In this document: piece after piece, positions 1-64,000 of the stretch | Layout of the letters: every line of letters begins with the position of its first letter | How positions within the stretch are numbered: the stretch's first letter is position 1 | NCBI GenBank assembly: GCA_902605645.1 | Contig: CACLDE010000003.1 | Location: 1-64,000, forward strand | Direction of reading: 5' to 3' | DNA length: 64,000 bases | Source: an uncultured Pelagibacteraceae bacterium | Lineage (GTDB): Bacteria > Pseudomonadota > Alphaproteobacteria > Pelagibacterales > Pelagibacteraceae | Notes under the pieces: generated by a model | Database searches by the model: none | Told to the model about the DNA's origin: nothing | Seen by the model: the letters and a program-made list of their open reading frames with translations, nothing else | Position numbers and translations under genes: made by a program

Positions 1-300
1 TCTTTCTTTTTTCGGAACAGCTTTTTGAGGATTGTTACCCGGTTTTGGCATTGGCATTAACTGAGCTTCTCCTAAAATTCTTGAAACCCTTAAAGTTGGT
101 TTAGCCCCTTTACTTATCCAATATTTTACTCTTTCGGCCTCTACCTTTATTCTCTCTTTCTTGTCTTTCGGAAGAAGTGGATTAAACAATCCAATTTTTT
201 CTACAAATCTTCCATCTCTAGGTGCTCTACTGTCGGCTACAACAATTTTGTATACCGGTCTTTTTCTTACTCCTCCCATTGATAGTCTTATTTTTAACAT
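1..300 (-). CDS. rpsP: 30S ribosomal protein S16 (partial, C-terminus cut by window edge)
   Basis: This is a small-subunit ribosomal protein needed for 30S assembly. Translating the minus strand from the ATG at 300 gives MLKIRLSMGGVRKRPVYKIV and then DSRAPRDGRF and IGLFNP, the hallmark S16 N-terminus. One hundred codons are visible and the frame is open to position 1, so only the tail is missing. The gene lies 10 nt downstream of ffh on the same strand, and its Shine-Dalgarno GAGAGGT (306-312) overlaps the ffh stop codon. This implies co-transcription with ffh and probably translational coupling. Confidence 0.95.
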   Translation of the reverse strand, partial: MLKIRLSMGGVRKRPVYKIVVADSRAPRDGRFVEKIGLFNPLLPKDKKERIKVEAERVKYWISKGAKPTLRVSRILGEAQLMPMPKPGNNPQKAVPKKER

Positions 301-310
301 ATGTTACCTC

Positions 311-1663
311 TCATTTTAGTTGATTTAATAATTCATCAGGAATATTTCCTGATGGAATTCCTTTTCCTTTAGACATTTTTTTCATCATGTCTGACATCAT
401 CTTAAATTGTTTTAAAAGTTTATTAATTTTAGAAATATCTAAGCCACAGCCTGTTGCTATTCTTTTTTTTCTTGATCCACTTATAATTTTAGGATTTTCT
501 CTTTCATTTGGTGTCATTGAAAGAATAATCGCTTCATTGTCACTTAACATTTTTTCATCAAACGATGAGTTTTCCATTTGCTGTTTAATTTTATTAGCTC
601 CAGGCAACATAGACATCACACTTCCCATACCACCCATTTTTTTCATTTGTCTTAGTTGGGATAGATAATTTTCCATTGTGAAAATTCCCTCTTTTAATTG
701 TGCTTCAGTGTCTTTTAACTTTTTTTCATCAAGGTCTTTAGTTGCTTTCTCAACTAATGAAACAATATCGCCCATCCCTAAAATACGCTTAGCTATTCTT
801 TCAGGATGAAAGCTCTCGATTTCGTCGATCTTTTCACCAACTCCCATTAATTTTATTGGTTTGCCGGTAACCGCCTTCATGCTTAAAGCGGCTCCACCTC
901 TTCCATCTCCATCTACTCTAGTTAAAATTATACTTGAAATATTAACTGCCTTATCAAATTCACTAGCAACATTTACAGCTATCTGACCAGTAAGAGAGTC
1001 TGCAACTAATATTGTTTCTGTTGGTTTTACTAAACTTTTGATTTGTTTTACTTCTGTCATCATTGGTAAATCTATTTGAGTTCTTCCTGCTGTATCGAAT
1101 ATAATTACATCTGCTCCATTTAAATTAGCTGTATTCATTGCACGACTAGCAATTTCAGAGGGTTGTTGATTTTGAACAATTGGTAAACTTAAAATATCAT
1201 TATTATCTGCAAGAATTTTTAATTGTTCTTGAGCAGCAGGTCTATAGACATCTAAACTCGCTAGCATGGTCTTTTTCTTAAATTTTTTTTCTATAAAATA
1301 AGCTAACTTTGCTGAAGTTGTTGTTTTACCGGAACCTTGTAATCCTAAAATTAATAAACTAACTGGGCTTGAAGATTTTAAATTTATTTCTTCATTTTTG
1401 TTACCCAATAAATTTATTAATTCATCATTTACAATTTTAACTACCATTTGACCTGGAGTAGTGGACTCTATTATTTCTTTTCCTATAGCTTTTGGCTTAA
1501 CTCTTTCTATAAAATTTTTTGTGACTTGAAGCGAGACATCTGCTTCCAGTAATGCCTGTCTAATTTCTACTAAACCAATATCAACTTGCTCCTTGGTTAA
1601 AGAAGGAGCCTGTTTTAATTTAGAAAAAATATTTTCTAATCTATTTGTTAAATTTTCAAACAT
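311..1663 (-). CDS. ffh: Signal recognition particle protein Ffh (SRP54)
   Basis: Ffh is the SRP GTPase that binds signal sequences and 4.5S RNA and delivers nascent chains to FtsY at the membrane. The protein has 450 residues, normal for the family. An N-terminal helical N domain is followed by the GTPase G domain, with Walker A GLQGSGKTT at residues 107-115 and DTAGR at 190-194. The C-terminal M domain is methionine-rich (KMMSDMMKKM) and has the RNA-binding stretch SGSRKKRIATGCG. It is read with rpsP, and its leader (1664-1764) is strongly structured. Its receptor gene ftsY lies about 1 kb away on the opposite strand. Confidence 0.97.
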   Translation of the reverse strand: MFENLTNRLENIFSKLKQAPSLTKEQVDIGLVEIRQALLEADVSLQVTKNFIERVKPKAIGKEIIESTTPGQMVVKIVNDELINLLGNKNEEINLKSSSPVSLLILGLQGSGKTTTSAKLAYFIEKKFKKKTMLASLDVYRPAAQEQLKILADNNDILSLPIVQNQQPSEIASRAMNTANLNGADVIIFDTAGRTQIDLPMMTEVKQIKSLVKPTETILVADSLTGQIAVNVASEFDKAVNISSIILTRVDGDGRGGAALSMKAVTGKPIKLMGVGEKIDEIESFHPERIAKRILGMGDIVSLVEKATKDLDEKKLKDTEAQLKEGIFTMENYLSQLRQMKKMGGMGSVMSMLPGANKIKQQMENSSFDEKMLSDNEAIILSMTPNERENPKIISGSRKKRIATGCGLDISKINKLLKQFKMMSDMMKKMSKGKGIPSGNIPDELLNQLK

Positions 1664-1764
1664 TTATAATCACCCAACACCTATCGCACCAGTGGGCGAA
1701 CCCTCGCTGACTGGTGTCGATCCTCTTATTTCTAAGAGCACCGCAAAAACACATGTATTTGCGG
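1664..1764 (-). ncRNA. Structured 5' leader of ffh (candidate cis-regulatory RNA)
   Basis: Three hairpins are packed between the ffh and dapF start codons. Read in the ffh direction they are CCGCAAA/TTTGCGG (1758-1764 with 1741-1747), CTCTTA-GAAA-TAAGAG (1738-1723) and CACCAGT/ACTGGTG (1716-1710 with 1693-1687). The third encloses an inner GGG-TTCG-CCC stem. The GAAA loop is a GNRA tetraloop only on the minus strand, which favours an RNA transcribed toward ffh. A fourth pairing, CGACACC (1719-1713) with GGTGTTG (1681-1675, one G-U), would compete with the third stem and reach close to the ribosome-binding site. I recall an ffh-associated RNA motif described in Pelagibacter; family membership is unchecked. 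It lacks the GGAAGGAAGCA core of 4.5S RNA. Confidence 0.65.
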
Positions 1765-1811
1765 AAAGTGGCTGAAGTTACAATTAGGGGTTTTAAAAGT
1801 CAATGAATAAT

Positions 1812-1817
1812 TATACT
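1812..1817 (+). promoter_or_regulatory. Probable -10 element for dapF-ftsY
   Basis: TATACT ends 8 nt before the dapF ATG at 1826. A transcript starting at the usual distance would carry almost no leader, and no Shine-Dalgarno precedes the ATG. I see no good -35 hexamer, so confidence is limited. Confidence 0.4.
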
Positions 1818-1825
1818 AATCAATT

Positions 1826-2644
1826 ATGGCTGCGATTAACGCTTATAGAATGGATGGATTAGGAAATGATTTTATTATCATAGATAGAAGAGAAAATTCT
1901 ATAGAAATAAAAAAGAATAAAATCATCGAACTTGGAAACAGAGCTAATATTGGCTTTGATCAAATAATCTTTATCGAAAAACAAAAAGAAGCATCCTATC
2001 CAATTACAATTTACAACTCTGATGGTGGAGAAGTAAGTGCGTGTGGAAATGGAGCAAGATGTGTGGCTTATTTTTTAAGTGAAAACCTAAACAAAAAAGA
2101 AATAAAAATTAAAACAAACAACAGATCACTTAACGCAAAAATAGTTGGAGATTTTCAGGTAGAGTTAGAAATGGGCAAGCCTTTATTTGACTCAGAGGAG
2201 ATACCACTATCAAAAAAGATTAATCCTAGAAATGTAGTTTTAAATATTAATGATCAAATTTTTTCTGAAGGGTTTTGTGTAAACGTGGGAAATCCACATA
2301 TAATATTTTTTGGTAAAGACTATTTTAAATACGACTTAAAGGTTATCGGTCCTAAAATTGAGAACCACATTCTATTCCCAGAAAAAACTAATGTTACATT
2401 TGCTGATGTAATTGATAAAAATAATATTAAAGTAAGTGTTTGGGAACGTGGCGCAGGACTTACAAAAGCTTGTGGCACAGCAGCTTGCGCCACAGCTGTT
2501 GCATCTTTTTCTAAAAATTTTACTGAGAGAAAAGTTCACATTGCTTTTGATCAAGGCTCTTTAAAAATTAAATATGATAATGACAAAAATATTTTTATGA
2601 CTGGGCCTGTTTCAAAAATTAAAAAGATGGATATCTCAATATAA
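1826..2644 (+). CDS. dapF: Diaminopimelate epimerase
   Basis: DapF interconverts LL- and meso-diaminopimelate in the lysine and peptidoglycan pathway, in the cytoplasm and without a cofactor. The 272-residue protein has the usual length. Both catalytic cysteines are visible: C73 in SACGNGARC and C216 in TKACGTAACA. The N-terminal GLGNDFIIID is also typical. The stop codon overlaps the ftsY start (TAATG), so the two are translationally coupled. In many alphaproteobacteria a MiaB-like methylthiotransferase gene sits between dapF and ftsY; it is absent here. Confidence 0.96.
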   Translation: MAAINAYRMDGLGNDFIIIDRRENSIEIKKNKIIELGNRANIGFDQIIFIEKQKEASYPITIYNSDGGEVSACGNGARCVAYFLSENLNKKEIKIKTNNRSLNAKIVGDFQVELEMGKPLFDSEEIPLSKKINPRNVVLNINDQIFSEGFCVNVGNPHIIFFGKDYFKYDLKVIGPKIENHILFPEKTNVTFADVIDKNNIKVSVWERGAGLTKACGTAACATAVASFSKNFTERKVHIAFDQGSLKIKYDNDKNIFMTGPVSKIKKMDISI

Positions 2645-3561
2645 TGAGTTTATTGGAAAAATTTAAATTTGGATTAAGTAAAAGTTCTTCTACATTATCT
2701 GAGGGAATAAATAATATTTTTAAAAAAAGAAAAATAGACAACGATGTTCTACAAGAATTTGAAGATTTATTAATTAGTTCAGATGTTGGAATAGAAACTG
2801 CTCAAAATCTTAAAAATGATTTTGAGAAATTCAGGATAGATAAAAGTTTGGATGATCATAAGGAAATATTAAAATTATTAGCCGATAAACTTTCTTTAGA
2901 TCTTCTAAAGTACGAAAAAAATTTAAATGATCTTGGAAATAACAAATCTGCGGTTATTGTAGTATCCGGAGTTAATGGAGTCGGAAAGACCACTACAATA
3001 GGAAAGATAGGAAAGTTTTTTAAAAATAATAACAAGTCCGTTGTTTTTGGTGCTGCAGATACGTTTCGTGCTGCTGCAATCGATCAATTAGAGTTATGGG
3101 CTAGAAAGATTAAGGTAGATATTATCAAGTCTGAAACGGGAAGCGATCCTGCTTCGGTAGCTTATAAGACAGCTGAATTTTCTAAGAAAAATCAAATAGA
3201 TGTAGCTCTAATAGATACTGCAGGAAGATTACAAAATAAAAAAAACTTAATGGAGGAATATAAAAAGATAATAAATGTATTAAAGAAAATAGATAAAGCC
3301 TACCCAAACGAGACAATTTTAGTTTTAGACGCTACTACAGGACAAAATGCATTAAATCAAGTAGAAGAATTTTCAAAAGTACATGATCTTACTGGTTTAA
3401 TTATTACAAAGTTAGATAGTACAGCAAAAGGCGGTATCATTTTAGCTATTTGTAAAAAGTACAAGTTACCTATTATTGCAATAGGAATGGGCGAAAAAGA
3501 AGATGACCTTCAACCGTTTAAAGCGGATTTATTTGCAAAGACCTTATTATCTGTAAATTAA
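2644..3561 (+). CDS. ftsY: Signal recognition particle receptor FtsY
   Basis: FtsY is the membrane-associated GTPase receptor that docks Ffh-ribosome complexes at the SecYEG translocon. The protein has 305 residues: an NG core with almost no acidic A domain, shorter than the E. coli protein but common in streamlined genomes. Walker A is GVNGVGKTT at residues 109-117, followed by FRAAAIDQLE, DTAGRLQNK and TKLDSTAKGG, all typical SRP-GTPase signatures. It overlaps dapF by 1 nt and overlaps the convergent hydrolase gene by 4 nt at its 3' end. Confidence 0.96.
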   Translation: MSLLEKFKFGLSKSSSTLSEGINNIFKKRKIDNDVLQEFEDLLISSDVGIETAQNLKNDFEKFRIDKSLDDHKEILKLLADKLSLDLLKYEKNLNDLGNNKSAVIVVSGVNGVGKTTTIGKIGKFFKNNNKSVVFGAADTFRAAAIDQLELWARKIKVDIIKSETGSDPASVAYKTAEFSKKNQIDVALIDTAGRLQNKKNLMEEYKKIINVLKKIDKAYPNETILVLDATTGQNALNQVEEFSKVHDLTGLIITKLDSTAKGGIILAICKKYKLPIIAIGMGEKEDDLQPFKADLFAKTLLSVN

Positions 3562-4358
3562 TACTTATTTATAAAATTTTTAATTTCTAAAAGTAAATTG
3601 TCGTTAAAAGAGAGCATGTGATCATCTTCGTCTATTTGTAAAAATTTTTTAGGTTTATTTGCGGTTTCAAATAATTTTTTTCCCATATAGAACGGTACAA
3701 TATTATCTTTTTTACCATGCATTATTAGAATCGGGGTTTCGATATTTTTAATTTTTTTTTCTGATTCATACTTATCTTTAAGTAAAATTTTAACTGGTAA
3801 ATATGGATAATAAATTTTGGCAGCTTTTACCATCGACGTATATGGTGACTCTAAAATAATACTATTAAATTTATTATTCTGACCTAATTCAACTGCCACA
3901 CCTGTGCCAAGTGACTCGCCATATAAAATAATATTTTCGGTTTCAACGCCCCTATCATTCAACCACTTTACTGCTTTTTTTGCATCTCCGTAGAGATTTA
4001 TTTCGTTCGGTTTTCCTGGATTTCCACTAAAACTTCTCCATGATATGATTAAAACGTTCAAGTTAAGTTCGTTTAACCTATTTAGTTTGTATGATCTATT
4101 AAATAAATTTCCTGCATTCCCATGTAAAAATAAAATTGTTTTATATTTCTTTAAATCTTTTTCGATTAGCCACGATTTAATTTTTATATTTTTATCTACT
4201 TCAATAAAAAATTCGTTATAGGTAAAGTTAATCGGATCATCTAAATAATTATTTTCGCTTGGCAAATAAAGTAATTTTCTTTGATTTATATAAATTAAAG
4301 TCAATAAAATTAAATAAATTATTATTGCGGAAGTAATTAAAATATAAATATATTTCAT
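3558..4358 (-). CDS. Membrane-anchored alpha/beta hydrolase (BEM46-like serine hydrolase)
   Basis: This is an alpha/beta-hydrolase fold protein of 266 residues with one N-terminal membrane helix (about residues 5-25). The oxyanion region is HGNAGN (79-84) and the nucleophile elbow is YGESLGTG with Ser149. The likely acid and base lie in GKKDNIVPF and DEDDHMLSF near the C-terminus. The family is usually annotated as acyl-transfer or esterase-like; the natural substrate cannot be told from sequence. It overlaps the upstream DMT exporter by 4 nt (ATGA), suggesting one transcript. Confidence 0.85.
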   Translation of the reverse strand: MKYIYILITSAIIIYLILLTLIYINQRKLLYLPSENNYLDDPINFTYNEFFIEVDKNIKIKSWLIEKDLKKYKTILFLHGNAGNLFNRSYKLNRLNELNLNVLIISWRSFSGNPGKPNEINLYGDAKKAVKWLNDRGVETENIILYGESLGTGVAVELGQNNKFNSIILESPYTSMVKAAKIYYPYLPVKILLKDKYESEKKIKNIETPILIMHGKKDNIVPFYMGKKLFETANKPKKFLQIDEDDHMLSFNDNLLLEIKNFINKY

Positions 4359-5260
4359 TTTGTTTTAATTTTTCTCGCTATATAAACACCGGCAAATACT
4401 AATGCTCCTCCATAATAATGGAAAGGTAATAACATTTCTTCAAAGAGAAGAATTCCAAATATTGCACCATAAACTGCAAATAAATAAAGTGTAAATCCGG
4501 TCAATGAGGCGCCTAAATATCTTTGTACTTTAGTATATAAGCTGAATGCGATTATACCAGGTGAAACAGCAGCAAATAAAACCCAAGCTAAAAAGATAGA
4601 ATTAAATTTAGTATCAAAAAAGAAAGTCTCCTCTATCATATAAAAAGGAAATAAAGAAATAAAACCGAAAAAAGCTATTAAAGTAAATCTACCCATTAAA
4701 CTGAAAGCACTTTTCCAATTAAGAAGATATATTGAATAAAGAGCCCAACCAATTGCAGCGCCCAACATCCAAAAATCACCAGTGGTAAATCTAAAATCAA
4801 TAAGGTAGTTAATATTCCCTTTGGTAATAATTGTAAAAACTCCAATTAAACAAATTATAAGTCCAAGTATTCTATTTAAACCAATTTTTTCACCAAATAA
4901 AAAAACGGAAAGAATAACAATAAAAACTGGAGAGGAAGTATAAATTATTCCCATGTTGGCCATAGTTGTTGACATGCCAGCGATAAAAGGGAAAGCACCA
5001 CAAATACCACAGCCCATAAGGCCTAAAAAAAATAATTTGAAAAATTCCTTTTTTAATAATTTTCTTTTTTTGTAAATTTCCGAATAAAAAAAGGGGAATA
5101 AAATTATAAAAACGCATAGCCATCTCCAAAAAGCAAGTGAGATTGGAGGTACATATTCAACGCCACCTCTTGCAACAATTATGTTGGTGGCCATAAAAAT
5201 GGGTTGAACAAATAACAATATGTAAGGAAAAATACTATTTTTTGTCGTAGAAGGCTTCAT
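4355..5260 (-). CDS. DMT-superfamily (EamA) transporter
   Basis: A 301-residue integral membrane protein with about ten hydrophobic segments in two repeats, the layout of EamA-domain drug/metabolite transporters. Features include an N-terminal FVQPIFMATNIIVARGG and the paired repeats GLMGCGICGAFPFIAG and LGLIICLIGVFTI. Members export amino acids or other metabolites; the substrate here is unknown. Its start overlaps a 59-aa membrane ORF by 26 nt and its end overlaps the hydrolase gene by 4 nt, so three small membrane-related genes appear to follow the amidase as one run. Confidence 0.85.
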   Translation of the reverse strand: MKPSTTKNSIFPYILLFVQPIFMATNIIVARGGVEYVPPISLAFWRWLCVFIILFPFFYSEIYKKRKLLKKEFFKLFFLGLMGCGICGAFPFIAGMSTTMANMGIIYTSSPVFIVILSVFLFGEKIGLNRILGLIICLIGVFTIITKGNINYLIDFRFTTGDFWMLGAAIGWALYSIYLLNWKSAFSLMGRFTLIAFFGFISLFPFYMIEETFFFDTKFNSIFLAWVLFAAVSPGIIAFSLYTKVQRYLGASLTGFTLYLFAVYGAIFGILLFEEMLLPFHYYGGALVFAGVYIARKIKTK

Positions 5261-5414
5261 AAAGCATCATGATAATTACTATTACCATGAGGATGTAAAC
5301 TGGTAAAACATCTGTGAAACCAATCATCATTGATCTTGTCAAGGTGGTTGCTAATCCAACTAGAAAAGCAATGCACATAACACATCCAGCAATTGTAGCA
5401 ATTTTTTTATTCAT
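5235..5414 (-). CDS. Small hydrophobic membrane protein, unknown function (59 aa)
   Basis: Translating from the ATG at 5414 gives 59 codons to a TAG at 5235. The product begins MNKKIATIAGCVMCIAFLVG and continues with a second hydrophobic helix, YILMVIVIIMMLYEAFYDKK, so two membrane segments are predicted. Its start lies inside the last codons of the amidase (8-nt overlap, ATGAATAA) and its end overlaps the transporter start by 26 nt. That arrangement matches the coupled genes on either side and argues that it is real. I do not recognise a family. Confidence 0.7.
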   Translation of the reverse strand: MNKKIATIAGCVMCIAFLVGLATTLTRSMMIGFTDVLPVYILMVIVIIMMLYEAFYDKK

Positions 5415-6738
5415 CTTTACAATTTTTTTCTAACCAGTTAGCTGTACCTAAAAATCTTAGATCATCAAACTTGTCGCCAACTAATTGAACTCCTAATGGT
5501 AAGTCATTTTCACCGGTAAGTAAAGGAAGCGAAATAGCTGGTAATCCAAGATAAGTCCAAGTTTTTTGGAAGTCTGCACTGCCGGTTGATTTAAGGCCTT
5601 TGTCAGCAACCCCACTTGATGAAGGTGTAATAATACCATGATAATCCTCAAAAACCTCTTTGTAAGATTCATAACTTTGTTTCATAAAATCGATCGCATC
5701 AGTATATTCTTTAGCGGTATATTTTAATCCTCTTCCTATTGCTTCTCTCATTTCTTTAGATAGTTTATTTTTATCTTTTGTATAATAAACTTGAAAATTA
5801 TTAGCTAAATCTGTTTCATGTATAATTTGATGATGTTTTGGAATTTCTTTAAAATATGATGGAGTATCAAAAACTTCAACATTTTTTTTGAAGTTTTTTA
5901 TTAAAAACTCAAATGCTTTTTGAGACTCTTTACTAATGTTTTTCCACTTGTCAGTTTTATAGAAAATAAACTTTGGTTCAAATGGAGGACCTTCATCACA
6001 AACTTTTAGCATGTCATCTGCAGCAAAATGAATTGTTGATGGATCATACAAATCTTTTTTAATTAATGACTTTGCTAATAAAGCAACATCTTTAACTTTT
6101 TTTCCGAATACTCCGATAGTATCTAATTTTTCAGAAGTTTTTAACACTCCGCTTCTTGATATTAAACCGTAAGAAGGTTTATAGCCTACAACTCCACAAA
6201 ATGAAGCTGGTCTAATGATTGATCCTCCAGTTTGGGATCCTATTGAAAGATGAGCCATATGTGATGCAACAACAGCTGCTGATCCGCTAGAAGAGCCACC
6301 TGGAGTCCTTGAATAATCATGAGGATTGGTTGTTTTGCTAGGATGAATATAGGCTAGCTCACAAGTGACTGTCTTACCCATAATTATTGCACCCGCATTT
6401 TTTAGCAGATTTACTATTTCTGAGTCTTGAGAACTTGACATTTTTTTTCGAAAAACTGTCCCACACTCTGTAGGCATATCTAAAGTCCCAATAATATCTT
6501 TTACAGCTACAGGCAATCCATGAAGGGCACCTAAAGGTTTGCCTGATTTTCTATACTCATCTTTTTCTTTTGCTTTTTCTAAAAGCAGCTTTTTATCAAA
6601 AAAAGCCCAGGCCTTTACATCTTTATCAAATTTTTTAATTCTATCTAGGTATGCTTCACAAACTTCTACCGAAGAAATTTCACCTTTCTTTATTTTCTCA
6701 ACTAATTCGAAAGCTGAAATTGTAGTAATGTTTTCCAT
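5407..6738 (-). CDS. Amidase (amidase-signature family)
   Basis: An amidase-signature hydrolase of 443 residues that should cleave a carboxamide to acid and ammonia. The Ser-cisSer-Lys triad is visible: Lys80 in LPVAVKDIIG, cis-Ser149 in TPGGSSSGSAA and the nucleophile Ser173 in GSQTGGSIIRPA. It resembles GatA, but no gatB or gatC lies nearby, so a catabolic amidase is more likely than the tRNA amidotransferase. It lies 6 nt downstream of the TRAP large permease, which suggests that it acts on an imported compound or its product. Confidence 0.88.
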   Translation of the reverse strand: MENITTISAFELVEKIKKGEISSVEVCEAYLDRIKKFDKDVKAWAFFDKKLLLEKAKEKDEYRKSGKPLGALHGLPVAVKDIIGTLDMPTECGTVFRKKMSSSQDSEIVNLLKNAGAIIMGKTVTCELAYIHPSKTTNPHDYSRTPGGSSSGSAAVVASHMAHLSIGSQTGGSIIRPASFCGVVGYKPSYGLISRSGVLKTSEKLDTIGVFGKKVKDVALLAKSLIKKDLYDPSTIHFAADDMLKVCDEGPPFEPKFIFYKTDKWKNISKESQKAFEFLIKNFKKNVEVFDTPSYFKEIPKHHQIIHETDLANNFQVYYTKDKNKLSKEMREAIGRGLKYTAKEYTDAIDFMKQSYESYKEVFEDYHGIITPSSSGVADKGLKSTGSADFQKTWTYLGLPAISLPLLTGENDLPLGVQLVGDKFDDLRFLGTANWLEKNCKDE

Positions 6739-6744
6739 TAAAAA

Positions 6745-8106
6745 TTAATTTGCGAATAAAGTATCAGGCAACCATAAGGCAATACCTGGGAAGAGGTACA
6801 TCAAAACCATAGACAAGATTACTATTCCTAGGAACGGCATTATCCCGCTAAATATTTGCATTAATTCAACATTTTTGGTTTGAACACCCTTTAAATAATA
6901 TGCGGACATCGCCATGGGGGGTGTTAAAAATGAAGTTTGAAGGTTGAGTGCGATAAGCATAGCAAAAAAATAAGGGTTCACGCCAAAAAATTCTACAAGA
7001 GGTAAAAAAATTGGAACGAAAATTATTAAGATTTCAGTCCATTCTAAAGGCCAGCCAAGTAAAAAAATAATTATTTGTGTAATCACTAAAAATTGCCAAG
7101 GCTGCAAATTCATCGACTTAAAGAAATGTTCAAATACTTCGTGACCGCCAAGATATGAAAATACCGACGCAAATGTCCATGAGCCAATAAACAACCACAT
7201 AATCATGGCTGTTGTTTTAGCAGTAAGAAATACGGATTCTTTAAAATTTTTCCATTTAAGAGTTTTGTAAAAGTAAGATAAAATTAGAGCTCCAAATGCT
7301 CCTACTGCCGCTGCTTCTGCGGGAGTAGCTAAACCTCCAAGAATTGTACCCAACACAAGAATGATTAAAGAAAACAAAGGTAAGAAAGATACTAGCACTT
7401 CTTTTAAAATTACAGATCGAGGAGGTATTTCTTCTGCTGGTGGTTTAGGAGCTAATGAAGGATTTAAATAAGCCCTTGTTACAGCATATAAAATATAAAG
7501 ACCTGCTAACATTAAACCAGGAAAAATTGCTGCAGCAAATAATCTTAATGGTGACAGCTGTGCTATCACAGAGTAGACTATGAGCATTATACTTGGAGGA
7601 ATTAGTATTCCTAAACAACCTCCGGAACAAATTACCCCTGATGCAAATTTTTTATCATAACCGGCCTTTACCATTGCAGGCCATGCTAATAGTCCCATCA
7701 AAGTAACCACAGCACCAATTATTCCAGTAGCAGTAGAAAATAAAGCGCATGTAATTAAAGCTGCAACGGCCATTGAAGCAGGGAGACCGTGGCAAGCGAG
7801 TCTTATTGCAAAAAATAGTCTTGAAACAATTCCGGCTCTTTCAACTAAGTAACCCATAAATAAAAATAATGGCACTGCGGTCAAAACTGTATTGTCCATC
7901 ACGGTGTAAGTGTTTTGTACAAAAAGTTGAAAAATTCTATTATCTAATAGATGCTCCATCCTAGTAGGATCAAAATAAGCGTAGTAACCAAAACCAACTC
8001 CCATTGCCATTAAAGTAAATGCAATTGGAAATCCTAATAAAACTGTAAAAAGGAATATTCCCATCATTAATATTGCTATCTCTGGATTTGTTAAACTAAA
8101 TAACAT
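6745..8106 (-). CDS. TRAP transporter large permease (DctM-type)
   Basis: This is the main membrane subunit of a tripartite ATP-independent periplasmic transporter, which imports a substrate with a sodium gradient. The 453-residue protein is hydrophobic throughout with about 12 segments. It contains the family-like stretches FTLMAMGVGFGY, LFLFMGYLVERAGI, GCLGILIPPSIMLIVY and GLATPAEAAAVG. Its length and motifs resemble the branch annotated as mannitol/chloroaromatic transport (FcbT3-like), a branch that includes 2-oxo acid and lactate transporters. It overlaps the small permease gene by 11 nt. Confidence 0.92.
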   Translation of the reverse strand: MLFSLTNPEIAILMMGIFLFTVLLGFPIAFTLMAMGVGFGYYAYFDPTRMEHLLDNRIFQLFVQNTYTVMDNTVLTAVPLFLFMGYLVERAGIVSRLFFAIRLACHGLPASMAVAALITCALFSTATGIIGAVVTLMGLLAWPAMVKAGYDKKFASGVICSGGCLGILIPPSIMLIVYSVIAQLSPLRLFAAAIFPGLMLAGLYILYAVTRAYLNPSLAPKPPAEEIPPRSVILKEVLVSFLPLFSLIILVLGTILGGLATPAEAAAVGAFGALILSYFYKTLKWKNFKESVFLTAKTTAMIMWLFIGSWTFASVFSYLGGHEVFEHFFKSMNLQPWQFLVITQIIIFLLGWPLEWTEILIIFVPIFLPLVEFFGVNPYFFAMLIALNLQTSFLTPPMAMSAYYLKGVQTKNVELMQIFSGIMPFLGIVILSMVLMYLFPGIALWLPDTLFAN

Positions 8107-8680
8107 CTTTTTGATCCTCGTCTTGAGAAGTTCTCATTAAAATTTTTTCTGTCTCTTCTGCAACAACCATTCTGGATGGCCAATGACCGGTCTGTATACA
8201 AATAATCGATCTAAAAACTTCGCTTATACCCTGAATGATTAATAAAATACCTGCTGCTGGTATAAGAGATTTTGCCATGTAAATTTGAATTTGTGCTGGA
8301 CTATTCCAACTAGTTTCTTTAATTTTCCAAGCTAAAGAGGCGTACTCATATCCATAAAATGCTAAAGCAAGAACTCCCGGAAAGAAAAAAATAAAATATA
8401 AAATTAAATCAATATAACCTTGAGTTCTAGGTTTGAATAATCTGTAAATGACGTCTCCTCTGACATGTGCTTCAGTAGAAAGTGTGTAAGCCCCTGCCAT
8501 CATAAAAATAGCTCCATACATTTGAAGACTGAAATCAAAGTTCCAGAGAGTAGGAGCGTTAAACGCGTAAGCCATTACAACTTCGTAACAAGTTCCTCCC
8601 ATTAAAACTACTATGCACCAAGAAAAAGCTTTTCCTACCGAGGTGCTTAAATGATCTGCAAAATAGATAAATGAACGCAT
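8096..8680 (-). CDS. TRAP transporter small permease (DctQ-type)
   Basis: The small membrane subunit of the TRAP transporter, 194 residues with four hydrophobic helices. Typical features are KAFSWCIVVLMGGTCYEVV, FMMAGAYTLSTEAHVRGDVI and SWNSPAQIQIYMAKSLIP. It partners with the large permease, whose gene it overlaps by 11 nt, and with the binding protein upstream. A terminator-like hairpin sits between the binding-protein gene and this one, so the permeases are probably made at a lower level. Confidence 0.9.
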   Translation of the reverse strand: MRSFIYFADHLSTSVGKAFSWCIVVLMGGTCYEVVMAYAFNAPTLWNFDFSLQMYGAIFMMAGAYTLSTEAHVRGDVIYRLFKPRTQGYIDLILYFIFFFPGVLALAFYGYEYASLAWKIKETSWNSPAQIQIYMAKSLIPAAGILLIIQGISEVFRSIICIQTGHWPSRMVVAEETEKILMRTSQDEDQKDVI

Positions 8681-8715
8681 GGTTTAAATTATTATAGTTT
8701 TTGAAAAATTTCCAT

Positions 8716-8741
8716 AAAAAAAGGGGGCCTAAGCCCCCTTT
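8716..8741 (-). terminator. Intrinsic terminator/attenuator between dctP-like and dctQ-like genes
   Basis: On the minus strand, GGGGGC-TTAG-GCCCCC (8738-8723), extended by AAA/TTT, is followed directly by a run of T. This is a textbook rho-independent terminator. It lies inside the TRAP operon, 18 nt after the binding-protein stop codon and before the permease genes. Partial read-through would give excess binding protein over permease. Confidence 0.85.
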
Positions 8742-8758
8742 AATTTAAAAATTATTTA

Positions 8759-9907
8759 TTAGATTTTTACTTTAGCTATTGAACCAAACTCGTTCTCATA
8801 AGCCAATTTGTAATTTGGCTGGTTCATGAGTAAGTATTTCATTACTCTTTTAGCATAAGCTTTCTGTGAGTTAATTACTTTCTTAAAGAATGCATCTTTC
8901 TTCACAAAGTCACCAATAACTTTGTCCCATCCTTTAAGTTGTTGAGCTAAAATCTCATCAGAAGTTTGATAAACATTTACTTTGTGTTGGTTCATCAACT
9001 TAGATAAGTCAGCTGAGTATCTCACTAGCGCTTTAAAGTAGTTGTCTGTATTCGCAGCATAAGCAGCATTTTTTAGAATAGCCTGATGTTGAGGGCTTAA
9101 TCCATTAAATGACTTCTTATTAACTGGGATTTCAAACATCTCTTGAGATTGGTGGAAGCTTCCTAAGTGATAGTGCTTAGAAACATCTTGCATACCAAAT
9201 TGAGAGTCTGAAGTTGGGTTGTTAAATTCCGCCGCTTCAATCAAACCAGTTTTCATAGCTGGCTGAATTTCACCGCCTGGAAGTTGTCTTACAACCATTC
9301 CCATTGCTGTTAGAACGTTAGTAGCTAAACCAACTGTTCTATATTTCATACCTTTAACGTCAGACACTTTAGTTACGTTCTTTTTGAACCAACCAAATGG
9401 CTGAGCAGGCATAGGCATATGGAAGAAACCAATATAATCGAAACCAACTTTTGCAAGTGTTTCATCATAAAGTTTTCTACCTCCACCATACTCCATCCAT
9501 CCCATTACTTCTTGGGATGACATTCCGTATGAAGGACCTGTTCCGAATAGAGACGCGGCTGGATTTTTTCCATACCAATAAGCTGTAACCCAGTGTCCCA
9601 TATCTAGAACTCCTGAACTTACTGCTTGTCCAATCTCTGAAGTTTTAACAACTGCACCTACTGGCTGAAGGTCAATCTTTAATTGTCCACCAGACATGTC
9701 GCTAACCATTTTTGCATAGTCTCCTGCCATTTCAAAAAATATATTAGCTCCTGAAGGCCAAGCTGCTTGCATCTTTAAAGTCTTAGGAGCACCTAGAGCA
9801 ATATTTGGCATTGCTACAGTTGCTGCTGCTGCCGCACCGGTTGCTGCTGCTGCTTTAAAGAACTTACGTCTTGAAGGAGTTTTAACTCCTCTTATTTTCT
9901 TAGACAT
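8759..9907 (-). CDS. TRAP transporter substrate-binding protein (DctP family, Tat-exported)
   Basis: A periplasmic binding protein of 382 residues that captures the substrate for the TRAP permeases. The N-terminus has a twin-arginine signal (SRRKFF, Arg13-Arg14), a hydrophobic alanine-rich core and a likely cleavage after ALGA. The conserved arginine loop KYRTVGLA and the EFNNPTSDSQFGM segment fit the FcbT1/TakP-like branch, whose characterised members bind 2-oxo acids or lactate. The substrate here is inference. The gene has an unusually strong Shine-Dalgarno (AGGGGG) and an AT-rich promoter region upstream, consistent with high expression. Confidence 0.9.
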   Translation of the reverse strand: MSKKIRGVKTPSRRKFFKAAAATGAAAAATVAMPNIALGAPKTLKMQAAWPSGANIFFEMAGDYAKMVSDMSGGQLKIDLQPVGAVVKTSEIGQAVSSGVLDMGHWVTAYWYGKNPAASLFGTGPSYGMSSQEVMGWMEYGGGRKLYDETLAKVGFDYIGFFHMPMPAQPFGWFKKNVTKVSDVKGMKYRTVGLATNVLTAMGMVVRQLPGGEIQPAMKTGLIEAAEFNNPTSDSQFGMQDVSKHYHLGSFHQSQEMFEIPVNKKSFNGLSPQHQAILKNAAYAANTDNYFKALVRYSADLSKLMNQHKVNVYQTSDEILAQQLKGWDKVIGDFVKKDAFFKKVINSQKAYAKRVMKYLLMNQPNYKLAYENEFGSIAKVKI

Positions 9908-9918
9908 ATTTCCCCCTT
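9908..9918 (-). promoter_or_regulatory. Strong ribosome-binding site of the TRAP binding protein
   Basis: AAGGGGGAAAT immediately precedes the ATG at 9907. The block GGGGGAAATATGTC is identical to that at the start of the symporter small subunit (34244-34257). Most genes here have weak or no Shine-Dalgarno, so the match marks two transporters set for strong translation. Confidence 0.6.
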
Positions 9919-10025
9919 AATTATTAATAATTAATTAAATATTTAAACATATATAATTTTGAGAGTCCCACCTAAATTTTAATATTTTGACGCTTACAAC
10001 TACAACTAGAATGAGTTATTTTTGC

Positions 10026-10979
10026 TTAATTTACTTTGTTTTTACAGCTGCCGTTTTTAAAAAACTCGTCGATGTTATCTATTGCTAAGTTTGCCATAGC
10101 TGTACGAGTGTGTTTCGAGGCACTTCCTAGGTGAGGAAGGATGAATGCGCTTTTGTGTTTTAAATAACCTGGGTTTAAATTCGGTTCACCTTTATAAACG
10201 TCTAGACCAACAGCATAAATTTTTCGTCTGTTTAAGGCTTCTATTAGTGCTTCATCATTTACAATGTCTCCTCTGGCAACATTAGTTACTACTGCGCCAG
10301 GAGGTAAATATTCTAAAGTTTCTTTATTAATAAGGTCAGTTGTCTCTTTGGTAGCTGGACAACAAACTGATAGTACATCTGAAACATTTAGAAAACTTTT
10401 AAGATCTTTATGATAAATGGCTCCATCTTCTTTATCTACGCTTAGTTTTGAACGGTTATGATAATGAATTATCATTCCCAAAGATTTTGCAATACTTGCA
10501 ATTTTTCTTCCGATTCTTCCCATTCCTAAAATTCCTAGTCTAGTTCCTGTTAATTGTTTGCCTATCAAGTAATCAGCTGACCATTTCCAATTTGAAGCTT
10601 TTGCAGCTTCAATACCCTCAGGTGCTCTTCTACATGCTCCTAAAATTAATAAAATACCAATTTCAGCAGTTGCATCTGTCAACACTTCTGGGGTGTTAGT
10701 AACTACTATATTTCTTTTTTTTGCTGCTTCTAAATCGATGTTGCCAAATCCTACTGCAAAGTTTGATAATATCTTAATGCTATTTGGTAATTTGTTTATT
10801 GTTTCTGCATCTAATTTATCTGTTAGAGCAGATAAAATTCCATCACAGCCTTCGCTCATTTTTATTAATTTTTCTTGAGAATATAATTCATCATTCATAT
10901 TAAATTTCGTATCAAATATTTTTGAAGCTTTATCTTCACTAGATCTAAGTAGTTTTCTAGTTATAAGAATTTTTTTCAT
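10026..10979 (-). CDS. D-2-hydroxyacid dehydrogenase (glyoxylate/hydroxypyruvate reductase-like)
   Basis: An NAD(P)-dependent enzyme that interconverts 2-oxo acids and D-2-hydroxy acids in the cytoplasm. The protein has 317 residues. The nucleotide-binding loop is GMGRIG at 152-157. The catalytic Arg, Glu and His are seen as Arg236 (NVARGDIV), Glu265 (VYKGEP) and His283 (LPHLGSAS). The active-site loop NFAVGFGNID resembles glyoxylate/hydroxypyruvate reductases. It sits upstream of the TRAP binding protein in the same orientation and 5 nt downstream of the GlcD-like gene, placing it in a hydroxy-acid gene run. Confidence 0.9.
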   Translation of the reverse strand: MKKILITRKLLRSSEDKASKIFDTKFNMNDELYSQEKLIKMSEGCDGILSALTDKLDAETINKLPNSIKILSNFAVGFGNIDLEAAKKRNIVVTNTPEVLTDATAEIGILLILGACRRAPEGIEAAKASNWKWSADYLIGKQLTGTRLGILGMGRIGRKIASIAKSLGMIIHYHNRSKLSVDKEDGAIYHKDLKSFLNVSDVLSVCCPATKETTDLINKETLEYLPPGAVVTNVARGDIVNDEALIEALNRRKIYAVGLDVYKGEPNLNPGYLKHKSAFILPHLGSASKHTRTAMANLAIDNIDEFFKNGSCKNKVN

Positions 10980-10984
10980 TTGAG

Positions 10985-12358
10985 TTAATTTAAATCAAAA
11001 ATCTTACCTGGATTCATTATATTGTTTGGATCTATAGTTCTTTTTATAGATTTCATTACTGGAATATTATCTCCATGTTCCTTTATAAGATATTCTTTTT
11101 TATGAAGCCCTATTCCGTGTTCACCTGTAATTGTGCCACTAAGCTCTAGTGTCTTTTTAATTAACAAATCACTAAACTCTCTAATCTTATTATATGTTTC
11201 CTTTTTTTGAGGATCATATGGTAAAATAACGTGAAAATTTCCATCTCCTAAATGTCCGACCATTGGAGCTCTAAGACCAAATTTTTTTGTTTCTTTTTCT
11301 GCGAAATTTACACATTCTGTAATTTTTGAAATTGGAAGGCATACATCTGTGGAGTAAACTCTCCCATTTTTAATCAATGCTTTTACAGAATAATAAACAT
11401 CCCATCTTGCTTGCCACAATTTATTTCGTTCTGCTAAATCTTTTGCCCATTTAAAAGAACTGCCTTTATTGTCTTTTGAGATTTCTTCAACAATTTTAAT
11501 ATTTTCCTTATTGGATGACTCTGATCCATGAAATTCAAAAAATAGTGTTGGCAAGATTTTAAGATCTTGTAGCTTTGAATAATTAATACTTATATCCATT
11601 TGATCTTTATTTAGCATTTCAATTCTAGCTATCGGTACACCGTATTGAGTAATTTGTTGTGCTGTTTGAACCGCGTTTTCTAAAGTTGGAAAATGACAAA
11701 CCGCACTCATAATACTTTCAGGAATTGGGGATAATCTTAATTGTATTTCTGTGATTATTCCTAGCGTGCCTTCTGAGCCAATAAAAAGATTTGTTAAGTT
11801 GTATCCAGCTGAAGTTTTTTTTGTTCTGCTTCCTGTGTTAATGATGTCACCATTAGGAAGAACAACTGTCAAACCAGTAATTACAGTTTTCATAGTTCCA
11901 TATTTTACAGCCATTGTTCCAGATGCTGAAGTTGATGCCATTCCTCCGATAGCTGCGTTAGCTCCAGGATCAATCGGAAAGAACACCCCATCTTCTCTTA
12001 AATAGTCATTCAATTGCTCTTTTGTTACACAGGCTTGAACTCTACAATCAAAGTCCTCAACATTTACACTTAAAATTTTATTCATTTTTTCTAACGAAAT
12101 CGTAATACCTTTGTCGTTTCCTACAACATTGCCCTCCAACGAAGTTCCTGTTCCAAACGGAACAACGGGAATTTTATAATCGTTGCAAAGTTTTAAAATT
12201 TTAGAAACTTCCTCATTGGTTTCTGGAAAAACTACAGCTTGAGATAAAACAGGGTCATATGTGTCTTCACCTCTAGAATAATTTGTTCTGGTTGATACAG
12301 AAGTAGAAAATCTACCATTAAAAATTTTTTTTAATTCTTGCTGGACTTGTTCATTCAT
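10985..12358 (-). CDS. FAD-linked oxidase, GlcD / D-lactate dehydrogenase type
   Basis: A flavoprotein of 457 residues that oxidises a 2-hydroxy acid such as glycolate or D-lactate, passing electrons to the respiratory chain. The N-terminal FAD-binding domain has PFGTGTSLEGNV, DPGANAAIGGMASTSASG and GSEGTLGIITEI. The C-terminal substrate domain has GHLGDGNFHVIL and TGEHGIGLHKKEYL, near-diagnostic for the GlcD/Dld group. No glcE or glcF follows, so a stand-alone D-lactate dehydrogenase-like enzyme is as likely as a glycolate oxidase subunit. Confidence 0.9.
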   Translation of the reverse strand: MNEQVQQELKKIFNGRFSTSVSTRTNYSRGEDTYDPVLSQAVVFPETNEEVSKILKLCNDYKIPVVPFGTGTSLEGNVVGNDKGITISLEKMNKILSVNVEDFDCRVQACVTKEQLNDYLREDGVFFPIDPGANAAIGGMASTSASGTMAVKYGTMKTVITGLTVVLPNGDIINTGSRTKKTSAGYNLTNLFIGSEGTLGIITEIQLRLSPIPESIMSAVCHFPTLENAVQTAQQITQYGVPIARIEMLNKDQMDISINYSKLQDLKILPTLFFEFHGSESSNKENIKIVEEISKDNKGSSFKWAKDLAERNKLWQARWDVYYSVKALIKNGRVYSTDVCLPISKITECVNFAEKETKKFGLRAPMVGHLGDGNFHVILPYDPQKKETYNKIREFSDLLIKKTLELSGTITGEHGIGLHKKEYLIKEHGDNIPVMKSIKRTIDPNNIMNPGKIFDLN

Positions 12359-12395
12359 AAGTTCGATATTAATTGAAATTTAAAGAAAATACAGC

Positions 12396-13562
12396 TTATT
12401 TAGCCAGCATTTTTTTAATATTTTCAAGAGCTTCTGAAATATTGGCTTGTGAGGCCGCGAAACTAAATCTTACGTAATCTTTTGCTGTTTTACCAAATGC
12501 TGTTCCAGGAACTATAGCAACACCTGCTTCGTGCATACATTTTTTAGCAAATTCAGCACCATTCATTCCTGTTCCAATAACTTTTGGAAAAGCATAAAAA
12601 GCTCCGCCAGGTAAACTACATTCTACACCAGGTAAATTATTTAGTCCCTCATGAATAAGTTTTCTTCTAATAGTAAATTTTTCCATCATATGGTCAATTG
12701 ATTCGTCTGATCCATCTAGTGCAGCAATTCCTGCAAATTGAGCTGCAGCATTTACGCAAGAAACGCTGTTGATTAATAATTTATTTACATGTTCAACTAA
12801 TTTTTCTGGCCAAAAACTCCAACCTAATCTCCAGCCTGTCATGGAATATGCTTTGCTCCAACCTTCAAGAACAATTAATCTTTCTCTTAGTTCTGGATAA
12901 TTAAAAAATGTGGGCATCTCTTTTCCATCAAATATTTGTCTGCTATAAATCTCATCGCTCAAAATAGTAACATGAGGATGTTTTTTAAGTCCTTCAGCTA
13001 GAATATCAATATCTGATTTTTCAACAAAACTTCCGGTAGGATTGTTCGGATTAATTAAGACAAGCAATCTGGTTTTATCTGTTATTAACGATAAAATTTT
13101 TTCTGGGTTAAATTTTAAATCTTTATCTTCTGTTAAATCATAAGGTACGGCTTTAGCACCTGTGAAGTTTATCATTGATTCATAAATAGGAAATGCAGGT
13201 GTTGGATGAATAATTTCTACTCCTGGCTCACCAAAACATTGTATGGCATAACTCATTGTAGGTTTTCCCCCAGGCATTATAATTATTCTTTCAGGATCAA
13301 CATCTTGATTATATAATTTTTTAATCTTTCTAGTTACTGCTTGTCTACACTCAAGAATTCCATTCGATAAAACATAGCCATGATGACCATCATCCAGTGC
13401 TTTTTTCGCCGCCTCAACAATATGTTTAGGAGTTTTAAAGTCAGGTTGACCTAGTCCAAGATGTATCATAGGTTTTCCTGCAGCTTCTAATTTTTTTGCC
13501 TCTGCAAGAACACTAAAAGCAGTTTCTGTTCCTAATCTATCTAAACTTTTTGCTAATTTCAT
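12396..13562 (-). CDS. Class I/II pyridoxal-phosphate aminotransferase
   Basis: A fold-type I aminotransferase of 388 residues that moves an amino group between an amino acid and a 2-oxo acid. The PLP lysine lies in EGWSKAYSMTGWRLGW, the substrate arginine region near VRFSFAAS at the C-terminus, and NPNNPTG is the conserved cofactor-binding loop. The closest broad group is aspartate-type or branched aminotransferases; the exact substrate cannot be assigned. It lies between the GlcD-like oxidase and two alpha-hydroxy-acid oxidases, so it may aminate the 2-oxo acids they form. Confidence 0.9.
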   Translation of the reverse strand: MKLAKSLDRLGTETAFSVLAEAKKLEAAGKPMIHLGLGQPDFKTPKHIVEAAKKALDDGHHGYVLSNGILECRQAVTRKIKKLYNQDVDPERIIIMPGGKPTMSYAIQCFGEPGVEIIHPTPAFPIYESMINFTGAKAVPYDLTEDKDLKFNPEKILSLITDKTRLLVLINPNNPTGSFVEKSDIDILAEGLKKHPHVTILSDEIYSRQIFDGKEMPTFFNYPELRERLIVLEGWSKAYSMTGWRLGWSFWPEKLVEHVNKLLINSVSCVNAAAQFAGIAALDGSDESIDHMMEKFTIRRKLIHEGLNNLPGVECSLPGGAFYAFPKVIGTGMNGAEFAKKCMHEAGVAIVPGTAFGKTAKDYVRFSFAASQANISEALENIKKMLAK

Positions 13563-13580
13563 ATGGCTTTTATAATTTCC

Positions 13581-14732
13581 TTAGTCTCTAAATGCAATAT
13601 TATCTTTGCTTAGATCACTAATTTTTTTCTTACCCAAAAGTATCATATCTCTTCTTAATTCATCTTTCATTCGTTGCAATATCATTTCAACACCTTTTTG
13701 GCCTCCCGCACTCAAAGCAAAAAGAAAGCCTTTTCCAAAACTGCAGGCTGTCGCGCCTAAAGACAAAGCTTTTAAAACATGGGTACCCCTTCTAATACCT
13801 CCGTCTACAATAATCTCTATTTTTCCACCAACTGCGTCTACAATTTTTTCTAGTTGATCAAATGGTGATCTAGAGCCATCGAGTTGTCTTCCCCCATGAT
13901 TCGATAACATTATCGCGCTTGCACCTATGTCGACAGCTTTTTTAGCGTCATCAACTGACATAACTCCTTTTAAAGCAAATGGACCACCCCATCTTTTTAT
14001 GCAATACTCTGCGTCCTTCCAGCTCATAGCAGGATCATATTGTTCGTTAATGTATTCCATAACACCTTTAGCAATTGATGAACTTTTTTTTACAAAATTA
14101 GAAACGTTCGGTAATTGAAATTTCTCATGAGTGAGATAATTCATTGTCCACATCGGATGTGTTGCAAAACTCATTAAGCTTTTTAACGTTAATTTTGGAG
14201 GTGTTGTAAATCCCCACTTATGATCTCTTTCACGATTGCCGGCGACTATTGTATCTACGGTGAGACACATTGCATTAAAGCCTGAACTTTTACATCTATC
14301 AATCAAATTATCTGTTAAGCCTTGTGTTTTATGTATGTATATTTGAAACATTTTTGGTCCACCTGCTTTGTTTGCTATTTCCTCTATCGAAGAGGTTGCC
14401 ATTGTTGACATACTATAAAAGGTTCCAAACTTTTCAGCTGCTCTTGCGCTAGCTTTGTCTCCATCATGATGAAAAAGCCTTTGCATTGCCACAGGTGAGA
14501 GAAATAGAGGCATATCTATTTTTGTTCCTAAAACGTTAGTTGATAGATTGGGCTCTCCTACACTCGCCAAAATATTAGGCACTAAATCACATTTAGAAAA
14601 AGAATCTGTATTCCTTTTTAAAGTGACTTCGTCATCAGCTCCTCCATCAATATAATGAAATATTGGAGCAGGTAATTTTTTCTTGGCTATTATTCTGAAA
14701 TCTTCAAAATTGTAACTATCTTTAAGACTCAT
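13581..14732 (-). CDS. FMN-dependent alpha-hydroxy-acid oxidase/dehydrogenase (copy 2)
   Basis: An FMN enzyme of the L-lactate dehydrogenase / glycolate oxidase family, 383 residues, that oxidises an L-2-hydroxy acid to the 2-oxo acid. Active-site residues are present: Tyr in FHYIDGGADDE, Tyr in FQIYIHKT, Asp in LTVDT, Lys in FALKGVMS, and His and Arg in SNHGGRQLDGSRS. It is a diverged tandem paralogue of the next gene, same length and active-site set, overlapping it by 1 nt. The pair probably differ in substrate; L-lactate is the default guess for one of them. Confidence 0.92.
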   Translation of the reverse strand: MSLKDSYNFEDFRIIAKKKLPAPIFHYIDGGADDEVTLKRNTDSFSKCDLVPNILASVGEPNLSTNVLGTKIDMPLFLSPVAMQRLFHHDGDKASARAAEKFGTFYSMSTMATSSIEEIANKAGGPKMFQIYIHKTQGLTDNLIDRCKSSGFNAMCLTVDTIVAGNRERDHKWGFTTPPKLTLKSLMSFATHPMWTMNYLTHEKFQLPNVSNFVKKSSSIAKGVMEYINEQYDPAMSWKDAEYCIKRWGGPFALKGVMSVDDAKKAVDIGASAIMLSNHGGRQLDGSRSPFDQLEKIVDAVGGKIEIIVDGGIRRGTHVLKALSLGATACSFGKGFLFALSAGGQKGVEMILQRMKDELRRDMILLGKKKISDLSKDNIAFRD

Positions 14733-15883
14733 TACTTTCTGAATCTTAAGTTTTTTCTACTTAAATCGCTTATTTTTGTACAACCCATTAGCTTCATGTC
14801 TCTTTCAAGTTCAGCCTTATATTGCCCTAAGGCTCTTTCAACGCCTGCTTGTCCAGCAGCAGCCAACGCATATAAATAAAGTCTTCCTCCTGAACATGCT
14901 TTAGCGCCTAATGATAGAGCTTTAAGCATATGAGTTCCTCTATGAATTCCGCCTTCACAAATAACGTCCAGTTTGTCTCCAACAGCATCAACAATTTCTG
15001 CAAGTTGGTCAAAAGGAGATCTCGATCCGTCAAGTTGTCTTCCTCCATGATTTGAAACCATTATTCCTGTACATCCAATGTCTACAGCTCTCTTAGCGTC
15101 TTCAACACTCATAACTCCTTTAAGTGCAAAATGACCTCCCCATTGAGAACATAGTTTTTCAGCATCTTTCCAATTCATTGATTGGTCTAACATTGTAGAA
15201 AAGTAATTTCCAATTGAGGTATTAGTGTTTGTTCCAGCCTCAAGATGATCTTGAATATGTGGTAACTCAAACTTACCTTTTGTTAAATAATTTATTCCCC
15301 ACATTGGTTTTGTGGCAAAACTAAATAAGCTGGCTAAAGTTAATTTAGGTGGAGATGTAAAGCCAGTTCTTAAATCTCTCTCTCTATTACCTCCTGTTAT
15401 TGTATCTACTGTTAGAGCCATCACATCAAATTTTGCTGCTTTTGCTCTTTCTAAACAAGAAGTGTTCAATCCTCTATCTTTATGAAAATAGAACTGAAAC
15501 ATTTTTGGAGTATCAATCATAGAAGATATTTCTTCTACACTTACCGTTGCTAATGCAGAAACTCCAAACATCGTATTAAATTTCTGTGCAGCTCTTCCAA
15601 CAGCTCTCTCTCCATCATAATGAAATAGTCGTTGTAAGGCAGTTGGTGCGAGGTAAAAAGGTAAGTCTAATTTTTTTCCGAATATAGTAGTTGATAAATC
15701 AACATTCTCTACTCCTCGCAAAACATTTGGAACTAAATCAACATCATCAAATGCACTTGTGTTTCGAGCATAAGTAACTTCATCATCAGCTGCTCCATCT
15801 ATATAATGAAATATTGGACTGGGCAATTTTCTTTTTGCTAGTTTACGAAAGTCACTAAAGTTATGGCAATTTTTTAATGACAT
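14732..15883 (-). CDS. FMN-dependent alpha-hydroxy-acid oxidase/dehydrogenase (copy 1)
   Basis: The upstream member of a tandem pair, also 383 residues. It has the same catalytic set: FHYIDGAADDE, FQFYFHKDRG, LTVDTITGG, FALKGVMS and SNHGGRQLDGSRS. The second copy has YIHKT where this one has YFHKD, and the stretch between the Asp and Lys motifs (about residues 190-235) differs most; in this family that region is a lid that affects electron acceptor and membrane contact. It is the first gene of the hydroxy-acid run, just downstream of the PagL-like gene with almost no gap. Confidence 0.92.
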   Translation of the reverse strand: MSLKNCHNFSDFRKLAKRKLPSPIFHYIDGAADDEVTYARNTSAFDDVDLVPNVLRGVENVDLSTTIFGKKLDLPFYLAPTALQRLFHYDGERAVGRAAQKFNTMFGVSALATVSVEEISSMIDTPKMFQFYFHKDRGLNTSCLERAKAAKFDVMALTVDTITGGNRERDLRTGFTSPPKLTLASLFSFATKPMWGINYLTKGKFELPHIQDHLEAGTNTNTSIGNYFSTMLDQSMNWKDAEKLCSQWGGHFALKGVMSVEDAKRAVDIGCTGIMVSNHGGRQLDGSRSPFDQLAEIVDAVGDKLDVICEGGIHRGTHMLKALSLGAKACSGGRLYLYALAAAGQAGVERALGQYKAELERDMKLMGCTKISDLSRKNLRFRK

Positions 15884-15884
15884 A

Positions 15885-16385
15885 TTAAAATCTCGTAGAA
15901 AATGTTAATTGCTGATTATCAGTTCCAGGATTGGTACTTCCCCAGTCGTTATTAGATATATGGCTGTAGCTGTAACCAAAGTTCGAGTCTTTAAAAATGT
16001 CAAGTCCAACTTTTACTTCGCTTTTAAATTCCAATGCACTTCCTAAATCTTTACCGTTTCCTTTATCGTAGTACCCAGGTGTGAAGCTTGGGGAAATATT
16101 CATAGGGCCTAAATTATATTGCCCTTCAATGCCAGTGTAGAGATATAAAGAACTTTTGCCTGTTACAAAAGCTCCACTTACAGGAGCAATTTTACCTATT
16201 AAAGTATTTCTAAATAAATCGGTATTTCTGTGTTCAATTCCAATTAAAGTAGTTTGGTCGTCACCTTCTTTATCTATTACATCAAATGTTCCTGTATAAA
16301 CAGAGATGTCTAAATTTTCACTTAACAAAATTGTTTGTTTAAAAACAAACAGTAATAATACGTATGTTAAAAACTTTAATTTCAT
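15885..16385 (-). CDS. PagL-like lipid A 3-O-deacylase (acyloxyacyl hydrolase family)
   Basis: A 166-residue protein with an N-terminal signal peptide (hydrophobic to about residue 20) and alternating beta-strand sequence ending in aromatic F, as expected of a small outer-membrane barrel. Near the C-terminus, YSHISNNDWGSTNPGTDN carries the His142-x-Ser144-Asn pattern and NPG that define PagL enzymes, which remove an acyl chain from lipid A in the outer membrane. The overall sequence is diverged, so the call rests on size, signal peptide and this motif. It lies between ccmH and the hydroxy-acid genes. Confidence 0.68.
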   Translation of the reverse strand: MKLKFLTYVLLLFVFKQTILLSENLDISVYTGTFDVIDKEGDDQTTLIGIEHRNTDLFRNTLIGKIAPVSGAFVTGKSSLYLYTGIEGQYNLGPMNISPSFTPGYYDKGNGKDLGSALEFKSEVKVGLDIFKDSNFGYSYSHISNNDWGSTNPGTDNQQLTFSTRF

Positions 16386-16435
16386 ATAAATAAATTACTA
16401 CGTAAATTCAAAAATGTATAGTCAGTAAGACGAAA

Positions 16436-16798
16436 TTAGTGTTTTTCCCTTCTTAGATATTTGAAAATCAATAATCCACCAAAAACCAAAACAATATAGG
16501 GAGAAAACCATAATAAGGAATTTATATAATTAAATTTTGGTTTATAAATAATCCATTCTCCATATTTTTCGGCTAAAAATTCATAAATTTCTTTTTCATT
16601 GTCTCCTTGATCGATTTTATCTCTAACTACAATTTTAACAGTTTGTGCAAAATCTGAATTGGATTCTGCGATAGATTGTCCTTGGCAGACTATACATCTG
16701 AGATTTTTGAAAATTTTTGACTCCAAATTATTCACCTCAGCAGCGCTAGGCTCAATAAAAAAAATATAAAAAAATATTATTATGAATTTATTTTTCAT
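16436..16798 (-). CDS. ccmH: Cytochrome c-type biogenesis protein CcmH
   Basis: CcmH reduces apocytochrome c haem-binding cysteines in the periplasm during system I maturation. The 120-residue protein has a signal peptide, the redox motif RCIVCQGQS with Cys35 and Cys38, and one C-terminal membrane helix. The family consensus is LRCxxCQxQS. It is the last gene of the ccm run and overlaps ccmG by 11 nt. No CcmI-type TPR domain is fused or adjacent. Confidence 0.94.
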   Translation of the reverse strand: MKNKFIIIFFYIFFIEPSAAEVNNLESKIFKNLRCIVCQGQSIAESNSDFAQTVKIVVRDKIDQGDNEKEIYEFLAEKYGEWIIYKPKFNYINSLLWFSPYIVLVFGGLLIFKYLRREKH

Positions 16799-17312
16799 TT
16801 ACTAATTGTAATATATCTTCATAATCATTAACATCCAAAGGTCCAATAAATTTACTAATAATTTTATGCTTTTTATCAATTAAGATACTTTCAGGTATCC
16901 CATAAACACCAAATAAAATTGTTTTAGTTCCATCCTTATCACTTAAAGAAAAATCATATGGGTTACCTAATTCTCTTAAAAAATTGTTAGCGTTTAATTT
17001 TTTATCTTTAAAATTAATACCAATTATTTTTAAATTATTTTCTTTTTTTAAAGCCATTAAAATAGAATGTTCTTTTTTGCATGGAAGGCACCAAGAGGCC
17101 CAAATATTTAATAAATGAAATTTGTCATTGCTTAAATCTTGTTTTTTAAATACTTCATCATTGTTAAGAAATATTATTTCAAAATTATCTACACTCTTTC
17201 CAACTATTTTTTCAGTGCTATATCTTTTGTCAGTATTTAGAGCTAAGAAAAAAACTAAAAGAGCAAATGCTACTAGAGAAATTGAAATTATTTTTAGAAA
17301 ACTTATTTTCAT
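16788..17312 (-). CDS. ccmG: Thiol:disulfide interchange protein CcmG/DsbE
   Basis: A periplasmic thioredoxin-like reductant that keeps CcmH and apocytochrome cysteines reduced. The protein has 174 residues with an N-terminal membrane anchor (about 5-25) and the active site WASWCLPCKKEH, Cys75 and Cys78. A cis-proline region follows in YGIPESILID. It overlaps ccmF by 4 nt and ccmH by 11 nt. Confidence 0.94.
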   Translation of the reverse strand: MKISFLKIISISLVAFALLVFFLALNTDKRYSTEKIVGKSVDNFEIIFLNNDEVFKKQDLSNDKFHLLNIWASWCLPCKKEHSILMALKKENNLKIIGINFKDKKLNANNFLRELGNPYDFSLSDKDGTKTILFGVYGIPESILIDKKHKIISKFIGPLDVNDYEDILQLVNEK

Positions 17313-19186
17313 TTTTTTAAAAAAGTTCTTAGTAAAGCTCCGCTAGCTGTAAGAAATGCAGCAAACCAAATCCATAGCATAAAGGGCTTTATTTGAAATT
17401 TTACATTGTAAAAATCTGATCCATCAATATTGCTCATGGTTAAATACAGATCTTGTTTAAGATTAGTTTTTATCGCTGACTCAAACGTCAATGTTTGGGG
17501 ATTGTCGTAAATTCTTATTTCAGGATTTAAATTTTTCTGATAATTTTTTTTAAGATCAAGTATATTAAAGTTGCCTATTATAACATTATAATTGTCCCTT
17601 TTTTCTATTTTTAAATTTTCAAACTTTATTTCAATATTATCTATTTTTTTTGCTTCGCCCACTTTAATATTAAGGTCGTACTCTCTACTATAATTGTGGT
17701 TTAAAATTATGAACAACATTAAAATTCCAAAACCCGTATGAGATAGAAAACTTGGTAAGTTATAGTATGATTTAGTTTTTGAATTAATAATAAAATCCTT
17801 AAGTGAGTGTATAATTAAAAATAGTGACGAAATTATAATTAAATTTGACAAAAGATTGTAACTTTTTAAAAAGGTAAAAATTAAGAAATTAATAACACAC
17901 GATAAAATTAAAATAAAAATTAAAGATTTATAATCATTATATTTTTGTTTTATCCATCTTATTTTTGGTCCGATGGCCATCATTATTAGAAATGGAATAA
18001 TTATCGGAGCGATTACAGAATTGTAAAAAGGTGGCCCAACTGAAATTTTTGTATCGTAAAGAACTTGAGTAAAAATAGGATAAATTGTACCAATAAATAC
18101 AGTGGCTAAATAAAACATCATAAACCAATTATTACCCAGAATAAATGTTTCTTTACTGATTGGCTCAAGATAGAAATTATCATTAATTTTTCTTTTAAAA
18201 AAAATTATGAAGGAAAAAAATATCATTAAAGATAAAAATATTAAAATATACATTCCCCGAGCTGGATCATTTGCAAAAGTATGAACGGAATTTAATATCC
18301 CAGACCTAACTAAAAAGGTTCCAGTTACACTAGAAATAAAAGTAATAATCGATAAAATTAAAACCCAATTATAAAGGTAGTTTCTTTTTTCTAAAACTAA
18401 TACTGAGTGAGCTAATGCAGTCATACAAAACCATGGTATTAGAGATGCATTCTCGACAGGATCCCAAAACCAAAACCCGCCCCAACCTAATTCATAGTAA
18501 GCCCAAATAGAACCAACAATTATACCTAATGATTGAAAACTCCAGGAGATTAATACCCAAATTTTTATTGAAGAGGCAAAATTTTTACCGTTACTGTTAG
18601 AAAGTATTGCCGCCATTGCTGCAGAAAAATAAATTGATGATCCAACAAAACCTAAATACAACAAAGGTGGGTGAATGGCTAAAGCAGGGTCTTGTAAAAT
18701 TGGATTTAATCCTAAACCTTCTGACGGGATAGGTAAAATTTTAAAAAATGGATTTGAATTTGAAATTAAAAATACTAAGAAGCCAAGAATCAAAATATTT
18801 TGTATTAACAAAGTGTAAAGGCTATAGCTTTTTTTTAATTTATAATTAAATAAAAAAAATAAAAAAGAAAAGATTACCATAATATTTACCCATAAGAGTA
18901 GACTACCCTCATGGTTACCCCAAACACCTGCGATTTTATAAAAAATAGGTTTTGCAGTATGAGAGTTTTGATAGACGGCAAGAAGTGAAAAATCTGAAAA
19001 AACAAATGCAAAAATTAATAATAAAAATGATGCAATAATAAATGTTATTTGAAAAAAGGAGAGATAAACTAAGTTTTTTCCAATTAGGATATTTTTTTCT
19101 TTCAGATTTTGATAAGCAAAATAAATAATTGATAATGTAATAAAAATACTTCCAAAAAGTAAAATATTTCCTAGGTTACTTAGCAT
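17309..19186 (-). CDS. ccmF: Haem lyase CcmF
   Basis: CcmF takes haem from CcmE and attaches it to apocytochrome c at the outer face of the inner membrane. The 625-residue protein has many membrane helices and the tryptophan-rich WWD motif GGFWFWDPVENASLIPW. Conserved histidines lie in GNHEGSLLLW and DPALAIHPPLLYLG, matching the haem-ligand positions in the family. It overlaps ccmE by 11 nt and ccmG by 4 nt. Confidence 0.96.
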   Translation of the reverse strand: MLSNLGNILLFGSIFITLSIIYFAYQNLKEKNILIGKNLVYLSFFQITFIIASFLLLIFAFVFSDFSLLAVYQNSHTAKPIFYKIAGVWGNHEGSLLLWVNIMVIFSFLFFLFNYKLKKSYSLYTLLIQNILILGFLVFLISNSNPFFKILPIPSEGLGLNPILQDPALAIHPPLLYLGFVGSSIYFSAAMAAILSNSNGKNFASSIKIWVLISWSFQSLGIIVGSIWAYYELGWGGFWFWDPVENASLIPWFCMTALAHSVLVLEKRNYLYNWVLILSIITFISSVTGTFLVRSGILNSVHTFANDPARGMYILIFLSLMIFFSFIIFFKRKINDNFYLEPISKETFILGNNWFMMFYLATVFIGTIYPIFTQVLYDTKISVGPPFYNSVIAPIIIPFLIMMAIGPKIRWIKQKYNDYKSLIFILILSCVINFLIFTFLKSYNLLSNLIIISSLFLIIHSLKDFIINSKTKSYYNLPSFLSHTGFGILMLFIILNHNYSREYDLNIKVGEAKKIDNIEIKFENLKIEKRDNYNVIIGNFNILDLKKNYQKNLNPEIRIYDNPQTLTFESAIKTNLKQDLYLTMSNIDGSDFYNVKFQIKPFMLWIWFAAFLTASGALLRTFLKK

Positions 19187-19604
19187 TTTCCTTTAATATT
19201 TTTTTCATTTGTGGCGGCATATAATTCTCATCATGTTTAGCCAAAATTCTATCGGCTATTAAATATTTTTTATCATTAAGAATGCCTTCAACTACTGCTT
19301 CTTGCTCCTCAGAGAATAAATTTGGAACAGTGCCACTATAAACAACAATTAATTCTCTTTCGTAATCTGTTAAAACAAATCTTATTTCTTCATTGTTCTG
19401 TAAAATAGAATCTTTTTTTACCATCCCGCCTACTCTTATTATAGAATTTCTCTCTATTTGATTATTCATAAAAATTTCAGATGGGGTATTAAAATATAAT
19501 ATGTTTTGTTTAAGATTTAAATAAATAAAAATTAAAAAAAATACAGTGATAAAGACAATGGAGACGAGAAATAAAAGTCTTGTTTTAATTTTTTTTGTAA
19601 GCAT
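19176..19604 (-). CDS. ccmE: Haem chaperone CcmE
   Basis: CcmE carries haem covalently on a histidine and hands it to CcmF. The 142-residue protein has an N-terminal membrane helix (about 10-28), an OB-fold body with RVGGMVKKDS and YSGTVPNLFSEEQEAVVEG, and the haem-binding motif LAKHDENYMP with His124 and Tyr128. This is the classic histidine type rather than the cysteine variant. Confidence 0.95.
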   Translation of the reverse strand: MLTKKIKTRLLFLVSIVFITVFFLIFIYLNLKQNILYFNTPSEIFMNNQIERNSIIRVGGMVKKDSILQNNEEIRFVLTDYERELIVVYSGTVPNLFSEEQEAVVEGILNDKKYLIADRILAKHDENYMPPQMKKILKENAK

Positions 19605-19614
19605 TCAAGATGCT

Positions 19615-19848
19615 TTAGCTTAATTTGTTTTGCGATGCTAAAATACTGCTGATGACTTTAGACGATTTGGCAATTCTTTTTTTGTGTTTTGCTGGTAATT
19701 TTTCTAATTCCTTAGCAAATTCGTTTTCATATTTTTTTAAAGTTTTTCTAGTTCTGTAAAAAAGTAAAGAGCAAAAAATAAAAACTATTAAAAAGGATGA
19801 CCAGACGTAAAATCCATATCCACCCATTTTTAAAAATTCAATAATCAT
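19615..19848 (-). CDS. ccmD: Haem exporter protein CcmD
   Basis: CcmD is a small membrane protein that helps release holo-CcmE from the CcmABC complex. The product has 77 residues with one helix after the typical MGGYGFYVWSSF start and a charged cytoplasmic tail. Position between ccmC and ccmE, with a 4-nt overlap with ccmC, supports the call despite the weak sequence conservation of this family. Confidence 0.85.
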   Translation of the reverse strand: MIIEFLKMGGYGFYVWSSFLIVFIFCSLLFYRTRKTLKKYENEFAKELEKLPAKHKKRIAKSSKVISSILASQNKLS

Positions 19849-20549
19849 AATCTTTTAATATTCTGCTTCTTTATTTTAATGATTTCTGTTTTGTATTTCA
19901 TTAGAAAAATTAACGCACAATACAGCAATAAAACCAATAACATCAAGAATAATGGAACCAACATGCTAGAATGAATGCTAGATGTACCCAAAAATTTAAT
20001 ACTAGCTGGCTGATGTAGAGTCGACCACCACTCAACTGAATATTTAATAATTGGAATATTAATTATTCCTAGAATAGATATAAATGACAAAATTTTAGTT
20101 AAATTGTGATTATTCTTAAAATACTTCAGTGAAAGAATAAACAAAACGTAAAATAACATTAATACTAACATCGAAGTAAGTCTTGCATCCCAGGCCCACC
20201 AGGTTCCCCAAGTTGGTTTTCCCCATAAAGATCCGGTTACGATTGAAAGGCATGTAAATAATAAACCTATGGGTGCTAAACTTTTTATAAATAAAAATAA
20301 GTTTTTTATTTTAAATATAAAATTTAGTATTGTACTTACTGCAATCAGTGAAAAAATTGAGAGCCCAATCCATGCTGAGGGTACATGAACATACATAATT
20401 CTCACAGAGTCACCTTGTAGGTAATCGACGGGGGAAATAATCAAAGCGAAAGAAATTCCAATTATTAAAATTACAAAAAAAATTGAATTGATAAATTTAA
20501 TAAATTTGTCAATATAGACTATTATATTTCCTAAAGAAAAAAATTCCAT
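19845..20549 (-). CDS. ccmC: Haem exporter protein CcmC
   Basis: CcmC loads haem onto CcmE in the inner membrane. The 234-residue protein has six helices, the WWD motif WGKPTWGTWWAWDARLTS, and flanking conserved histidines in MYVHVPSAW and WSTLHQPAS. It is the first gene of the visible ccm run. The ABC-type partners CcmA and CcmB are not in this window and must lie elsewhere if the system is complete. Confidence 0.95.
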   Translation of the reverse strand: MEFFSLGNIIVYIDKFIKFINSIFFVILIIGISFALIISPVDYLQGDSVRIMYVHVPSAWIGLSIFSLIAVSTILNFIFKIKNLFLFIKSLAPIGLLFTCLSIVTGSLWGKPTWGTWWAWDARLTSMLVLMLFYVLFILSLKYFKNNHNLTKILSFISILGIINIPIIKYSVEWWSTLHQPASIKFLGTSSIHSSMLVPLFLMLLVLLLYCALIFLMKYKTEIIKIKKQNIKRL

Positions 20550-20596
20550 TAACAGCTAATTACTACAGTATTTTTTTTAAGGGAAGGTGCATTTTT

Positions 20597-20649
20597 GCCT
20601 AATTGAGAATTGAGAGGGAGTAAGAAGTATGAGTAATCCCCAATTAGGC
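20597..20649 (+). promoter_or_regulatory. Inverted repeat covering the ribosome-binding site of a 32-aa ORF
   Basis: GCCTAATTG (20597-20605) and CAATTAGGC (20641-20649) are perfect 9-bp arms. Inside them GGGA (20616-20619), the core of the Shine-Dalgarno AGGGAG, can pair with TCCC (20637-20640) just inside the ORF. The folded form would hide the ribosome-binding site and start codon. Confidence 0.5.
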
Positions 20650-20727
20650 TTGAACACTAAAAAACTATTTGAATTTTTTGGCGGAGTTTTGAACCAAAAA
20701 TGTTTAATTTGTGGCGATAAAGTTTAA
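20629..20727 (+). CDS. Candidate 32-residue peptide with CxxC motif, unknown function
   Basis: An ATG at 20629 is preceded by a strong Shine-Dalgarno AGGGAG (20615-20620) at an ideal 8-nt spacing, unusual for this genome. The frame runs to a TAA at 20725-20727. The peptide starts MSNPQLGLNTKKLFEFFGG and ends NQKCLICGDKV, so it has an amphipathic middle and a CLIC cysteine pair that could bind a metal. It is the only open stretch in the ccmC-hspQ gap and its stop overlaps the end of the convergent hspQ by 4 nt. No family is recognised; a chance ORF remains possible. Confidence 0.5.
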   Translation: MSNPQLGLNTKKLFEFFGGVLNQKCLICGDKV

Positions 20728-21044
20728 TTAGAGGGTTTTAGATAGCTAGTCCCTTTTTTCCCAACAAATATTTCTTCTATTAAAGGGTGTTTAACAGGCT
20801 CTTTTGAGTCATCTACTAATAGATTTTGTTCTGAGACGTAAGCTTCGTAGGTTACTTCATTACTCTCAGCAAGAAGATGATAAAAGGGTTGATTTTTTCT
20901 TGGTCTAACATCTTTAGGAATAGATTGATACCATTCCTCGGAATTATTAAATTCAAAATCAACGTCGTAGATCACTCCTCTGAAATCAAAATGACGGTGC
21001 TTAACTACTTCACCTATCGAAAACTTTGCTTTATTAATAGACAT
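20724..21044 (-). CDS. hspQ: Heat shock protein HspQ
   Basis: HspQ is a small protein linked to Lon protease activation and binding of hemimethylated DNA in enterobacteria. The product has 106 residues, the usual size. Family signatures visible are KFSIGEVVKHRHFDFRGVIYD, the block RPRKNQPFYHLLAE and the C-terminal YVSEQNL. It appears to be a single-gene transcript between the candidate mini-ORF and the septation-protein gene. Confidence 0.9.
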   Translation of the reverse strand: MSINKAKFSIGEVVKHRHFDFRGVIYDVDFEFNNSEEWYQSIPKDVRPRKNQPFYHLLAESNEVTYEAYVSEQNLLVDDSKEPVKHPLIEEIFVGKKGTSYLKPSN

Positions 21045-21106
21045 TCTTAATACTTAATAACTTTTAATCTAAAATCAATATATAAATTTAATAATAAATA
21101 TATTTA

Positions 21107-21115
21107 TGTTAGAAT
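21107..21115 (+). promoter_or_regulatory. Extended -10 promoter element before the YciB-type gene
   Basis: TGTTAGAAT (TG-n-TAGAAT) ends 6 nt before the GTG start at 21122. Transcription from it would begin at or next to the start codon, so the mRNA may be leaderless. No Shine-Dalgarno is present, in keeping with this. Confidence 0.4.
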
Positions 21116-21121
21116 TTATAT

Positions 21122-21682
21122 GTGAATAAGTCTTTATTAAAATTTGTCACAGACTTCGGGCCTCTATTAATATTTTTTTACTTTTACAAAAAGAGTGGTA
21201 ATAATTTAAGTGTTGCTATACCCCCACTTATAATCTCAACAATAATTGCAGTAGTCATAGTTTATATGGTTGAAAGAAAGGTTCCTTACGTTCCTCTTTT
21301 AGGTGCTGCGTTAATATCATTATTTGGAGGACTAACTTTATATTTTGATAATCCAATCTTTATTTACTTAAAACCAACAATTATAAATTTAATATTCGCA
21401 GCAGCTTTGTTAATAAGTGACACTTTTCTTAAAAAAAATCTTTTAAAGATTTTTCTTAAGAATGCTTTTAAAATAAATGATTTAGGGTGGACATTGCTTA
21501 ACAGAAGGTGGGCATATTTTTTTATTTTTTTAGCATTTTTGAACGAAATTGTTTGGAGATCTTTTGCTCCTGAAAAAGAATATATTTGGGTTAATTTTAA
21601 AGTTTGGGGAATTTTACCTTTAACTTTTATATTTACAGCATTACAATTACCATTAATTAATAAATATAAAAAAAATGAATAA
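21122..21682 (+). CDS. Inner membrane septation protein A (YciB/IspZ family)
   Basis: A 186-residue membrane protein with about five helices. It has the family pattern FVTDFGPLLIFFYFYKKSG near the start, KPTIINLIFAAALL in the middle and the charged NRRWAYFFIFLAFLNEIVW. It is proposed to act in septation or cell-envelope synthesis. The start is GTG; the nearby upstream ATG codons are followed at once by stops. It overlaps the DUF2794 gene by 8 nt. In many alphaproteobacteria this gene follows ftsY; here it is 17 kb away. Confidence 0.88.
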   Translation: MNKSLLKFVTDFGPLLIFFYFYKKSGNNLSVAIPPLIISTIIAVVIVYMVERKVPYVPLLGAALISLFGGLTLYFDNPIFIYLKPTIINLIFAAALLISDTFLKKNLLKIFLKNAFKINDLGWTLLNRRWAYFFIFLAFLNEIVWRSFAPEKEYIWVNFKVWGILPLTFIFTALQLPLINKYKKNE

Positions 21683-22016
21683 TATTAAATTAATCATAGA
21701 TAACGATCGGAAGACAAAACAACCCTATTTTATTAAAAAAGAACTTCAAACGATTTTAAATTTATATGCAAAGATGGTATCTAATGGCAGCTGGAAAGAT
21801 TATAGTCTTTATACAGGAAATAAAGAAATTTCATTTAATATATATAAGAGAGCCTCGGAAAAACCATTCTTAAGGATTTTAAAAAATTTGAAACCTAGTT
21901 ATAAAAATGAGAAGTATTTAATTAAGGACAAGAATGGTAGAATAATTCAAAAATCAGAAAATTTGAAGTTGCTAATTGATAGAACTAGTCTAGGAAAAAT
22001 TGAATTAATTAAATAA
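21675..22016 (+). CDS. DUF2794-family protein, unknown function
   Basis: A 113-residue soluble protein typical of alphaproteobacteria. Family-like features are ELQTILNLYAKMVSNGSWKDY, the block ISFNIYKRASEKPFLRILK and YLIKDKNGRIIQKSENL. No function is known. It overlaps the septation-protein gene by 8 nt, which implies coupled expression. Confidence 0.7.
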   Translation: MNNIKLIIDNDRKTKQPYFIKKELQTILNLYAKMVSNGSWKDYSLYTGNKEISFNIYKRASEKPFLRILKNLKPSYKNEKYLIKDKNGRIIQKSENLKLLIDRTSLGKIELIK

Positions 22017-22017
22017 A

Positions 22018-22770
22018 TTATCTTCTTTGGCCAAAAAGTCTTAAAAGCATTATAAATAAATTAATGAAGTCTAAATAAAGAGTTAAAGCTCCCATAACAG
22101 CTTTTTTTCCCATAAGCTCTCCACTATCACTAGCTAAATACATATTTTTGATTTTTTGAGTATCATATGCAGTTAGACCAACAAATACTAACACACCGAT
22201 TATAGATATTACAAAATACATCATTGAAGATTTTAAAAATATATTTACTAAAGATGCGATTATAATTCCAATTAAACCCATCATTAAAAATGAGCCTAAT
22301 TTTGTTAGATCTCTTTTAGTTGTATATCCATAAATACTCATAGCTCCAAAAGTTCCTGCAGTAATAAAAAAAACTCTAGTTATACTAGTTCCTGTATAAG
22401 CAAGAAAAATTGAAGATAACGAAGCTCCCATTAATGCTGCAAATATCCAAAAAACTGTTTGAGCTTTGGACGCACTCATTTTTGCGATACCGAAGCTCAT
22501 GTAAAAAACCACACCAAGTGGTGCTAACATTATAATCCAAGCAAAACCAGAGTTATATAAAGTGTTTCCCAATTGAGTTAATCCAAGTATTTCTCCGTTG
22601 GGACCGCTTACAACCGCCATCTTAAACAAAAGCAAAGCTATAAAACCAGTAAGAGCCACTCCTGAAGCCATATAATTATAAACTTTAAGCATATAAGCCC
22701 TTAGGCCCTGATCAATTATTGCTTCAGATACTGAAGATCTCGTTGCTGAACTTTGTTTGTTAGAAACCAT
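22018..22770 (-). CDS. Bax inhibitor-1/YccA family membrane protein
   Basis: A 250-residue protein with seven hydrophobic helices, the BI-1 fold, which in characterised members forms a pH-sensitive calcium leak channel or interacts with the FtsH protease. Signatures are YNYMASGVALTGFIAL, the long helix run and the C-terminal LTLYLDFINLFIMLLRLFG, including the conserved aspartates in TAYDTQKI and YLDF. It is monocistronic, abutting the convergent DUF2794 gene. Confidence 0.92.
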   Translation of the reverse strand: MVSNKQSSATRSSVSEAIIDQGLRAYMLKVYNYMASGVALTGFIALLLFKMAVVSGPNGEILGLTQLGNTLYNSGFAWIIMLAPLGVVFYMSFGIAKMSASKAQTVFWIFAALMGASLSSIFLAYTGTSITRVFFITAGTFGAMSIYGYTTKRDLTKLGSFLMMGLIGIIIASLVNIFLKSSMMYFVISIIGVLVFVGLTAYDTQKIKNMYLASDSGELMGKKAVMGALTLYLDFINLFIMLLRLFGQRR

Positions 22771-22840
22771 AACTTTAATATAAGAAATTTTATTGACTTT
22801 TCAATAGGCAATTTTTCCTTTAAAAAACATTACATTTATT

Positions 22841-23878
22841 ATGAAATTCAAAAAATTGGGGAACACTGATCTAGAAGTAAGCCTTATTTGTTTAGGTACT
22901 ATGACTTGGGGAACTCAAAACACCGAGAAAGAGGCTTTTGAGCAAATGGATTATGCGCTTCAACAAGGGGTAAATTTTTTTGATACTGCAGAACTTTATT
23001 CTGTACCTCCCACGCCAGATTCATACGGTAAAACCGAAATAATGATTGGTAACTGGTTTGAGAAAAGAAAAAATAGGGATAAAATAATTTTAGCTACAAA
23101 AGTCGCAGGGCCGGGTTGTAATTGGATAAGAGGTGGCGGCAATAATTTTTCTGAAGAAAAAATGGGTAAGGCTATAGATGACAGTCTAAAAAGATTGAAG
23201 ACAGATTATATAGATCTTTATCAGCTCCATTGGCCAGAAAGGTCTACAAACTGTTTTGGTAGAAGAGAATTTTCCGTAAATGAAAATGAGAAAGATTGGA
23301 ATGACTTTGAGTCTATTCTAAAAGCTTTAGAAAAATTTATAAAAACTGGAAAAATTAGATATATTGGGATGTCAAATGAGACCCCTTACGGATTATCAAA
23401 ATATTTAGAATTATCTAAAAATAAAAAGCTACCGAGAATGATGTCAGTTCAAAATCCATATAGCTTGGTTAATAGAACTTATGAAGTGGGTATGTCAGAA
23501 ATATCTGTAAGGGAGAAATGTGGACTGCTAGTTTATTATCCTTTAGCAGCCGGTGCTTTATCTGGTAAATATATGAATGGTCAAATGCCTAAAAATGCTC
23601 GAATGAGTTTATTTAAAGGGTGGGAAAGAATGATAAACCCTTTGGCCATGAAGGCATATGGAGAGTACTGTAAATTAGCAAAAGAAAATAATATCACTAT
23701 GGTTCAGCTTGCTCAGGCTTTTGTAAATTCAAGACCCTTTGTAACTAGTAATATTATTGGTGCTACATCTATGGATCAATTAAAAGAAAATATCGGAAGT
23801 ATAAATGTTACACTAAATCAAGATACTTTAGATAAAATCAATTTAATTCACAATAATAATCCAAATCCAGCACCTTGA
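22841..23878 (+). CDS. Aldo/keto reductase (Tas-like)
   Basis: A TIM-barrel NADPH-dependent oxidoreductase of 345 residues. The catalytic tetrad is visible: Asp in FFDTAELYSVP with its Tyr, Lys in ILATKVAGPG, and His in DLYQLHWPER. C-terminal NIIGATSMDQLKENI is the cofactor-binding stretch. The DSYGKTE insertion and overall pattern resemble the Tas subgroup. The physiological carbonyl substrate is unknown. Confidence 0.92.
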   Translation: MKFKKLGNTDLEVSLICLGTMTWGTQNTEKEAFEQMDYALQQGVNFFDTAELYSVPPTPDSYGKTEIMIGNWFEKRKNRDKIILATKVAGPGCNWIRGGGNNFSEEKMGKAIDDSLKRLKTDYIDLYQLHWPERSTNCFGRREFSVNENEKDWNDFESILKALEKFIKTGKIRYIGMSNETPYGLSKYLELSKNKKLPRMMSVQNPYSLVNRTYEVGMSEISVREKCGLLVYYPLAAGALSGKYMNGQMPKNARMSLFKGWERMINPLAMKAYGEYCKLAKENNITMVQLAQAFVNSRPFVTSNIIGATSMDQLKENIGSINVTLNQDTLDKINLIHNNNPNPAP

Positions 23879-23922
23879 TACAAACCATTGAATTAGATTT
23901 TTTTTAGTATAAAAAAGTGTTT

Positions 23923-24423
23923 ATGAAAATAAAAACATTGGGATATTTTTTATTATTTTGCTTTCTAGCTTCAAATAGTTTTGCAAATACCCCTAAATCT
24001 TCTGGTAAGTATAAAAACTGGGAAAGTTTTACATTAACGACTGATAAAGGGAAAGTTTGCTTCGCGCAAACCAAACCTGTAAAGAGAGCTCCTGCAGCGA
24101 TTAAAAGAAATGACTCGAGAATATTCGTTACGTTTAGACCGAATGAAAATATTAAAGATGAAATTAGTATTACTAGTGGTCATGCTTACAAAAATTCAAC
24201 GGTTTCAGCAAAATCAGGAAAAAGTAACTTTTCTTTTTTTTCACAAGGAGACTTTGCGTGGTTGCTAGATGAAAATGAGGAAAAAAAATTTATTAAATTA
24301 ATGAAGAGAGCAACTGATTTAATGATTAAGGGTAAAACAAAAGATGGCGCAGAAACGACAGACCACTACTCTATGATGGGATTTACTAAGGCATATAATA
24401 CTGCCAAAAAAGTTTGTAGTTAA
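23923..24423 (+). CDS. IalB-like (invasion-associated locus B) secreted protein
   Basis: A secreted protein of 166 residues with a signal peptide (MKIKTLGYFLLFCFLASNS, cleavage near SFA). The body shows the IalB-family pattern: KYKNWESFTL, KVCFAQTKPVK, a beta-rich centre and the closing Cys in AKKVCS. An in-frame GTG lies 6 nt upstream at 23917, but the ATG at 23923 gives the more typical signal peptide. Despite the name, the family is widespread in free-living alphaproteobacteria with unclear function. It overlaps argG by 1 nt. Confidence 0.78.
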   Translation: MKIKTLGYFLLFCFLASNSFANTPKSSGKYKNWESFTLTTDKGKVCFAQTKPVKRAPAAIKRNDSRIFVTFRPNENIKDEISITSGHAYKNSTVSAKSGKSNFSFFSQGDFAWLLDENEEKKFIKLMKRATDLMIKGKTKDGAETTDHYSMMGFTKAYNTAKKVCS

Positions 24424-25604
24424 TGAAAAAAATTGTTTTAGCTTACTCTGGAGGTTTAGATACCTCAATAATTCTTAAGTGGTTGCAAATAAATTATAAA
24501 GCTGAAGTAATTGCCTATACTTCAAATATAGGTCAAGATTTAAACAAGGATAAAATAATTCAAAATGCAAAGAGGCTGGGTGTTAAAAAAATTATTATAG
24601 AAGATTTAAAAAATATTTTTGTAAAAGATTATGTTTTTCCGATGATTAGAGCTCACGCAGTCTACGAGGGTGTTTATTTATTAGGAACCTCAATTGCAAG
24701 ACCTTTAATTGCAAAGAGACAAATTCAAATTGCAAAAAAATTTAAAGCTTTTGCTGTTTCTCATGGGGCTACAGGAAAAGGCAACGATCAAGTAAGGTTT
24801 GAGCTTGGATATTCTTTTTTTGGTAAGAAGATCAAAGTAATAGCACCATGGAGAGAATGGAAACTTCAATCTAGATCAGATTTAATTAAATATGCAAAAA
24901 AATATAAAATTCCTATTCCTAAGGATAAAAAAGGCGCTCCTCCTTTTTCTGTAGATGATAATTTATTTCATGTTTCAACTGAAGGTAAAGTGCTTGAAAA
25001 TCCGAGAAACGCTCCTCCAGAATTTATTTTTCAAAAAACTACTTCTCCTGAAAAAGCAAAAAATAAAGCTGTTAGAGTTAAAATTGGTTTTAAAAATAGT
25101 GATCCAGTATCTATCAACGGAAAGAAATACAAACCCGAGTTACTCCTTGAAAAGTTAAACAAAATTGGAGGAGTTAATGCTGTGGGCAGAGTTGATCTTG
25201 TAGAAAATAGATTTATTGGAATTAAGTCCAGAGGAGTTTATGAAACTCCTGGAGGTACTATCTTGTATTATGCCCATAGAGCAATGGAGTCGGTGACATT
25301 AGACAAGGAAACTATGCATACAAAAGAGAGAATTATGCCTTTGTACTCTGAATTAGTTTATAATGGATATTGGTTTTCAAAAAGAAGGTTAAATCTTCAA
25401 AAAATTGTAGATAAAAAAAGAAATCATGTTAACGGGGAAGTGATTCTAAAAATCTATAAGGGAAACATCACTATTTTATCAAGAAGATCTAAAAATAAAG
25501 CATATTCATTGAAAAAAGTTTCTTTTGAAGAGAACAAAACATTTAAAAAATCTAAAATTGAGAAATTCATAAAATATCATTCAAAACAATTACATAAACA
25601 GTAA
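24423..25604 (+). CDS. argG: Argininosuccinate synthase
   Basis: ArgG joins citrulline and aspartate using ATP in arginine synthesis. The 393-residue protein has the ATP-binding P-loop LAYSGGLDTSI at its N-terminus, YTSNIGQD, GATGKGNDQVRFE and the C-terminal synthetase domain with ENRFIGIKSRGVYETPGG. Length is standard. It overlaps the IalB-like gene upstream by 1 nt; argH is not adjacent. Confidence 0.97.
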   Translation: MKKIVLAYSGGLDTSIILKWLQINYKAEVIAYTSNIGQDLNKDKIIQNAKRLGVKKIIIEDLKNIFVKDYVFPMIRAHAVYEGVYLLGTSIARPLIAKRQIQIAKKFKAFAVSHGATGKGNDQVRFELGYSFFGKKIKVIAPWREWKLQSRSDLIKYAKKYKIPIPKDKKGAPPFSVDDNLFHVSTEGKVLENPRNAPPEFIFQKTTSPEKAKNKAVRVKIGFKNSDPVSINGKKYKPELLLEKLNKIGGVNAVGRVDLVENRFIGIKSRGVYETPGGTILYYAHRAMESVTLDKETMHTKERIMPLYSELVYNGYWFSKRRLNLQKIVDKKRNHVNGEVILKIYKGNITILSRRSKNKAYSLKKVSFEENKTFKKSKIEKFIKYHSKQLHKQ

Positions 25605-25624
25605 AAATTTGTTAAAAGATAAGT

Positions 25625-26011
25625 ATGAATTCAACGATTCGAAATATTCAATTAGTTGCTGTGTTAATTGTTTTGTTTGCAACTGTTATTGCTTTCTTCT
25701 TAGAAATCCATGAAATGTATGAAAATAAGGATATAAATTTAGCCGATCTCCTTCTTATGTTTATTTATATAGAAGTTATAGGTTTAGTAAGATCTTATTG
25801 GGAAACAAGATCTGTGAGAATTACCTATCCAATGATCATCGCTATAACAGCTTTAGCTCGGTTTATAATTCTTCAAGATAAGGATCAAGATCCAACAAAT
25901 TTAATTTATATATCGTTAGCTATTTTAATTGTTGCTGCCGCAACCGTCATTATAAGATTTAGAAATAGTAAAATTTTGAAATTGGACTCATCGCGATCTA
26001 ACGAGCTTTAA
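25625..26011 (+). CDS. PsiE-like membrane protein
   Basis: A 128-residue protein with four membrane helices resembling the phosphate-starvation-inducible PsiE family: DLLLMFIYIEVIGLVRSYWE followed by IAITALARFIIL. The role of PsiE is unknown. It follows argG by 20 nt and its 3' end overlaps the convergent folD gene by 14 nt. Confidence 0.78.
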   Translation: MNSTIRNIQLVAVLIVLFATVIAFFLEIHEMYENKDINLADLLLMFIYIEVIGLVRSYWETRSVRITYPMIIAITALARFIILQDKDQDPTNLIYISLAILIVAAATVIIRFRNSKILKLDSSRSNEL

Positions 26012-26834
26012 AACATTCCAAAGTATTGCTTAATAAACATGCTATTGTCATAGGTCCTACCCCGCCTGGAACCGGTGTTATAGCTTTTACTTTACTTTTC
26101 ACGTCATCAAATTTGACATCACCAACTATTTGATCTCCTAATTTATTAATTCCAACATCTATTACTATACAATCTTTTTTAACCCAATCAGATTGCACTA
26201 GATTTGCTATACCTACAGCAGCAACCAATATGTCTGCCCTTTTACACTCATTTTTAATGTCTCTAGATTTTGAGTGAAGTATGGTGACAGTACAATTTTC
26301 TTTTAATAAAAGTTGGGCCATTGGTTTTCCGTTTAGATTAGATCTGCCGATAATTACAGCATGTAAACCTGTTAAATTTTCCTCAACAGATTTTATTAGC
26401 TTGATACATCCTAATGGAGTGCATGGCACTATCCCCTCATAACCTGAGGCTAAATTACCGACATTTAAAGGGTTAAAACCATCAACATCTTTTTTTGGGT
26501 CGATAGTATTGATTATCTTTTTTTGACTTATTTGTTTTGGTAATGGCAATTGAACTAATATTCCAGTAACTTCACTGTCTTTATTAAGAGACTTTATTTT
26601 ATCTAATATTTCTTTTTCGGAAATTGTTTCGGGATATCTTATAACTTCAGATTTTATACCAACTTCTTTTGCCTTTTTTTCTTTATTACTTACATACATC
26701 TGACTTGGTAAATAGTCTCCAATTAATATTACACTTAGCTTAGGTACATCTTTTGTGGTCTTGCAAATTTCTAATAATTCTTTTTTAATTTGCTTTCTTA
26801 GTTTCTCAGATTGAATTTTTCCATTTATAATCAT
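25998..26834 (-). CDS. folD: Bifunctional methylenetetrahydrofolate dehydrogenase/cyclohydrolase
   Basis: FolD interconverts 5,10-methylene- and 10-formyl-tetrahydrofolate, supplying one-carbon units. The 278-residue protein has the catalytic lysine region YVSNKEKKAKEVGI, the folate motif VQLPLPKQI, DVDGFNPLNVG, the dinucleotide site GRSNLNGKPMAQLL and the C-terminal PVPGGVGPMTIACL, all diagnostic. It lies 1 nt downstream of the YggT-like gene and overlaps the convergent psiE-like gene by 14 nt. Confidence 0.97.
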   Translation of the reverse strand: MIINGKIQSEKLRKQIKKELLEICKTTKDVPKLSVILIGDYLPSQMYVSNKEKKAKEVGIKSEVIRYPETISEKEILDKIKSLNKDSEVTGILVQLPLPKQISQKKIINTIDPKKDVDGFNPLNVGNLASGYEGIVPCTPLGCIKLIKSVEENLTGLHAVIIGRSNLNGKPMAQLLLKENCTVTILHSKSRDIKNECKRADILVAAVGIANLVQSDWVKKDCIVIDVGINKLGDQIVGDVKFDDVKSKVKAITPVPGGVGPMTIACLLSNTLECFKAR

Positions 26835-26835
26835 T

Positions 26836-27126
26836 TTAAAACAAACTCGGGGCTAAATATTCAAAAACTAAATTTCTTAAAAACATTAAACCTAATATTA
26901 GGATAACAGGTGAAATATCAATTGAACCTAGATTGGGCATGTATCGTCTAATAAAATTTAAAGGGGGTGCAGTAAGTCTATACGAGACGTCTAGAATGGC
27001 ATATACAAACCTGTTTCCTGTATTAAGAATATTAAAAGCAACCAACCAACTTAGAACAGCGTTGATAATTAAAATCCATATATATATTGTAATAATATTA
27101 TCAAATAAAATTAAAGCTGATTTCAT
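26836..27126 (-). CDS. YggT family membrane protein
   Basis: A 96-residue protein with two membrane helices separated by the conserved loop YRLTAPPLNFIRRYMPNLGSIDISP, typical of the YggT family, implicated in osmotic tolerance or cell division positioning. Its stop is 1 nt before folD and its start overlaps the MscS gene stop by 1 nt, forming a run hemC-hemD-mscS-yggT-folD. Confidence 0.85.
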   Translation of the reverse strand: MKSALILFDNIITIYIWILIINAVLSWLVAFNILNTGNRFVYAILDVSYRLTAPPLNFIRRYMPNLGSIDISPVILILGLMFLRNLVFEYLAPSLF

Positions 27127-28217
27127 TAATTTTTCTCCACATATATAGAGGTGCTTGGAAAAGCAAATGATGCCCCATTACCTTCAACAATCTTTTTGAC
27201 CTCTACGGCTAATCTCTCTTTTACTTTAAGCCATTCAATCCATTCATTAGTAACTGTAAAACATCTTACGTAAAGGTCTATTGAACTATCTGAAAACTTA
27301 TCAATTCGTACCGCGTGCTCAGTGTCATCTCCTTTTTTAAAATCTTCACTGCTTACGATATATTTTTCAATTTGATTTCTAATATTTTTTAACTGATCTA
27401 TAGTAGAATTATACTGTAAAGTTATTATCCAACTTATTCTCCAGTTTGTAGTTTCGCTAATGTTTACAACTGCGTTTTCTGCAAATGAGGCATTAGGAAT
27501 AGTAGCGATTGATTTGTCAAATTTTCTTATAACGGTTGATCTAAAGCCAATTCTTTCAACAATTCCCTCGATAATACCCTCTACATATATCCAATCACCA
27601 ATTTTAAATCTTTTTTCTACTAAAACCAAAACTCCTGAAATTAAGTTTTTAAATAAGTCTTGAGCACCTAAAGCAACTGCAACACCAAATAAACCTAATC
27701 CAGCTATAATAGGAGCAATCTTAATTCCCCATATGTCTAGTGTAGCTGCGAAACCAAAAAATATAATTAAAATTTTGTTTGCTTTCACAACCCAATTTAG
27801 TAAATCTTTAGATAGTAGTTCTTCTACTCTTCTTATCAGATAGGTAAGTGGTTCAACAATTTGATGTATTAACCAGAATATTAAAATGGTTATTAAGGAA
27901 CGGTTTATGTTGTCAACAAAAGCAAGCATTTTACCATCGAATTCCATGTAAGAACTGGCTACAAAAATTCCTAAAACAATTGGAAGAAATTTTACAGGTC
28001 CAGTGGAAGCTTTTACCAAGGCATCATCAAATTTGTTTGATGTTTTAGCTACGTAGTTTTGTAATCTTTTTAAAATAAAGTTTGAAATCAAGCCTCTTAA
28101 TAAAAGAAATAATAGAAAGATTACAATACCTATGCCTATTTGAGTAAAATTAATTCCAACTATCCCTTGTTGCCAGATTTCAACGAATAAATTTTTAAAA
28201 TTTTCAAATACGTTCAT
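27126..28217 (-). CDS. Small-conductance mechanosensitive channel (MscS family)
   Basis: A 363-residue membrane channel that opens under hypo-osmotic stress. N-terminal helices are followed by the pore helix region GLGLFGVAVALGAQDLFKNLISG, with the Gly/Ala-rich TM3 pattern of MscS, and the beta domain starting GDWIYVEGIIEGIVERIGFRSTVIRKFD. It is longer than E. coli MscS (286 residues) because of extra N-terminal helices. It overlaps hemD by 4 nt. Confidence 0.92.
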   Translation of the reverse strand: MNVFENFKNLFVEIWQQGIVGINFTQIGIGIVIFLLFLLLRGLISNFILKRLQNYVAKTSNKFDDALVKASTGPVKFLPIVLGIFVASSYMEFDGKMLAFVDNINRSLITILIFWLIHQIVEPLTYLIRRVEELLSKDLLNWVVKANKILIIFFGFAATLDIWGIKIAPIIAGLGLFGVAVALGAQDLFKNLISGVLVLVEKRFKIGDWIYVEGIIEGIVERIGFRSTVIRKFDKSIATIPNASFAENAVVNISETTNWRISWIITLQYNSTIDQLKNIRNQIEKYIVSSEDFKKGDDTEHAVRIDKFSDSSIDLYVRCFTVTNEWIEWLKVKERLAVEVKKIVEGNGASFAFPSTSIYVEKN

Positions 28218-28915
28218 TTAATTTTTTCTATCTCAATTATCTCATTACCTGGGTTGAAAATCTTATTCTTCCACCCAGCCTTATTAAAAAAATCTGCAAT
28301 TTTTTTACTTATACACATAACTACTGATTGTGTCATCATTGGAGCTAAAGAATAATTAGATACTATGCTGTTAAAACTCTCTGCGCTTCTTAAAGAGTAA
28401 ACAAATATAACGTTTGGCGGATATTTTTTAATTAATTCAATATTTGACTTATTTATTGAGGTTATTTTTTCTGAAAAATAATTTATAAATTTTTTCACTT
28501 TAAATCCCTCAGTGTGAAGCTCTTTATCTAATTCTATAGTTATTTGGTCCCCACAAATGTAAGCTAATCTATCATTTTTTTTAACCTCTTTGGAGTTGAT
28601 AATTAAATTCTTAAGAGCATTTACATTTCCACTTGCAGATATTGTTTTTGTAAAACCATTAATTCTTGCAATTTTTTCGGTAACTGAACCTACACAAAAA
28701 CACTTTATATTTTTTTTTTCTCCTTTTACAGTTAAGTTTCTAACAGCATTTGAACTTGTAAAAACTAAAGCATTATAATTTTTTATTTCGATTGGGTTTA
28801 AATAGGCATTACTAATTTTTAAAGTTGGTATGTGCATAATCTTATGTCCTAAATTAAAAAGATCTTGCATTAAATTTTCAGTATCGTTTAAAGGTCTTGT
28901 TAAAATTATGTTCAT
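28214..28915 (-). CDS. hemD: Uroporphyrinogen-III synthase
   Basis: HemD closes and inverts ring D of hydroxymethylbilane to make uroporphyrinogen III. The sequence of this family is poorly conserved; the 233-residue length, the N-terminal ILTRPLNDTENLMQDL, LVFTSSNAVR and the C-terminal segment CISKKIADF fit. Overlap of 4 nt with hemC makes the assignment secure. Confidence 0.9.
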   Translation of the reverse strand: MNIILTRPLNDTENLMQDLFNLGHKIMHIPTLKISNAYLNPIEIKNYNALVFTSSNAVRNLTVKGEKKNIKCFCVGSVTEKIARINGFTKTISASGNVNALKNLIINSKEVKKNDRLAYICGDQITIELDKELHTEGFKVKKFINYFSEKITSINKSNIELIKKYPPNVIFVYSLRSAESFNSIVSNYSLAPMMTQSVVMCISKKIADFFNKAGWKNKIFNPGNEIIEIEKIK

Positions 28916-29826
28916 CTTTTCTTCTTATAATTGCCTTTGGATTGAATTAATAAGTCTTTACCAGCGGAAATTCCAAGTTCTACCGGAAGTTTTTTATCCC
29001 CCTCTTTTTTTACAGAAAAAGATTTGAGACCATCATCAGAAAAAAGTTGGGATATAATGATAATATTGTTTTTGTCTATTTTCGCATAAGCTCCTACAGC
29101 TGTATGACAATCTCCTCCGATAGTTTTTAATAGACTTCTTTCCGCTAGTGAACAAATTTTAGTATTTTCATCATTAATTTTTTCTAAAATATCCAAATTT
29201 TCAAAATCATCTTTTCTACATTGCACAGCGATTACTCCTTGACCTGCAGATGGGATAATTTTTTCCTCTGAAAATATTTTTGTGATTTCATTTTCAAGCC
29301 TTAATGTTTGAATACCTGCTAAAGCTAAAATTACCCCATCATATTCACCTTTTTTTACCTTAGATATTCTACTATCGATATTTCCTCTTACATTCTTACA
29401 ATTTATATTTTTAAAAAAAGATTTAAATTGAAGCTCTCTTCTTTTCGAACCCGATCCTATTGTAAGCGTATCATTATTTAAAGATTTATCCTTTTTAAGA
29501 ACAATAACGTCTCTTGGATCATTTCTTTTTAGATAAGCGCCAATGACTAAATTATTTTCCTCAAATGAGTCCATATCTTTTAAAGAATGAACAGCAATAT
29601 CTATTTTTTTTTGTGATAATTGATTTTCAATTTCTTTACAAAAAATGTTTTTTCCGCCAATGTCTGAGACCTTTTTGTCTTGAAAATTATCTCCAGATGT
29701 TTTGATAATTTGAATTTCTATTTCCTTTTTTTGATCAGATGCTGAAAAGAATAACTTTTTTACTATTTCAGCGTAAGAAAGTGAAAGTTTACTGCCTCTT
29801 GCACCAATTATAATTTTTTTATTCAT
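28912..29826 (-). CDS. hemC: Porphobilinogen deaminase (hydroxymethylbilane synthase)
   Basis: HemC polymerises four porphobilinogens using a dipyrromethane cofactor held on cysteine. The 304-residue protein has IIGARGSKLSLSYAE, AVHSLKDMD, GSGSKRRELQ and RGNIDSRISK, and the cofactor Cys240 in GGDCHTAVGAYA. It starts the hemC-hemD-mscS run and is divergent from tsaD with only 38 nt between the start codons. Confidence 0.97.
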   Translation of the reverse strand: MNKKIIIGARGSKLSLSYAEIVKKLFFSASDQKKEIEIQIIKTSGDNFQDKKVSDIGGKNIFCKEIENQLSQKKIDIAVHSLKDMDSFEENNLVIGAYLKRNDPRDVIVLKKDKSLNNDTLTIGSGSKRRELQFKSFFKNINCKNVRGNIDSRISKVKKGEYDGVILALAGIQTLRLENEITKIFSEEKIIPSAGQGVIAVQCRKDDFENLDILEKINDENTKICSLAERSLLKTIGGDCHTAVGAYAKIDKNNIIIISQLFSDDGLKSFSVKKEGDKKLPVELGISAGKDLLIQSKGNYKKKR

Positions 29827-29864
29827 TTAAGTATTTTAAAGTTTATTTTATAATATCTAATCTA

Positions 29865-30941
29865 ATGGAAAAAAAACTAATTTTTTTAGGTATTGAAACT
29901 AGCTGTGACGAAACAGCGGCCTCAATAGTTCAGGAAAATTCAGATGGTAGTGCAAATGTCTTGTCTTCCGTTGTGTCTAGTCAAGTAAAAGAACATGAAA
30001 AATTTGGAGGAGTAGTTCCTGAGTTAGCAGCTAGATCTCATGTTGAAAATATAGACTTTATAATATCAAAAGCTCTAAGAGATGCTAAAACTAATTTTGA
30101 AAAAATAGATGGAGTTGCAGCTACTGCAGGGCCCGGTCTAGTAGTTTGTTTAACAGTCGGTTTAAACTTTGGTAAAGCTATTGCGGGTTTCGCTAAAAAA
30201 CCTTTTGTAGCAGTTAATCACTTAGAAGGGCATGCTTTAAGTCCAGCTTTAAATAATAAAATTGAATTTCCCTATTTGCTTTTGTTAATTTCTGGTGGTC
30301 ACTCTCAGTACTTAATTGTTAAAGATGTTAATAATTATAAACAAATAGGCACAACAATAGACGATGCTTTAGGTGAAGCATTTGATAAAACATCGAAAAT
30401 GTTAAATCTTGGATACCCTGGCGGTCCTGCTGTTGAAAAATTTGCAAAACAAGGGGATAAGAATTTTTATAAATTACCAGAGCCTATAATTAATAAAGCA
30501 GGATGTAATTTGTCTTTTGCTGGGTTAAAAACAGCAGTTTTAATTCAATCAAAGAAAATAAAGAATGATAAGAAACTTAAATTTAATTTAGCAGCCTCAT
30601 TTCAAGAAACCATAATCAAGATTTTAAATAAAAAAACCAAAGTTGCGTTTAATGAATTTAAAAGATATTCAAAAAAAGAGAACAATGTTTTTGTTGTAGC
30701 AGGAGGAGTCGCTGCCAACCAGAGTATTCGTAAAAGTTTAAAAAATATAGCTGAAGAAAATAATTTTAAACCAATCTTTTCTAAAATTGAATTTTGTGGA
30801 GATAACGCTGCAATGATTGCTTGGGCAGGAATACAAAGATATAAAAAAAAGTTGTTAGATGATTTAAGTGTAGAACCAAAGTCAAGATGGCCTCTAGATA
30901 AATCTGCTCCTTATATGAAAGGACCTGGTTTAAAACTTTGA
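29865..30941 (+). CDS. tsaD: tRNA N6-threonylcarbamoyladenosine transferase TsaD
   Basis: TsaD transfers threonylcarbamoyl to A37 of ANN-decoding tRNAs, with TsaB and TsaE. The 358-residue protein has GIETSCDETAASIV, the iron-binding HLEGHAL, ISGGHSQY, GYPGGPAVEKFA, VVAGGVAANQSIR and CGDNAAMIAW. A TATAAT (29849-29854) lies 10 nt before the ATG and no Shine-Dalgarno is seen, so the mRNA leader must be very short. It overlaps the EVE gene by 4 nt. Confidence 0.97.
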   Translation: MEKKLIFLGIETSCDETAASIVQENSDGSANVLSSVVSSQVKEHEKFGGVVPELAARSHVENIDFIISKALRDAKTNFEKIDGVAATAGPGLVVCLTVGLNFGKAIAGFAKKPFVAVNHLEGHALSPALNNKIEFPYLLLLISGGHSQYLIVKDVNNYKQIGTTIDDALGEAFDKTSKMLNLGYPGGPAVEKFAKQGDKNFYKLPEPIINKAGCNLSFAGLKTAVLIQSKKIKNDKKLKFNLAASFQETIIKILNKKTKVAFNEFKRYSKKENNVFVVAGGVAANQSIRKSLKNIAEENNFKPIFSKIEFCGDNAAMIAWAGIQRYKKKLLDDLSVEPKSRWPLDKSAPYMKGPGLKL

Positions 30942-31354
30942 AAAATTACTGGTTAATGAAATCAGAACCTTATGTTTGGTCTATCGATCAACAAAAAAAA
31001 GCTGGAGCTAAAGGAGCAACATGGGACGGTGTAAGAAATTATCAGGCCGCAAACAACTTAAAAAAAATGAAAATTGGAGATAAATGTTTTTTTTATCATT
31101 CAAATGAGGGGAAAGAAATTGTTGGCATAGTATCTGTCATTAAAAGTGCTTTCATTGATAAAACAGATACAAAAAATAGATTTGTTGCTGTTCAAGTTAG
31201 GTTTGAAAAAAAGTTAAAAATACCTGTTACACTTGAAAACATAAAAAAAACAAAGCAAATTTCCCATTTACCGTTGATAAAACAGAGCAGATTGTCAGTA
31301 ATGCCAATTGATTTTAAAAGCTGGAAAATAATTTGTAAGATGGGTAAAATCTGA
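30938..31354 (+). CDS. EVE domain-containing protein
   Basis: A 138-residue protein covering one EVE domain, a PUA-like fold that binds modified bases in nucleic acids. Motifs are YWLMKSEPYVWSID, GATWDGVRNYQAANNLK, DKCFFYHSNEGKEIVGIV and the C-terminal LSVMPIDFKSWKII. It is coupled to tsaD by a 4-nt overlap. The molecular role of bacterial EVE proteins is not settled. Confidence 0.92.
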   Translation: MKNYWLMKSEPYVWSIDQQKKAGAKGATWDGVRNYQAANNLKKMKIGDKCFFYHSNEGKEIVGIVSVIKSAFIDKTDTKNRFVAVQVRFEKKLKIPVTLENIKKTKQISHLPLIKQSRLSVMPIDFKSWKIICKMGKI

Positions 31355-31378
31355 GAAAAAAAATAAAAAAGGTTTGTC

Positions 31379-33475
31379 GTGGCCAAAAGATCAAGAAATA
31401 AGAAGAAACGAAAAAAAATTCGAACTAAAAAAAAATCTAGAAAGATAAAAAGATCTAGAAGAAATGTAAAAAAAAATAGATCTTCCAAAGCTAGAGGCAG
31501 TAGTTCAAAAAAAAATATTATTACAAAAGATGAAGATGGAAATTCAGTAATAAAGGTTTCTGACTCATGGTCTAATCAAGCTTTAATAAATAGCTCCAAA
31601 TACAAAAAGAAATATAATTTATCTGTCAAAGAAAATGATAAATTTTGGAAAAAAGAGGGAAAAAGAATTACTTGGATAAAACAATATACTAAAATTAAAG
31701 ATGTAAAATATAGTAAAGATGACGTGAAGATAAAATGGTTTTACGATGGTACCTTAAATGTTTCAGCAAATTGTATTGATAGACATTTAAAAAAGAACGG
31801 AAAAAAAACTGCAATAATTTGGGTGGGAGATGATCCTTCAGATACCAAAAAAATAACTTACAAAGAATTACATAAAAATGTCAGTAAAGCTGCTAATGCT
31901 CTTAAAAGTATAGGCATACAAAAAGGTGACAGAGTAACTATTTATTTAACAATGATACCGGAGCTAGCATATACAATGCTTGCTTGCGCAAGAATAGGTG
32001 CGGTTCATTCTATAATTTTTGGTGGTTTCTCACCAGACTCCATAGCAACAAGAATTAATGACTGCGAGTCAGACTACTTAATAACTGCAGATGAGGGTGT
32101 ACGTGGAGGAAAAATAATACCTCTAAAAAAAATAGCAGATGAAGCTTTATCTCAATGTCCTAATGTAAAAAAATGTGTAGTAGTAAAAAGAACTGGAAAT
32201 CAAGTAAGTTGGGATGACGATAGGGACGTTTCTTATGAAGAATTAATTTCAAAAGTTTCTGCCAAATGTGATCCAGAAGAAATGAGTGCTGAAGATCCTT
32301 TGTTTATTCTCTATACATCTGGATCAACAGGCAAACCCAAAGGGGTTTTACATACATCTGGTGGTTATTTGGTATACGCATCTATGACACATCAATACAT
32401 TTTTGATTATAAGCCAAAAGATATTTATTGGTGCACTGCTGATATTGGCTGGGTGACTGGGCACAGTTATATAATCTACGGACCATTATCTAATGGCGCC
32501 ACTACAATTATGTTTGAAGGAGTTCCAAATTACCCGGATAGTTCAAGATGGTGGCAGATTGTAGATAAATATAAAGTAAATATTTTTTATACTGCTCCAA
32601 CAGCCATCAGAGCCTTAATGAGAGAAGGAGATGGGCCTGTAAAAAAAACTAGTAGAAAATCACTAAAATTGCTTGGTACTGTTGGAGAACCTATCAATCC
32701 TGAGGCTTGGATGTGGTATTATAAAACTGTAGGTGATGAACGCTGTCCGATCGTTGATACTTGGTGGCAAACTGAAACTGGAGGAATTTTAATTGCTCCT
32801 CAGCCTGGTGCAATAGATTTAAAACCAGGGTCTGCTACAAAACCATTTTATGGAATTAAGCCTGTGATAGTAGATGAAGCTGGTAAAATTCTTAAGGGTG
32901 CATGTAAAGGAAGATTGTGTATGTCTGCTTCTTGGCCAGGTCAAATGCGAACAGTTTATGGTGATCATAAAAGATTTATAGATACATATTTTTCTCAATT
33001 TGATGGAAAATATTTTACAGGAGATGGCTGCAGAAGAGACAAAGATGGTTATTATTGGATAACCGGAAGAGTTGATGATGTTATAATTGTTTCAGGTCAC
33101 AATTTGGGAACTGCAGAAATAGAAAGTGCTTTCGTAGCTCATCCTAAAGTAGCAGAAGCTGCGGTAGTTGGATACCCTCACGATATAAAAGGAAACGGGT
33201 TGTATTGTTACGTAACTTTAAACGCTGGTGAGCAACCAGATGGTGATTTAGAAAGAGAACTTAAACTTTGGGTGAGAAAACAAATTGGTCCTATAGCGAC
33301 TCCTGATCTTATACAATTTGCACCTGGTTTACCTAAGACGAGATCGGGTAAAATAATGAGAAGAATTTTAAGAAAAATAGCAGCCAATGAACATAGCGAG
33401 TTGGGTGATACTACAACATTGGCAGACCCATCAGTTGTTGAGTCTTTAGTAGAAAACCGACAGAACAAAGATTAA
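31379..33475 (+). CDS. acs: Acetyl-CoA synthetase with a polybasic N-terminal extension
   Basis: Acs activates acetate to acetyl-CoA through acetyl-AMP. The 698-residue ORF has ATP-binding [19 protein letters not shown], the hinge region [14 protein letters not shown] and the acetylation-controlled Lys658 in [10 protein letters not shown]. Family members are near 650 residues. The extra 46 at the N-terminus contain about 26 Lys/Arg (for example [11 protein letters not shown]) before the conserved domain resumes around [16 protein letters not shown]. The start is GTG with AAGG a few nt upstream; no later ATG precedes the catalytic core. The nearby symporter may import its substrate. Confidence 0.95.
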
Positions 33476-34099
33476 TTATTTTAAGTTTACTGGAATTTTT
33501 TCAAAATCAGCAACAACTAACATCCACTTATTTTTAATTGAATTAATTACAATTTCTTTATCTAGCTCTTTTAATTCATCCGCTATCGGCGCCCAGTGAA
33601 ATAAAGCGTCACAACTATTAGAAAATGGTTTATCGCTACAATATTCCTTAATGTCAAAATTATTTAATTTTTCTTTAAATTTTGATTTGTATTTTTCACA
33701 CATTTCATTTGGCAAACCATTTATAATTTCATTTTCTAAGATAGATTGGTAAATTTTATTTGGATCTAAAATATCGATGTTATATTTTTTATTCAAATAT
33801 GAGACAGTAAAAAAAGTTAAATCTGTTACAGCCTCAGAAAAAATATTCCATTTAGCTTTATTTACTGACTCAACAAATACATCATCTGTGAACATCATAT
33901 TTTGTTTTAATCCCATTCTAGTTTTTAAATATCCATACAAAGTTGATTGCGTTACAAAAGCTGATTTTTCTTTTATAAAATTAATCAAATCATTCTCTGT
34001 ATTAATCTTTAGAAATTTTTTACTTATTTTTTCGTAAGGAAATAGATAGTCTTTTACTGCTGATAAAACCTCAGATATAGCTTTTAAATTCAATTTCAA
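33476..34099 (-). CDS. Conserved protein of unknown function (207 aa)
   Basis: A 207-residue soluble protein without signal peptide or membrane helix. A central block, FVTQSTLYGYLKTRMG, then FTDDVFVESVNKAKWNIF, resembles a conserved alphaproteobacterial hypothetical family I recall but cannot name; it has sometimes been labelled esterase without evidence I can confirm. The C-terminus has a cysteine pair region (YCSDKPFSNSCDALFHWAP). It converges on acs, with no gap between the two stops, and diverges from the symporter genes. Confidence 0.6.
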   Translation of the reverse strand: MKLNLKAISEVLSAVKDYLFPYEKISKKFLKINTENDLINFIKEKSAFVTQSTLYGYLKTRMGLKQNMMFTDDVFVESVNKAKWNIFSEAVTDLTFFTVSYLNKKYNIDILDPNKIYQSILENEIINGLPNEMCEKYKSKFKEKLNNFDIKEYCSDKPFSNSCDALFHWAPIADELKELDKEIVINSIKNKWMLVVADFEKIPVNLK

Positions 34100-34215
34100 G
34101 TTGTATACTATTTTGTCCTATTTTTTTCCCTTATTTTACGTGGATTATAGCACTTCATTTTAGGTTTTTTAACTTTTAATTAGCGGCTAGATGGGTAAGA
34201 TCCACTTCAATTAAG

Positions 34216-34229
34216 TTACGTTAACGTAA
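34216..34229. promoter_or_regulatory. 14-bp palindrome upstream of the symporter operon
   Basis: TTACGTTAACGTAA is a perfect palindrome centred between 34222 and 34223, 24 nt before the ATG at 34254. Its symmetry and place suggest an operator for a dimeric regulator. I could not place -35 and -10 elements confidently in this 154-nt gap. Confidence 0.4.
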
Positions 34230-34253
34230 ATTAAAGTAAAAATAGGGGGAAAT

Positions 34254-34508
34254 ATGTCAAATAAAGAAAAACATTGGCAGAAAACCAAGGGTCACATGAT
34301 AATGACTATGTGTCTTTGGGCATTCTTCTCAATGGTAATTTTCCTTTTCGGATATGAAATCAACGGAGTGAGCTTTTTGGGTTATCCTTTAGCTTACTAC
34401 ATGACAGCACAAGGATCACTTCTTGCGTTCGTTATCATCATTTTCTGGTTTGCAAACAAGCAAGAAAAAATTGATGAAGAGTTTGGTTTCGGAGAGAAGG
34501 AGGATTAA
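34254..34508 (+). CDS. Sodium:solute symporter small subunit (DUF4212)
   Basis: An 84-residue protein with two membrane helices and charged ends: HWQKTKGHMIMTMCLWAFFS, the block FLGYPLAYYMTAQGS, and an acidic tail. This is the DUF4212 pattern of the small partner of a two-part sodium:solute symporter. It has a strong Shine-Dalgarno (AGGGGG) and overlaps the large subunit start by 1 nt (TAATG). Confidence 0.85.
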   Translation: MSNKEKHWQKTKGHMIMTMCLWAFFSMVIFLFGYEINGVSFLGYPLAYYMTAQGSLLAFVIIIFWFANKQEKIDEEFGFGEKED

Positions 34509-36346
34509 TGTTTAAAGGTGGATTTATACAAAACCTTCCTAAGATTTATGGTTTGTATACCGGAGGCTTTTTAGTTTTCATCTTGATGATGGCTATTGCA
34601 GAACAAGCCGGTGTAACAGCAAAGACGATTGGAATTTTGTTTGTTGCATTTACTGTAGCGATATATGCCTTAATTGGTTATTTATCTAGAACGGTACAGG
34701 TAGACGCGTACTATCTTGCAGGAAGACAAGTCCCAACAGTGTTTAATGGAATGGCGACAGCTGCTGACTGGATGTCAGGTGCTTCGTTTGTAGCATTAGC
34801 AGGTGGTGTTTATTTTGGTGGCTATAGTTATATGGCTTTCTTAGTGGGTTGGACAGGTGGTTATGTGCTTGTATCAACTTTATTAGCACCATACTTGAGA
34901 AAATTTGGATGTTACACAGTGCCAGATTTTATTGGAACAAGATACGGTGGAAACGGAGTACGTTTCTGTGCAGTATTAGTTCTCGTATTAGCTTCTTTCA
35001 CTTATGTGACAGCTCAGATAAATGCTACAGGAACTATTGCTGCTAGAGCATTAGGTATTCCGTTTGAAGCAGGTGTATGGGTAGGTTTAGTTAGTATCTT
35101 GCTTTGTTCAATGTTAGGTGGAATGAGAGCCGTAACATGGACACAAGTAGCACAATACATAGTACTAATTGTTGCTTACTTAATTCCAGTTTTCTGGATT
35201 AGTAACAAAATTGGTGCAGGTGTATTCCCACACTTAATGTTAGGTGATGAGGTAGCAAGAATAACTGAGCTTGAAGGTCAATTCGGTTTAGTCAAAAACA
35301 GTGCCGCTGATGTAAAAGCAGCAGGTGTTCCTGGTGGATTAAAATCTATTGCAGTAGCACACGCTGGTGTAGGTGCAGGTGGAATGGCAGTATGGAAATA
35401 TATATCGCTAGCTATCTGTATGATGGTAGGAACTGCGTCGTTACCTCATATCTTAATGAGATACTTCACAACTCCTTCTGTAAAATCAGCTAGAAAATCA
35501 GTAGCTTGGTCGCTATTCTTTATTTTCTTGCTTTACTCTTCAGCTCCGATGCTTGCAACTTTGTCTAAAATTTCACTAATAGATCCAAATTTACCGACAG
35601 GTATAATTGGAAAATCTATTGCTGATGTACAAAGTATAGAGTGGGTCAAACAATGGTCTTCTCAGAAGCAAGTGTTTATTGCTGACTTTAACGGTGATGG
35701 CATACTACAGTTAAACGAATGGTTCATGAGAACGGGTGTAGTAGTCCTTGCAACTCCTGAAGTTGCTGGATTACCATACGTAATCTCTGGATTAGTTGCT
35801 GCTGGAGGTATGGCTGCAGCGATGTCAACTGCGGATGGATTAGTTCTTGCGATTTCAAATGCGTTATCGCACGATGTTTACTACAACATGATCGATCCTA
35901 AAGCGGATGTTAGAAAAAGATTAATAGTTGCGCGAGTACTATTAATAGTTGTTGGTGCGGCGGGTGCATATATTGCATCAATGCGTATCACTAGTATCCT
36001 TGGAGCAGTTGCATGGGCGTTTGACTTTGCGATGTCAGGTCTATTCTTCCCACTTGTACTTGGAGTATGGTGGAAGAGAGCTACTAGAGAAGGTGCAATA
36101 GCAGGAATGCTATCTGGACTAGCAGCTGGAACAGCTTATCTAATCTATGTGTATCCTAAGTTTATGGGTAACCCAGCTTGGTTAGGTATTGACCATTTAA
36201 GATTTGGTCTAATCGGTGCTCCAGTATGTTTAGTAGTAATGGTTGTTGTAAGTTTAATGACCAAAGCTCCTGATGCTGCAACACAAAGAATGGTTGATGA
36301 AGTTAGGGTTCCTAGCGGAAAATCTATTCTTGGTAGAGCGCACTAA
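34508..36346 (+). CDS. Sodium:solute symporter large subunit (acetate/organic acid type)
   Basis: A sodium-coupled permease of 612 residues with about 13-14 helices, related to ActP and the two-component VC2705-type symporters. Signatures are DAYYLAGRQVPTVFNGMATAADWMSGASF (split across helices 1-2), GTRYGGNGVR and GLVAAGGMAAAMSTADG. Residues 393-404, DFNGDGILQLNE, form a canonical EF-hand calcium loop in a soluble segment. Proximity to acs suggests acetate or a related acid as substrate; this is inference. An intrinsic terminator follows. Confidence 0.9.
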   Translation: MFKGGFIQNLPKIYGLYTGGFLVFILMMAIAEQAGVTAKTIGILFVAFTVAIYALIGYLSRTVQVDAYYLAGRQVPTVFNGMATAADWMSGASFVALAGGVYFGGYSYMAFLVGWTGGYVLVSTLLAPYLRKFGCYTVPDFIGTRYGGNGVRFCAVLVLVLASFTYVTAQINATGTIAARALGIPFEAGVWVGLVSILLCSMLGGMRAVTWTQVAQYIVLIVAYLIPVFWISNKIGAGVFPHLMLGDEVARITELEGQFGLVKNSAADVKAAGVPGGLKSIAVAHAGVGAGGMAVWKYISLAICMMVGTASLPHILMRYFTTPSVKSARKSVAWSLFFIFLLYSSAPMLATLSKISLIDPNLPTGIIGKSIADVQSIEWVKQWSSQKQVFIADFNGDGILQLNEWFMRTGVVVLATPEVAGLPYVISGLVAAGGMAAAMSTADGLVLAISNALSHDVYYNMIDPKADVRKRLIVARVLLIVVGAAGAYIASMRITSILGAVAWAFDFAMSGLFFPLVLGVWWKRATREGAIAGMLSGLAAGTAYLIYVYPKFMGNPAWLGIDHLRFGLIGAPVCLVVMVVVSLMTKAPDAATQRMVDEVRVPSGKSILGRAH

Positions 36347-36366
36347 GTTATACTTTTAAATTATTT

Positions 36367-36398
36367 AAAGGGGCGATTTATTCGCCCCTTTTTTTTTG
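36367..36398 (+). terminator. Intrinsic terminator of the symporter operon
   Basis: GGGGCGA (36370-36376), loop TTTAT, TCGCCCC (36382-36388), followed by about ten T. AAA/TTT pairs extend the stem. It lies 20 nt after the symporter stop codon. Confidence 0.92.
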
Positions 36399-36421
36399 TC
36401 TCAATAATGATATTGTAAGTA

Positions 36422-36763
36422 ATGCCTATTTGGGTCTTTATATTAGATTACATTTTGGGAATTGTTATGTACACGCTGATCGGAAGAGCTGCGATGAACA
36501 TTTTTCAGAGAGAAGACTCTAATTTTTTCTTTATGCGAATGTTCGTAAAATTCACAAACCCAGTTCTTAAAGTTTTCGATAAAATAACCCCAGAATTTTT
36601 AGCTAGACCAATAGTTCCATTATATGTGGCATTTTATTTCTATCTTATTAGATTTTATTTAATGCCATGGTTGCTAGGTTATGGTTCTATGGGGATGTTA
36701 TCTTTTCCAATAGATCATGAATTTTCAAGAGAACTCTACAGATTATTTAGTCCAGATAAATAA
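36422..36763 (+). CDS. Small membrane protein, unknown function
   Basis: A 113-residue protein with two clear membrane stretches, FILDYILGIVMYTLIG and PIVPLYVAFYFYLIRFYLMP, separated by a loop with FVKFTNPVLKVFDKITPEF. The NP-containing loop between helices recalls YggT proteins, but I would not assign the family. It stands alone after the terminator and 41 nt before rpe. Confidence 0.65.
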   Translation: MPIWVFILDYILGIVMYTLIGRAAMNIFQREDSNFFFMRMFVKFTNPVLKVFDKITPEFLARPIVPLYVAFYFYLIRFYLMPWLLGYGSMGMLSFPIDHEFSRELYRLFSPDK

Positions 36764-36804
36764 TATTTTTGACAAGATTGCTATATAAAATATAAATAAA
36801 ACAT

Positions 36805-37467
36805 ATGCCTTCTAATATAAAGATTTCTCCTTCAATTTTATCAGCTGATTTTAGTAAATTAGGTGAAGAAATAGTTTCACTCGATAAAGCGGGAGCTGAT
36901 TATATCCACGTAGATGTTATGGATGGACACTTTGTTCCTAATATCACTATTGGGCCAGAAATTATAAAAAAATTAAGACCTGTAACACAGAAAACTTTTG
37001 ATGTTCATTTGATGATAGAACCGGTAGATAAATATATTAAGGACTTTGCAGATGCAGGAGCAGATATCATTACATTTCATCCAGAAGCAACACCTAGTAC
37101 AGAAGAAACAATTAAATTAATAAAAAAATTTAACAAAAAGGTTGGAATATCTCTAAAACCAAAATCAGATATTGGTCTAATTGAGAAATATATTGAAAAG
37201 ATTGATTTAATATTAATTATGAGTGTGGAGCCAGGATTTGCTGGTCAAAAATTTATGCCAGATGTTTTGCCAAAGTTAAAAAAACTCAAACATATTATTA
37301 CTGATAAAAATTTGAAAATAGATCTTGAAATTGACGGCGGTATAAATTTTGATAATAGCAAAACAGCAATAGATGCAGGGGCAAATGTTTTGGTTTCAGG
37401 ATCTACTATCTTTAAACAAAATAACGGAGATTTAAAAAAAAACATTACCTTATTAAGATCGAGTTAA
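36805..37467 (+). CDS. rpe: Ribulose-phosphate 3-epimerase
   Basis: Rpe interconverts ribulose 5-phosphate and xylulose 5-phosphate in the pentose phosphate pathway. The 220-residue TIM-barrel has SPSILSADFSKLG, HVDVMDGHFVPNITIGP, VHLMIEPVD, MSVEPGFAGQKF and the C-terminal phosphate site GGINFDN. It precedes the heparinase-like gene by 3 nt; the order rpe-heparinase-purH is common in alphaproteobacteria. Confidence 0.96.
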   Translation: MPSNIKISPSILSADFSKLGEEIVSLDKAGADYIHVDVMDGHFVPNITIGPEIIKKLRPVTQKTFDVHLMIEPVDKYIKDFADAGADIITFHPEATPSTEETIKLIKKFNKKVGISLKPKSDIGLIEKYIEKIDLILIMSVEPGFAGQKFMPDVLPKLKKLKHIITDKNLKIDLEIDGGINFDNSKTAIDAGANVLVSGSTIFKQNNGDLKKNITLLRSS

Positions 37468-37470
37468 ACG

Positions 37471-39117
37471 ATGATCATTCTAAAAACTGCTTACTTTTAT
37501 ATTTTGGCAGTTAAAATAAATTTAATTAAAATTTTTAAAAAGATTTATTTTAAAACAGGGTTTTATAAAAAATCTTTAATAACGAAAATTCCAGGGCAGT
37601 TCTTTTTTTTTCCTAACCCATTTTTAATGTCGTCTTTTTCAAATTATAAAAAATTTGCATTTCAAATTAATAATCTTGATCCTAATAAATTTTGGGAACA
37701 AAATTATTCAATTAAAGAAAAAAAAGAACTTCATAATTTTCTGTGGCTAAGTTCAATTGATCGTAAAGATAATTCTTCTACTCTTAGAAAAATTATTTCT
37801 TTGTGGAATCAAAAAAATCTCAAATATAGTCCACTTGTCTGGGAAACAAGTATAATTAGCAAAAGAATAATGAGTTGGATTTTAAATGCAGATCTTATTC
37901 TCAAAAATTCTAATTTTGAGTTTAAAAAAAATTTTATTGAGTCTATAATAATTCAAACAAATCATTTAAAAAAAAATTTCAAATATGAGATAGATCATCA
38001 AAAAATAATTGAGTTAATCAACGCTTTAATTTTGTCTGGTTTAGTTTTTAAAGAATATAAAGAAAATTATGAATATGGTTTAAAAGAGTTAGAAAAATTC
38101 ATTAAAATATTATTTGATGACAAAGGTTTTCCATTAACTAGAAGTCCCAATGATCTTCTAAATTATACAAAATATTTTTTATTAATAAAAGAAATTATAA
38201 AAGATGCTCAGAAATATGTGCCAGATACTTTAGAAAGTATACTTGAAAAAAATTTAGAATGTTTGAAGCAAATAACTACTCCAGCTAATTCACTACCATT
38301 ATTTAATGGTTCAATTGAGGAAGATTTAAGTAATTTTTATGATTATATAAATCACTTTAATATAAAGATAAAAAAACCAAAAGTTAACACAGGAAATATC
38401 CATGTTCTTAAAAATAAAAAAGACGTTATTTTTTTCGAGGCAGGAGGTCCTCCAAAAAAAAGTTACTCCTCTTGTTATCAATCGGGTCCTTTATCTTTTG
38501 AATATTTTTTTGATGGACAAAAAATAATTACTAATAGTGGATTTGGAGTTAATATTTCCAATAAAGCAAGACTCTTGAGTAGACTTACATCCTCTCAATC
38601 AACTTTATGTTTGAATGACACTTCTATAGTTGGATTTGAGAAAAGTAATATAATGAACAAAGCTTATGGGTTTTTAATAAAAAGAAATTTTAAGATTTTA
38701 AATTTGGAAAATAAAAATGACACCAATGAAATTCAAATTAAAGCTGGTCATGATGCATATGTAAAAAATTTTGACTGCATACACAACAGATCAATAAGTA
38801 TAGATAAAATTCATAATAAGATTGTTGGTGAAGACAGGCTTGTAAGAAAAATGATAAACCCAAAAATTAAGTATGATATACGCTTTCATTTATACCCTGG
38901 CCTTTCAGCTGTTCAGACATTAGGTGGAAATACTTTGCTTATTCAAATTAATAAAAATAAAGCTTTGTTGTTTTCTACTAAAGAAAAAAACTTAAAAATT
39001 GAAAAAAGTATTTTTTTTGGAGGACAGAAAGTGTTAGACAACTATTGTATATTAATTTCTGGTATCATGGAAAATAACGTAAAAACAATAAGTTGGGAAA
39101 TAATAAAAAAAATGTAA
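37471..39117 (+). CDS. Heparinase II/III family protein
   Basis: A 548-residue protein with an N-terminal helical toroid part and a C-terminal beta-rich heparinase II/III-like part, seen in the stretch FFEAGGPPKKSYSSCYQSGPLSFEYFFDG, in TNSGFGVNISN and in the later HDAYVKNFDCIHNRSI. In alphaproteobacteria this gene regularly sits between rpe or rsmB and purH, so a conserved envelope role is likelier than glycosaminoglycan breakdown. No signal peptide is evident at the predicted start, though the first 25 residues are hydrophobic. It ends 1 nt before purH. Confidence 0.82.
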   Translation: MIILKTAYFYILAVKINLIKIFKKIYFKTGFYKKSLITKIPGQFFFFPNPFLMSSFSNYKKFAFQINNLDPNKFWEQNYSIKEKKELHNFLWLSSIDRKDNSSTLRKIISLWNQKNLKYSPLVWETSIISKRIMSWILNADLILKNSNFEFKKNFIESIIIQTNHLKKNFKYEIDHQKIIELINALILSGLVFKEYKENYEYGLKELEKFIKILFDDKGFPLTRSPNDLLNYTKYFLLIKEIIKDAQKYVPDTLESILEKNLECLKQITTPANSLPLFNGSIEEDLSNFYDYINHFNIKIKKPKVNTGNIHVLKNKKDVIFFEAGGPPKKSYSSCYQSGPLSFEYFFDGQKIITNSGFGVNISNKARLLSRLTSSQSTLCLNDTSIVGFEKSNIMNKAYGFLIKRNFKILNLENKNDTNEIQIKAGHDAYVKNFDCIHNRSISIDKIHNKIVGEDRLVRKMINPKIKYDIRFHLYPGLSAVQTLGGNTLLIQINKNKALLFSTKEKNLKIEKSIFFGGQKVLDNYCILISGIMENNVKTISWEIIKKM

Positions 39118-39118
39118 A

Positions 39119-40666
39119 ATGGGTAAAATTAAAAACGCTTTAATATCAGTTTCAGATAAAGAGAACCTTAAAATTGTTTTACAAACTTTAAGCAAAAATA
39201 AGATAAATATAATAAGTTCAGGTGGAACGTTTAAATTAATCAAAAAAATAGGTTTTAGTTGCGAAGAAGTTTCTGAATATACAGGATTTGAAGAAATGTT
39301 AGATGGAAGGGTTAAAACTTTACATCCTAAAATTCACTCTGGAATACTTTTTGAAAGAGATAAAAAAACACACAAGAAACAGATGAAAAAAAAACAATTT
39401 GAACCTATAGATTTGGTAATAGTAAATTTTTACCCATTTAAGGAAACTGTTAAGAAAACATCTAACAAAAATAGGATTATTGAAAATATTGATATAGGTG
39501 GTCCAAGTATGGTTAGAGCAGCAGCAAAGAATTTTAAAGACGTAACAATTATCACTGATAAAGAAGATTATTATGAATTAATTGATGAATTAGAAAAATT
39601 TAAAGGTAAGACATCCTTGAATTTTAGAAATAAAATGGCAAGCAAAGCTTTTGGTTTAACTGCTTATTATGACTCAGTTGTGTCAGAATGGTTCAACAGA
39701 GATATTGGCTTAAAATTTCCTGACAGTAAAATTTTTTTTGGAAAGAAGATTGATCAATTAAGATATGGTGAAAATCCACATCAGAAGAGCTCAATATATA
39801 TAAATAGTCTGAAGAATAATGATATTAATTTACAACAACTTAGTGGTAAGGACTTAAGTTATAATAATTATAATGATATATTTGCAGGACTAGATATACT
39901 GTTTTCAAATTTAAATTCTCCGTCAACGGTAATTATTAAACACGCTAATCCTTGTGGCGTGTCATCAAATAAGTCTCCACTTAGATCTTTTTTAAATGCC
40001 AAAGCCAGCGACCCTATTAGTGCATTTGGAGGAATAGTGGCTTGTAATTATAAAATAAGTGACAAAATCGCTAAAGAAATAAGTAAAACATTTTTTGAAG
40101 TTGTTTTAGCAAAAGGATTTGAAAAAAATGCTTTAAAAATTTTTAAAAAGAAAAAAAATATGAGGATAATAGATGTTTCAAAATTTAATTATGAGTCTAA
40201 TACTACTGTTAAATTTTTCGATAGTTGTTTTCTTTTGCAAGAAAAAGATGATTTAGTTTTTCATAAAAAAAAGTTGAGGTGTGTAACAAAAATTAAACCG
40301 TCTAATAAAGAGTTTAAAGATATAGAGTTTGCTTTTAGAGTATGTAAATATGTTAAGTCTAACGCAATAGTAATTGTTAAGGATAATTCAACTGTTGGTA
40401 TTGGAGCTGGACAACAAAACAGATTGGATAGTTGTAAAATAGCCACTCAGAAGGCAAAAAAATTTCAACCATCACAACTTGTTAATTCTGTGGCTGCCTC
40501 AGATGCTTTTTTTCCATTCGCAGATGGAATAAAAACTTTAATCGATGCTGGTATTAAGACGATTGTTCAACCGGGGGGGTCAATAAGAGATAAAGAGGTT
40601 ATCGAAGCTGCAAATAAAGCTAAAATCAAAATGATCTTTACAGGAACGAGACATTTCAATCATTAG
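39119..40666 (+). CDS. purH: Bifunctional AICAR formyltransferase/IMP cyclohydrolase
   Basis: PurH performs the last two steps of purine synthesis. The 515-residue protein has the N-terminal cyclohydrolase (MGS-like) domain with ALISVSDKENL, SSGGTFKLIKK and DGRVKTLHPKIHSG, then the transformylase domain with LRYGENPHQKSS, the catalytic KHANPCGVSS and DAFFPFADGIK. Length is normal. It meets the convergent phhB gene with no gap. Confidence 0.97.
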   Translation: MGKIKNALISVSDKENLKIVLQTLSKNKINIISSGGTFKLIKKIGFSCEEVSEYTGFEEMLDGRVKTLHPKIHSGILFERDKKTHKKQMKKKQFEPIDLVIVNFYPFKETVKKTSNKNRIIENIDIGGPSMVRAAAKNFKDVTIITDKEDYYELIDELEKFKGKTSLNFRNKMASKAFGLTAYYDSVVSEWFNRDIGLKFPDSKIFFGKKIDQLRYGENPHQKSSIYINSLKNNDINLQQLSGKDLSYNNYNDIFAGLDILFSNLNSPSTVIIKHANPCGVSSNKSPLRSFLNAKASDPISAFGGIVACNYKISDKIAKEISKTFFEVVLAKGFEKNALKIFKKKKNMRIIDVSKFNYESNTTVKFFDSCFLLQEKDDLVFHKKKLRCVTKIKPSNKEFKDIEFAFRVCKYVKSNAIVIVKDNSTVGIGAGQQNRLDSCKIATQKAKKFQPSQLVNSVAASDAFFPFADGIKTLIDAGIKTIVQPGGSIRDKEVIEAANKAKIKMIFTGTRHFNH

Positions 40667-41002
40667 TTAGATTTTATCAATTTTGGCTGCTAATACGAAA
40701 TCACTCTCAGCTAAACCTTTAATTGCATGTGTTGAAATTATAATTTTAGCGTAACCCCAACCAAATGAAATGTCGGGGTGGTGACCTTCAGTTTCTGCAA
40801 TTTTACCTACATTAATTACAAATTTTTCACTATCTACATAATTGCTAAATTTAAAATTTTTTTGAATATAATAATTTTTTTCCTTATCTTCTAATACATC
40901 CCATCCATCTATTTTTTTTAAATATTTATGAATTTCCTTGATATCAAAAGCAGGAATGCCTCCTTCGCAAGGAACACATTTTTTATCGGCTAAATCATCC
41001 AT
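40667..41002 (-). CDS. phhB: Pterin-4-alpha-carbinolamine dehydratase
   Basis: A small enzyme that dehydrates 4a-hydroxytetrahydrobiopterin, or acts in pterin-related moonlighting. The 111-residue protein has the family core ETEGHHPDISFGWGYAKI with the catalytic histidines, then STHAIKGLAESDFVLAAKID. The N-terminal CVPCEGG is also typical. No phenylalanine hydroxylase lies nearby. Confidence 0.93.
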   Translation of the reverse strand: MDDLADKKCVPCEGGIPAFDIKEIHKYLKKIDGWDVLEDKEKNYYIQKNFKFSNYVDSEKFVINVGKIAETEGHHPDISFGWGYAKIIISTHAIKGLAESDFVLAAKIDKI

Positions 41003-41063
41003 TATATAACTTTTGATATCAAAGAAGAAGGCAAATAAAAAAGGAAATTTAGTCGCTATAAAT

Positions 41064-41138
41064 TGGAGCGGGCAAAGGGACTTGAACCCTCGACCTTCTC
41101 GTTGGCAACGAGACGCTCTACCACTGAGCTATGCCCGC
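41064..41138 (-). tRNA. tRNA-Gly (anticodon GCC)
   Basis: Minus-strand cloverleaf of 75 nt: acceptor GCGGGCA/TGCCCGC, D arm GCTC-AGTGGTA-GAGC, anticodon arm TCTCG-TTGCCAA-CGAGA with anticodon GCC, T arm GAGGG-TTCAAGT-CCCTT, discriminator T and an encoded CCA. All stems pair. Confidence 0.98.
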
Positions 41139-41226
41139 AAAAGTATTATCAGTATAGTTAAATTATTCGTTTACGTAAACAGGTAGTCACCCTAATTTTA
41201 CAGTTTTATTAGCATATTTTAACAAA

Positions 41227-41256
41227 TTGACAGTTCTAATTTTTTAAACATATAAT
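41227..41256 (+). promoter_or_regulatory. Consensus sigma70 promoter for the Lon-N-domain gene
   Basis: TTGACA (41227-41232), an 18-nt spacer and TATAAT (41251-41256) match both consensus hexamers exactly. The ATG begins only 5 nt after the -10 element, so transcription would start at or beside the start codon and yield a leaderless mRNA. Confidence 0.75.
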
Positions 41257-41261
41257 TAGTA

Positions 41262-41891
41262 ATGGATAAAAAATATCCCAAAAAAATACCTGTGTTCCCT
41301 TTAAGTGGAGTCATATATTTTCCGAAAACAAATTTGCCGTTAAACATTTTTGAAGATAGATATTTAGACTTAGTGAATGATAGTTTTAGAAGCAACAAGT
41401 TGATGGGCATGGTTCAATCCAAAAAAGAGAATAATTTGGTTTATAAAGTTGGTTGTCTTGGAAGAATCAGTGACTATCAAGAGACATCCGACGGCAGGGT
41501 TTTAATAAATTTAACTGGTATAATAAGATTTGAGATAACAAAAGAAATTAGTAATCAAAAAAGATATAGAGAGTTTGAGGTTAATTATGAAAAATTTCAT
41601 AAAGATGTTCTCAGCCCAGAGAATATAGCACGTGTTTATGATAAACAAAACTTTATGGAAAAGATTAAAAGATTTTTTGAAAAAAACGGTTTAATGATTA
41701 ATTGGAAAGAATTTGAAAAATTAGATGAAACTCAAAAAATAAATACTCTTTCAATGATTGCGCCGATTTCAAATGAGGAAAAGCAAAAACTTCTTGAAAC
41801 TATAAGTTTAAGCGATAAGACAGATACTTTGTTAAATATTATAAAATTTTATTCATACGAAAACTCATATGACAAGGAAACAATTCAATAA
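41262..41891 (+). CDS. LON N-terminal (substrate-binding) domain protein
   Basis: A 209-residue protein consisting of the Lon N-terminal domain alone, without AAA+ or protease parts. Features are KKIPVFPLSGVIYFPKTNLPLNIFE, RYLDLVND, MGMVQ and GCLGRISDYQETSDGRVLINLTG. Stand-alone versions are common in alphaproteobacteria and of unproven function. It has a consensus promoter abutting its start and no Shine-Dalgarno. Confidence 0.9.
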   Translation: MDKKYPKKIPVFPLSGVIYFPKTNLPLNIFEDRYLDLVNDSFRSNKLMGMVQSKKENNLVYKVGCLGRISDYQETSDGRVLINLTGIIRFEITKEISNQKRYREFEVNYEKFHKDVLSPENIARVYDKQNFMEKIKRFFEKNGLMINWKEFEKLDETQKINTLSMIAPISNEEKQKLLETISLSDKTDTLLNIIKFYSYENSYDKETIQ

Positions 41892-41892
41892 G

Positions 41893-42309
41893 TTATATAT
41901 AAATTTTATCAGCTAAACCGTAACAAAGTATCGCGCTCATAATTACAAGAATTAAAGGAGCGTATATTCCATCATCTTTGGTTTTTTTAGTTAGGCCCGT
42001 CTTGTCGATTCTTAAAGAGTAGTAATTTGTGACTAATATTGAAGTATTGATTATGAAAACTAAATTAAAAAAAGCCCAAGTGTCATTTAAACCCCCAGGT
42101 CTAATAAAAGCGACATAAATTGCCATTAAAACAATTCCAACCATAAACGAGCCGGCAAATCTAGTTATTATAGTTGCTGTTTTATCAACGCCTCTGCCTT
42201 TGAGAAATTTTTTGGTATCAAAAACTAACTGATAAGCATAACTGCCTACTATTAAAAAGTGAGCAAGATATATTGCTAAATAAAATAGATTATTAAATTT
42301 TTCTACCAT
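41893..42309 (-). CDS. Membrane protein of unknown function (138 aa)
   Basis: A 138-residue protein with four predicted membrane helices (approximately residues 10-28, 48-68, 78-95 and 115-135) and a basic loop KKFLKGRGVDKT. I recognise no family. It is a separate unit between the convergent Lon-domain gene and rho on the same strand. Confidence 0.65.
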   Translation of the reverse strand: MVEKFNNLFYLAIYLAHFLIVGSYAYQLVFDTKKFLKGRGVDKTATIITRFAGSFMVGIVLMAIYVAFIRPGGLNDTWAFFNLVFIINTSILVTNYYSLRIDKTGLTKKTKDDGIYAPLILVIMSAILCYGLADKIYI

Positions 42310-42351
42310 ATAAATATTTTATAAGAAAAAAAATAAGATTACAAACTAAGT

Positions 42352-43623
42352 TTAGTTTGATTTGTTCATAGAATTAAAGAAGTCTGAATTATTTTTAGTG
42401 TCCTTAATTTTAGAAATTAAAAATTCAATACCATCCATGGTGCCCATAGGACTAATAATTCTTCTTAAAACGTTCATTTTTGACAGATCGTCTTTTGCAA
42501 ACAAAAGTTCTTCTCTTCTTGTTCCAGATCTAGTCACGTCTAATGCCGGATATATTCTTTTATCTGCGACTTTTCTATCCAATATTAGTTCCGAGTTTCC
42601 TGTTCCTTTAAATTCTTCAAATATTACTTCGTCCATTCTGCTTCCTGTGTCTACTAAAGCGGTTGAGATAATTGTAAGTGAGCCACCCTGTTCTACGTTT
42701 CTCGCAGCTCCAAAAAATCTTTTAGGTCTCTGTAGAGCATTAGCATCTACTCCTCCAGTTAAAACTTTTCCTGAACTTGGCACAACTGCATTGTATGCTC
42801 TTCCTAGCCTTGTGATTGAGTCAAGTAAAATTACCACATCCTTCTTATGCTCTACTAGTCTTTTGGCCTTTTCAATAACCATTTCAGCGACTGCTACATG
42901 CCTCGATGCCGGTTCATCAAATGTGGAGGATACTACCTCACCTTTTACAGATCTTTGCATGTCAGTAACCTCTTCAGGTCTTTCATCTATTAATAAAACC
43001 ATTAAGTAAATTTCTGGATGATTGGCGGTGATAGACTGAGCGATATTTTGAAGTATTATAGTTTTTCCTGCTCTTGGTGGAGAAACTATTAGAGATCTCT
43101 GTCCTTTGCCAATTGGACTTACTAAATCTATAAGTCTGGCTGTATTGTCTGGTTTCTTTTCTATTTTTGTGGTCTCAACTTCTAATTTAATTCTTTTATT
43201 GGGGTATAAAGGTGTAAGGTTATCAAAAGCTATTTTATTTCTGCCTTTCTCGGGTTCATCAAAATTAATCTTATTTACTTTGAGCAAGGCAAAATATCTC
43301 TCTGCATCTTTTGGTGCTCTTACTTCTCCCTCAACTGTATCACCCGTTCTTAGTCCAAATCTTCTAATCTGGCTTGGACTTACATAAATATCGTCTGGAC
43401 CCGGTAAGTAATTCGACTCTATTGCTCTCAAAAAACCAAAGCCGTCTTGTAATACTTCAAGAACTCCTGAAGCACTTATTTGTTCGTTTTTTTCAGCTAG
43501 TTTTTTTAATATAGCAAAAAGGATTTCTTGTTTCCTTAAAGTGCTTGGGTTTTCTATACCAAGTTTTTCTGCTTGTGATATTAAATCAGCTGGGTTTTGT
43601 TTTTTGAGTTCTTGTAAGTTCAT
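42352..43623 (-). CDS. rho: Transcription termination factor Rho
   Basis: Rho is the hexameric RNA-dependent ATPase that ends transcription. The 423-residue protein has an N-terminal helical domain ([13 protein letters not shown]), the RNA-binding cold-shock-like region [24 protein letters not shown], Walker [11 protein letters not shown], Walker B-containing [16 protein letters not shown] and the Q/R-loop region. A promoter-like pair precedes it. It is downstream of the hemE-hemH-hemJ run, a known alphaproteobacterial arrangement near the origin. Confidence 0.98.
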
Positions 43624-43654
43624 TTAATTGGTTTAATTTGAGGTAAGTTGGTCA

Positions 43655-43682
43655 AATATAAGTCTTTTTAACAAAATTTCAA
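43655..43682 (-). promoter_or_regulatory. Probable promoter of rho
   Basis: On the minus strand TTGAAA (43682-43677), a 16-nt spacer and TATATT (43660-43655) precede the rho ATG at 43623. This leaves a leader of roughly 25 nt. Both hexamers are close to the sigma70 consensus. Confidence 0.5.
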
Positions 43683-43685
43683 GTA

Positions 43686-44120
43686 TTATAATGGTTTAAA
43701 AATTACAACAAAAATGATGATTATAAGCAATAATGTGGGTACTTCGTTAATAATTCTGAAAAACTTTGAGCTTTTATTATTATTGTCAATTTGGAAGTCT
43801 TTCAAAATGGCGAGTAAGTAAAAATGATAACCAGTTAAGATTATAACTAATCCAATTTTAATTTTCATCCATAACAAATTAAGACTAAGAATGCCTTGGG
43901 AATGAATAAGTAGCAATCCAAAAACCCAAGATAAAATCATTGCTGGATTCATTATGTAAAAATATAATCTTTTTTCCATTAGCTTAAAAGTTTCTGATTG
44001 TCCTCTATTTTCTTTTGTTTCTGCGTGGTAAACAAATATTCTAGGCAAATAAAGCAAGCCAGCCATCCAAGATATTACCGATATTAAATGAAGTGCTTTA
44101 AAAGTTAAATAAGCATTCAT
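43686..44120 (-). CDS. hemJ: Protoporphyrinogen IX oxidase HemJ
   Basis: HemJ oxidises protoporphyrinogen IX in the inner membrane, the penultimate step of haem synthesis, in bacteria lacking HemG and HemY. The 144-residue protein has four helices, the N-terminal conserved His in FKALHLISVISWMAGLLYLPR, and the second half KIKIGLVIILTGYHFYLL with conserved Lys. It is adjacent to hemH, whose product uses its product. Confidence 0.92.
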   Translation of the reverse strand: MNAYLTFKALHLISVISWMAGLLYLPRIFVYHAETKENRGQSETFKLMEKRLYFYIMNPAMILSWVFGLLLIHSQGILSLNLLWMKIKIGLVIILTGYHFYLLAILKDFQIDNNNKSSKFFRIINEVPTLLLIIIIFVVIFKPL

Positions 44121-45113
44121 TTATAAGGCTCCTTTTATTAGTTTTTCAAGTAAATCTAAGTGATTGTCGCTGTCGTTCAGACAGGGCACAACGTCAAAGT
44201 TTTTTCCTCCAGATTTTAAAAAGCTTTCTTTGCCTTGGATAGATATCTCCTCAAGAGTTTCAACGCAGTCAGATGAAAAGCCTGGACAAATTACTAAAAT
44301 ATTTTTTTTTCCCTTTTTTGGTAGATCTTCGAGAGTTTTATCTGTGTAAGGTTTAAGCCACGCTTCTGGTCCAAACCTGGATTGAAAAGTCGTTTTTATT
44401 TCAATGCTTTTAAATTCTTCTGCTAACAATCTAGATGTTTTGTGACAATAACAATGATACGGGTCCCCTTTGTCAAAATATTTTTGAGGAATTCCGTGAT
44501 ACGACGCTATAACTAAGTCTGGCTTCCAACTTATTTCGGCTATTTTTGAACTAAGGCTTTTCGAAAGTGCTTTAATATAAAGGGGGTCCGACTCATAGTG
44601 AGGTATTATCTTTAGGCTTGGCTGCCATCTCATGCCCATTAAAACTCTATATATCTCATCACAGACTGTGGCAGTTGTTGCTGCTGCATATTGAGGATAA
44701 AGTGGTAGAACAACAAGGTTTTCACATCCAGCCTCATGTAATTTATAAATTTTACTTTTAATGCTTGGATTTCCATAGCGCATGGCGTAATCAATAATCA
44801 AATCTTTGCTTTTAATTCTATCTAATAGTTTTTTAGTTTGCATGATTGTGTAATATCTTAGTGGTGACATGTCCTCTTTCTTCATCCATATTTCTTTATA
44901 AGCTTTTGCTGTTTTTGCCGGCCTTATGTTTAAAATAATTAAATTAAGGATTATTTGCCAAAGAAAAGGGTTTACTTCGATAACTCTTTTATCAGATAAA
45001 AATTCCTTTAAATACTTCCTTATATCAAACCATCTTGTAGAATCTGGTGTTCCCAGATTAATTAATAGAGCTCCTGTTTTGCCAAAATTTATTTTCGGGT
45101 GGTCTTTGTTCAT
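44121..45113 (-). CDS. hemH: Ferrochelatase
   Basis: HemH inserts iron into protoporphyrin IX to make haem. The 330-residue protein has GALLINLGTPDS, the iron-site histidine block SYHGIPQKYFDKGDPYHCYC, FQSRFGPEAWLKPYTDKTLE and CPGFSSDCVETLEEI. It overlaps hemE by 4 nt and is next to hemJ with no gap, making a compact late haem pathway operon. Confidence 0.97.
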   Translation of the reverse strand: MNKDHPKINFGKTGALLINLGTPDSTRWFDIRKYLKEFLSDKRVIEVNPFLWQIILNLIILNIRPAKTAKAYKEIWMKKEDMSPLRYYTIMQTKKLLDRIKSKDLIIDYAMRYGNPSIKSKIYKLHEAGCENLVVLPLYPQYAAATTATVCDEIYRVLMGMRWQPSLKIIPHYESDPLYIKALSKSLSSKIAEISWKPDLVIASYHGIPQKYFDKGDPYHCYCHKTSRLLAEEFKSIEIKTTFQSRFGPEAWLKPYTDKTLEDLPKKGKKNILVICPGFSSDCVETLEEISIQGKESFLKSGGKNFDVVPCLNDSDNHLDLLEKLIKGAL

Positions 45114-46120
45114 CTTGTAATTGAGTTCACTTTATCTACAATTTTTTTTATAATATTAGGGTTTGTTTCTGGGAGAATACCATGGCCAAGATTGAATATG
45201 TAGGGGTTATTCTTAAATATTTCCAAATATCTTTCTGACTCCTTTAATGCCTTTCTCTCACCCTTTAAAAGAACCTCTGGGTCCATTCCTCCTTGTATAC
45301 ACACATCATTAAGGTTAGCTTTCGCCCATATCGGATCAACTTTTTGATCAATGTTGATTGCATCTGGCTTTACTTCCTTTAAAAATTTCTTGTAATTATT
45401 TTTAAGCCCCTTTGGAAAACAAATTGATGGTATTTCATTTTCTCTGCAGAAGTTGACTAAGCTTTTATTTGGTGTGAAACAGTATTCTTCTAGATCTTCC
45501 TCTTTAATAAGTCCGGCCCATGAGTCAAAAATTTGTATTATTTCTGCTCCCGCTTCTTTTTGTTGTATTATATGAAGTTTAAGAAATGTGTCTAGTTTTT
45601 TTAGGACTGATTTAATTTCTTCCTTATTTTTTATTGTTATTTTTTTTGTTTGGTCAGGTTGTTCTTTAAGATTATACAGGTAGATTATAAGAGTCCAAGG
45701 AGCGCCAATAAATGCTATTAGTGACTTATTTTTTTCTAATATATTTCTGGTTTTTTTTATACTTTCATAAACAGGTTTTAGTGTTGTTAAAAATTCTTTC
45801 TCTTTTGTCTCTAAAAAGATGTCTAAATTAAAACTAGAATTGCGAGGGCCTCCTTTATCTCTAAATTCTATTTTTTGTTTTAAAGCATTTGGTATAACTA
45901 AAATATCTGAGAAAATTATCGCTGCGTCCAAGTTAAACCTTTTAATAGGTTGTAAGGTAATTTCAGTAGCTAAATTGCTATCATAACATAATTTAAGAAA
46001 ATCTGGATTTTTCAGTCTTAGTTTTCTAAATTCTGGGAGGTATCTTCCTGCTTGTCTCATAAACCATATTGGCACACAAGAGAAATCTTTTTTAATTAAA
46101 CAATTCAACAGTTTACTCAT
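45110..46120 (-). CDS. hemE: Uroporphyrinogen decarboxylase
   Basis: HemE converts uroporphyrinogen III to coproporphyrinogen III. The 336-residue protein has PIWFMRQAGRYLPEFR, ILVIPNALKQ, FIGAPWTLIIYL, IQIFDSWAG and FNLGHGILPETNP, all family signatures. It is the first gene leftward from the candidate replication origin and is transcribed away from it. Confidence 0.97.
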   Translation of the reverse strand: MSKLLNCLIKKDFSCVPIWFMRQAGRYLPEFRKLRLKNPDFLKLCYDSNLATEITLQPIKRFNLDAAIIFSDILVIPNALKQKIEFRDKGGPRNSSFNLDIFLETKEKEFLTTLKPVYESIKKTRNILEKNKSLIAFIGAPWTLIIYLYNLKEQPDQTKKITIKNKEEIKSVLKKLDTFLKLHIIQQKEAGAEIIQIFDSWAGLIKEEDLEEYCFTPNKSLVNFCRENEIPSICFPKGLKNNYKKFLKEVKPDAINIDQKVDPIWAKANLNDVCIQGGMDPEVLLKGERKALKESERYLEIFKNNPYIFNLGHGILPETNPNIIKKIVDKVNSITR

Positions 46121-46401
46121 AACATTAATAATATATTAATAAGAGTAGTTATTGTAATAGGTCATGTTAGTATCGACTATAATTAATTATACTTGGTTTT
46201 AAACATTTTATACCTATGGACGTGAATAAATTTGCTCTTATTTGAACAATTGATAGAATTATACCCACAGTTTATAGTTTGGGTATAAAATGATTAACAG
46301 CGAACAAAATGTACCAAACATGTTAATTAATGTGAGTAAATTTTTTTTATCTGTGGTTTAAAAATACAAGTCAAAGCTATACAATTATTATTAACAGATT
46401 T
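46121..46401. other. Candidate chromosomal replication origin (oriC)
   Basis: This 281-nt gap is the longest non-coding stretch here and separates divergent hemE and the PEP synthase regulator gene. The same gene pair flanks the known or proposed origins of Caulobacter and Rickettsia. Sites matching 8 of 9 positions of TTATNCACA are TTATTCACG (minus, 46229-46221), TTATACCCA (plus, 46259-46267), TTATACCCA (minus, 46288-46280) and TTACTCACA (minus, 46339-46331); TAAACCACA (minus, 46360-46352) matches 7. The segment beside hemE (46125-46160) is almost pure A/T and could unwind. None of the boxes is a perfect match, so the call leans on synteny. Confidence 0.65.
46259..46288. repeat. Inverted repeat in the putative origin
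   Basis: TTATACCCA (46259-46267) and TGGGTATAA (46280-46288) are perfect 9-bp arms around a 12-nt centre. Each arm is one mismatch from a DnaA box, so this may be a head-to-head pair of DnaA sites rather than a transcription hairpin. Confidence 0.6.
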
Positions 46402-47223
46402 ATGAACGAAAAATACAATGTATATCTTATCTCAGACTCCACGGGTGAAACCTTGGATAGAATATTTTTATCATTACAATCCCAATTTAAAAATTTTTAT
46501 TATGAGAAAAAAGAATTTTTCTTTGTTAGAACCGAACAACAAGTAGATAAAATAATTAGCGAGGGAATCAAAGGGCAAAATCCAATTATACTTTATACAA
46601 TCGTAGAAACAAAGCTTGCTAAATATCTATCAAGGAAAAGTGAAGAAACAAGCATCCCATGTTTTGGTGTTCTTGGAAGTTTAATTTTAGCTTTCTCCAA
46701 ACTATTAAACCAAAAGGCAATTCACAAACCTAGTGCTCAACATGTATTGGATGATGATTATTATAAAAGAATTGAGGCTATACAGTTTACAATGTCTCAT
46801 GACGATGGGAAAAGAACAGAAGACTTATCAAGTTCAGACGTAGTTTTGTTGGGGGTTAGCAGAACCAGCAAAACTCCAACTTCAATTTATTTAGCAAACA
46901 GAGGTTACAAAACAACAAATATACCATTGATACCTAAACAAGATATACCTAAAGATTTAAAAAACAACAACCTCAAATCTTGTGTGATCGGCTTATTCGC
47001 TGACCCGGACAGGCTTTCAGATATAAGGCGTAATCGAATAGCCTTAATGCAAGAAAGTAGATCTTCGAATTACACAGATATCAGCTCTATAAAAAAAGAA
47101 GTGGAAGATTCTAAAAAATTATTTAAAAAATATAATTGGCCGACTATTGATGTTACAAGGAAATCAGTTGAAGAAACAGCTGCGTCGATTATAAAAATAA
47201 TTGAGATTAAAAAAAATAAATGA
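46402..47223 (+). CDS. Pyruvate, water dikinase regulatory protein (kinase/pyrophosphorylase, DUF299)
   Basis: A bifunctional regulator that phosphorylates and dephosphorylates PEP synthase or pyruvate phosphate dikinase, controlling PEP synthesis. The 273-residue protein has LISDSTGETLDRI at the start, the P-loop LLGVSRTSKTPTSIYLANRG and the C-terminal IDVTRKSVEETAASI. It is the orthologue of the Rickettsia gene beside hemE at the origin. It overlaps maf by 4 nt (ATGA). Confidence 0.93.
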   Translation: MNEKYNVYLISDSTGETLDRIFLSLQSQFKNFYYEKKEFFFVRTEQQVDKIISEGIKGQNPIILYTIVETKLAKYLSRKSEETSIPCFGVLGSLILAFSKLLNQKAIHKPSAQHVLDDDYYKRIEAIQFTMSHDDGKRTEDLSSSDVVLLGVSRTSKTPTSIYLANRGYKTTNIPLIPKQDIPKDLKNNNLKSCVIGLFADPDRLSDIRRNRIALMQESRSSNYTDISSIKKEVEDSKKLFKKYNWPTIDVTRKSVEETAASIIKIIEIKKNK

Positions 47224-47804
47224 AAATAGTTTTAGCCTCTAAAAGTGGAGTTAGGAAAGAGATTTTAGACAAATATGGAATCGATAGTATTGTTTGTCAT
47301 TCGAATGTAGACGAGGATCAAGTCAAGGAGGCTTTGCTAGATAAAGGTGCAGATCCTGAATCTATTTCAAAAAATTTAGCAGAACTAAAATCTGTTAAAG
47401 TAAGTGTCAAATATCCAGATTATTTAGTATTAGGCGCAGATAGCGTAATTTCTCTTCATCAAAAATTAATTAACAAACCCAATTCAAGGGGAGAAGCTTT
47501 TGATATTTTAAAGTTACTTAATGGGAACAAACATTACTTAATAAGCTCTGTTTGTATCTCTAAAAATGGGGCTATGATTTGGAACTATACTGATAAATCA
47601 GAACTAAAAATGAAAAATTTGTCAGATAATGAGTTGAAAACATATCTCAAAGGAATACAAACCGAGATATTATTAGCTTATGGGGTTTACCAGATCGAAG
47701 CAGGTGGTTTAAACTTATTTGAGTATATAAAAGGTGATAAAGATTCTATAATGGGTTTACCAATAGAACAAATTAAGGAATATATTGAGAAGTACAAAGC
47801 ATGA
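47220..47804 (+). CDS. maf: Maf-family nucleotide pyrophosphatase
   Basis: Maf hydrolyses non-canonical or specific nucleoside triphosphates (dTTP/UTP type) and is linked to septum control. The 194-residue protein has VLASKSGVRKEILDKYG, VLGADSVISL, NKPNSRGEAFDILKLLNG and the C-terminal SIMGLPIEQI. The common ASxSxxR start is ASKSGVR here. It overlaps aroE by 4 nt. Confidence 0.93.
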   Translation: MKIVLASKSGVRKEILDKYGIDSIVCHSNVDEDQVKEALLDKGADPESISKNLAELKSVKVSVKYPDYLVLGADSVISLHQKLINKPNSRGEAFDILKLLNGNKHYLISSVCISKNGAMIWNYTDKSELKMKNLSDNELKTYLKGIQTEILLAYGVYQIEAGGLNLFEYIKGDKDSIMGLPIEQIKEYIEKYKA

Positions 47805-48631
47805 AAAAAACCAAATTTGCTATAATAGGTAATTCCATATCTCACTCTCTTTCACCAACCTTGCATAATTTTTGGTTTAAGAAGTATAAAATTAATGCTG
47901 AATATGAATTATTGGATATTGATAAAAACGAAGTTCAAAATGTTATCGATAAAATTAAAAACAAAGAGATAAAAGGTATAAATGTAACCTTGCCATACAA
48001 AAAATTTGTAATACCTTTTTTAGCAAAAACAATAAATGACGCCAATGAAACTCATTCAGTTAATACTATTATGTTAGATGAAAGCGATAATTTAATAGGG
48101 GAAAATACTGATGTTTTTGGCTTTCAAGCAGCATATTTAAAATCTATTCCCGAGCAAGCAAATAATAATAAGAAAGTTTTAATTTTAGGAGCAGGAGGTG
48201 TTGCTCCTTCAATCATACTTGCTTTATTAAAATCAAACATACATGATATTTCCTTGAGTAACAGGACTTTTGAAAAATCACTATTTCTTAAAAAAAATTT
48301 CAAAAACTTAAATATTATTAAGTGGGATAATTTTACAAAAGATATTAACAAGTTTGATATTATTATAAATGCAACTAGTTTAGGATTAAATTCAAGTGAT
48401 GAATTTAAAAATGATTTTAGTAATTTTAGAAAAAATCTTATTTATATAGATACCATTTATAATCCAGCCGAAACAAAAATGATTAAGTATTTTAAATTAA
48501 ATAAAATTAAAACATTTAATGGATTAAATATGTTTATTTATCAGGGACAAAAGGCCTTTTTTTTATGGAATAAAATTAATCCCGAGGTTGATGATGAGCT
48601 GCTTGAGTTGCTGGAGTCCAAGTTAAATTAA
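47801..48631 (+). CDS. aroE: Shikimate dehydrogenase
   Basis: AroE reduces 3-dehydroshikimate with NADPH in aromatic amino acid synthesis. The 276-residue protein has NSISHSLSPTLHNFWF, GINVTLPYKK with the catalytic Lys, GENTDVFGF with the catalytic Asp, the dinucleotide loop LGAGGVAPSI, INATSLGLN and MFIYQGQKAF. It overlaps maf by 4 nt and coaE by 1 nt. Confidence 0.97.
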   Translation: MKKTKFAIIGNSISHSLSPTLHNFWFKKYKINAEYELLDIDKNEVQNVIDKIKNKEIKGINVTLPYKKFVIPFLAKTINDANETHSVNTIMLDESDNLIGENTDVFGFQAAYLKSIPEQANNNKKVLILGAGGVAPSIILALLKSNIHDISLSNRTFEKSLFLKKNFKNLNIIKWDNFTKDINKFDIIINATSLGLNSSDEFKNDFSNFRKNLIYIDTIYNPAETKMIKYFKLNKIKTFNGLNMFIYQGQKAFFLWNKINPEVDDELLELLESKLN

Positions 48632-49188
48632 TGAAAATCGGTATTACAGGCTCTCTATCATCAGGAAAGTCTTCAGTCGCTAAAATTTTATCAAAAAATA
48701 AGGACATTCTTTTCAGTGCAGATAAGATAGTCAAAAATTTATATTCAAATAACGAATTTAAAAAAAAAGTAAAAAAAAAATTTCGAGTTAAGAAAAATAA
48801 TATTAAAGAAGAAATAAAATTAAAATTATTAAAAAAGGAAATATCTCTTAAAGAATTAGGGTCGGCAATTCATCCATTTGTAAGAAAAAAAATGAGAGAG
48901 TTTTATAAAAAAAATAAAAATAAAGAAATTGTTTTTTTTGAGATTCCACTTTTAGTAGAAAGCAAGCTCATGAAATTTTTTGATTTTGTAATACTAGTGG
49001 TTGCCTCAAAAAAAAACAGACTTAAACGATACTTAAAAAATGGCGGTAAAAAAGAAATGTTTTATCTTTTGGATAAGAATCAAATATCTGCAAAAAGAAA
49101 AATTAAACATTGTGATTATTTGATTGTTAACAACAAATCTAAAAATATTTTAAAAAAAAAGGTATATGATATAATAGATTATGTCTGA
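48631..49188 (+). CDS. coaE: Dephospho-CoA kinase
   Basis: CoaE phosphorylates dephospho-CoA in the last step of coenzyme A synthesis. The 185-residue protein has the P-loop GITGSLSSGKSSVAK, SADKIVKNLY, IHPFVRKKM and FEIPLLVESKLMKFFD. The lysine content is very high, as expected of AT-rich genomes. It overlaps dnaQ by 8 nt. Confidence 0.95.
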   Translation: MKIGITGSLSSGKSSVAKILSKNKDILFSADKIVKNLYSNNEFKKKVKKKFRVKKNNIKEEIKLKLLKKEISLKELGSAIHPFVRKKMREFYKKNKNKEIVFFEIPLLVESKLMKFFDFVILVVASKKNRLKRYLKNGGKKEMFYLLDKNQISAKRKIKHCDYLIVNNKSKNILKKKVYDIIDYV

Positions 49189-49843
49189 AATATTCTTGGA
49201 TATAGAGACTACTGGATTATCCTTTAAAGATGGTCATAGAATAGTTGAAATAGCATGTATTGAAACAAAGGAATTTGTACCTACTAAAAAAGTCTTTCAT
49301 AAAATAATAAACCCAGAACGCAATGTGCCTGATGAAGCATTTAAAATTCACGGCTTCTCATCAAGTTTTTTAAAAGACAAACCTAAATTTGAAGAAGTAG
49401 CAGATGAACTTGTAAACTTTATTAGTGACAATGATTTGATCATACACAACGCATCATTTGATATACCTTTTATTAATCACGAGCTTAAAATTTTGAAGAA
49501 AGATATTATCAATAAAAATAAAATTATAGATACTCTTGAACTAGCGAGAAGCAAATATCCTGGAATGTCAAACTCATTAGATGCTCTTTGTAAAAGATTT
49601 AATGTAGATTTTTCTAGAAGAGTCAAACATAATGCGGTCTTGGATTGTGAGCTTTTACGTGAAGTCTATATTAACCTTTTAGATGTTAAAGAGCCTAAAT
49701 TGTCATTTAATTTAAAATCAGAGCAAATCATCAGCTACAATCAAATTCGAAATTATTCAAAAGTAATAGTTAAACCCTCAGAGGAAGAATTAACAAATCA
49801 CAATAATTTTTTAAAAACTGAGCTTAAAAAAAATTTTTTTTAG
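49181..49843 (+). CDS. dnaQ: DNA polymerase III epsilon subunit (3'-5' exonuclease)
   Basis: DnaQ proofreads during chromosome replication. The 220-residue protein has all three exonuclease motifs: FLDIETTGLSFKDG (Exo I), HNASFDIPFINHEL (Exo II) and KHNAVLDCELLREVY (Exo III-epsilon). The C-terminal 45 residues would contact the polymerase. It is last in the origin-proximal run and overlaps the convergent secB gene by 4 nt. Confidence 0.95.
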   Translation: MSEIFLDIETTGLSFKDGHRIVEIACIETKEFVPTKKVFHKIINPERNVPDEAFKIHGFSSSFLKDKPKFEEVADELVNFISDNDLIIHNASFDIPFINHELKILKKDIINKNKIIDTLELARSKYPGMSNSLDALCKRFNVDFSRRVKHNAVLDCELLREVYINLLDVKEPKLSFNLKSEQIISYNQIRNYSKVIVKPSEEELTNHNNFLKTELKKNFF

Positions 49844-50271
49844 TTTTTTTTAGACAAATATAGTTTTCTAAAATCTATGTTTTGATCAACTTTAATTTCT
49901 CTGAATCCTGAATTTTCAAATATAAAAATAAAGGCTTTTCTAAGTTCTGGATATACCTCGCTTGGTATATCAACTAGAATTATTTCCTCTAATCTTTTTT
50001 TATCTGTCAAGTTTTTGTCTAATTCTACTAAGGTAGAATATGTAACTTTAGCATCTATCCTGTCTAGACTTTTATCTTTTGGTTCCAAAAGTAGCGTCGT
50101 TTGTATTTCTATAATATTATCTTTGTATCTATTACTTTTGATATCTATTTTAAATTTATATAACGAGATATCTTTGATCAGAGAAAAAAAATTGTCTGGT
50201 TTATAAATATCAAAATTTAAAGTTTTAATATATTTGGCAATTATTTTATAATTCATCTTTTTTTTCGTCAA
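49840..50271 (-). CDS. secB: Protein-export chaperone SecB
   Basis: SecB is a tetrameric cytoplasmic chaperone that keeps preproteins unfolded for SecA. The 143-residue protein has KTLNFDIYKP, the beta-rich LLLEPKDKSLDRIDAKVTYS, and the C-terminal EVYPELRKAFIFIFENSGF, which aligns with the family pattern. It is diverged, but its place beside dnaQ and fxsA is the usual alphaproteobacterial one. An alternative start at Met6 (50256) would reduce the overlap with fxsA from 26 to 11 nt. Confidence 0.82.
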   Translation of the reverse strand: MTKKKMNYKIIAKYIKTLNFDIYKPDNFFSLIKDISLYKFKIDIKSNRYKDNIIEIQTTLLLEPKDKSLDRIDAKVTYSTLVELDKNLTDKKRLEEIILVDIPSEVYPELRKAFIFIFENSGFREIKVDQNIDFRKLYLSKKN

Positions 50272-50659
50272 TTATTTCTGCCTCAATTGTTTTATCATCC
50301 TTCTTTTGATTCCTAGCCTTTTTCATTATTGGGGCAAGTAAGAGCTTTCTAGTTATTGGAATTAATAATAAAAAACCTAAAATATCAGTAAAAAATCCTG
50401 GTAGAATTAGAAACACAGCAGCAATTGCAATTGATGCTCCAGACAATATCTCATAGACAGGCATCCTGTTTTGATAGATGTTTAAAAATCCAGATTTGAT
50501 AGTCTTAATCCCTTGAATTCTGGCAAAATAAACCCCAACTACTGCAGTGAAAATTATTAAAAAAATCGTATTTATTGCTCCAATATTCTCTCCTATTTTA
50601 ATAAATAGCAATATTTCTATTATTGGTAAGGCTATAATTGATATTAGTATTGTGTTCAT
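50246..50659 (-). CDS. fxsA: FxsA family membrane protein
   Basis: A 137-residue inner membrane protein with three to four helices and the FxsA pattern: PIIEILLFIKIGENIGAINT, then ARIQGIKTIKSG and the helix pair AAVFLILPGFFTDILGFLLL. In E. coli it affects phage F exclusion; its normal role is unclear. It overlaps secB and diverges from the Tim44-like gene across a 44-nt gap. Confidence 0.9.
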   Translation of the reverse strand: MNTILISIIALPIIEILLFIKIGENIGAINTIFLIIFTAVVGVYFARIQGIKTIKSGFLNIYQNRMPVYEILSGASIAIAAVFLILPGFFTDILGFLLLIPITRKLLLAPIMKKARNQKKDDKTIEAEIIDEKKDEL

Positions 50660-50703
50660 TTGTCTGATACAAAAATATATTAATAATGTATATTTAGCAA
50701 ATA

Positions 50704-51312
50704 ATGAGTAGTAACTTTGGGTACATAGATATAATTTTATTGGCTATGATTGCCGGTTTTATCATCTTGAGATTAAGAAGCATCTTGGGAAGAAAAACTG
50801 GTCATGAAGAAAAAATTTATCCTAGATTTTCAGAAAAAAAATTTGAAGAATTTCGGAATTCTCAAGAGATAAAATTAAAAAAGAAAAACTTAAATGAACT
50901 AAAGGGAGAAGAAAAAGATAAATTTATCAAAGGCGCTGAAATAGCTTACGAAACTATAATTACAGCTTTTGCAAAAGGTGACAAAAAAAGTTTAAAAAAT
51001 CTTCTAACACCAAAAATGGCAACAAATTTTAATCAAGCCATTTCTGACAGAGAAGACAAAGGCATTAAGTCAGAACTAACATTCATAGGTATGAAAGAGT
51101 CTAACCTTGAAAAATTTGAAAAAGTTCAAGATAACATTTTCGCTACAGTAAAATTTGTGTCCGATATAATTTCAGTAAAAAGGGATAAAAGTAACAATGT
51201 TTTAGAAGGTAATCCGGATAGAATAAAAACAGTAACAGATCACTGGAAATTTTCTAAAAAAGAGACGAGTAGCAGTCCCAGTTGGTATTTAGCTGAAATT
51301 TTACCCAAGTGA
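50704..51312 (+). CDS. Tim44-like domain protein
   Basis: A 202-residue protein with an N-terminal membrane helix (IDIILLAMIAGFIILRLR) followed by the alphaproteobacterial GRKTGHEE and a C-terminal Tim44-like fold (KGAEIAYETIITAFAKGDKKSLKNLL and DHWKFSK). Tim44 proteins in bacteria are relatives of the mitochondrial import motor subunit and may link secretion or respiratory assembly to the membrane. It overlaps the smr gene by 4 nt; the lytic transglycosylase MltA often found between them is missing. Confidence 0.88.
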   Translation: MSSNFGYIDIILLAMIAGFIILRLRSILGRKTGHEEKIYPRFSEKKFEEFRNSQEIKLKKKNLNELKGEEKDKFIKGAEIAYETIITAFAKGDKKSLKNLLTPKMATNFNQAISDREDKGIKSELTFIGMKESNLEKFEKVQDNIFATVKFVSDIISVKRDKSNNVLEGNPDRIKTVTDHWKFSKKETSSSPSWYLAEILPK

Positions 51313-51722
51313 AAAAAAAAGACTCTTTATCACAAAAAGACAAAGAAGACTGGAAGAACTTTTTAGAAGATAGATCTTACGTCCCCGACAAGGATCAAAA
51401 ACCTCAAGCCAATAACATAACCGAAAAATTTAAATTTGATTTGCACGGACTAACTCTCGATGAAGCCAACAAAAGGGTGAAACAGATTATTAAGTCTTGT
51501 AGTCAAAAAAATTGTAGAGAAATACTTTTTATTACTGGAAAAGGACTGCACTCAAATCATGATAATGTCTACAAGTCTTCAGATTTGAGCAAATTAAGAT
51601 TTTCTGTTCCTGAATTTATTAATTCAGATCCAGAAATCTCAGAACTTATTTTATCTATGGTTAATCCTTCAGAAATGGAAGGTGGAGAAGGAGCATTACT
51701 TATAAAATTAAAAAAATTATAA
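51309..51722 (+). CDS. Smr domain protein
   Basis: A 137-residue protein with a C-terminal Smr domain, a MutS2-related endonuclease or RNA-nicking fold. Motifs are [29 protein letters not shown] and [10 protein letters not shown]. The usual short helical N-terminal part includes DWKNFLED. It overlaps hslU, which converges from the right, by 6 nt. Confidence 0.92.
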
Positions 51723-53096
51723 TATAAACTTCGAAAGATCTGTATCTTTCACTAAGTTTCCTAGGTTCTTCTCAACAAACTTTTTATCAACAACAATTTT
51801 TTCCCCAGCTTTATCAGTTGCATTAAAACTAATATCATCTAAGACTTTTTCAATAATTGTATGCAATCTTCTTGCTCCTATATTTTCTATTGAAGAATTT
51901 ACTTCAGTGGAAATTTTAGCAAGCATTTCAATACCATCATCTTTAAACTCTAGATCAACATTTTCTGTCTTTAATAAAGCTTTATACTGTTTGATTAAGC
52001 TATTATCTGGTTCTTTTAAAATCCTGATGAAGTCTTTTTCATCCAGTGCACTTAACTCCACTCTGATTGGTAGTCTTCCTTGTAATTCTGGAAGTAAGTC
52101 CGAGGGTTTTGCAAGTTGAAATGCACCTGAAGCAATGAATAGTATATGATCAGTTTTAATTGGTCCATGTTTTGTATTAACAGTTGTTCCCTCTATTAGA
52201 GGAAGAAGATCTCTTTGAACCCCTTCTCTGGACACGTCACCCCCTACTCTGTCTCCTCTTGCAGATACTTTATCAATTTCGTCTAAAAAAACTATACCAT
52301 TATCCTCAGTTGATTTTTTTGCTTCCTGAACAATTTTATCTTCTTCAATCATTTTATCAGACTCTTGAGCAACTAAAATATCGTGAGACTCTTTCACGGT
52401 CATTTTTTTCTTCTTGCCTTTTTTGTTACTCATAGATTTACCAAAAATATCACCAATATTGACCATACCAACATTAGCTCCTGGCATTCCTGGTATTTCA
52501 AAACTAGGCATAGAAGAAGATGTATTCAATACTTCAATTTCAATTTGATTATTATCTAAATCACCATTTCTTAATCTTTTCCTAAAGCTTTCTCTTGTAG
52601 CTACAGATGCCTTATTGCCAACTAGCGCATCCAAAACTTTGTCTTCTGCAAGCAATTGTGCTTTAGCGTTTACTTCTTTCCTTTTCTTCTCTCGTTCCAT
52701 TGCAATTGCAATTTCGACAAGGTCTCTAATAATTTGCTCTACATCTCTACCAACGTATCCTACTTCGGTAAATCTAGTTGCCTCAACTTTAATAAATGGA
52801 GCTTCAGCTAACTTTGATAATCTTCTTGATATTTCAGTTTTTCCAACACCAGTTGGACCTATCATTAGTATATTTTTAGGTAAAACTTCATCCTTCATTT
52901 CATCTGATAAAGCTTGTCGTCTCCATCTGTTTCTTAAGGCAACAGCAACAGCCTTTTTTGCCTCCTTTTGACCGATTACATATCTATCTAATTCAGAAAC
53001 TATCTCACGTGGAGACAAGGCACTTACTCTACTTTGTTCGATTTTTTCTTTGTTTTTAATTAGATTTAAATTTGTAATTTTTTTTGTTCCAGACAT
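51717..53096 (-). CDS. hslU: ATP-dependent protease ATPase subunit HslU
   Basis: HslU is the AAA+ unfoldase of the HslUV protease. From the ATG at 53096 the protein has 459 residues starting [11 protein letters not shown]; a longer frame opens at 53153 but runs into hslV. Features are [20 protein letters not shown], Walker [10 protein letters not shown], Walker [10 protein letters not shown], the pore GYVG motif in [12 protein letters not shown] and [15 protein letters not shown]. The start lies 1 nt after the hslV stop. Confidence 0.97.
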
Positions 53097-53097
53097 T

Positions 53098-53637
53098 TTA
53101 TAATTTTTCCATTGTAATGTTGTTATTTGTAAAAACACATATTTCTGATGCAACTTTAATAGCTTTTTTTGCTATATCTTCTGCTTTCATATCTGTCTCC
53201 ATCAGCACTTTTGCAGCCGCCAAAGCATAATTTCCTCCGGAACCAATTCCAATAATTCCATCTTCAGGTTCTAAAACATCTCCTGTGCCTGAAATAATAA
53301 AACTTTTTTCTTTATCGGCTACCGCCATTAATGCTTCTAATCTTCTTAAATATTTATCACTTCTCCAATCTTTCGCTAGTTCCACAGCTGCTCTGGAAAG
53401 ATTTCCTGCATGCTTTTCAAGCTTAGCCTCCAGTCTCTCAAATAATGTAAGCGCGTCAGCAGTAGATCCCGCAAAACCTGCAATCACATTTCGTTTCTCA
53501 ATCTTTCTGACTTTTTTGGCTTTACTTTTAAGCACAGTGTTGCCTAAGCTTACTTGACCATCACCTACTACTATTGTTTCATTATTCTTCCTTAAAAGAA
53601 CAATTGTGGTTCCATGCCATTTTTCAGCTGTATTCAT
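53098..53637 (-). CDS. hslV: ATP-dependent protease peptidase subunit HslV
   Basis: HslV is the threonine protease of the HslUV complex. The 179-residue protein carries [11 protein letters not shown], where the first Thr of GTTIV would become the catalytic N-terminus after removal of nine residues. [15 protein letters not shown] and [18 protein letters not shown] are further family marks. It is the first gene of the hslVU pair and is divergent from hisB. Confidence 0.96.
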
Positions 53638-53689
53638 GTTATTCTATGTGGAGATTAATTTTATTTCTTCAATAGACATTTTGTGTTTA

Positions 53690-53720
53690 TTGATAAAAAG
53701 CCCGATTATATATATATCAT
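53690..53720 (+). promoter_or_regulatory. Probable promoter of the histidine operon
   Basis: TTGATA (53690-53695) is followed at 17 nt by a TATATC/TATCAT region (53713-53720). The hisB ATG at 53740 lies about 20 nt downstream. The -10 element is ambiguous because of a TA repeat. Confidence 0.45.
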
Positions 53721-53739
53721 AAGGTTAATAGGCTTTATT

Positions 53740-54330
53740 ATGAAAAGAAAAGCAAAAATATTAAGAAAAACAAAAGAAACCAGTATTTCTGTAGAAGCCA
53801 ATATTGATGGCAAGGGTAAATATAATATAAAAACTGGGATAGGATTTTTAGATCACATGCTTGAACAACTTTCAAAACATTCGCTAATCGATTTAAATAT
53901 CAAAGCAAAGGGTGATACGCATATTGATCTTCACCACACTACTGAAGACAGTGGAATAGCAATTGGTGAGGCTATAAAAAAAGCTGCAGGAAACTTAAAA
54001 GGTATAAAAAGGTATGCATCTGCTATGATACCTATGGACGAAACACTGAGCAGAGTGTCCTTGGATGTTTCTAATAGGCCATACTTAATCTGGAAAGTAG
54101 ATCTTAAAGTGGAAAAACTTGGAGAAATGGATACAGAGCTATTCAAAGAATGGTTTCAAGCTTTTTCTCAGTCAGCCGGTATAACACTTCATGTTGAGAA
54201 CTTATACGGGGACAATAGTCACCATAAAATTGAATCATGTTTCAAAGGACTAGCACGATCTTTAAAGGAAGCCTTTACAATAGACAAAAGAATTAAATCA
54301 TCTATTCCTTCTACAAAGGGTTCACTTTAA
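53740..54330 (+). CDS. hisB: Imidazoleglycerol-phosphate dehydratase
   Basis: HisB removes water from imidazoleglycerol phosphate in histidine synthesis. From the ATG at 53740 the protein has 196 residues ([12 protein letters not shown]), a normal single-domain length; a longer frame back to 53683 has no homologous sequence and crosses the likely promoter. Metal-binding motifs are [31 protein letters not shown] and [13 protein letters not shown]. Confidence 0.95.
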
Positions 54331-54342
54331 GTTTGCTTTTTT

Positions 54343-55068
54343 ATGAATATATTTCCAGCAATTGATCTAAGAAATCAAAAATGCGTAAGGTTAACTAAAG
54401 GTGATTTCTCTAGTGAAAAAATTTATAATGAGGACCCAATACGCCAGGCAGAAATCTTTTTTGAGAATGGATTTAGGTATTTACACATAGTTGACTTAGA
54501 TGGAGCTTTAGCTGGGGAAATTAAAAATTTAACTATAATAGAAAATATAATTAAAAAATTTAAATTAAAAGTTCAAGTTGGAGGCGGGATTAGAAACACT
54601 GAAAGTATTAAAAGATTAGTAGATGTAGGCGCTGATAAAATAATTTTAGGTACCGCTGCAATAAGAGACAATGATTTTTTTAAAAAAAGTTGTAGCAAAT
54701 ATTCTGGCACCATAGCTCTAGCATTAGATGCAAGATCGAATAAAATTGCAGTCTCCGGATGGAAAGATCAAACAGAATTAAATGTGTTTGATTATCTAGA
54801 AAAAGTTAAAAATTATGGAATAGCAAGAGTAATTTACACAGATATTGATAAAGATGGCACCGGCACCGGGCCTAATTTTGAAGACACATATAAATTGGCT
54901 GATAGATTTAATATTCCTTTTATGATTTCTGGAGGCATTAGTTCAATAGCTGATGTTAATAAAATAATTAAAGACAATAAAAAAATCGAGGGAGTAATAA
55001 TTGGAAAAGCGATTTATGAAAATAAAATCAATCTCTTGGAATTAGGAAAAATTAATGGGAAATATTAG
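54343..55068 (+). CDS. hisA: Phosphoribosylformimino-5-aminoimidazole carboxamide ribotide isomerase
   Basis: HisA is the TIM-barrel sugar isomerase of histidine synthesis. The 241-residue protein has [19 protein letters not shown] with the catalytic Asp, [27 protein letters not shown] and [12 protein letters not shown]. It lies only 12 nt after hisB; the glutaminase gene hisH usually sits at this junction. It overlaps hisF by 14 nt. Confidence 0.96.
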
Positions 55069-55813
55069 AATAATACCTTGTTTAGATGTTAATAACGGAA
55101 GAGTTGTTAAAGGTGTAAATTTTATTGATCTTACTGATGCAGGAGATCCAGTTGAGCAAGCGCAAATATATTATGAAGGGGGAGCAGATGAAATATGTTT
55201 TTTAGATATTACTGCCTCCCACGAAAAAAGAAAAGCAATGTTAGATGTAATAAAAAAAACAACACAAAACTGTTTTATACCCATTACAGTTGGCGGGGGA
55301 GTAGGTAATTTAGAAGATATAAGCAATTTACTTCTTTCAGGTGCTGATAAGGTTTCAATTAATACTGCCGCAGTAAGAAATATGAGTTTTATAAATGAAG
55401 CTTCAAAAAAATTTGGTGCACAGTGTATTGTCGTAGCTGTAGATGCAAAAAAAGTATCTGATAGAAAATGGGAAATATTTACTCACGGTGGAAGAAATGC
55501 AACAGGAATAGATGCCATTGAATTTGCGAAAAAGGCTCAAGATAACGGTGCGGGTGAAATTTTATTAACCTCAATGGATAAAGATGGTACAAAATCAGGG
55601 TATGACTTAAAATTACTTAAGCAAATAACTTCATCTTTATCTATACCAGTTATCGCGTCTGGAGGAGTTGGTAAGCTAGACCACCTCTATCAAGGCGTGA
55701 GTCTAGGAGGGGCTAATGCTCTATTAGCAGCCTCGATTTTCCATTTCGGCGAATTGACCATTAAAGAGGTGAAGGAATATTTAAAATCAAAGAATATTCA
55801 AGTAAGATTATAA
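55055..55813 (+). CDS. hisF: Imidazole glycerol phosphate synthase cyclase subunit HisF
   Basis: HisF closes the imidazole ring using ammonia normally delivered by HisH. The 252-residue TIM barrel has [17 protein letters not shown] with the catalytic Asp, [22 protein letters not shown], the second Asp in VAVDAKK and [15 protein letters not shown]. All expected residues are present. Its partner HisH is not encoded in this operon. Confidence 0.96.
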
Positions 55814-55814
55814 T

Positions 55815-56087
55815 ATGCTTAAAAATTTAGAAGAATTAATAAAAACAATCAGAGATCGAAAAAATTCATCTCCAGAGAGATCATATACAAATAAACTTTT
55901 GAATGATAAAAATTTATCTGTTTCTAAAGTAAAAGAGGAAGTGTCTGAATTAATCGCAGCTGTGGAAAAAAATACAAATAAAATTCATGAAAGTGCTGAT
56001 GTAATATATCATCTTTTGGTATACATGGAGGCAAATAATATAAAAATTGAAGATGTAATGATTGAGTTAGAAAAAAGGAAAAAATAA
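55815..56087 (+). CDS. hisE: Phosphoribosyl-ATP pyrophosphatase
   Basis: HisE hydrolyses phosphoribosyl-ATP early in histidine synthesis. The 90-residue all-helical protein has YTNKLLNDKNLSVSKVKEEVSELIAA and ESADVIYHLLVYMEANNI, with metal-binding glutamates in KEEVSE and Asp in ESADVIYH. It shares one nucleotide with the HIT gene downstream. Confidence 0.93.
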   Translation: MLKNLEELIKTIRDRKNSSPERSYTNKLLNDKNLSVSKVKEEVSELIAAVEKNTNKIHESADVIYHLLVYMEANNIKIEDVMIELEKRKK

Positions 56088-56443
56088 TGTCCTACGATAA
56101 AAATAATATTTTTGCTAAAATTTTAAGAGGTGAAATACCTTGTAAAAAGATTTTTGAAAATGATTATGTTTTATCTTTTCACGATATAAATCCTCAAAAA
56201 AAAATTCATGCACTTGTTATTCCTAAAGGTGAATATGTAGATTTAGATGATTTCAATAAAAAAGCTAGTGATAAAGAAATTATTGAATTTCATAAGGCAT
56301 TAAGTCATGTCCCAAGTCTATTGGGGGCTACAGGCAAAGGTTATAGAGTGCTTTCAAATATTGGATCGGATGGCGGTCAAGAAGTCCCACATTTGCATTT
56401 TCATATATTTGCAGGTGAAAAAATTGGAAAAATGGTAATTTAA
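56087..56443 (+). CDS. HIT family nucleotide hydrolase
   Basis: A histidine-triad protein of 118 residues, close to HinT-type purine nucleoside phosphoramidases. The triad is HLHFHIFAG, preceded by NNIFAKILRGEIPCKKIFE and FHDINPQKKIHALVIPK. It is attached to the histidine operon by a 1-nt overlap with hisE, a usual alphaproteobacterial arrangement. Confidence 0.93.
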   Translation: MSYDKNNIFAKILRGEIPCKKIFENDYVLSFHDINPQKKIHALVIPKGEYVDLDDFNKKASDKEIIEFHKALSHVPSLLGATGKGYRVLSNIGSDGGQEVPHLHFHIFAGEKIGKMVI

Positions 56444-56444
56444 T

Positions 56445-56954
56445 ATGAAAAAAGTTCAAAGATATTTTTTAAATTATGAATTTTCAAAAAATGCCAAGGT
56501 TCAAAAAATCAAAAATCTAAACTCACTTACGTTTATTTTAAATGAAAAAAAAAATTATGAAATTAATAAGTTTTTCTATAAACAAATTGGAAAAGATCAT
56601 TTTTGGAGAGACAGACTTGTTTGGACTGACAAACAATGGTTAAAATATTCTTCTAACCCACTTTTGGATACTTGGACTCTTAAAGATAATAATAATGATC
56701 TGATAGGTTATTATGAAATCGAAAGACACGAAAATAAAGAATTTGAGCTCATAAATATGGGGATATTAAGCGAACATAGATCTAAAGGCTTGGGATCACT
56801 ATTACTAAGCCATGTCATTAACGAATCTTTTAAAAATAAAGCTTGTAAAGTTTGGGTTCACACCTGTTCACTAGACCATAAGTTTGCTTTAGCAAACTAT
56901 TTATCGAAAGGTTTCAAATTATTCAAAAAAGAGCAAATTGATTTTGTAGCCTAA
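56445..56954 (+). CDS. GNAT family N-acetyltransferase
   Basis: A 169-residue protein with a GNAT acetyl-CoA-binding site: LGILSEHRSKGLGSLLLSHV corresponds to motif A (RxxGxG/A is RSKGLG here), followed by VWVHTCSLDHKFALANYLSKGF. The acceptor substrate is unknown. It follows the HIT gene by 1 nt and overlaps the convergent lolA by 4 nt. Confidence 0.85.
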   Translation: MKKVQRYFLNYEFSKNAKVQKIKNLNSLTFILNEKKNYEINKFFYKQIGKDHFWRDRLVWTDKQWLKYSSNPLLDTWTLKDNNNDLIGYYEIERHENKEFELINMGILSEHRSKGLGSLLLSHVINESFKNKACKVWVHTCSLDHKFALANYLSKGFKLFKKEQIDFVA

Positions 56955-57508
56955 TTTTTGCTTGGTAAAATAAAAATATCATCATCAATAATCTGATTAA
57001 TAGAGGTAATCTCAATATCGAATATTATTTGATTATTGTATTGATCAGATGAGGTCCATCCTGATAATAAAAAATCTTCTTTACCAAATTTAATTAATGT
57101 TTTGAAATTATTGTCATCCACAAAAACAATATAAATGTAATCACCTATAATTGAATCATTTTCATTTACTATGTTTATTAATTCTCTCTTACCAAGAATA
57201 TTTAAAAAAGTAGATTTTGCCAATGGATAAAAAAGAGTTTTTCCGTATCTTTTTTGGGTAATTGCCATAATTTTTTTATTTACAACAAGTTCTTTTTTGT
57301 TCTTATCTTCGTAATTACATTTTAATTTTCCTGGAAAAGCTAGAACACACTTACCTTTTTCTATATTTCCATTTGTTTTTTGACTAAATTTAAATTGGAT
57401 ATTGTTAATGTTGTTTAATTTGTTTATGATTTTTGATTTCTCATTTGCACCAGAGTTAGTAAAAATCAAACATAAAAAGAAAAAAATAACTGCTTTTATT
57501 AATCTCAA
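56951..57508 (-). CDS. lolA: Outer-membrane lipoprotein carrier LolA family protein
   Basis: LolA ferries lipoproteins across the periplasm to LolB. The 185-residue protein starts with a signal peptide (KAVIFFFLCLIFTNSG) and shows the LolA pattern of an early NNIQFKFSQKTNG, GKCVLAFPGKLKC and ITQKRYGKTLFYPL. Sequence identity is low in this family, but the position 2 nt downstream of ftsK is conserved in alphaproteobacteria. Confidence 0.83.
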   Translation of the reverse strand: MRLIKAVIFFFLCLIFTNSGANEKSKIINKLNNINNIQFKFSQKTNGNIEKGKCVLAFPGKLKCNYEDKNKKELVVNKKIMAITQKRYGKTLFYPLAKSTFLNILGKRELINIVNENDSIIGDYIYIVFVDDNNFKTLIKFGKEDFLLSGWTSSDQYNNQIIFDIEITSINQIIDDDIFILPSKN

Positions 57509-57510
57509 CC

Positions 57511-59589
57511 TTATAAAACCTCTCGTTTACCGACATGATTCGCTTTGCTGACAATCCCTTTTTCTTCCATCATATCAATAATTCTTGCTGCCCTGTTATA
57601 TCCGATTTGTAGCTTTCTTTGCAAAAAACTAGTCGAAGCCTTTCCTTCAGATTTAACAATATTTATCGCTTCATTATAAAGTTCATCCTCTTCTTCCGCT
57701 GAAATATTACTGTCACCTTCTGGTGAACTGGAAACAGTAGTAATATCTTGAATATAGTCAGGCTCTCCTTGAGCACGTAAAACACTGCTAATTTTCTCTA
57801 TTTCTTTTTCAGAAACATATGGGCCGTGAATTCTTATAATTCTATTTGCCGATGACATAAAAAGCATATCACCTTTTCCTAATAGTTGTTCTGCGCCTTG
57901 CTCTCCAAGTATAGTTCTGCTGTCAATTTTTGAACTTACTTGAAATGAAACTCTTGTTGGAAAATTTGCTTTGATAGTCCCTGTGATCACATCTACACTG
58001 GGTCTTTGAGTCGCCATTATGATATGTATCCCAGCAGCCCGCGCCATTTGAGATAACTTTTGAATATAGTTTTCAATTTCTTTTCCAGCAACTAACATTA
58101 GATCAGACATTTCATCAACTACGACAACAATGTAAGGCATTTTTAATTTGTGTTTTTCATTATAACCATCAATATTTCTAACTCCAACTTTTGACATAAG
58201 TTTATATCGATTGTTCATTTCTTTAACTGTCCAACCAAGAGCAGAAGTAGCTTTTTTTGCGTCAGTAATTACAGGTGACAATAAATGAGGAATTCCTTCG
58301 TAAGCTGAAAGCTCTAACATCTTCGGATCAATTAAAATCAATTTACAAAGCTCAGGACTTAACTTGTATAATAACGATGTTATAATCGTATTAACACAAA
58401 CAGATTTTCCAGATCCTGTTGTACCTGCAATTAATAAGTGGGGCATTGAGGTTAAATCACCTATTATCGGTACTCCTGAAATACTTTTTCCTAACGCTAT
58501 AGGTAATCTTAAATCATGACTTTTAAAACGATCATTTGATATAATCTCTCTCAAAAATACGCCCTCTCTTTTTTCATTAGGTATTTCTATTCCTACAGTA
58601 TTTTTTCCTGGAATGACGGCAACTCTTGCTGATGTTGAGCTTGTATTCCTTGCTAAGTCATCTGATAAATTCACAATTTTTGAAACTTTAACTCCTGCTG
58701 CAGGCTCAAATTCGTATAAACTAACAACCGGTCCATTATTAATTTTTTTTATTTGTCCATTAATACCAAAGTCTTGTAAAATCCCTTCCATGAATTTTCC
58801 GTCAGGTCTGTTTTTACTCATTTCTTGCGGAGATAATTTTGAATTATTTTTCTCAAGCAAATCAATTGATGGTAGTTGAAATTTTTTTGATTTTTCCAAT
58901 ATTTTTGTTTGTTCTTTAGCAAATAAAAAACTTTGTTGAGTTTCTCTTTCTTCTTCATTTAATGTATTTTCTTTCAATGACTCATCATTCGTATTTATAA
59001 TAACCTCATTATTCTTTTTAAAAGAAAATGGAAATAGCATTGTAAAAATTATTTTTAAATTGATATCGGAGCTAAGAATAAAAAATAACACTGTTAAGGC
59101 AATTAAACCAAAACTTGTGTACTGACTTTCAATAAATGGCGTGTACTGGTAAATAAAATTATACACTAGCTCTCCAACAAAACCAGAATTACCATTATCA
59201 AGAAGCCAAAAAGAATTGTTAAATGTTATATGTAAAAATGTACACCCACAAATTAAATATAATGTGAGAAAAAATAATTTAAAAAAAATATTTTTTAATT
59301 CTTTCTTGATAATTAATTTAAAGCCCCATGAAATTAAAGTAATCAAAACTAAAAAAGAAATTAAACCAAAACTTTGTAACAAAAAATCTGAAACTTTGCT
59401 TCCATATATGCCAAAAAAATTTTTTATATTTGAGCTAGAATCACCATATATTAATGAAGGATCTGATGGAGAATAAGTCGCGAATGAAATAGTTAAAGCT
59501 ATTCCTAACGAAATTAGAAGCAATCCAACAAACTCAAAGGTTCGTTTTTTTAAAAAATTTGTTAAACTATTTAAAAAGTTTGTATTCAT
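57511..59589 (-). CDS. ftsK: DNA translocase FtsK
   Basis: FtsK pumps DNA at the septum to help resolve and segregate chromosomes. I take the ATG at 59589 (692 residues, MNTNFLNSLTN); a TTG 12 nt earlier is possible. Four N-terminal membrane helices are followed by a short charged linker. The motor has Walker A AGTTGSGKSVCVN, KLILIDPKMLELSAYEGIPHLL, Walker B VVVVDEMSDLM and ATQRPSVDVITG. A C-terminal winged-helix gamma domain follows (STSFLQRKLQIGYNRAARIID). It is divergent from the UbiH-type gene. Confidence 0.96.
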   Translation of the reverse strand: MNTNFLNSLTNFLKKRTFEFVGLLLISLGIALTISFATYSPSDPSLIYGDSSSNIKNFFGIYGSKVSDFLLQSFGLISFLVLITLISWGFKLIIKKELKNIFFKLFFLTLYLICGCTFLHITFNNSFWLLDNGNSGFVGELVYNFIYQYTPFIESQYTSFGLIALTVLFFILSSDINLKIIFTMLFPFSFKKNNEVIINTNDESLKENTLNEEERETQQSFLFAKEQTKILEKSKKFQLPSIDLLEKNNSKLSPQEMSKNRPDGKFMEGILQDFGINGQIKKINNGPVVSLYEFEPAAGVKVSKIVNLSDDLARNTSSTSARVAVIPGKNTVGIEIPNEKREGVFLREIISNDRFKSHDLRLPIALGKSISGVPIIGDLTSMPHLLIAGTTGSGKSVCVNTIITSLLYKLSPELCKLILIDPKMLELSAYEGIPHLLSPVITDAKKATSALGWTVKEMNNRYKLMSKVGVRNIDGYNEKHKLKMPYIVVVVDEMSDLMLVAGKEIENYIQKLSQMARAAGIHIIMATQRPSVDVITGTIKANFPTRVSFQVSSKIDSRTILGEQGAEQLLGKGDMLFMSSANRIIRIHGPYVSEKEIEKISSVLRAQGEPDYIQDITTVSSSPEGDSNISAEEEDELYNEAINIVKSEGKASTSFLQRKLQIGYNRAARIIDMMEEKGIVSKANHVGKREVL

Positions 59590-59622
59590 ATCGAATCGCA
59601 ATACTTACTTTTTACCATTATT

Positions 59623-60753
59623 ATGAAAAAACATAAAATATGCATTGTAGGAGGTGGTTTAACTGGTCTGATATCAGCACTTGTTTTAAGCCAAAGAGGA
59701 TTAGATATAGATTTAATTATTGAAAATAACATGTCAAAAATTAAAGATTTAAGAGTCACAGCTATATCAGAAAAAAATATGGAATTTTTGAAATCTACAA
59801 TAAAAAATATGAATTTAAAATTATTTTACCCCGTAAAAAAAATTAATCTATTTTTCGAGAAGAATAATCAAACAAAAAATTTTTTAAATTTTGATGAAAA
59901 TAAAAACCTAATGTTCTTTTTTGAAAACAGATCTGCCAAAGAACATCTAACAAAATTATTGAAAAAAACAAAAATTCAAGTTCAAAAAAAAACAATAAAA
60001 TCAATTGATCTAGCGGAAAACAAAGTTTCTACTAACCAGTCTTCAAAATCTTATGATTTAGTTGTTTTATGCTTGGGATCAAATTCTCCAATCTATCAAA
60101 AGGTAGATGGTAACAGAGAAATTAAAAAAAATTACAAAGAACACTCCATAACTTGTTCTGTTAGACACCAGATTAAAGATATTGGAGCTCAGCAGTTTTT
60201 TTTAAAAGAAGGACCTCTTGCTATACTGCCTTATAATAAAAATAAATTTTCTGTAGTATGGAGTATTGAAGACAGATATTTTATGAAAAATAAAAAAAAT
60301 ATATCAAGTTATTTAAAAAATAAACTTTTAGATTTATTAAAAACAAATAAAATTTCTTTAGGGAATATTCAAAGTTATCCTTTAAGATTATCATTAAAAA
60401 GAAACTATTACAAAAAAAATACAATAATTTTGGGAGATGGGTTGCATGTAGTTCACCCTTTAGCAGGACAAGGGTTTAATTTAATTCTAAGAGATATTGA
60501 AAAATTAAATGAACTTATCTCCAATAATCTTAGATTAGGTTTAACTATAAAAGACTCGAATATTCCAAAAGATTTATCAGACAGCAGGAAACCAGAAAAT
60601 TTACTCATTGGACTGGGCATAGATACGACAAGAAAATTTTTTAAGAGCAATAAATATTTGGATCCGATTAAAGAAAACATTTTAAAAAGTTTTTCTAAAT
60701 CAAGTTTATTAAAAAAAATCACTAAAAGAGTTGCAAACCTAGGTTTGAATTAA
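59623..60753 (+). CDS. FAD-dependent monooxygenase of the UbiH/UbiF/VisC group
   Basis: A flavin hydroxylase of 376 residues, probably acting on a ring position in ubiquinone synthesis. The N-terminal dinucleotide motif is CIVGGGLTGLISALVLSQRG, and the second FAD motif is ILGDGLHVVHPLAGQGFNLILRD, matching the UbiH family (GDAAHxxHPxAGQG) with the first Ala changed to Gly-Leu. Which ring carbon it hydroxylates cannot be told. It overlaps mnmE by 1 nt. Confidence 0.9.
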   Translation: MKKHKICIVGGGLTGLISALVLSQRGLDIDLIIENNMSKIKDLRVTAISEKNMEFLKSTIKNMNLKLFYPVKKINLFFEKNNQTKNFLNFDENKNLMFFFENRSAKEHLTKLLKKTKIQVQKKTIKSIDLAENKVSTNQSSKSYDLVVLCLGSNSPIYQKVDGNREIKKNYKEHSITCSVRHQIKDIGAQQFFLKEGPLAILPYNKNKFSVVWSIEDRYFMKNKKNISSYLKNKLLDLLKTNKISLGNIQSYPLRLSLKRNYYKKNTIILGDGLHVVHPLAGQGFNLILRDIEKLNELISNNLRLGLTIKDSNIPKDLSDSRKPENLLIGLGIDTTRKFFKSNKYLDPIKENILKSFSKSSLLKKITKRVANLGLN

Positions 60754-62081
60754 TGAACATTTTTGCTCTGTCTTCTGGTAGAGGACCATGTGGTATAGCT
60801 ATTATCAGATTGTCGGGACCTGATACTTTACGTATTTGCAAACTGATTTCCAAAGAGAATAAAATCAAAGAAAATGAGATAAACCTATGTAAATTTTTTG
60901 ACCCGAGCAATGATGCTATTATTGATCCAGAGGCTTTAATATTATGGTTTCCAAAACCCAATAGTTTTACAGGTGACGATTTAGCAGAATTCCATGTTCA
61001 TGGAAGTAACGCAGTTATTAGCTATTTTCTAGAAGTATTATCTAGTCAAAAAAATTGCAGAATGGCTGAACCGGGAGAGTTTACTAAAGTTGCTTTTCAG
61101 AATAATAAAATTGACTTATTAAAAGCTGAAAGTATTGGCGATTTAATACATTCTGAAACTGAATTACAAAGAATACAAGCGGTAAATTTAGTTAATGGGC
61201 ATGCTTCCAAATATTATGATGATTTAAGATCAAAATTAATAAAATCCCTTTCTTTCATTGAGGCTAAAATTGATTTTGCTGAGGATGACCTTCCTGAAAA
61301 TGTTTTAAAAGAAGCTCATAAATCAATTAAATCAATACACAGTGATATAAGTAAAATTATTGATGATAACAAAGTAGGTGAAAAAATCAGAGACGGATTT
61401 AGAGTATCAATTGTTGGAGAAACAAATGTTGGGAAGTCTTCTTTACTAAATCTACTATCAAAGAGAGATGTCGCCATAGTTTCAGATGAAGCCGGCACTA
61501 CTAGAGATGTGATTGAGACCTATCTTAATTTAGATGGTTATCCAGTTATTCTTGCTGATACGGCTGGAATTAGAGAAGCAAAGAATGATGTTGAAAAAAA
61601 GGGAATATCATTAGCGTTAAACAGATTCAAAGAAGCTGATTTAAATATTGTAGTAGTTGATAATTCAAATAAAAAAATCAGCGATAAAATAAAGTCTATG
61701 ATTAATAAAGACTCAATAGTTTTATTAAATAAATCTGATGTTCAAGCTAAAGAAAATCATAAATTTGACGTAGATACCGTACTAGCTTCTGTAAAAGATA
61801 ATAAGAATATTGATAAAATAATAAATTTAATCAAACAAAAGCTTAATAATAAATTTTCATCAAATAACAGTGCTTTAATTACAAGAGAGAGACATAGAGT
61901 AAAGCTAAACGAGTGTTTGAAAGAGATAGATAAGTTTCTAAAGAAAGATCAAAACAAAGACTTAGAATTAGCTGCTGAAGATCTTAGAATGGCTACTAGG
62001 CACCTCGGTAGTATTGTTGGAAAAGTCGATGTAGAGGAGATTTTAGGGTCAATTTTCAAGGATTTTTGCATAGGCAAATAA
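60753..62081 (+). CDS. mnmE: tRNA uridine-5-carboxymethylaminomethyl GTPase MnmE
   Basis: MnmE with MnmG modifies the wobble uridine of several tRNAs. The 442-residue protein has the N-terminal folate-binding domain (IFALSSGRGPCGIAIIRLSGP, then GEFTKVAFQNNKIDLLKAE), the G domain with P-loop VGETNVGKSSLLN, the switch II DTAGIR and NKSD, and the C-terminal FCIGK with the catalytic Cys. mnmG follows 65 nt later, forming the classic pair near the origin. Confidence 0.97.
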   Translation: MNIFALSSGRGPCGIAIIRLSGPDTLRICKLISKENKIKENEINLCKFFDPSNDAIIDPEALILWFPKPNSFTGDDLAEFHVHGSNAVISYFLEVLSSQKNCRMAEPGEFTKVAFQNNKIDLLKAESIGDLIHSETELQRIQAVNLVNGHASKYYDDLRSKLIKSLSFIEAKIDFAEDDLPENVLKEAHKSIKSIHSDISKIIDDNKVGEKIRDGFRVSIVGETNVGKSSLLNLLSKRDVAIVSDEAGTTRDVIETYLNLDGYPVILADTAGIREAKNDVEKKGISLALNRFKEADLNIVVVDNSNKKISDKIKSMINKDSIVLLNKSDVQAKENHKFDVDTVLASVKDNKNIDKIINLIKQKLNNKFSSNNSALITRERHRVKLNECLKEIDKFLKKDQNKDLELAAEDLRMATRHLGSIVGKVDVEEILGSIFKDFCIGK

Positions 62082-62146
62082 TAATAAATTAATTTCGTGC
62101 AGTAATTACTTCTTGTAATATTAATAATCAGAGTTACATTCTAATT

Positions 62147-64000
62147 ATGACTAAACAAAACTATGATGTAGTAGTTATAGGTGGTGGACATGCTGGATGT
62201 GAGGCTGCTACAGCTTCCGCTAGAATAGGCGCCAATACTGCACTTTTTACACATAAAATTGAGACCATTGGTGAGATGTCGTGCAATCCAGCCATAGGTG
62301 GACTAGGCAAAGGCCATCTGGTTCGTGAAATCGATGCACTTGATGGTGTGATGGGCGTTGTTGCTGATAAATCAGGTATACAGTTCCGATTATTAAACAG
62401 AAGTAGAGGTCCTGCTGTTAGAGGACCACGAACTCAATCAGACAGAGCTCTTTATAAGGAGCACATGCAAAAAGTTTTACTTAATTATAAAAACTTAACT
62501 GTGATAGCCGACCCTGTAGTTAAATTTCTGTTTAATGATAATCAGGTCACAGGATTTTTATGCCAAAGTGGGAAGGAGACAAGGTGTAAAGAACTTATCT
62601 TGACGACTGGAACTTTTTTAAACGGATTAATACATATAGGTGATACACAAATCCCAGCAGGAAGATATAATGAGAAACCATCTACTGGCTTGAGTGAACA
62701 ACTAGCTAAATTCAAAATGAAAATAGGTAGACTTAAAACCGGTACTCCTCCTAGATTGGATGGGTCGACAATTAATTATGATGATTTAGAAATGCAGCCT
62801 GCTGATGCAGACCCTTATTTTTTTTCTTTTTTAACAACTAAGCTAGAGAACAAACAGATTTCATGTGGCATGACTTACACTAACGATGAGGTACATAAAA
62901 TTATAAGTGATAATATTAATAAAAGTGCAATGTACTCTGGTAACATCAAAGGCGTGGGGCCGAGATATTGTCCATCAATTGAAGATAAAATTGTAAAGTT
63001 TAAGGAAAAGCAAAAACATCAAATCTTTTTAGAACCCGAAGGATTAAAGGACAATACTGTTTACCCAAATGGTATATCCACTTCATTACCAGAGGAGGTT
63101 CAACTCAAAATATTAAGTAAAATCAAGGGTTTGGAGGCTGTTAAGATGAAAAGAGCGGGTTATGCTATAGAGTATGATTACGTAGATCCCAGAGAACTAC
63201 ATCCCACTTTAGAGACAAAAAAAATTAAATCATTATTTCTAGCAGGCCAAATAAATGGAACTACTGGATATGAAGAAGCCGCTGGGCAAGGTTTAATTGC
63301 AGGTATTAACGCTGCATTGAAAACTTTAAAAAAAGAGGAATTTATTTTAGATAGATCTGAGTCTTACATTGGTGTGATGATAGATGATTTAATAACGAAA
63401 GGTGTTTCTGAACCATATCGTATGTTCACTTCAAGAGCTGAATATAGACTTTCCTTAAGAGCAGATAATGCAGATCAAAGACTAACCCCATCGGGTATTA
63501 AAATAGATTGTGTGCGATCAGACAGATCAAAAATATTTTTAGATAAACAAAAAAAATTAATTCAGATATTAGATCACCTTAAATCAAATTTAATATCTCC
63601 TAATGAGGCTAGTAAACATGAAATTAAAATTGCTCAAGATGGCGTTAAAAGATCTGGTATAGAGCTTATGGCTCAGCGAAATTTAAATATGGCAAAAATA
63701 AGGCAGTTATGGCCTATGTTACCCTCATATGGGGCTGATCTAGATTGTCAAGTTGAAATCGATGCTCATTACTCTGGTTACCTGAAAAGACAGTCTCATG
63801 ATATAGCAGCTTTCAAAAAGGATGAAGGTATTAAGATACCTGATAAGATAGATTATGACATTTTCAGTGGTCTATCTAATGAGATTAAATCGAAGTTAAA
63901 GATTGTTAGACCGAAAACTTTAGGTCAAGCTCTAAGAATTGACGGAGTCACTCCAGCTGCAGCTATAATACTGTTGGGTTACATCAAATCAAAAAATAAA
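62147..64000 (+). CDS. mnmG: tRNA uridine-5-carboxymethylaminomethylation enzyme MnmG (partial at right edge)
   Basis: MnmG is the FAD partner of MnmE. From the ATG at 62147, 618 codons are open to the window end. The start reads [22 protein letters not shown], then [33 protein letters not shown], the cysteine-containing [10 protein letters not shown] and the C-terminal domain with [11 protein letters not shown]. Family members are about 620-630 residues, so only a few codons lie beyond the edge. No strong Shine-Dalgarno is seen. Confidence 0.97.

Follow-up and report, generated by a model that had tools for sequence, protein, structure and literature searches.

The bacteria of the SAR11 group rank with the most numerous cells of the ocean, and the question raised by the locus described here is where replication of their chromosome begins. 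No SAR11 origin sequence was found in the open-access literature, among the matches listed. The DNA belongs to an uncultured Pelagibacteraceae bacterium with a draft genome of 811 kb (72% complete), and the analysed stretch, called the window below, is the first 64 kb of its 133.7-kb contig C3. Close relatives in the genome collection bear the same family label, which denotes SAR11. The first-pass annotation had proposed a chromosomal origin in the gap between hemE and the gene of the PEP synthase regulator PpsR (COG1806), on the ground that this gene order marks the origin of Caulobacter and was proposed to do so in Rickettsia. This agrees with the literature, as according to the available part of PMC1914354 the Caulobacter Cori was placed by experiment in the hemE/COG1806 interval, which also holds the Rickettsia prowazekii origin.

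Gene order and length of the gap

Open reading frames and NCBIfam matches confirmed a gap of 281 bp at 46121-46401 and the annotated outward direction of the genes on both sides, with rho-hemJ-hemH-hemE to the left and PpsR-maf-aroE-coaE-dnaQ to the right (Table 1). The gap had been called the longest non-coding one, and it is indeed the longest ORF-free run of the window, the contig edge at 1-310 excepted. Its G+C content is 0.23, as compared to 0.302 for C3. An Rfam scan returned a single microRNA match with an E value of 0.19, far under the gathering score, and this candidate was rejected. To the left of rho, a stand-alone LON substrate-binding domain protein of 209 aa (PF02190) is encoded at 41262-41891.

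Table 1. Features in and beside the gap between hemE and PpsR, in window coordinates
Feature	Position	Strand	Basis or occurrence
hemE, left boundary gene	45110..46120	-	TIGR01464 above cut-off
oriC candidate, divergent intergenic gap hemE/COG1806	46121..46401	.	ORFs, NCBIfam, homologous gaps in genus, family and order
AT-rich stretch beside the trinucleotides, candidate DNA unwinding element	46121..46145	.	weakest helix of region
Five trinucleotides TAG TTA TTG TAA TAG, DnaA-trio-like	46146..46160	+	T in fixed 3-base register in relatives
4-base spacer GTCA, trinucleotides to box A	46161..46164	+	sequence
DnaA box A, ATACTAACA in window (TTATTCACA or TTATTAACA in many relatives)	46165..46173	-	<=1 mismatch in 55/97; window 2 mismatches
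Conserved direct DnaA box region, degenerate in window	46187..46216	+	aligned starts 46187, 46198, 46208
1-mismatch site TTATTCACG, not conserved	46221..46229	-	1 mismatch to TTATNCACA
Head-to-head TTATACCCA pair, not conserved	46259..46288	.	second arm missing in L151, L017
DnaA-like box TGATTAACA	46291..46299	+	55/97 aligned gaps <=1 mismatch; window 1 mismatch
Conserved DnaA box position, degenerate in window	46310..46318	-	49/96 <=1 mismatch; window 3
DnaA-like box TAATTAACA	46321..46329	-	21/47 aligned gaps <=1 mismatch; window 1
DnaA-like box TTACTCACA	46331..46339	-	1 mismatch to TTATNCACA; TGTGAG also in L151, L017; no peak column in alignment
DnaA-like box TTATTAACA adjoining PpsR	46388..46396	+	74/97 <=1 mismatch, 54 exact to TTATN[AC]ACA; exact in window
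PpsR / COG1806 (PPDK/PEP-synthase regulator), right boundary gene	46402..47223	+	NF003742 above cut-off

PpsR was found in 20 of 25 drafts of the genus, at all 20 loci it is divergent from hemE across 265-286 bp, and the five drafts without a PpsR match were left out of the gap comparison. Truncated hemE matches occurred in four genus drafts (G001, G004, G010 and G023), in at least two cases right where a contig starts, which suggests that assemblies may break near the origin. In a wider genome collection the divergent hemE/COG1806 arrangement was present in all 40 loci labelled Pelagibacteraceae, Pelagibacter or Fonsibacter and in 20 of the 40 remaining ones, among them Brevundimonas (L121) and Phenylobacterium (L132), which carry the complete order rho-hemJ-hemH-hemE, COG1806-maf-aroE-coaE-dnaQ; a COG1806 match near hemE was absent in 20 of the 80 collection loci. 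PpsR was not found in the 16 genomes of family f2 of the same order (0/16), where hemE is divergent from maf instead, and the gap still measures 273-280 bp in all 11 loci fetched.

The loci of family f1, to which the window belongs, came from three sources (20 genus, 40 collection and 29 order loci) between which species may recur; the hemE loci L026-L042, L044 and L046 are from genomes already represented by L006-L025. A gap length of 260-290 bp was found in 88/89 loci of family f1 and 11/11 of family f2, i.e., in 99 of 100 members of the order, as compared to a range from 274 to 630 in 20 other loci that are alphaproteobacterial by label. L162, with a gap of 342 bp, is included in the length count and omitted from the motif counts. 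The gap is a length-fixed module of about 270 bases, which is kept in nearly all relatives examined.

DnaA-box-like sites

No perfect DnaA box occurs in the gap, as had been annotated, and the sites with at most one mismatch to TTATNCACA are five rather than the four listed before, starting at 46221(-), 46259(+), 46280(-), 46331(-) and 46388(+). The mean in 2000 dinucleotide shuffles of the gap was 0.87 (P about 0.0005), and nowhere else on the contig are such sites clustered as densely within 285 bp. By the motif TTATN[AC]ACA the window gap has just one site and is not the top cluster of the contig. The 88 gaps of family f1 together hold 378 sites with at most one mismatch to TTATNCACA, where shuffles gave 69.6 (sd 7.3); for TTATN[AC]ACA the corresponding numbers are 245 and 15.5.

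The 99 gaps of the order were merged to 97 distinct ones and aligned, and every column was scored for at most one mismatch to TTATN[AC]ACA, the column mean being 0.013. Several columns stand far above this mean (Table 1). Within the direct box region, the starts at 46187(+), 46198(+) and 46208(+) scored in 56/97, 52/97 and 44/86 gaps with 3, 5 and 2 mismatches in the window, respectively, and a further column at 46270(+) scored in 40/97 gaps with 5 mismatches in the window. The head-to-head inverted repeat 46259(+)/46280(-) reported by the first-pass annotation is a real pair in the window, but its second arm is absent in both close relatives compared. The window's own DnaA boxes are weak, and the conserved features include neither the 46221 site nor the inverted repeat.

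The sequence TTATTAACA was read as a drifted DnaA box because at the box A column some species have TGTGAATAA where others have TGTTAATAA. When aligned with the E. coli chain 1j1v, domain IV of the DnaA encoded in this genome has kept intact the ARPRQ and RDHTT stretches, which we take to be those that contact DNA. A relaxed DnaA consensus had been suggested for this lineage; since domain IV keeps both stretches, the boxes themselves seem to have drifted toward TTATTAACA.

The trinucleotide track and the promoter alternative

The weakest 30-bp helix of the region begins at 46112, and 0.4% of the contig windows are weaker. To the left of box A, T recurs at every third base (-19, -16, -13, -10 and -7). 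Among 34 representatives below 70% identity the mean T frequency was 0.86 in phase, as compared to 0.32 and 0.33 out of phase, and in the genus of the window it was 0.80, as compared to 0.37 and 0.23. At least four of five T-trios together with a box of at least 6/8 were present in 65/88 gaps of family f1 (shuffle mean 4.2, max 10) and in 1/20 of the other alphaproteobacterial gaps (shuffle mean 0.3, max 2). The pattern alone occurs six times on C3 and may therefore arise by chance in a single genome, so that the evidence is the register common to relatives. One gap of family f1 (L160) had no anchor for this comparison, and the anchors of several gaps of family f2 are misplaced.

The DnaA-trio system of Bacillus subtilis and others, as presented in the available part of PMC8287927, shares with the window a run of trinucleotides that ends within a few bases of a DnaA box and also the orientation, i.e., 5'-TAG repeats, a spacer and a reverse box. 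The 4-base spacer of the window leads to a box A column that is conserved, with two mismatches in the window itself. In contrast to that system, it is the first T that is best conserved here, and not the middle A. The search pattern given in PMC8287927 demands three middle-A trios; two consecutive ones, counted from the spacer, were found in the window, and at least three in 22/87 anchored gaps of family f1.

A plainer reading is that the gap is merely the divergent promoter region of hemE and PpsR. Divergent genes do need promoters, and 8 promoter-like matches were found at 46000-46500, as compared to 4.3 (sd 2.4) in shuffles. A promoter region would not account for a length that stayed fixed when the right-hand gene changed from COG1806 to maf, nor for the array of DnaA sites with its trinucleotide register, nor for the composition switch found at this gap in a relative (see below), and we regard this reading as very improbable.

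Position of dnaA and parS

The origin might also lie beside dnaA, as in many bacteria, the hemE gap being a relic of synteny. The dnaA gene is on the same contig at 116,974-118,368, 71 kb from the hemE gap, and the distance was 61-72 kb in all nine genomes measured (three of family f1 and six of family f2). The dnaA upstream gap is just as AT-rich (G+C 0.20-0.24 in most) and as conserved overall, as the within-genus identity of 0.648 for the hemE gap is not above the 0.640 of the dnaA gap in the only comparison made (10 genomes). On the other hand, the dnaA upstream gap had no TTATN[AC]ACA site in 10/10 genus genomes, and sites with at most one mismatch to TTATNCACA were found there in 1/10 genomes, as compared to 2-5 such sites in each of the hemE gaps of these genomes.

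The parS sites are also closer to the hemE gap than to dnaA. Two parS cores TTTCACGTGAAA with a spacing of about 170 bp were found 18.0-21.2 kb to the right of the gap in all ten genus contigs that reach that far, two further contigs ending before that point. The cores occur nowhere else on the stretches searched, the expected number on C3 being 0.015. There are none inside the 64-kb window, as they lie just past its end; on C3 the parS-like cores are at 64297 and 64469 (L002:297, 469), in rsmG/gidB, before a ParA-like gene and parB. In the closed genome described below (G042), a single perfect parS was found at a distance of 16.9 kb from the gap. The gene parA, as well as rpsT and dnaN beside dnaA, was named from sequence, and parA has no NCBIfam match at the threshold used. 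In Caulobacter parABS sits near the origin, a feature common to that genus and this lineage.

Composition skew

A check by cumulative GC skew over the full genome had been proposed. The raw cumulative skew of C3 did not bear the origin out, as its minimum is at 29.7 kb and not at the gap, and this measure was judged to be of no use by itself. After correction for gene strand, a switch was found on C3 at 46,000 (gain 11.2) with inverted sign, and there was none at 116.9 kb, the position of dnaA (gain 0.09).

The only closed genome tested was G042, with 1,160,202 bases and from another genus of the same family, for which gene strand and replication strand were modelled as factors. Its hemE/COG1806 gap is at 1,089,984-1,090,305, and a 10-kb grid put the optimum of the strand-corrected GC3 switch at 1,090,000. 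The dnaA gene, which lies at the start of the record and 70 kb from the gap, was 16.8 scaled log-likelihood units worse. When NNR, NNY and fourfold sites were combined on a 2-kb grid, one switch was found at 1,090,150, with dnaA 30.6 worse. The grid is symmetric, so that the fit 'ori 532150, ter 1090150' with lower leading-strand G equals an origin at 1,090,150 with a G-rich leading strand. Fourfold sites alone were uninformative (gain 4.8, best point 1,106,150, dnaA just 3.0 worse), and T/A at third positions gave no useful signal. The raw skew minimum of G042 is at 1,072,418, 18 kb from the gap, and the non-coding skew minimum is at 86-94 kb. A skew minimum and a coverage peak elsewhere, for example beside dnaA, had been named as the result that would speak against the hemE gap; the raw minima do lie elsewhere, and the strand-corrected switch of G042 lies at the hemE gap. 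With dnaA 17-31 units worse in this genome (3.0 for fourfold sites alone), without a switch on C3, without TTATN[AC]ACA sites upstream and farther from parS, an origin beside dnaA is even less probable than the promoter reading.

Within the genus (12 genomes) the fourfold switch peaks at -1 kb from the gap (gain 33) and is inverted, the leading-strand genes being the poorer in G, and NNR codons have normal polarity with an optimum at +15 kb, the gap being 6.9 units worse. Taking the gap as origin, the fourfold G-over-C skew within 50 kb of it is lower in leading- than in lagging-strand genes in 12/12 genus genomes, and NNR codons are of usual polarity in 10/12, a mixed polarity with the fourfold sites. 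The leading-strand genes of the genus seem to differ in codon choice, and the fourfold switch was therefore not counted as mutational skew; nor was it counted as independent support, since the 12 genomes share orthologs. About 61% of the genes within 50 kb of the gap point away from it (552/910 in the 12 genomes, which share many orthologs). The inverted fourfold skew of all 12 genomes could also be taken to mean that the gap is the terminus, or a neutral point at which composition switches. This is the least probable of the readings considered, because NNR codons keep normal polarity in most of the genus, the polarity of G042 is normal, and both parS and the gene order point to an origin; the inversion more likely stems from the codon choice of leading-strand genes.

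IHF, CtrA and CcrM motifs

The window gap contains no IHF consensus site. The IHF motif WATCAAN4TTR was found in 18/88 gaps of family f1, a modest enrichment over shuffles (mean 7.0, max 13), and a looser consensus was at chance (26/88, shuffle mean 23.3). One CtrA-type palindrome TTAA-N7-TTAA lies in the window gap at 46125-46139, and the palindrome was present in 34/88 gaps of family f1 (shuffle mean 19.7, max 27). Pelagibacter is described as having no ctrA ortholog in the available part of PMC2877005; in our regulator search for CtrA, two of the eleven strongest matches were scanned and both were PhoB. The CcrM motif GANTC is absent from 83/88 gaps of family f1, the contig average being 0.43 per 275 bp, and the low G+C of the gaps may explain this scarcity.

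Discussion

Our results support the origin proposed at 46121-46401. The gene order, the composition switch of G042, the position of parS, the constant gap length and the conserved array of DnaA sites place oriC at the hemE gap and not beside dnaA, and we put the probability that this gap is a DnaA-dependent chromosomal origin, positionally homologous to the Caulobacter Cori, at about 0.94. Its location and architecture are conserved among relatives, a composition switch coincides with it in one of them, and parS is close by. The known hemE/COG1806 origin type, which is ordinary among alphaproteobacteria, has hemE and COG1806 as boundary genes and an intergenic region of 200-1000 bp with AT above that of the genome and a cluster of DnaA sites. 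The gap belongs to this type by its boundary genes, its size (281 bp), its AT content (G+C 0.23) and its DnaA cluster, with five sites in the window gap and an array conserved over 97 aligned gaps. Further marks of the type are an IHF site, CtrA sites, a shift of composition skew and a homology to relatives above that of other intergenic regions; the window gap has no IHF consensus and, next to the dnaA upstream gap, no higher homology.

As far as described in the available part of PMC1914354, the Cori of Caulobacter crescentus shares with the gap both boundary genes, the AT-rich sequence and several DnaA sites. It differs in its length of over 400 bp, as compared to about 270 bp here, and in its five CtrA sites, as compared to one TTAA-N7-TTAA palindrome in the window gap; this gap also lacks, unlike Cori, an IHF consensus and a perfect DnaA box. 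The origins predicted for Rickettsia, Ehrlichia, Anaplasma and Wolbachia in the same source share hemE as a boundary gene, with COG1806 opposite in Rickettsia. They are 383-620 bp long, as compared to 260-290 here, and DnaA, IHF and mostly CtrA sites are reported for them.

DnaA binding, unwinding and bidirectional firing are predicted to take place at the gap. DnaA would bind the box array between 46165 and 46396 and nucleate at box A (46165-46173), from which the oligomer may extend over the 4-base spacer onto the + strand trinucleotides at 46146-46160. The AT-rich DNA would then open toward hemE, the helicase would be loaded, and two forks would depart along the transcription directions of the flanking operons. 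As a tentative idea, to which we give somewhat under even odds, SAR11 and its sister family may possess a minimal origin of a distinct kind, locked in length at about 270 bp, with a fixed T-first trinucleotide unwinding track and boxes drifted to TTATTAACA that are read by a canonical DnaA. It would have no IHF site in most members and no CtrA control, and its length would be kept despite loss of a flanking gene.

Growth estimates from metagenomes compare the coverage of origin and terminus, and one such tool assigns dnaA-bearing fragments to the origin, according to the available part of PMC7852909. In the nine genomes measured here, 61-72 kb separate dnaA from hemE. For SAR11, one report derived both origin and terminus from GC skew (PMC9516812) and another derived the terminus from coverage (PMC9589681); in their available parts neither used an origin sequence. 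With a defined origin of 270 bp, DnaA footprints, plasmid tests and origin-anchored coverage become directly feasible.
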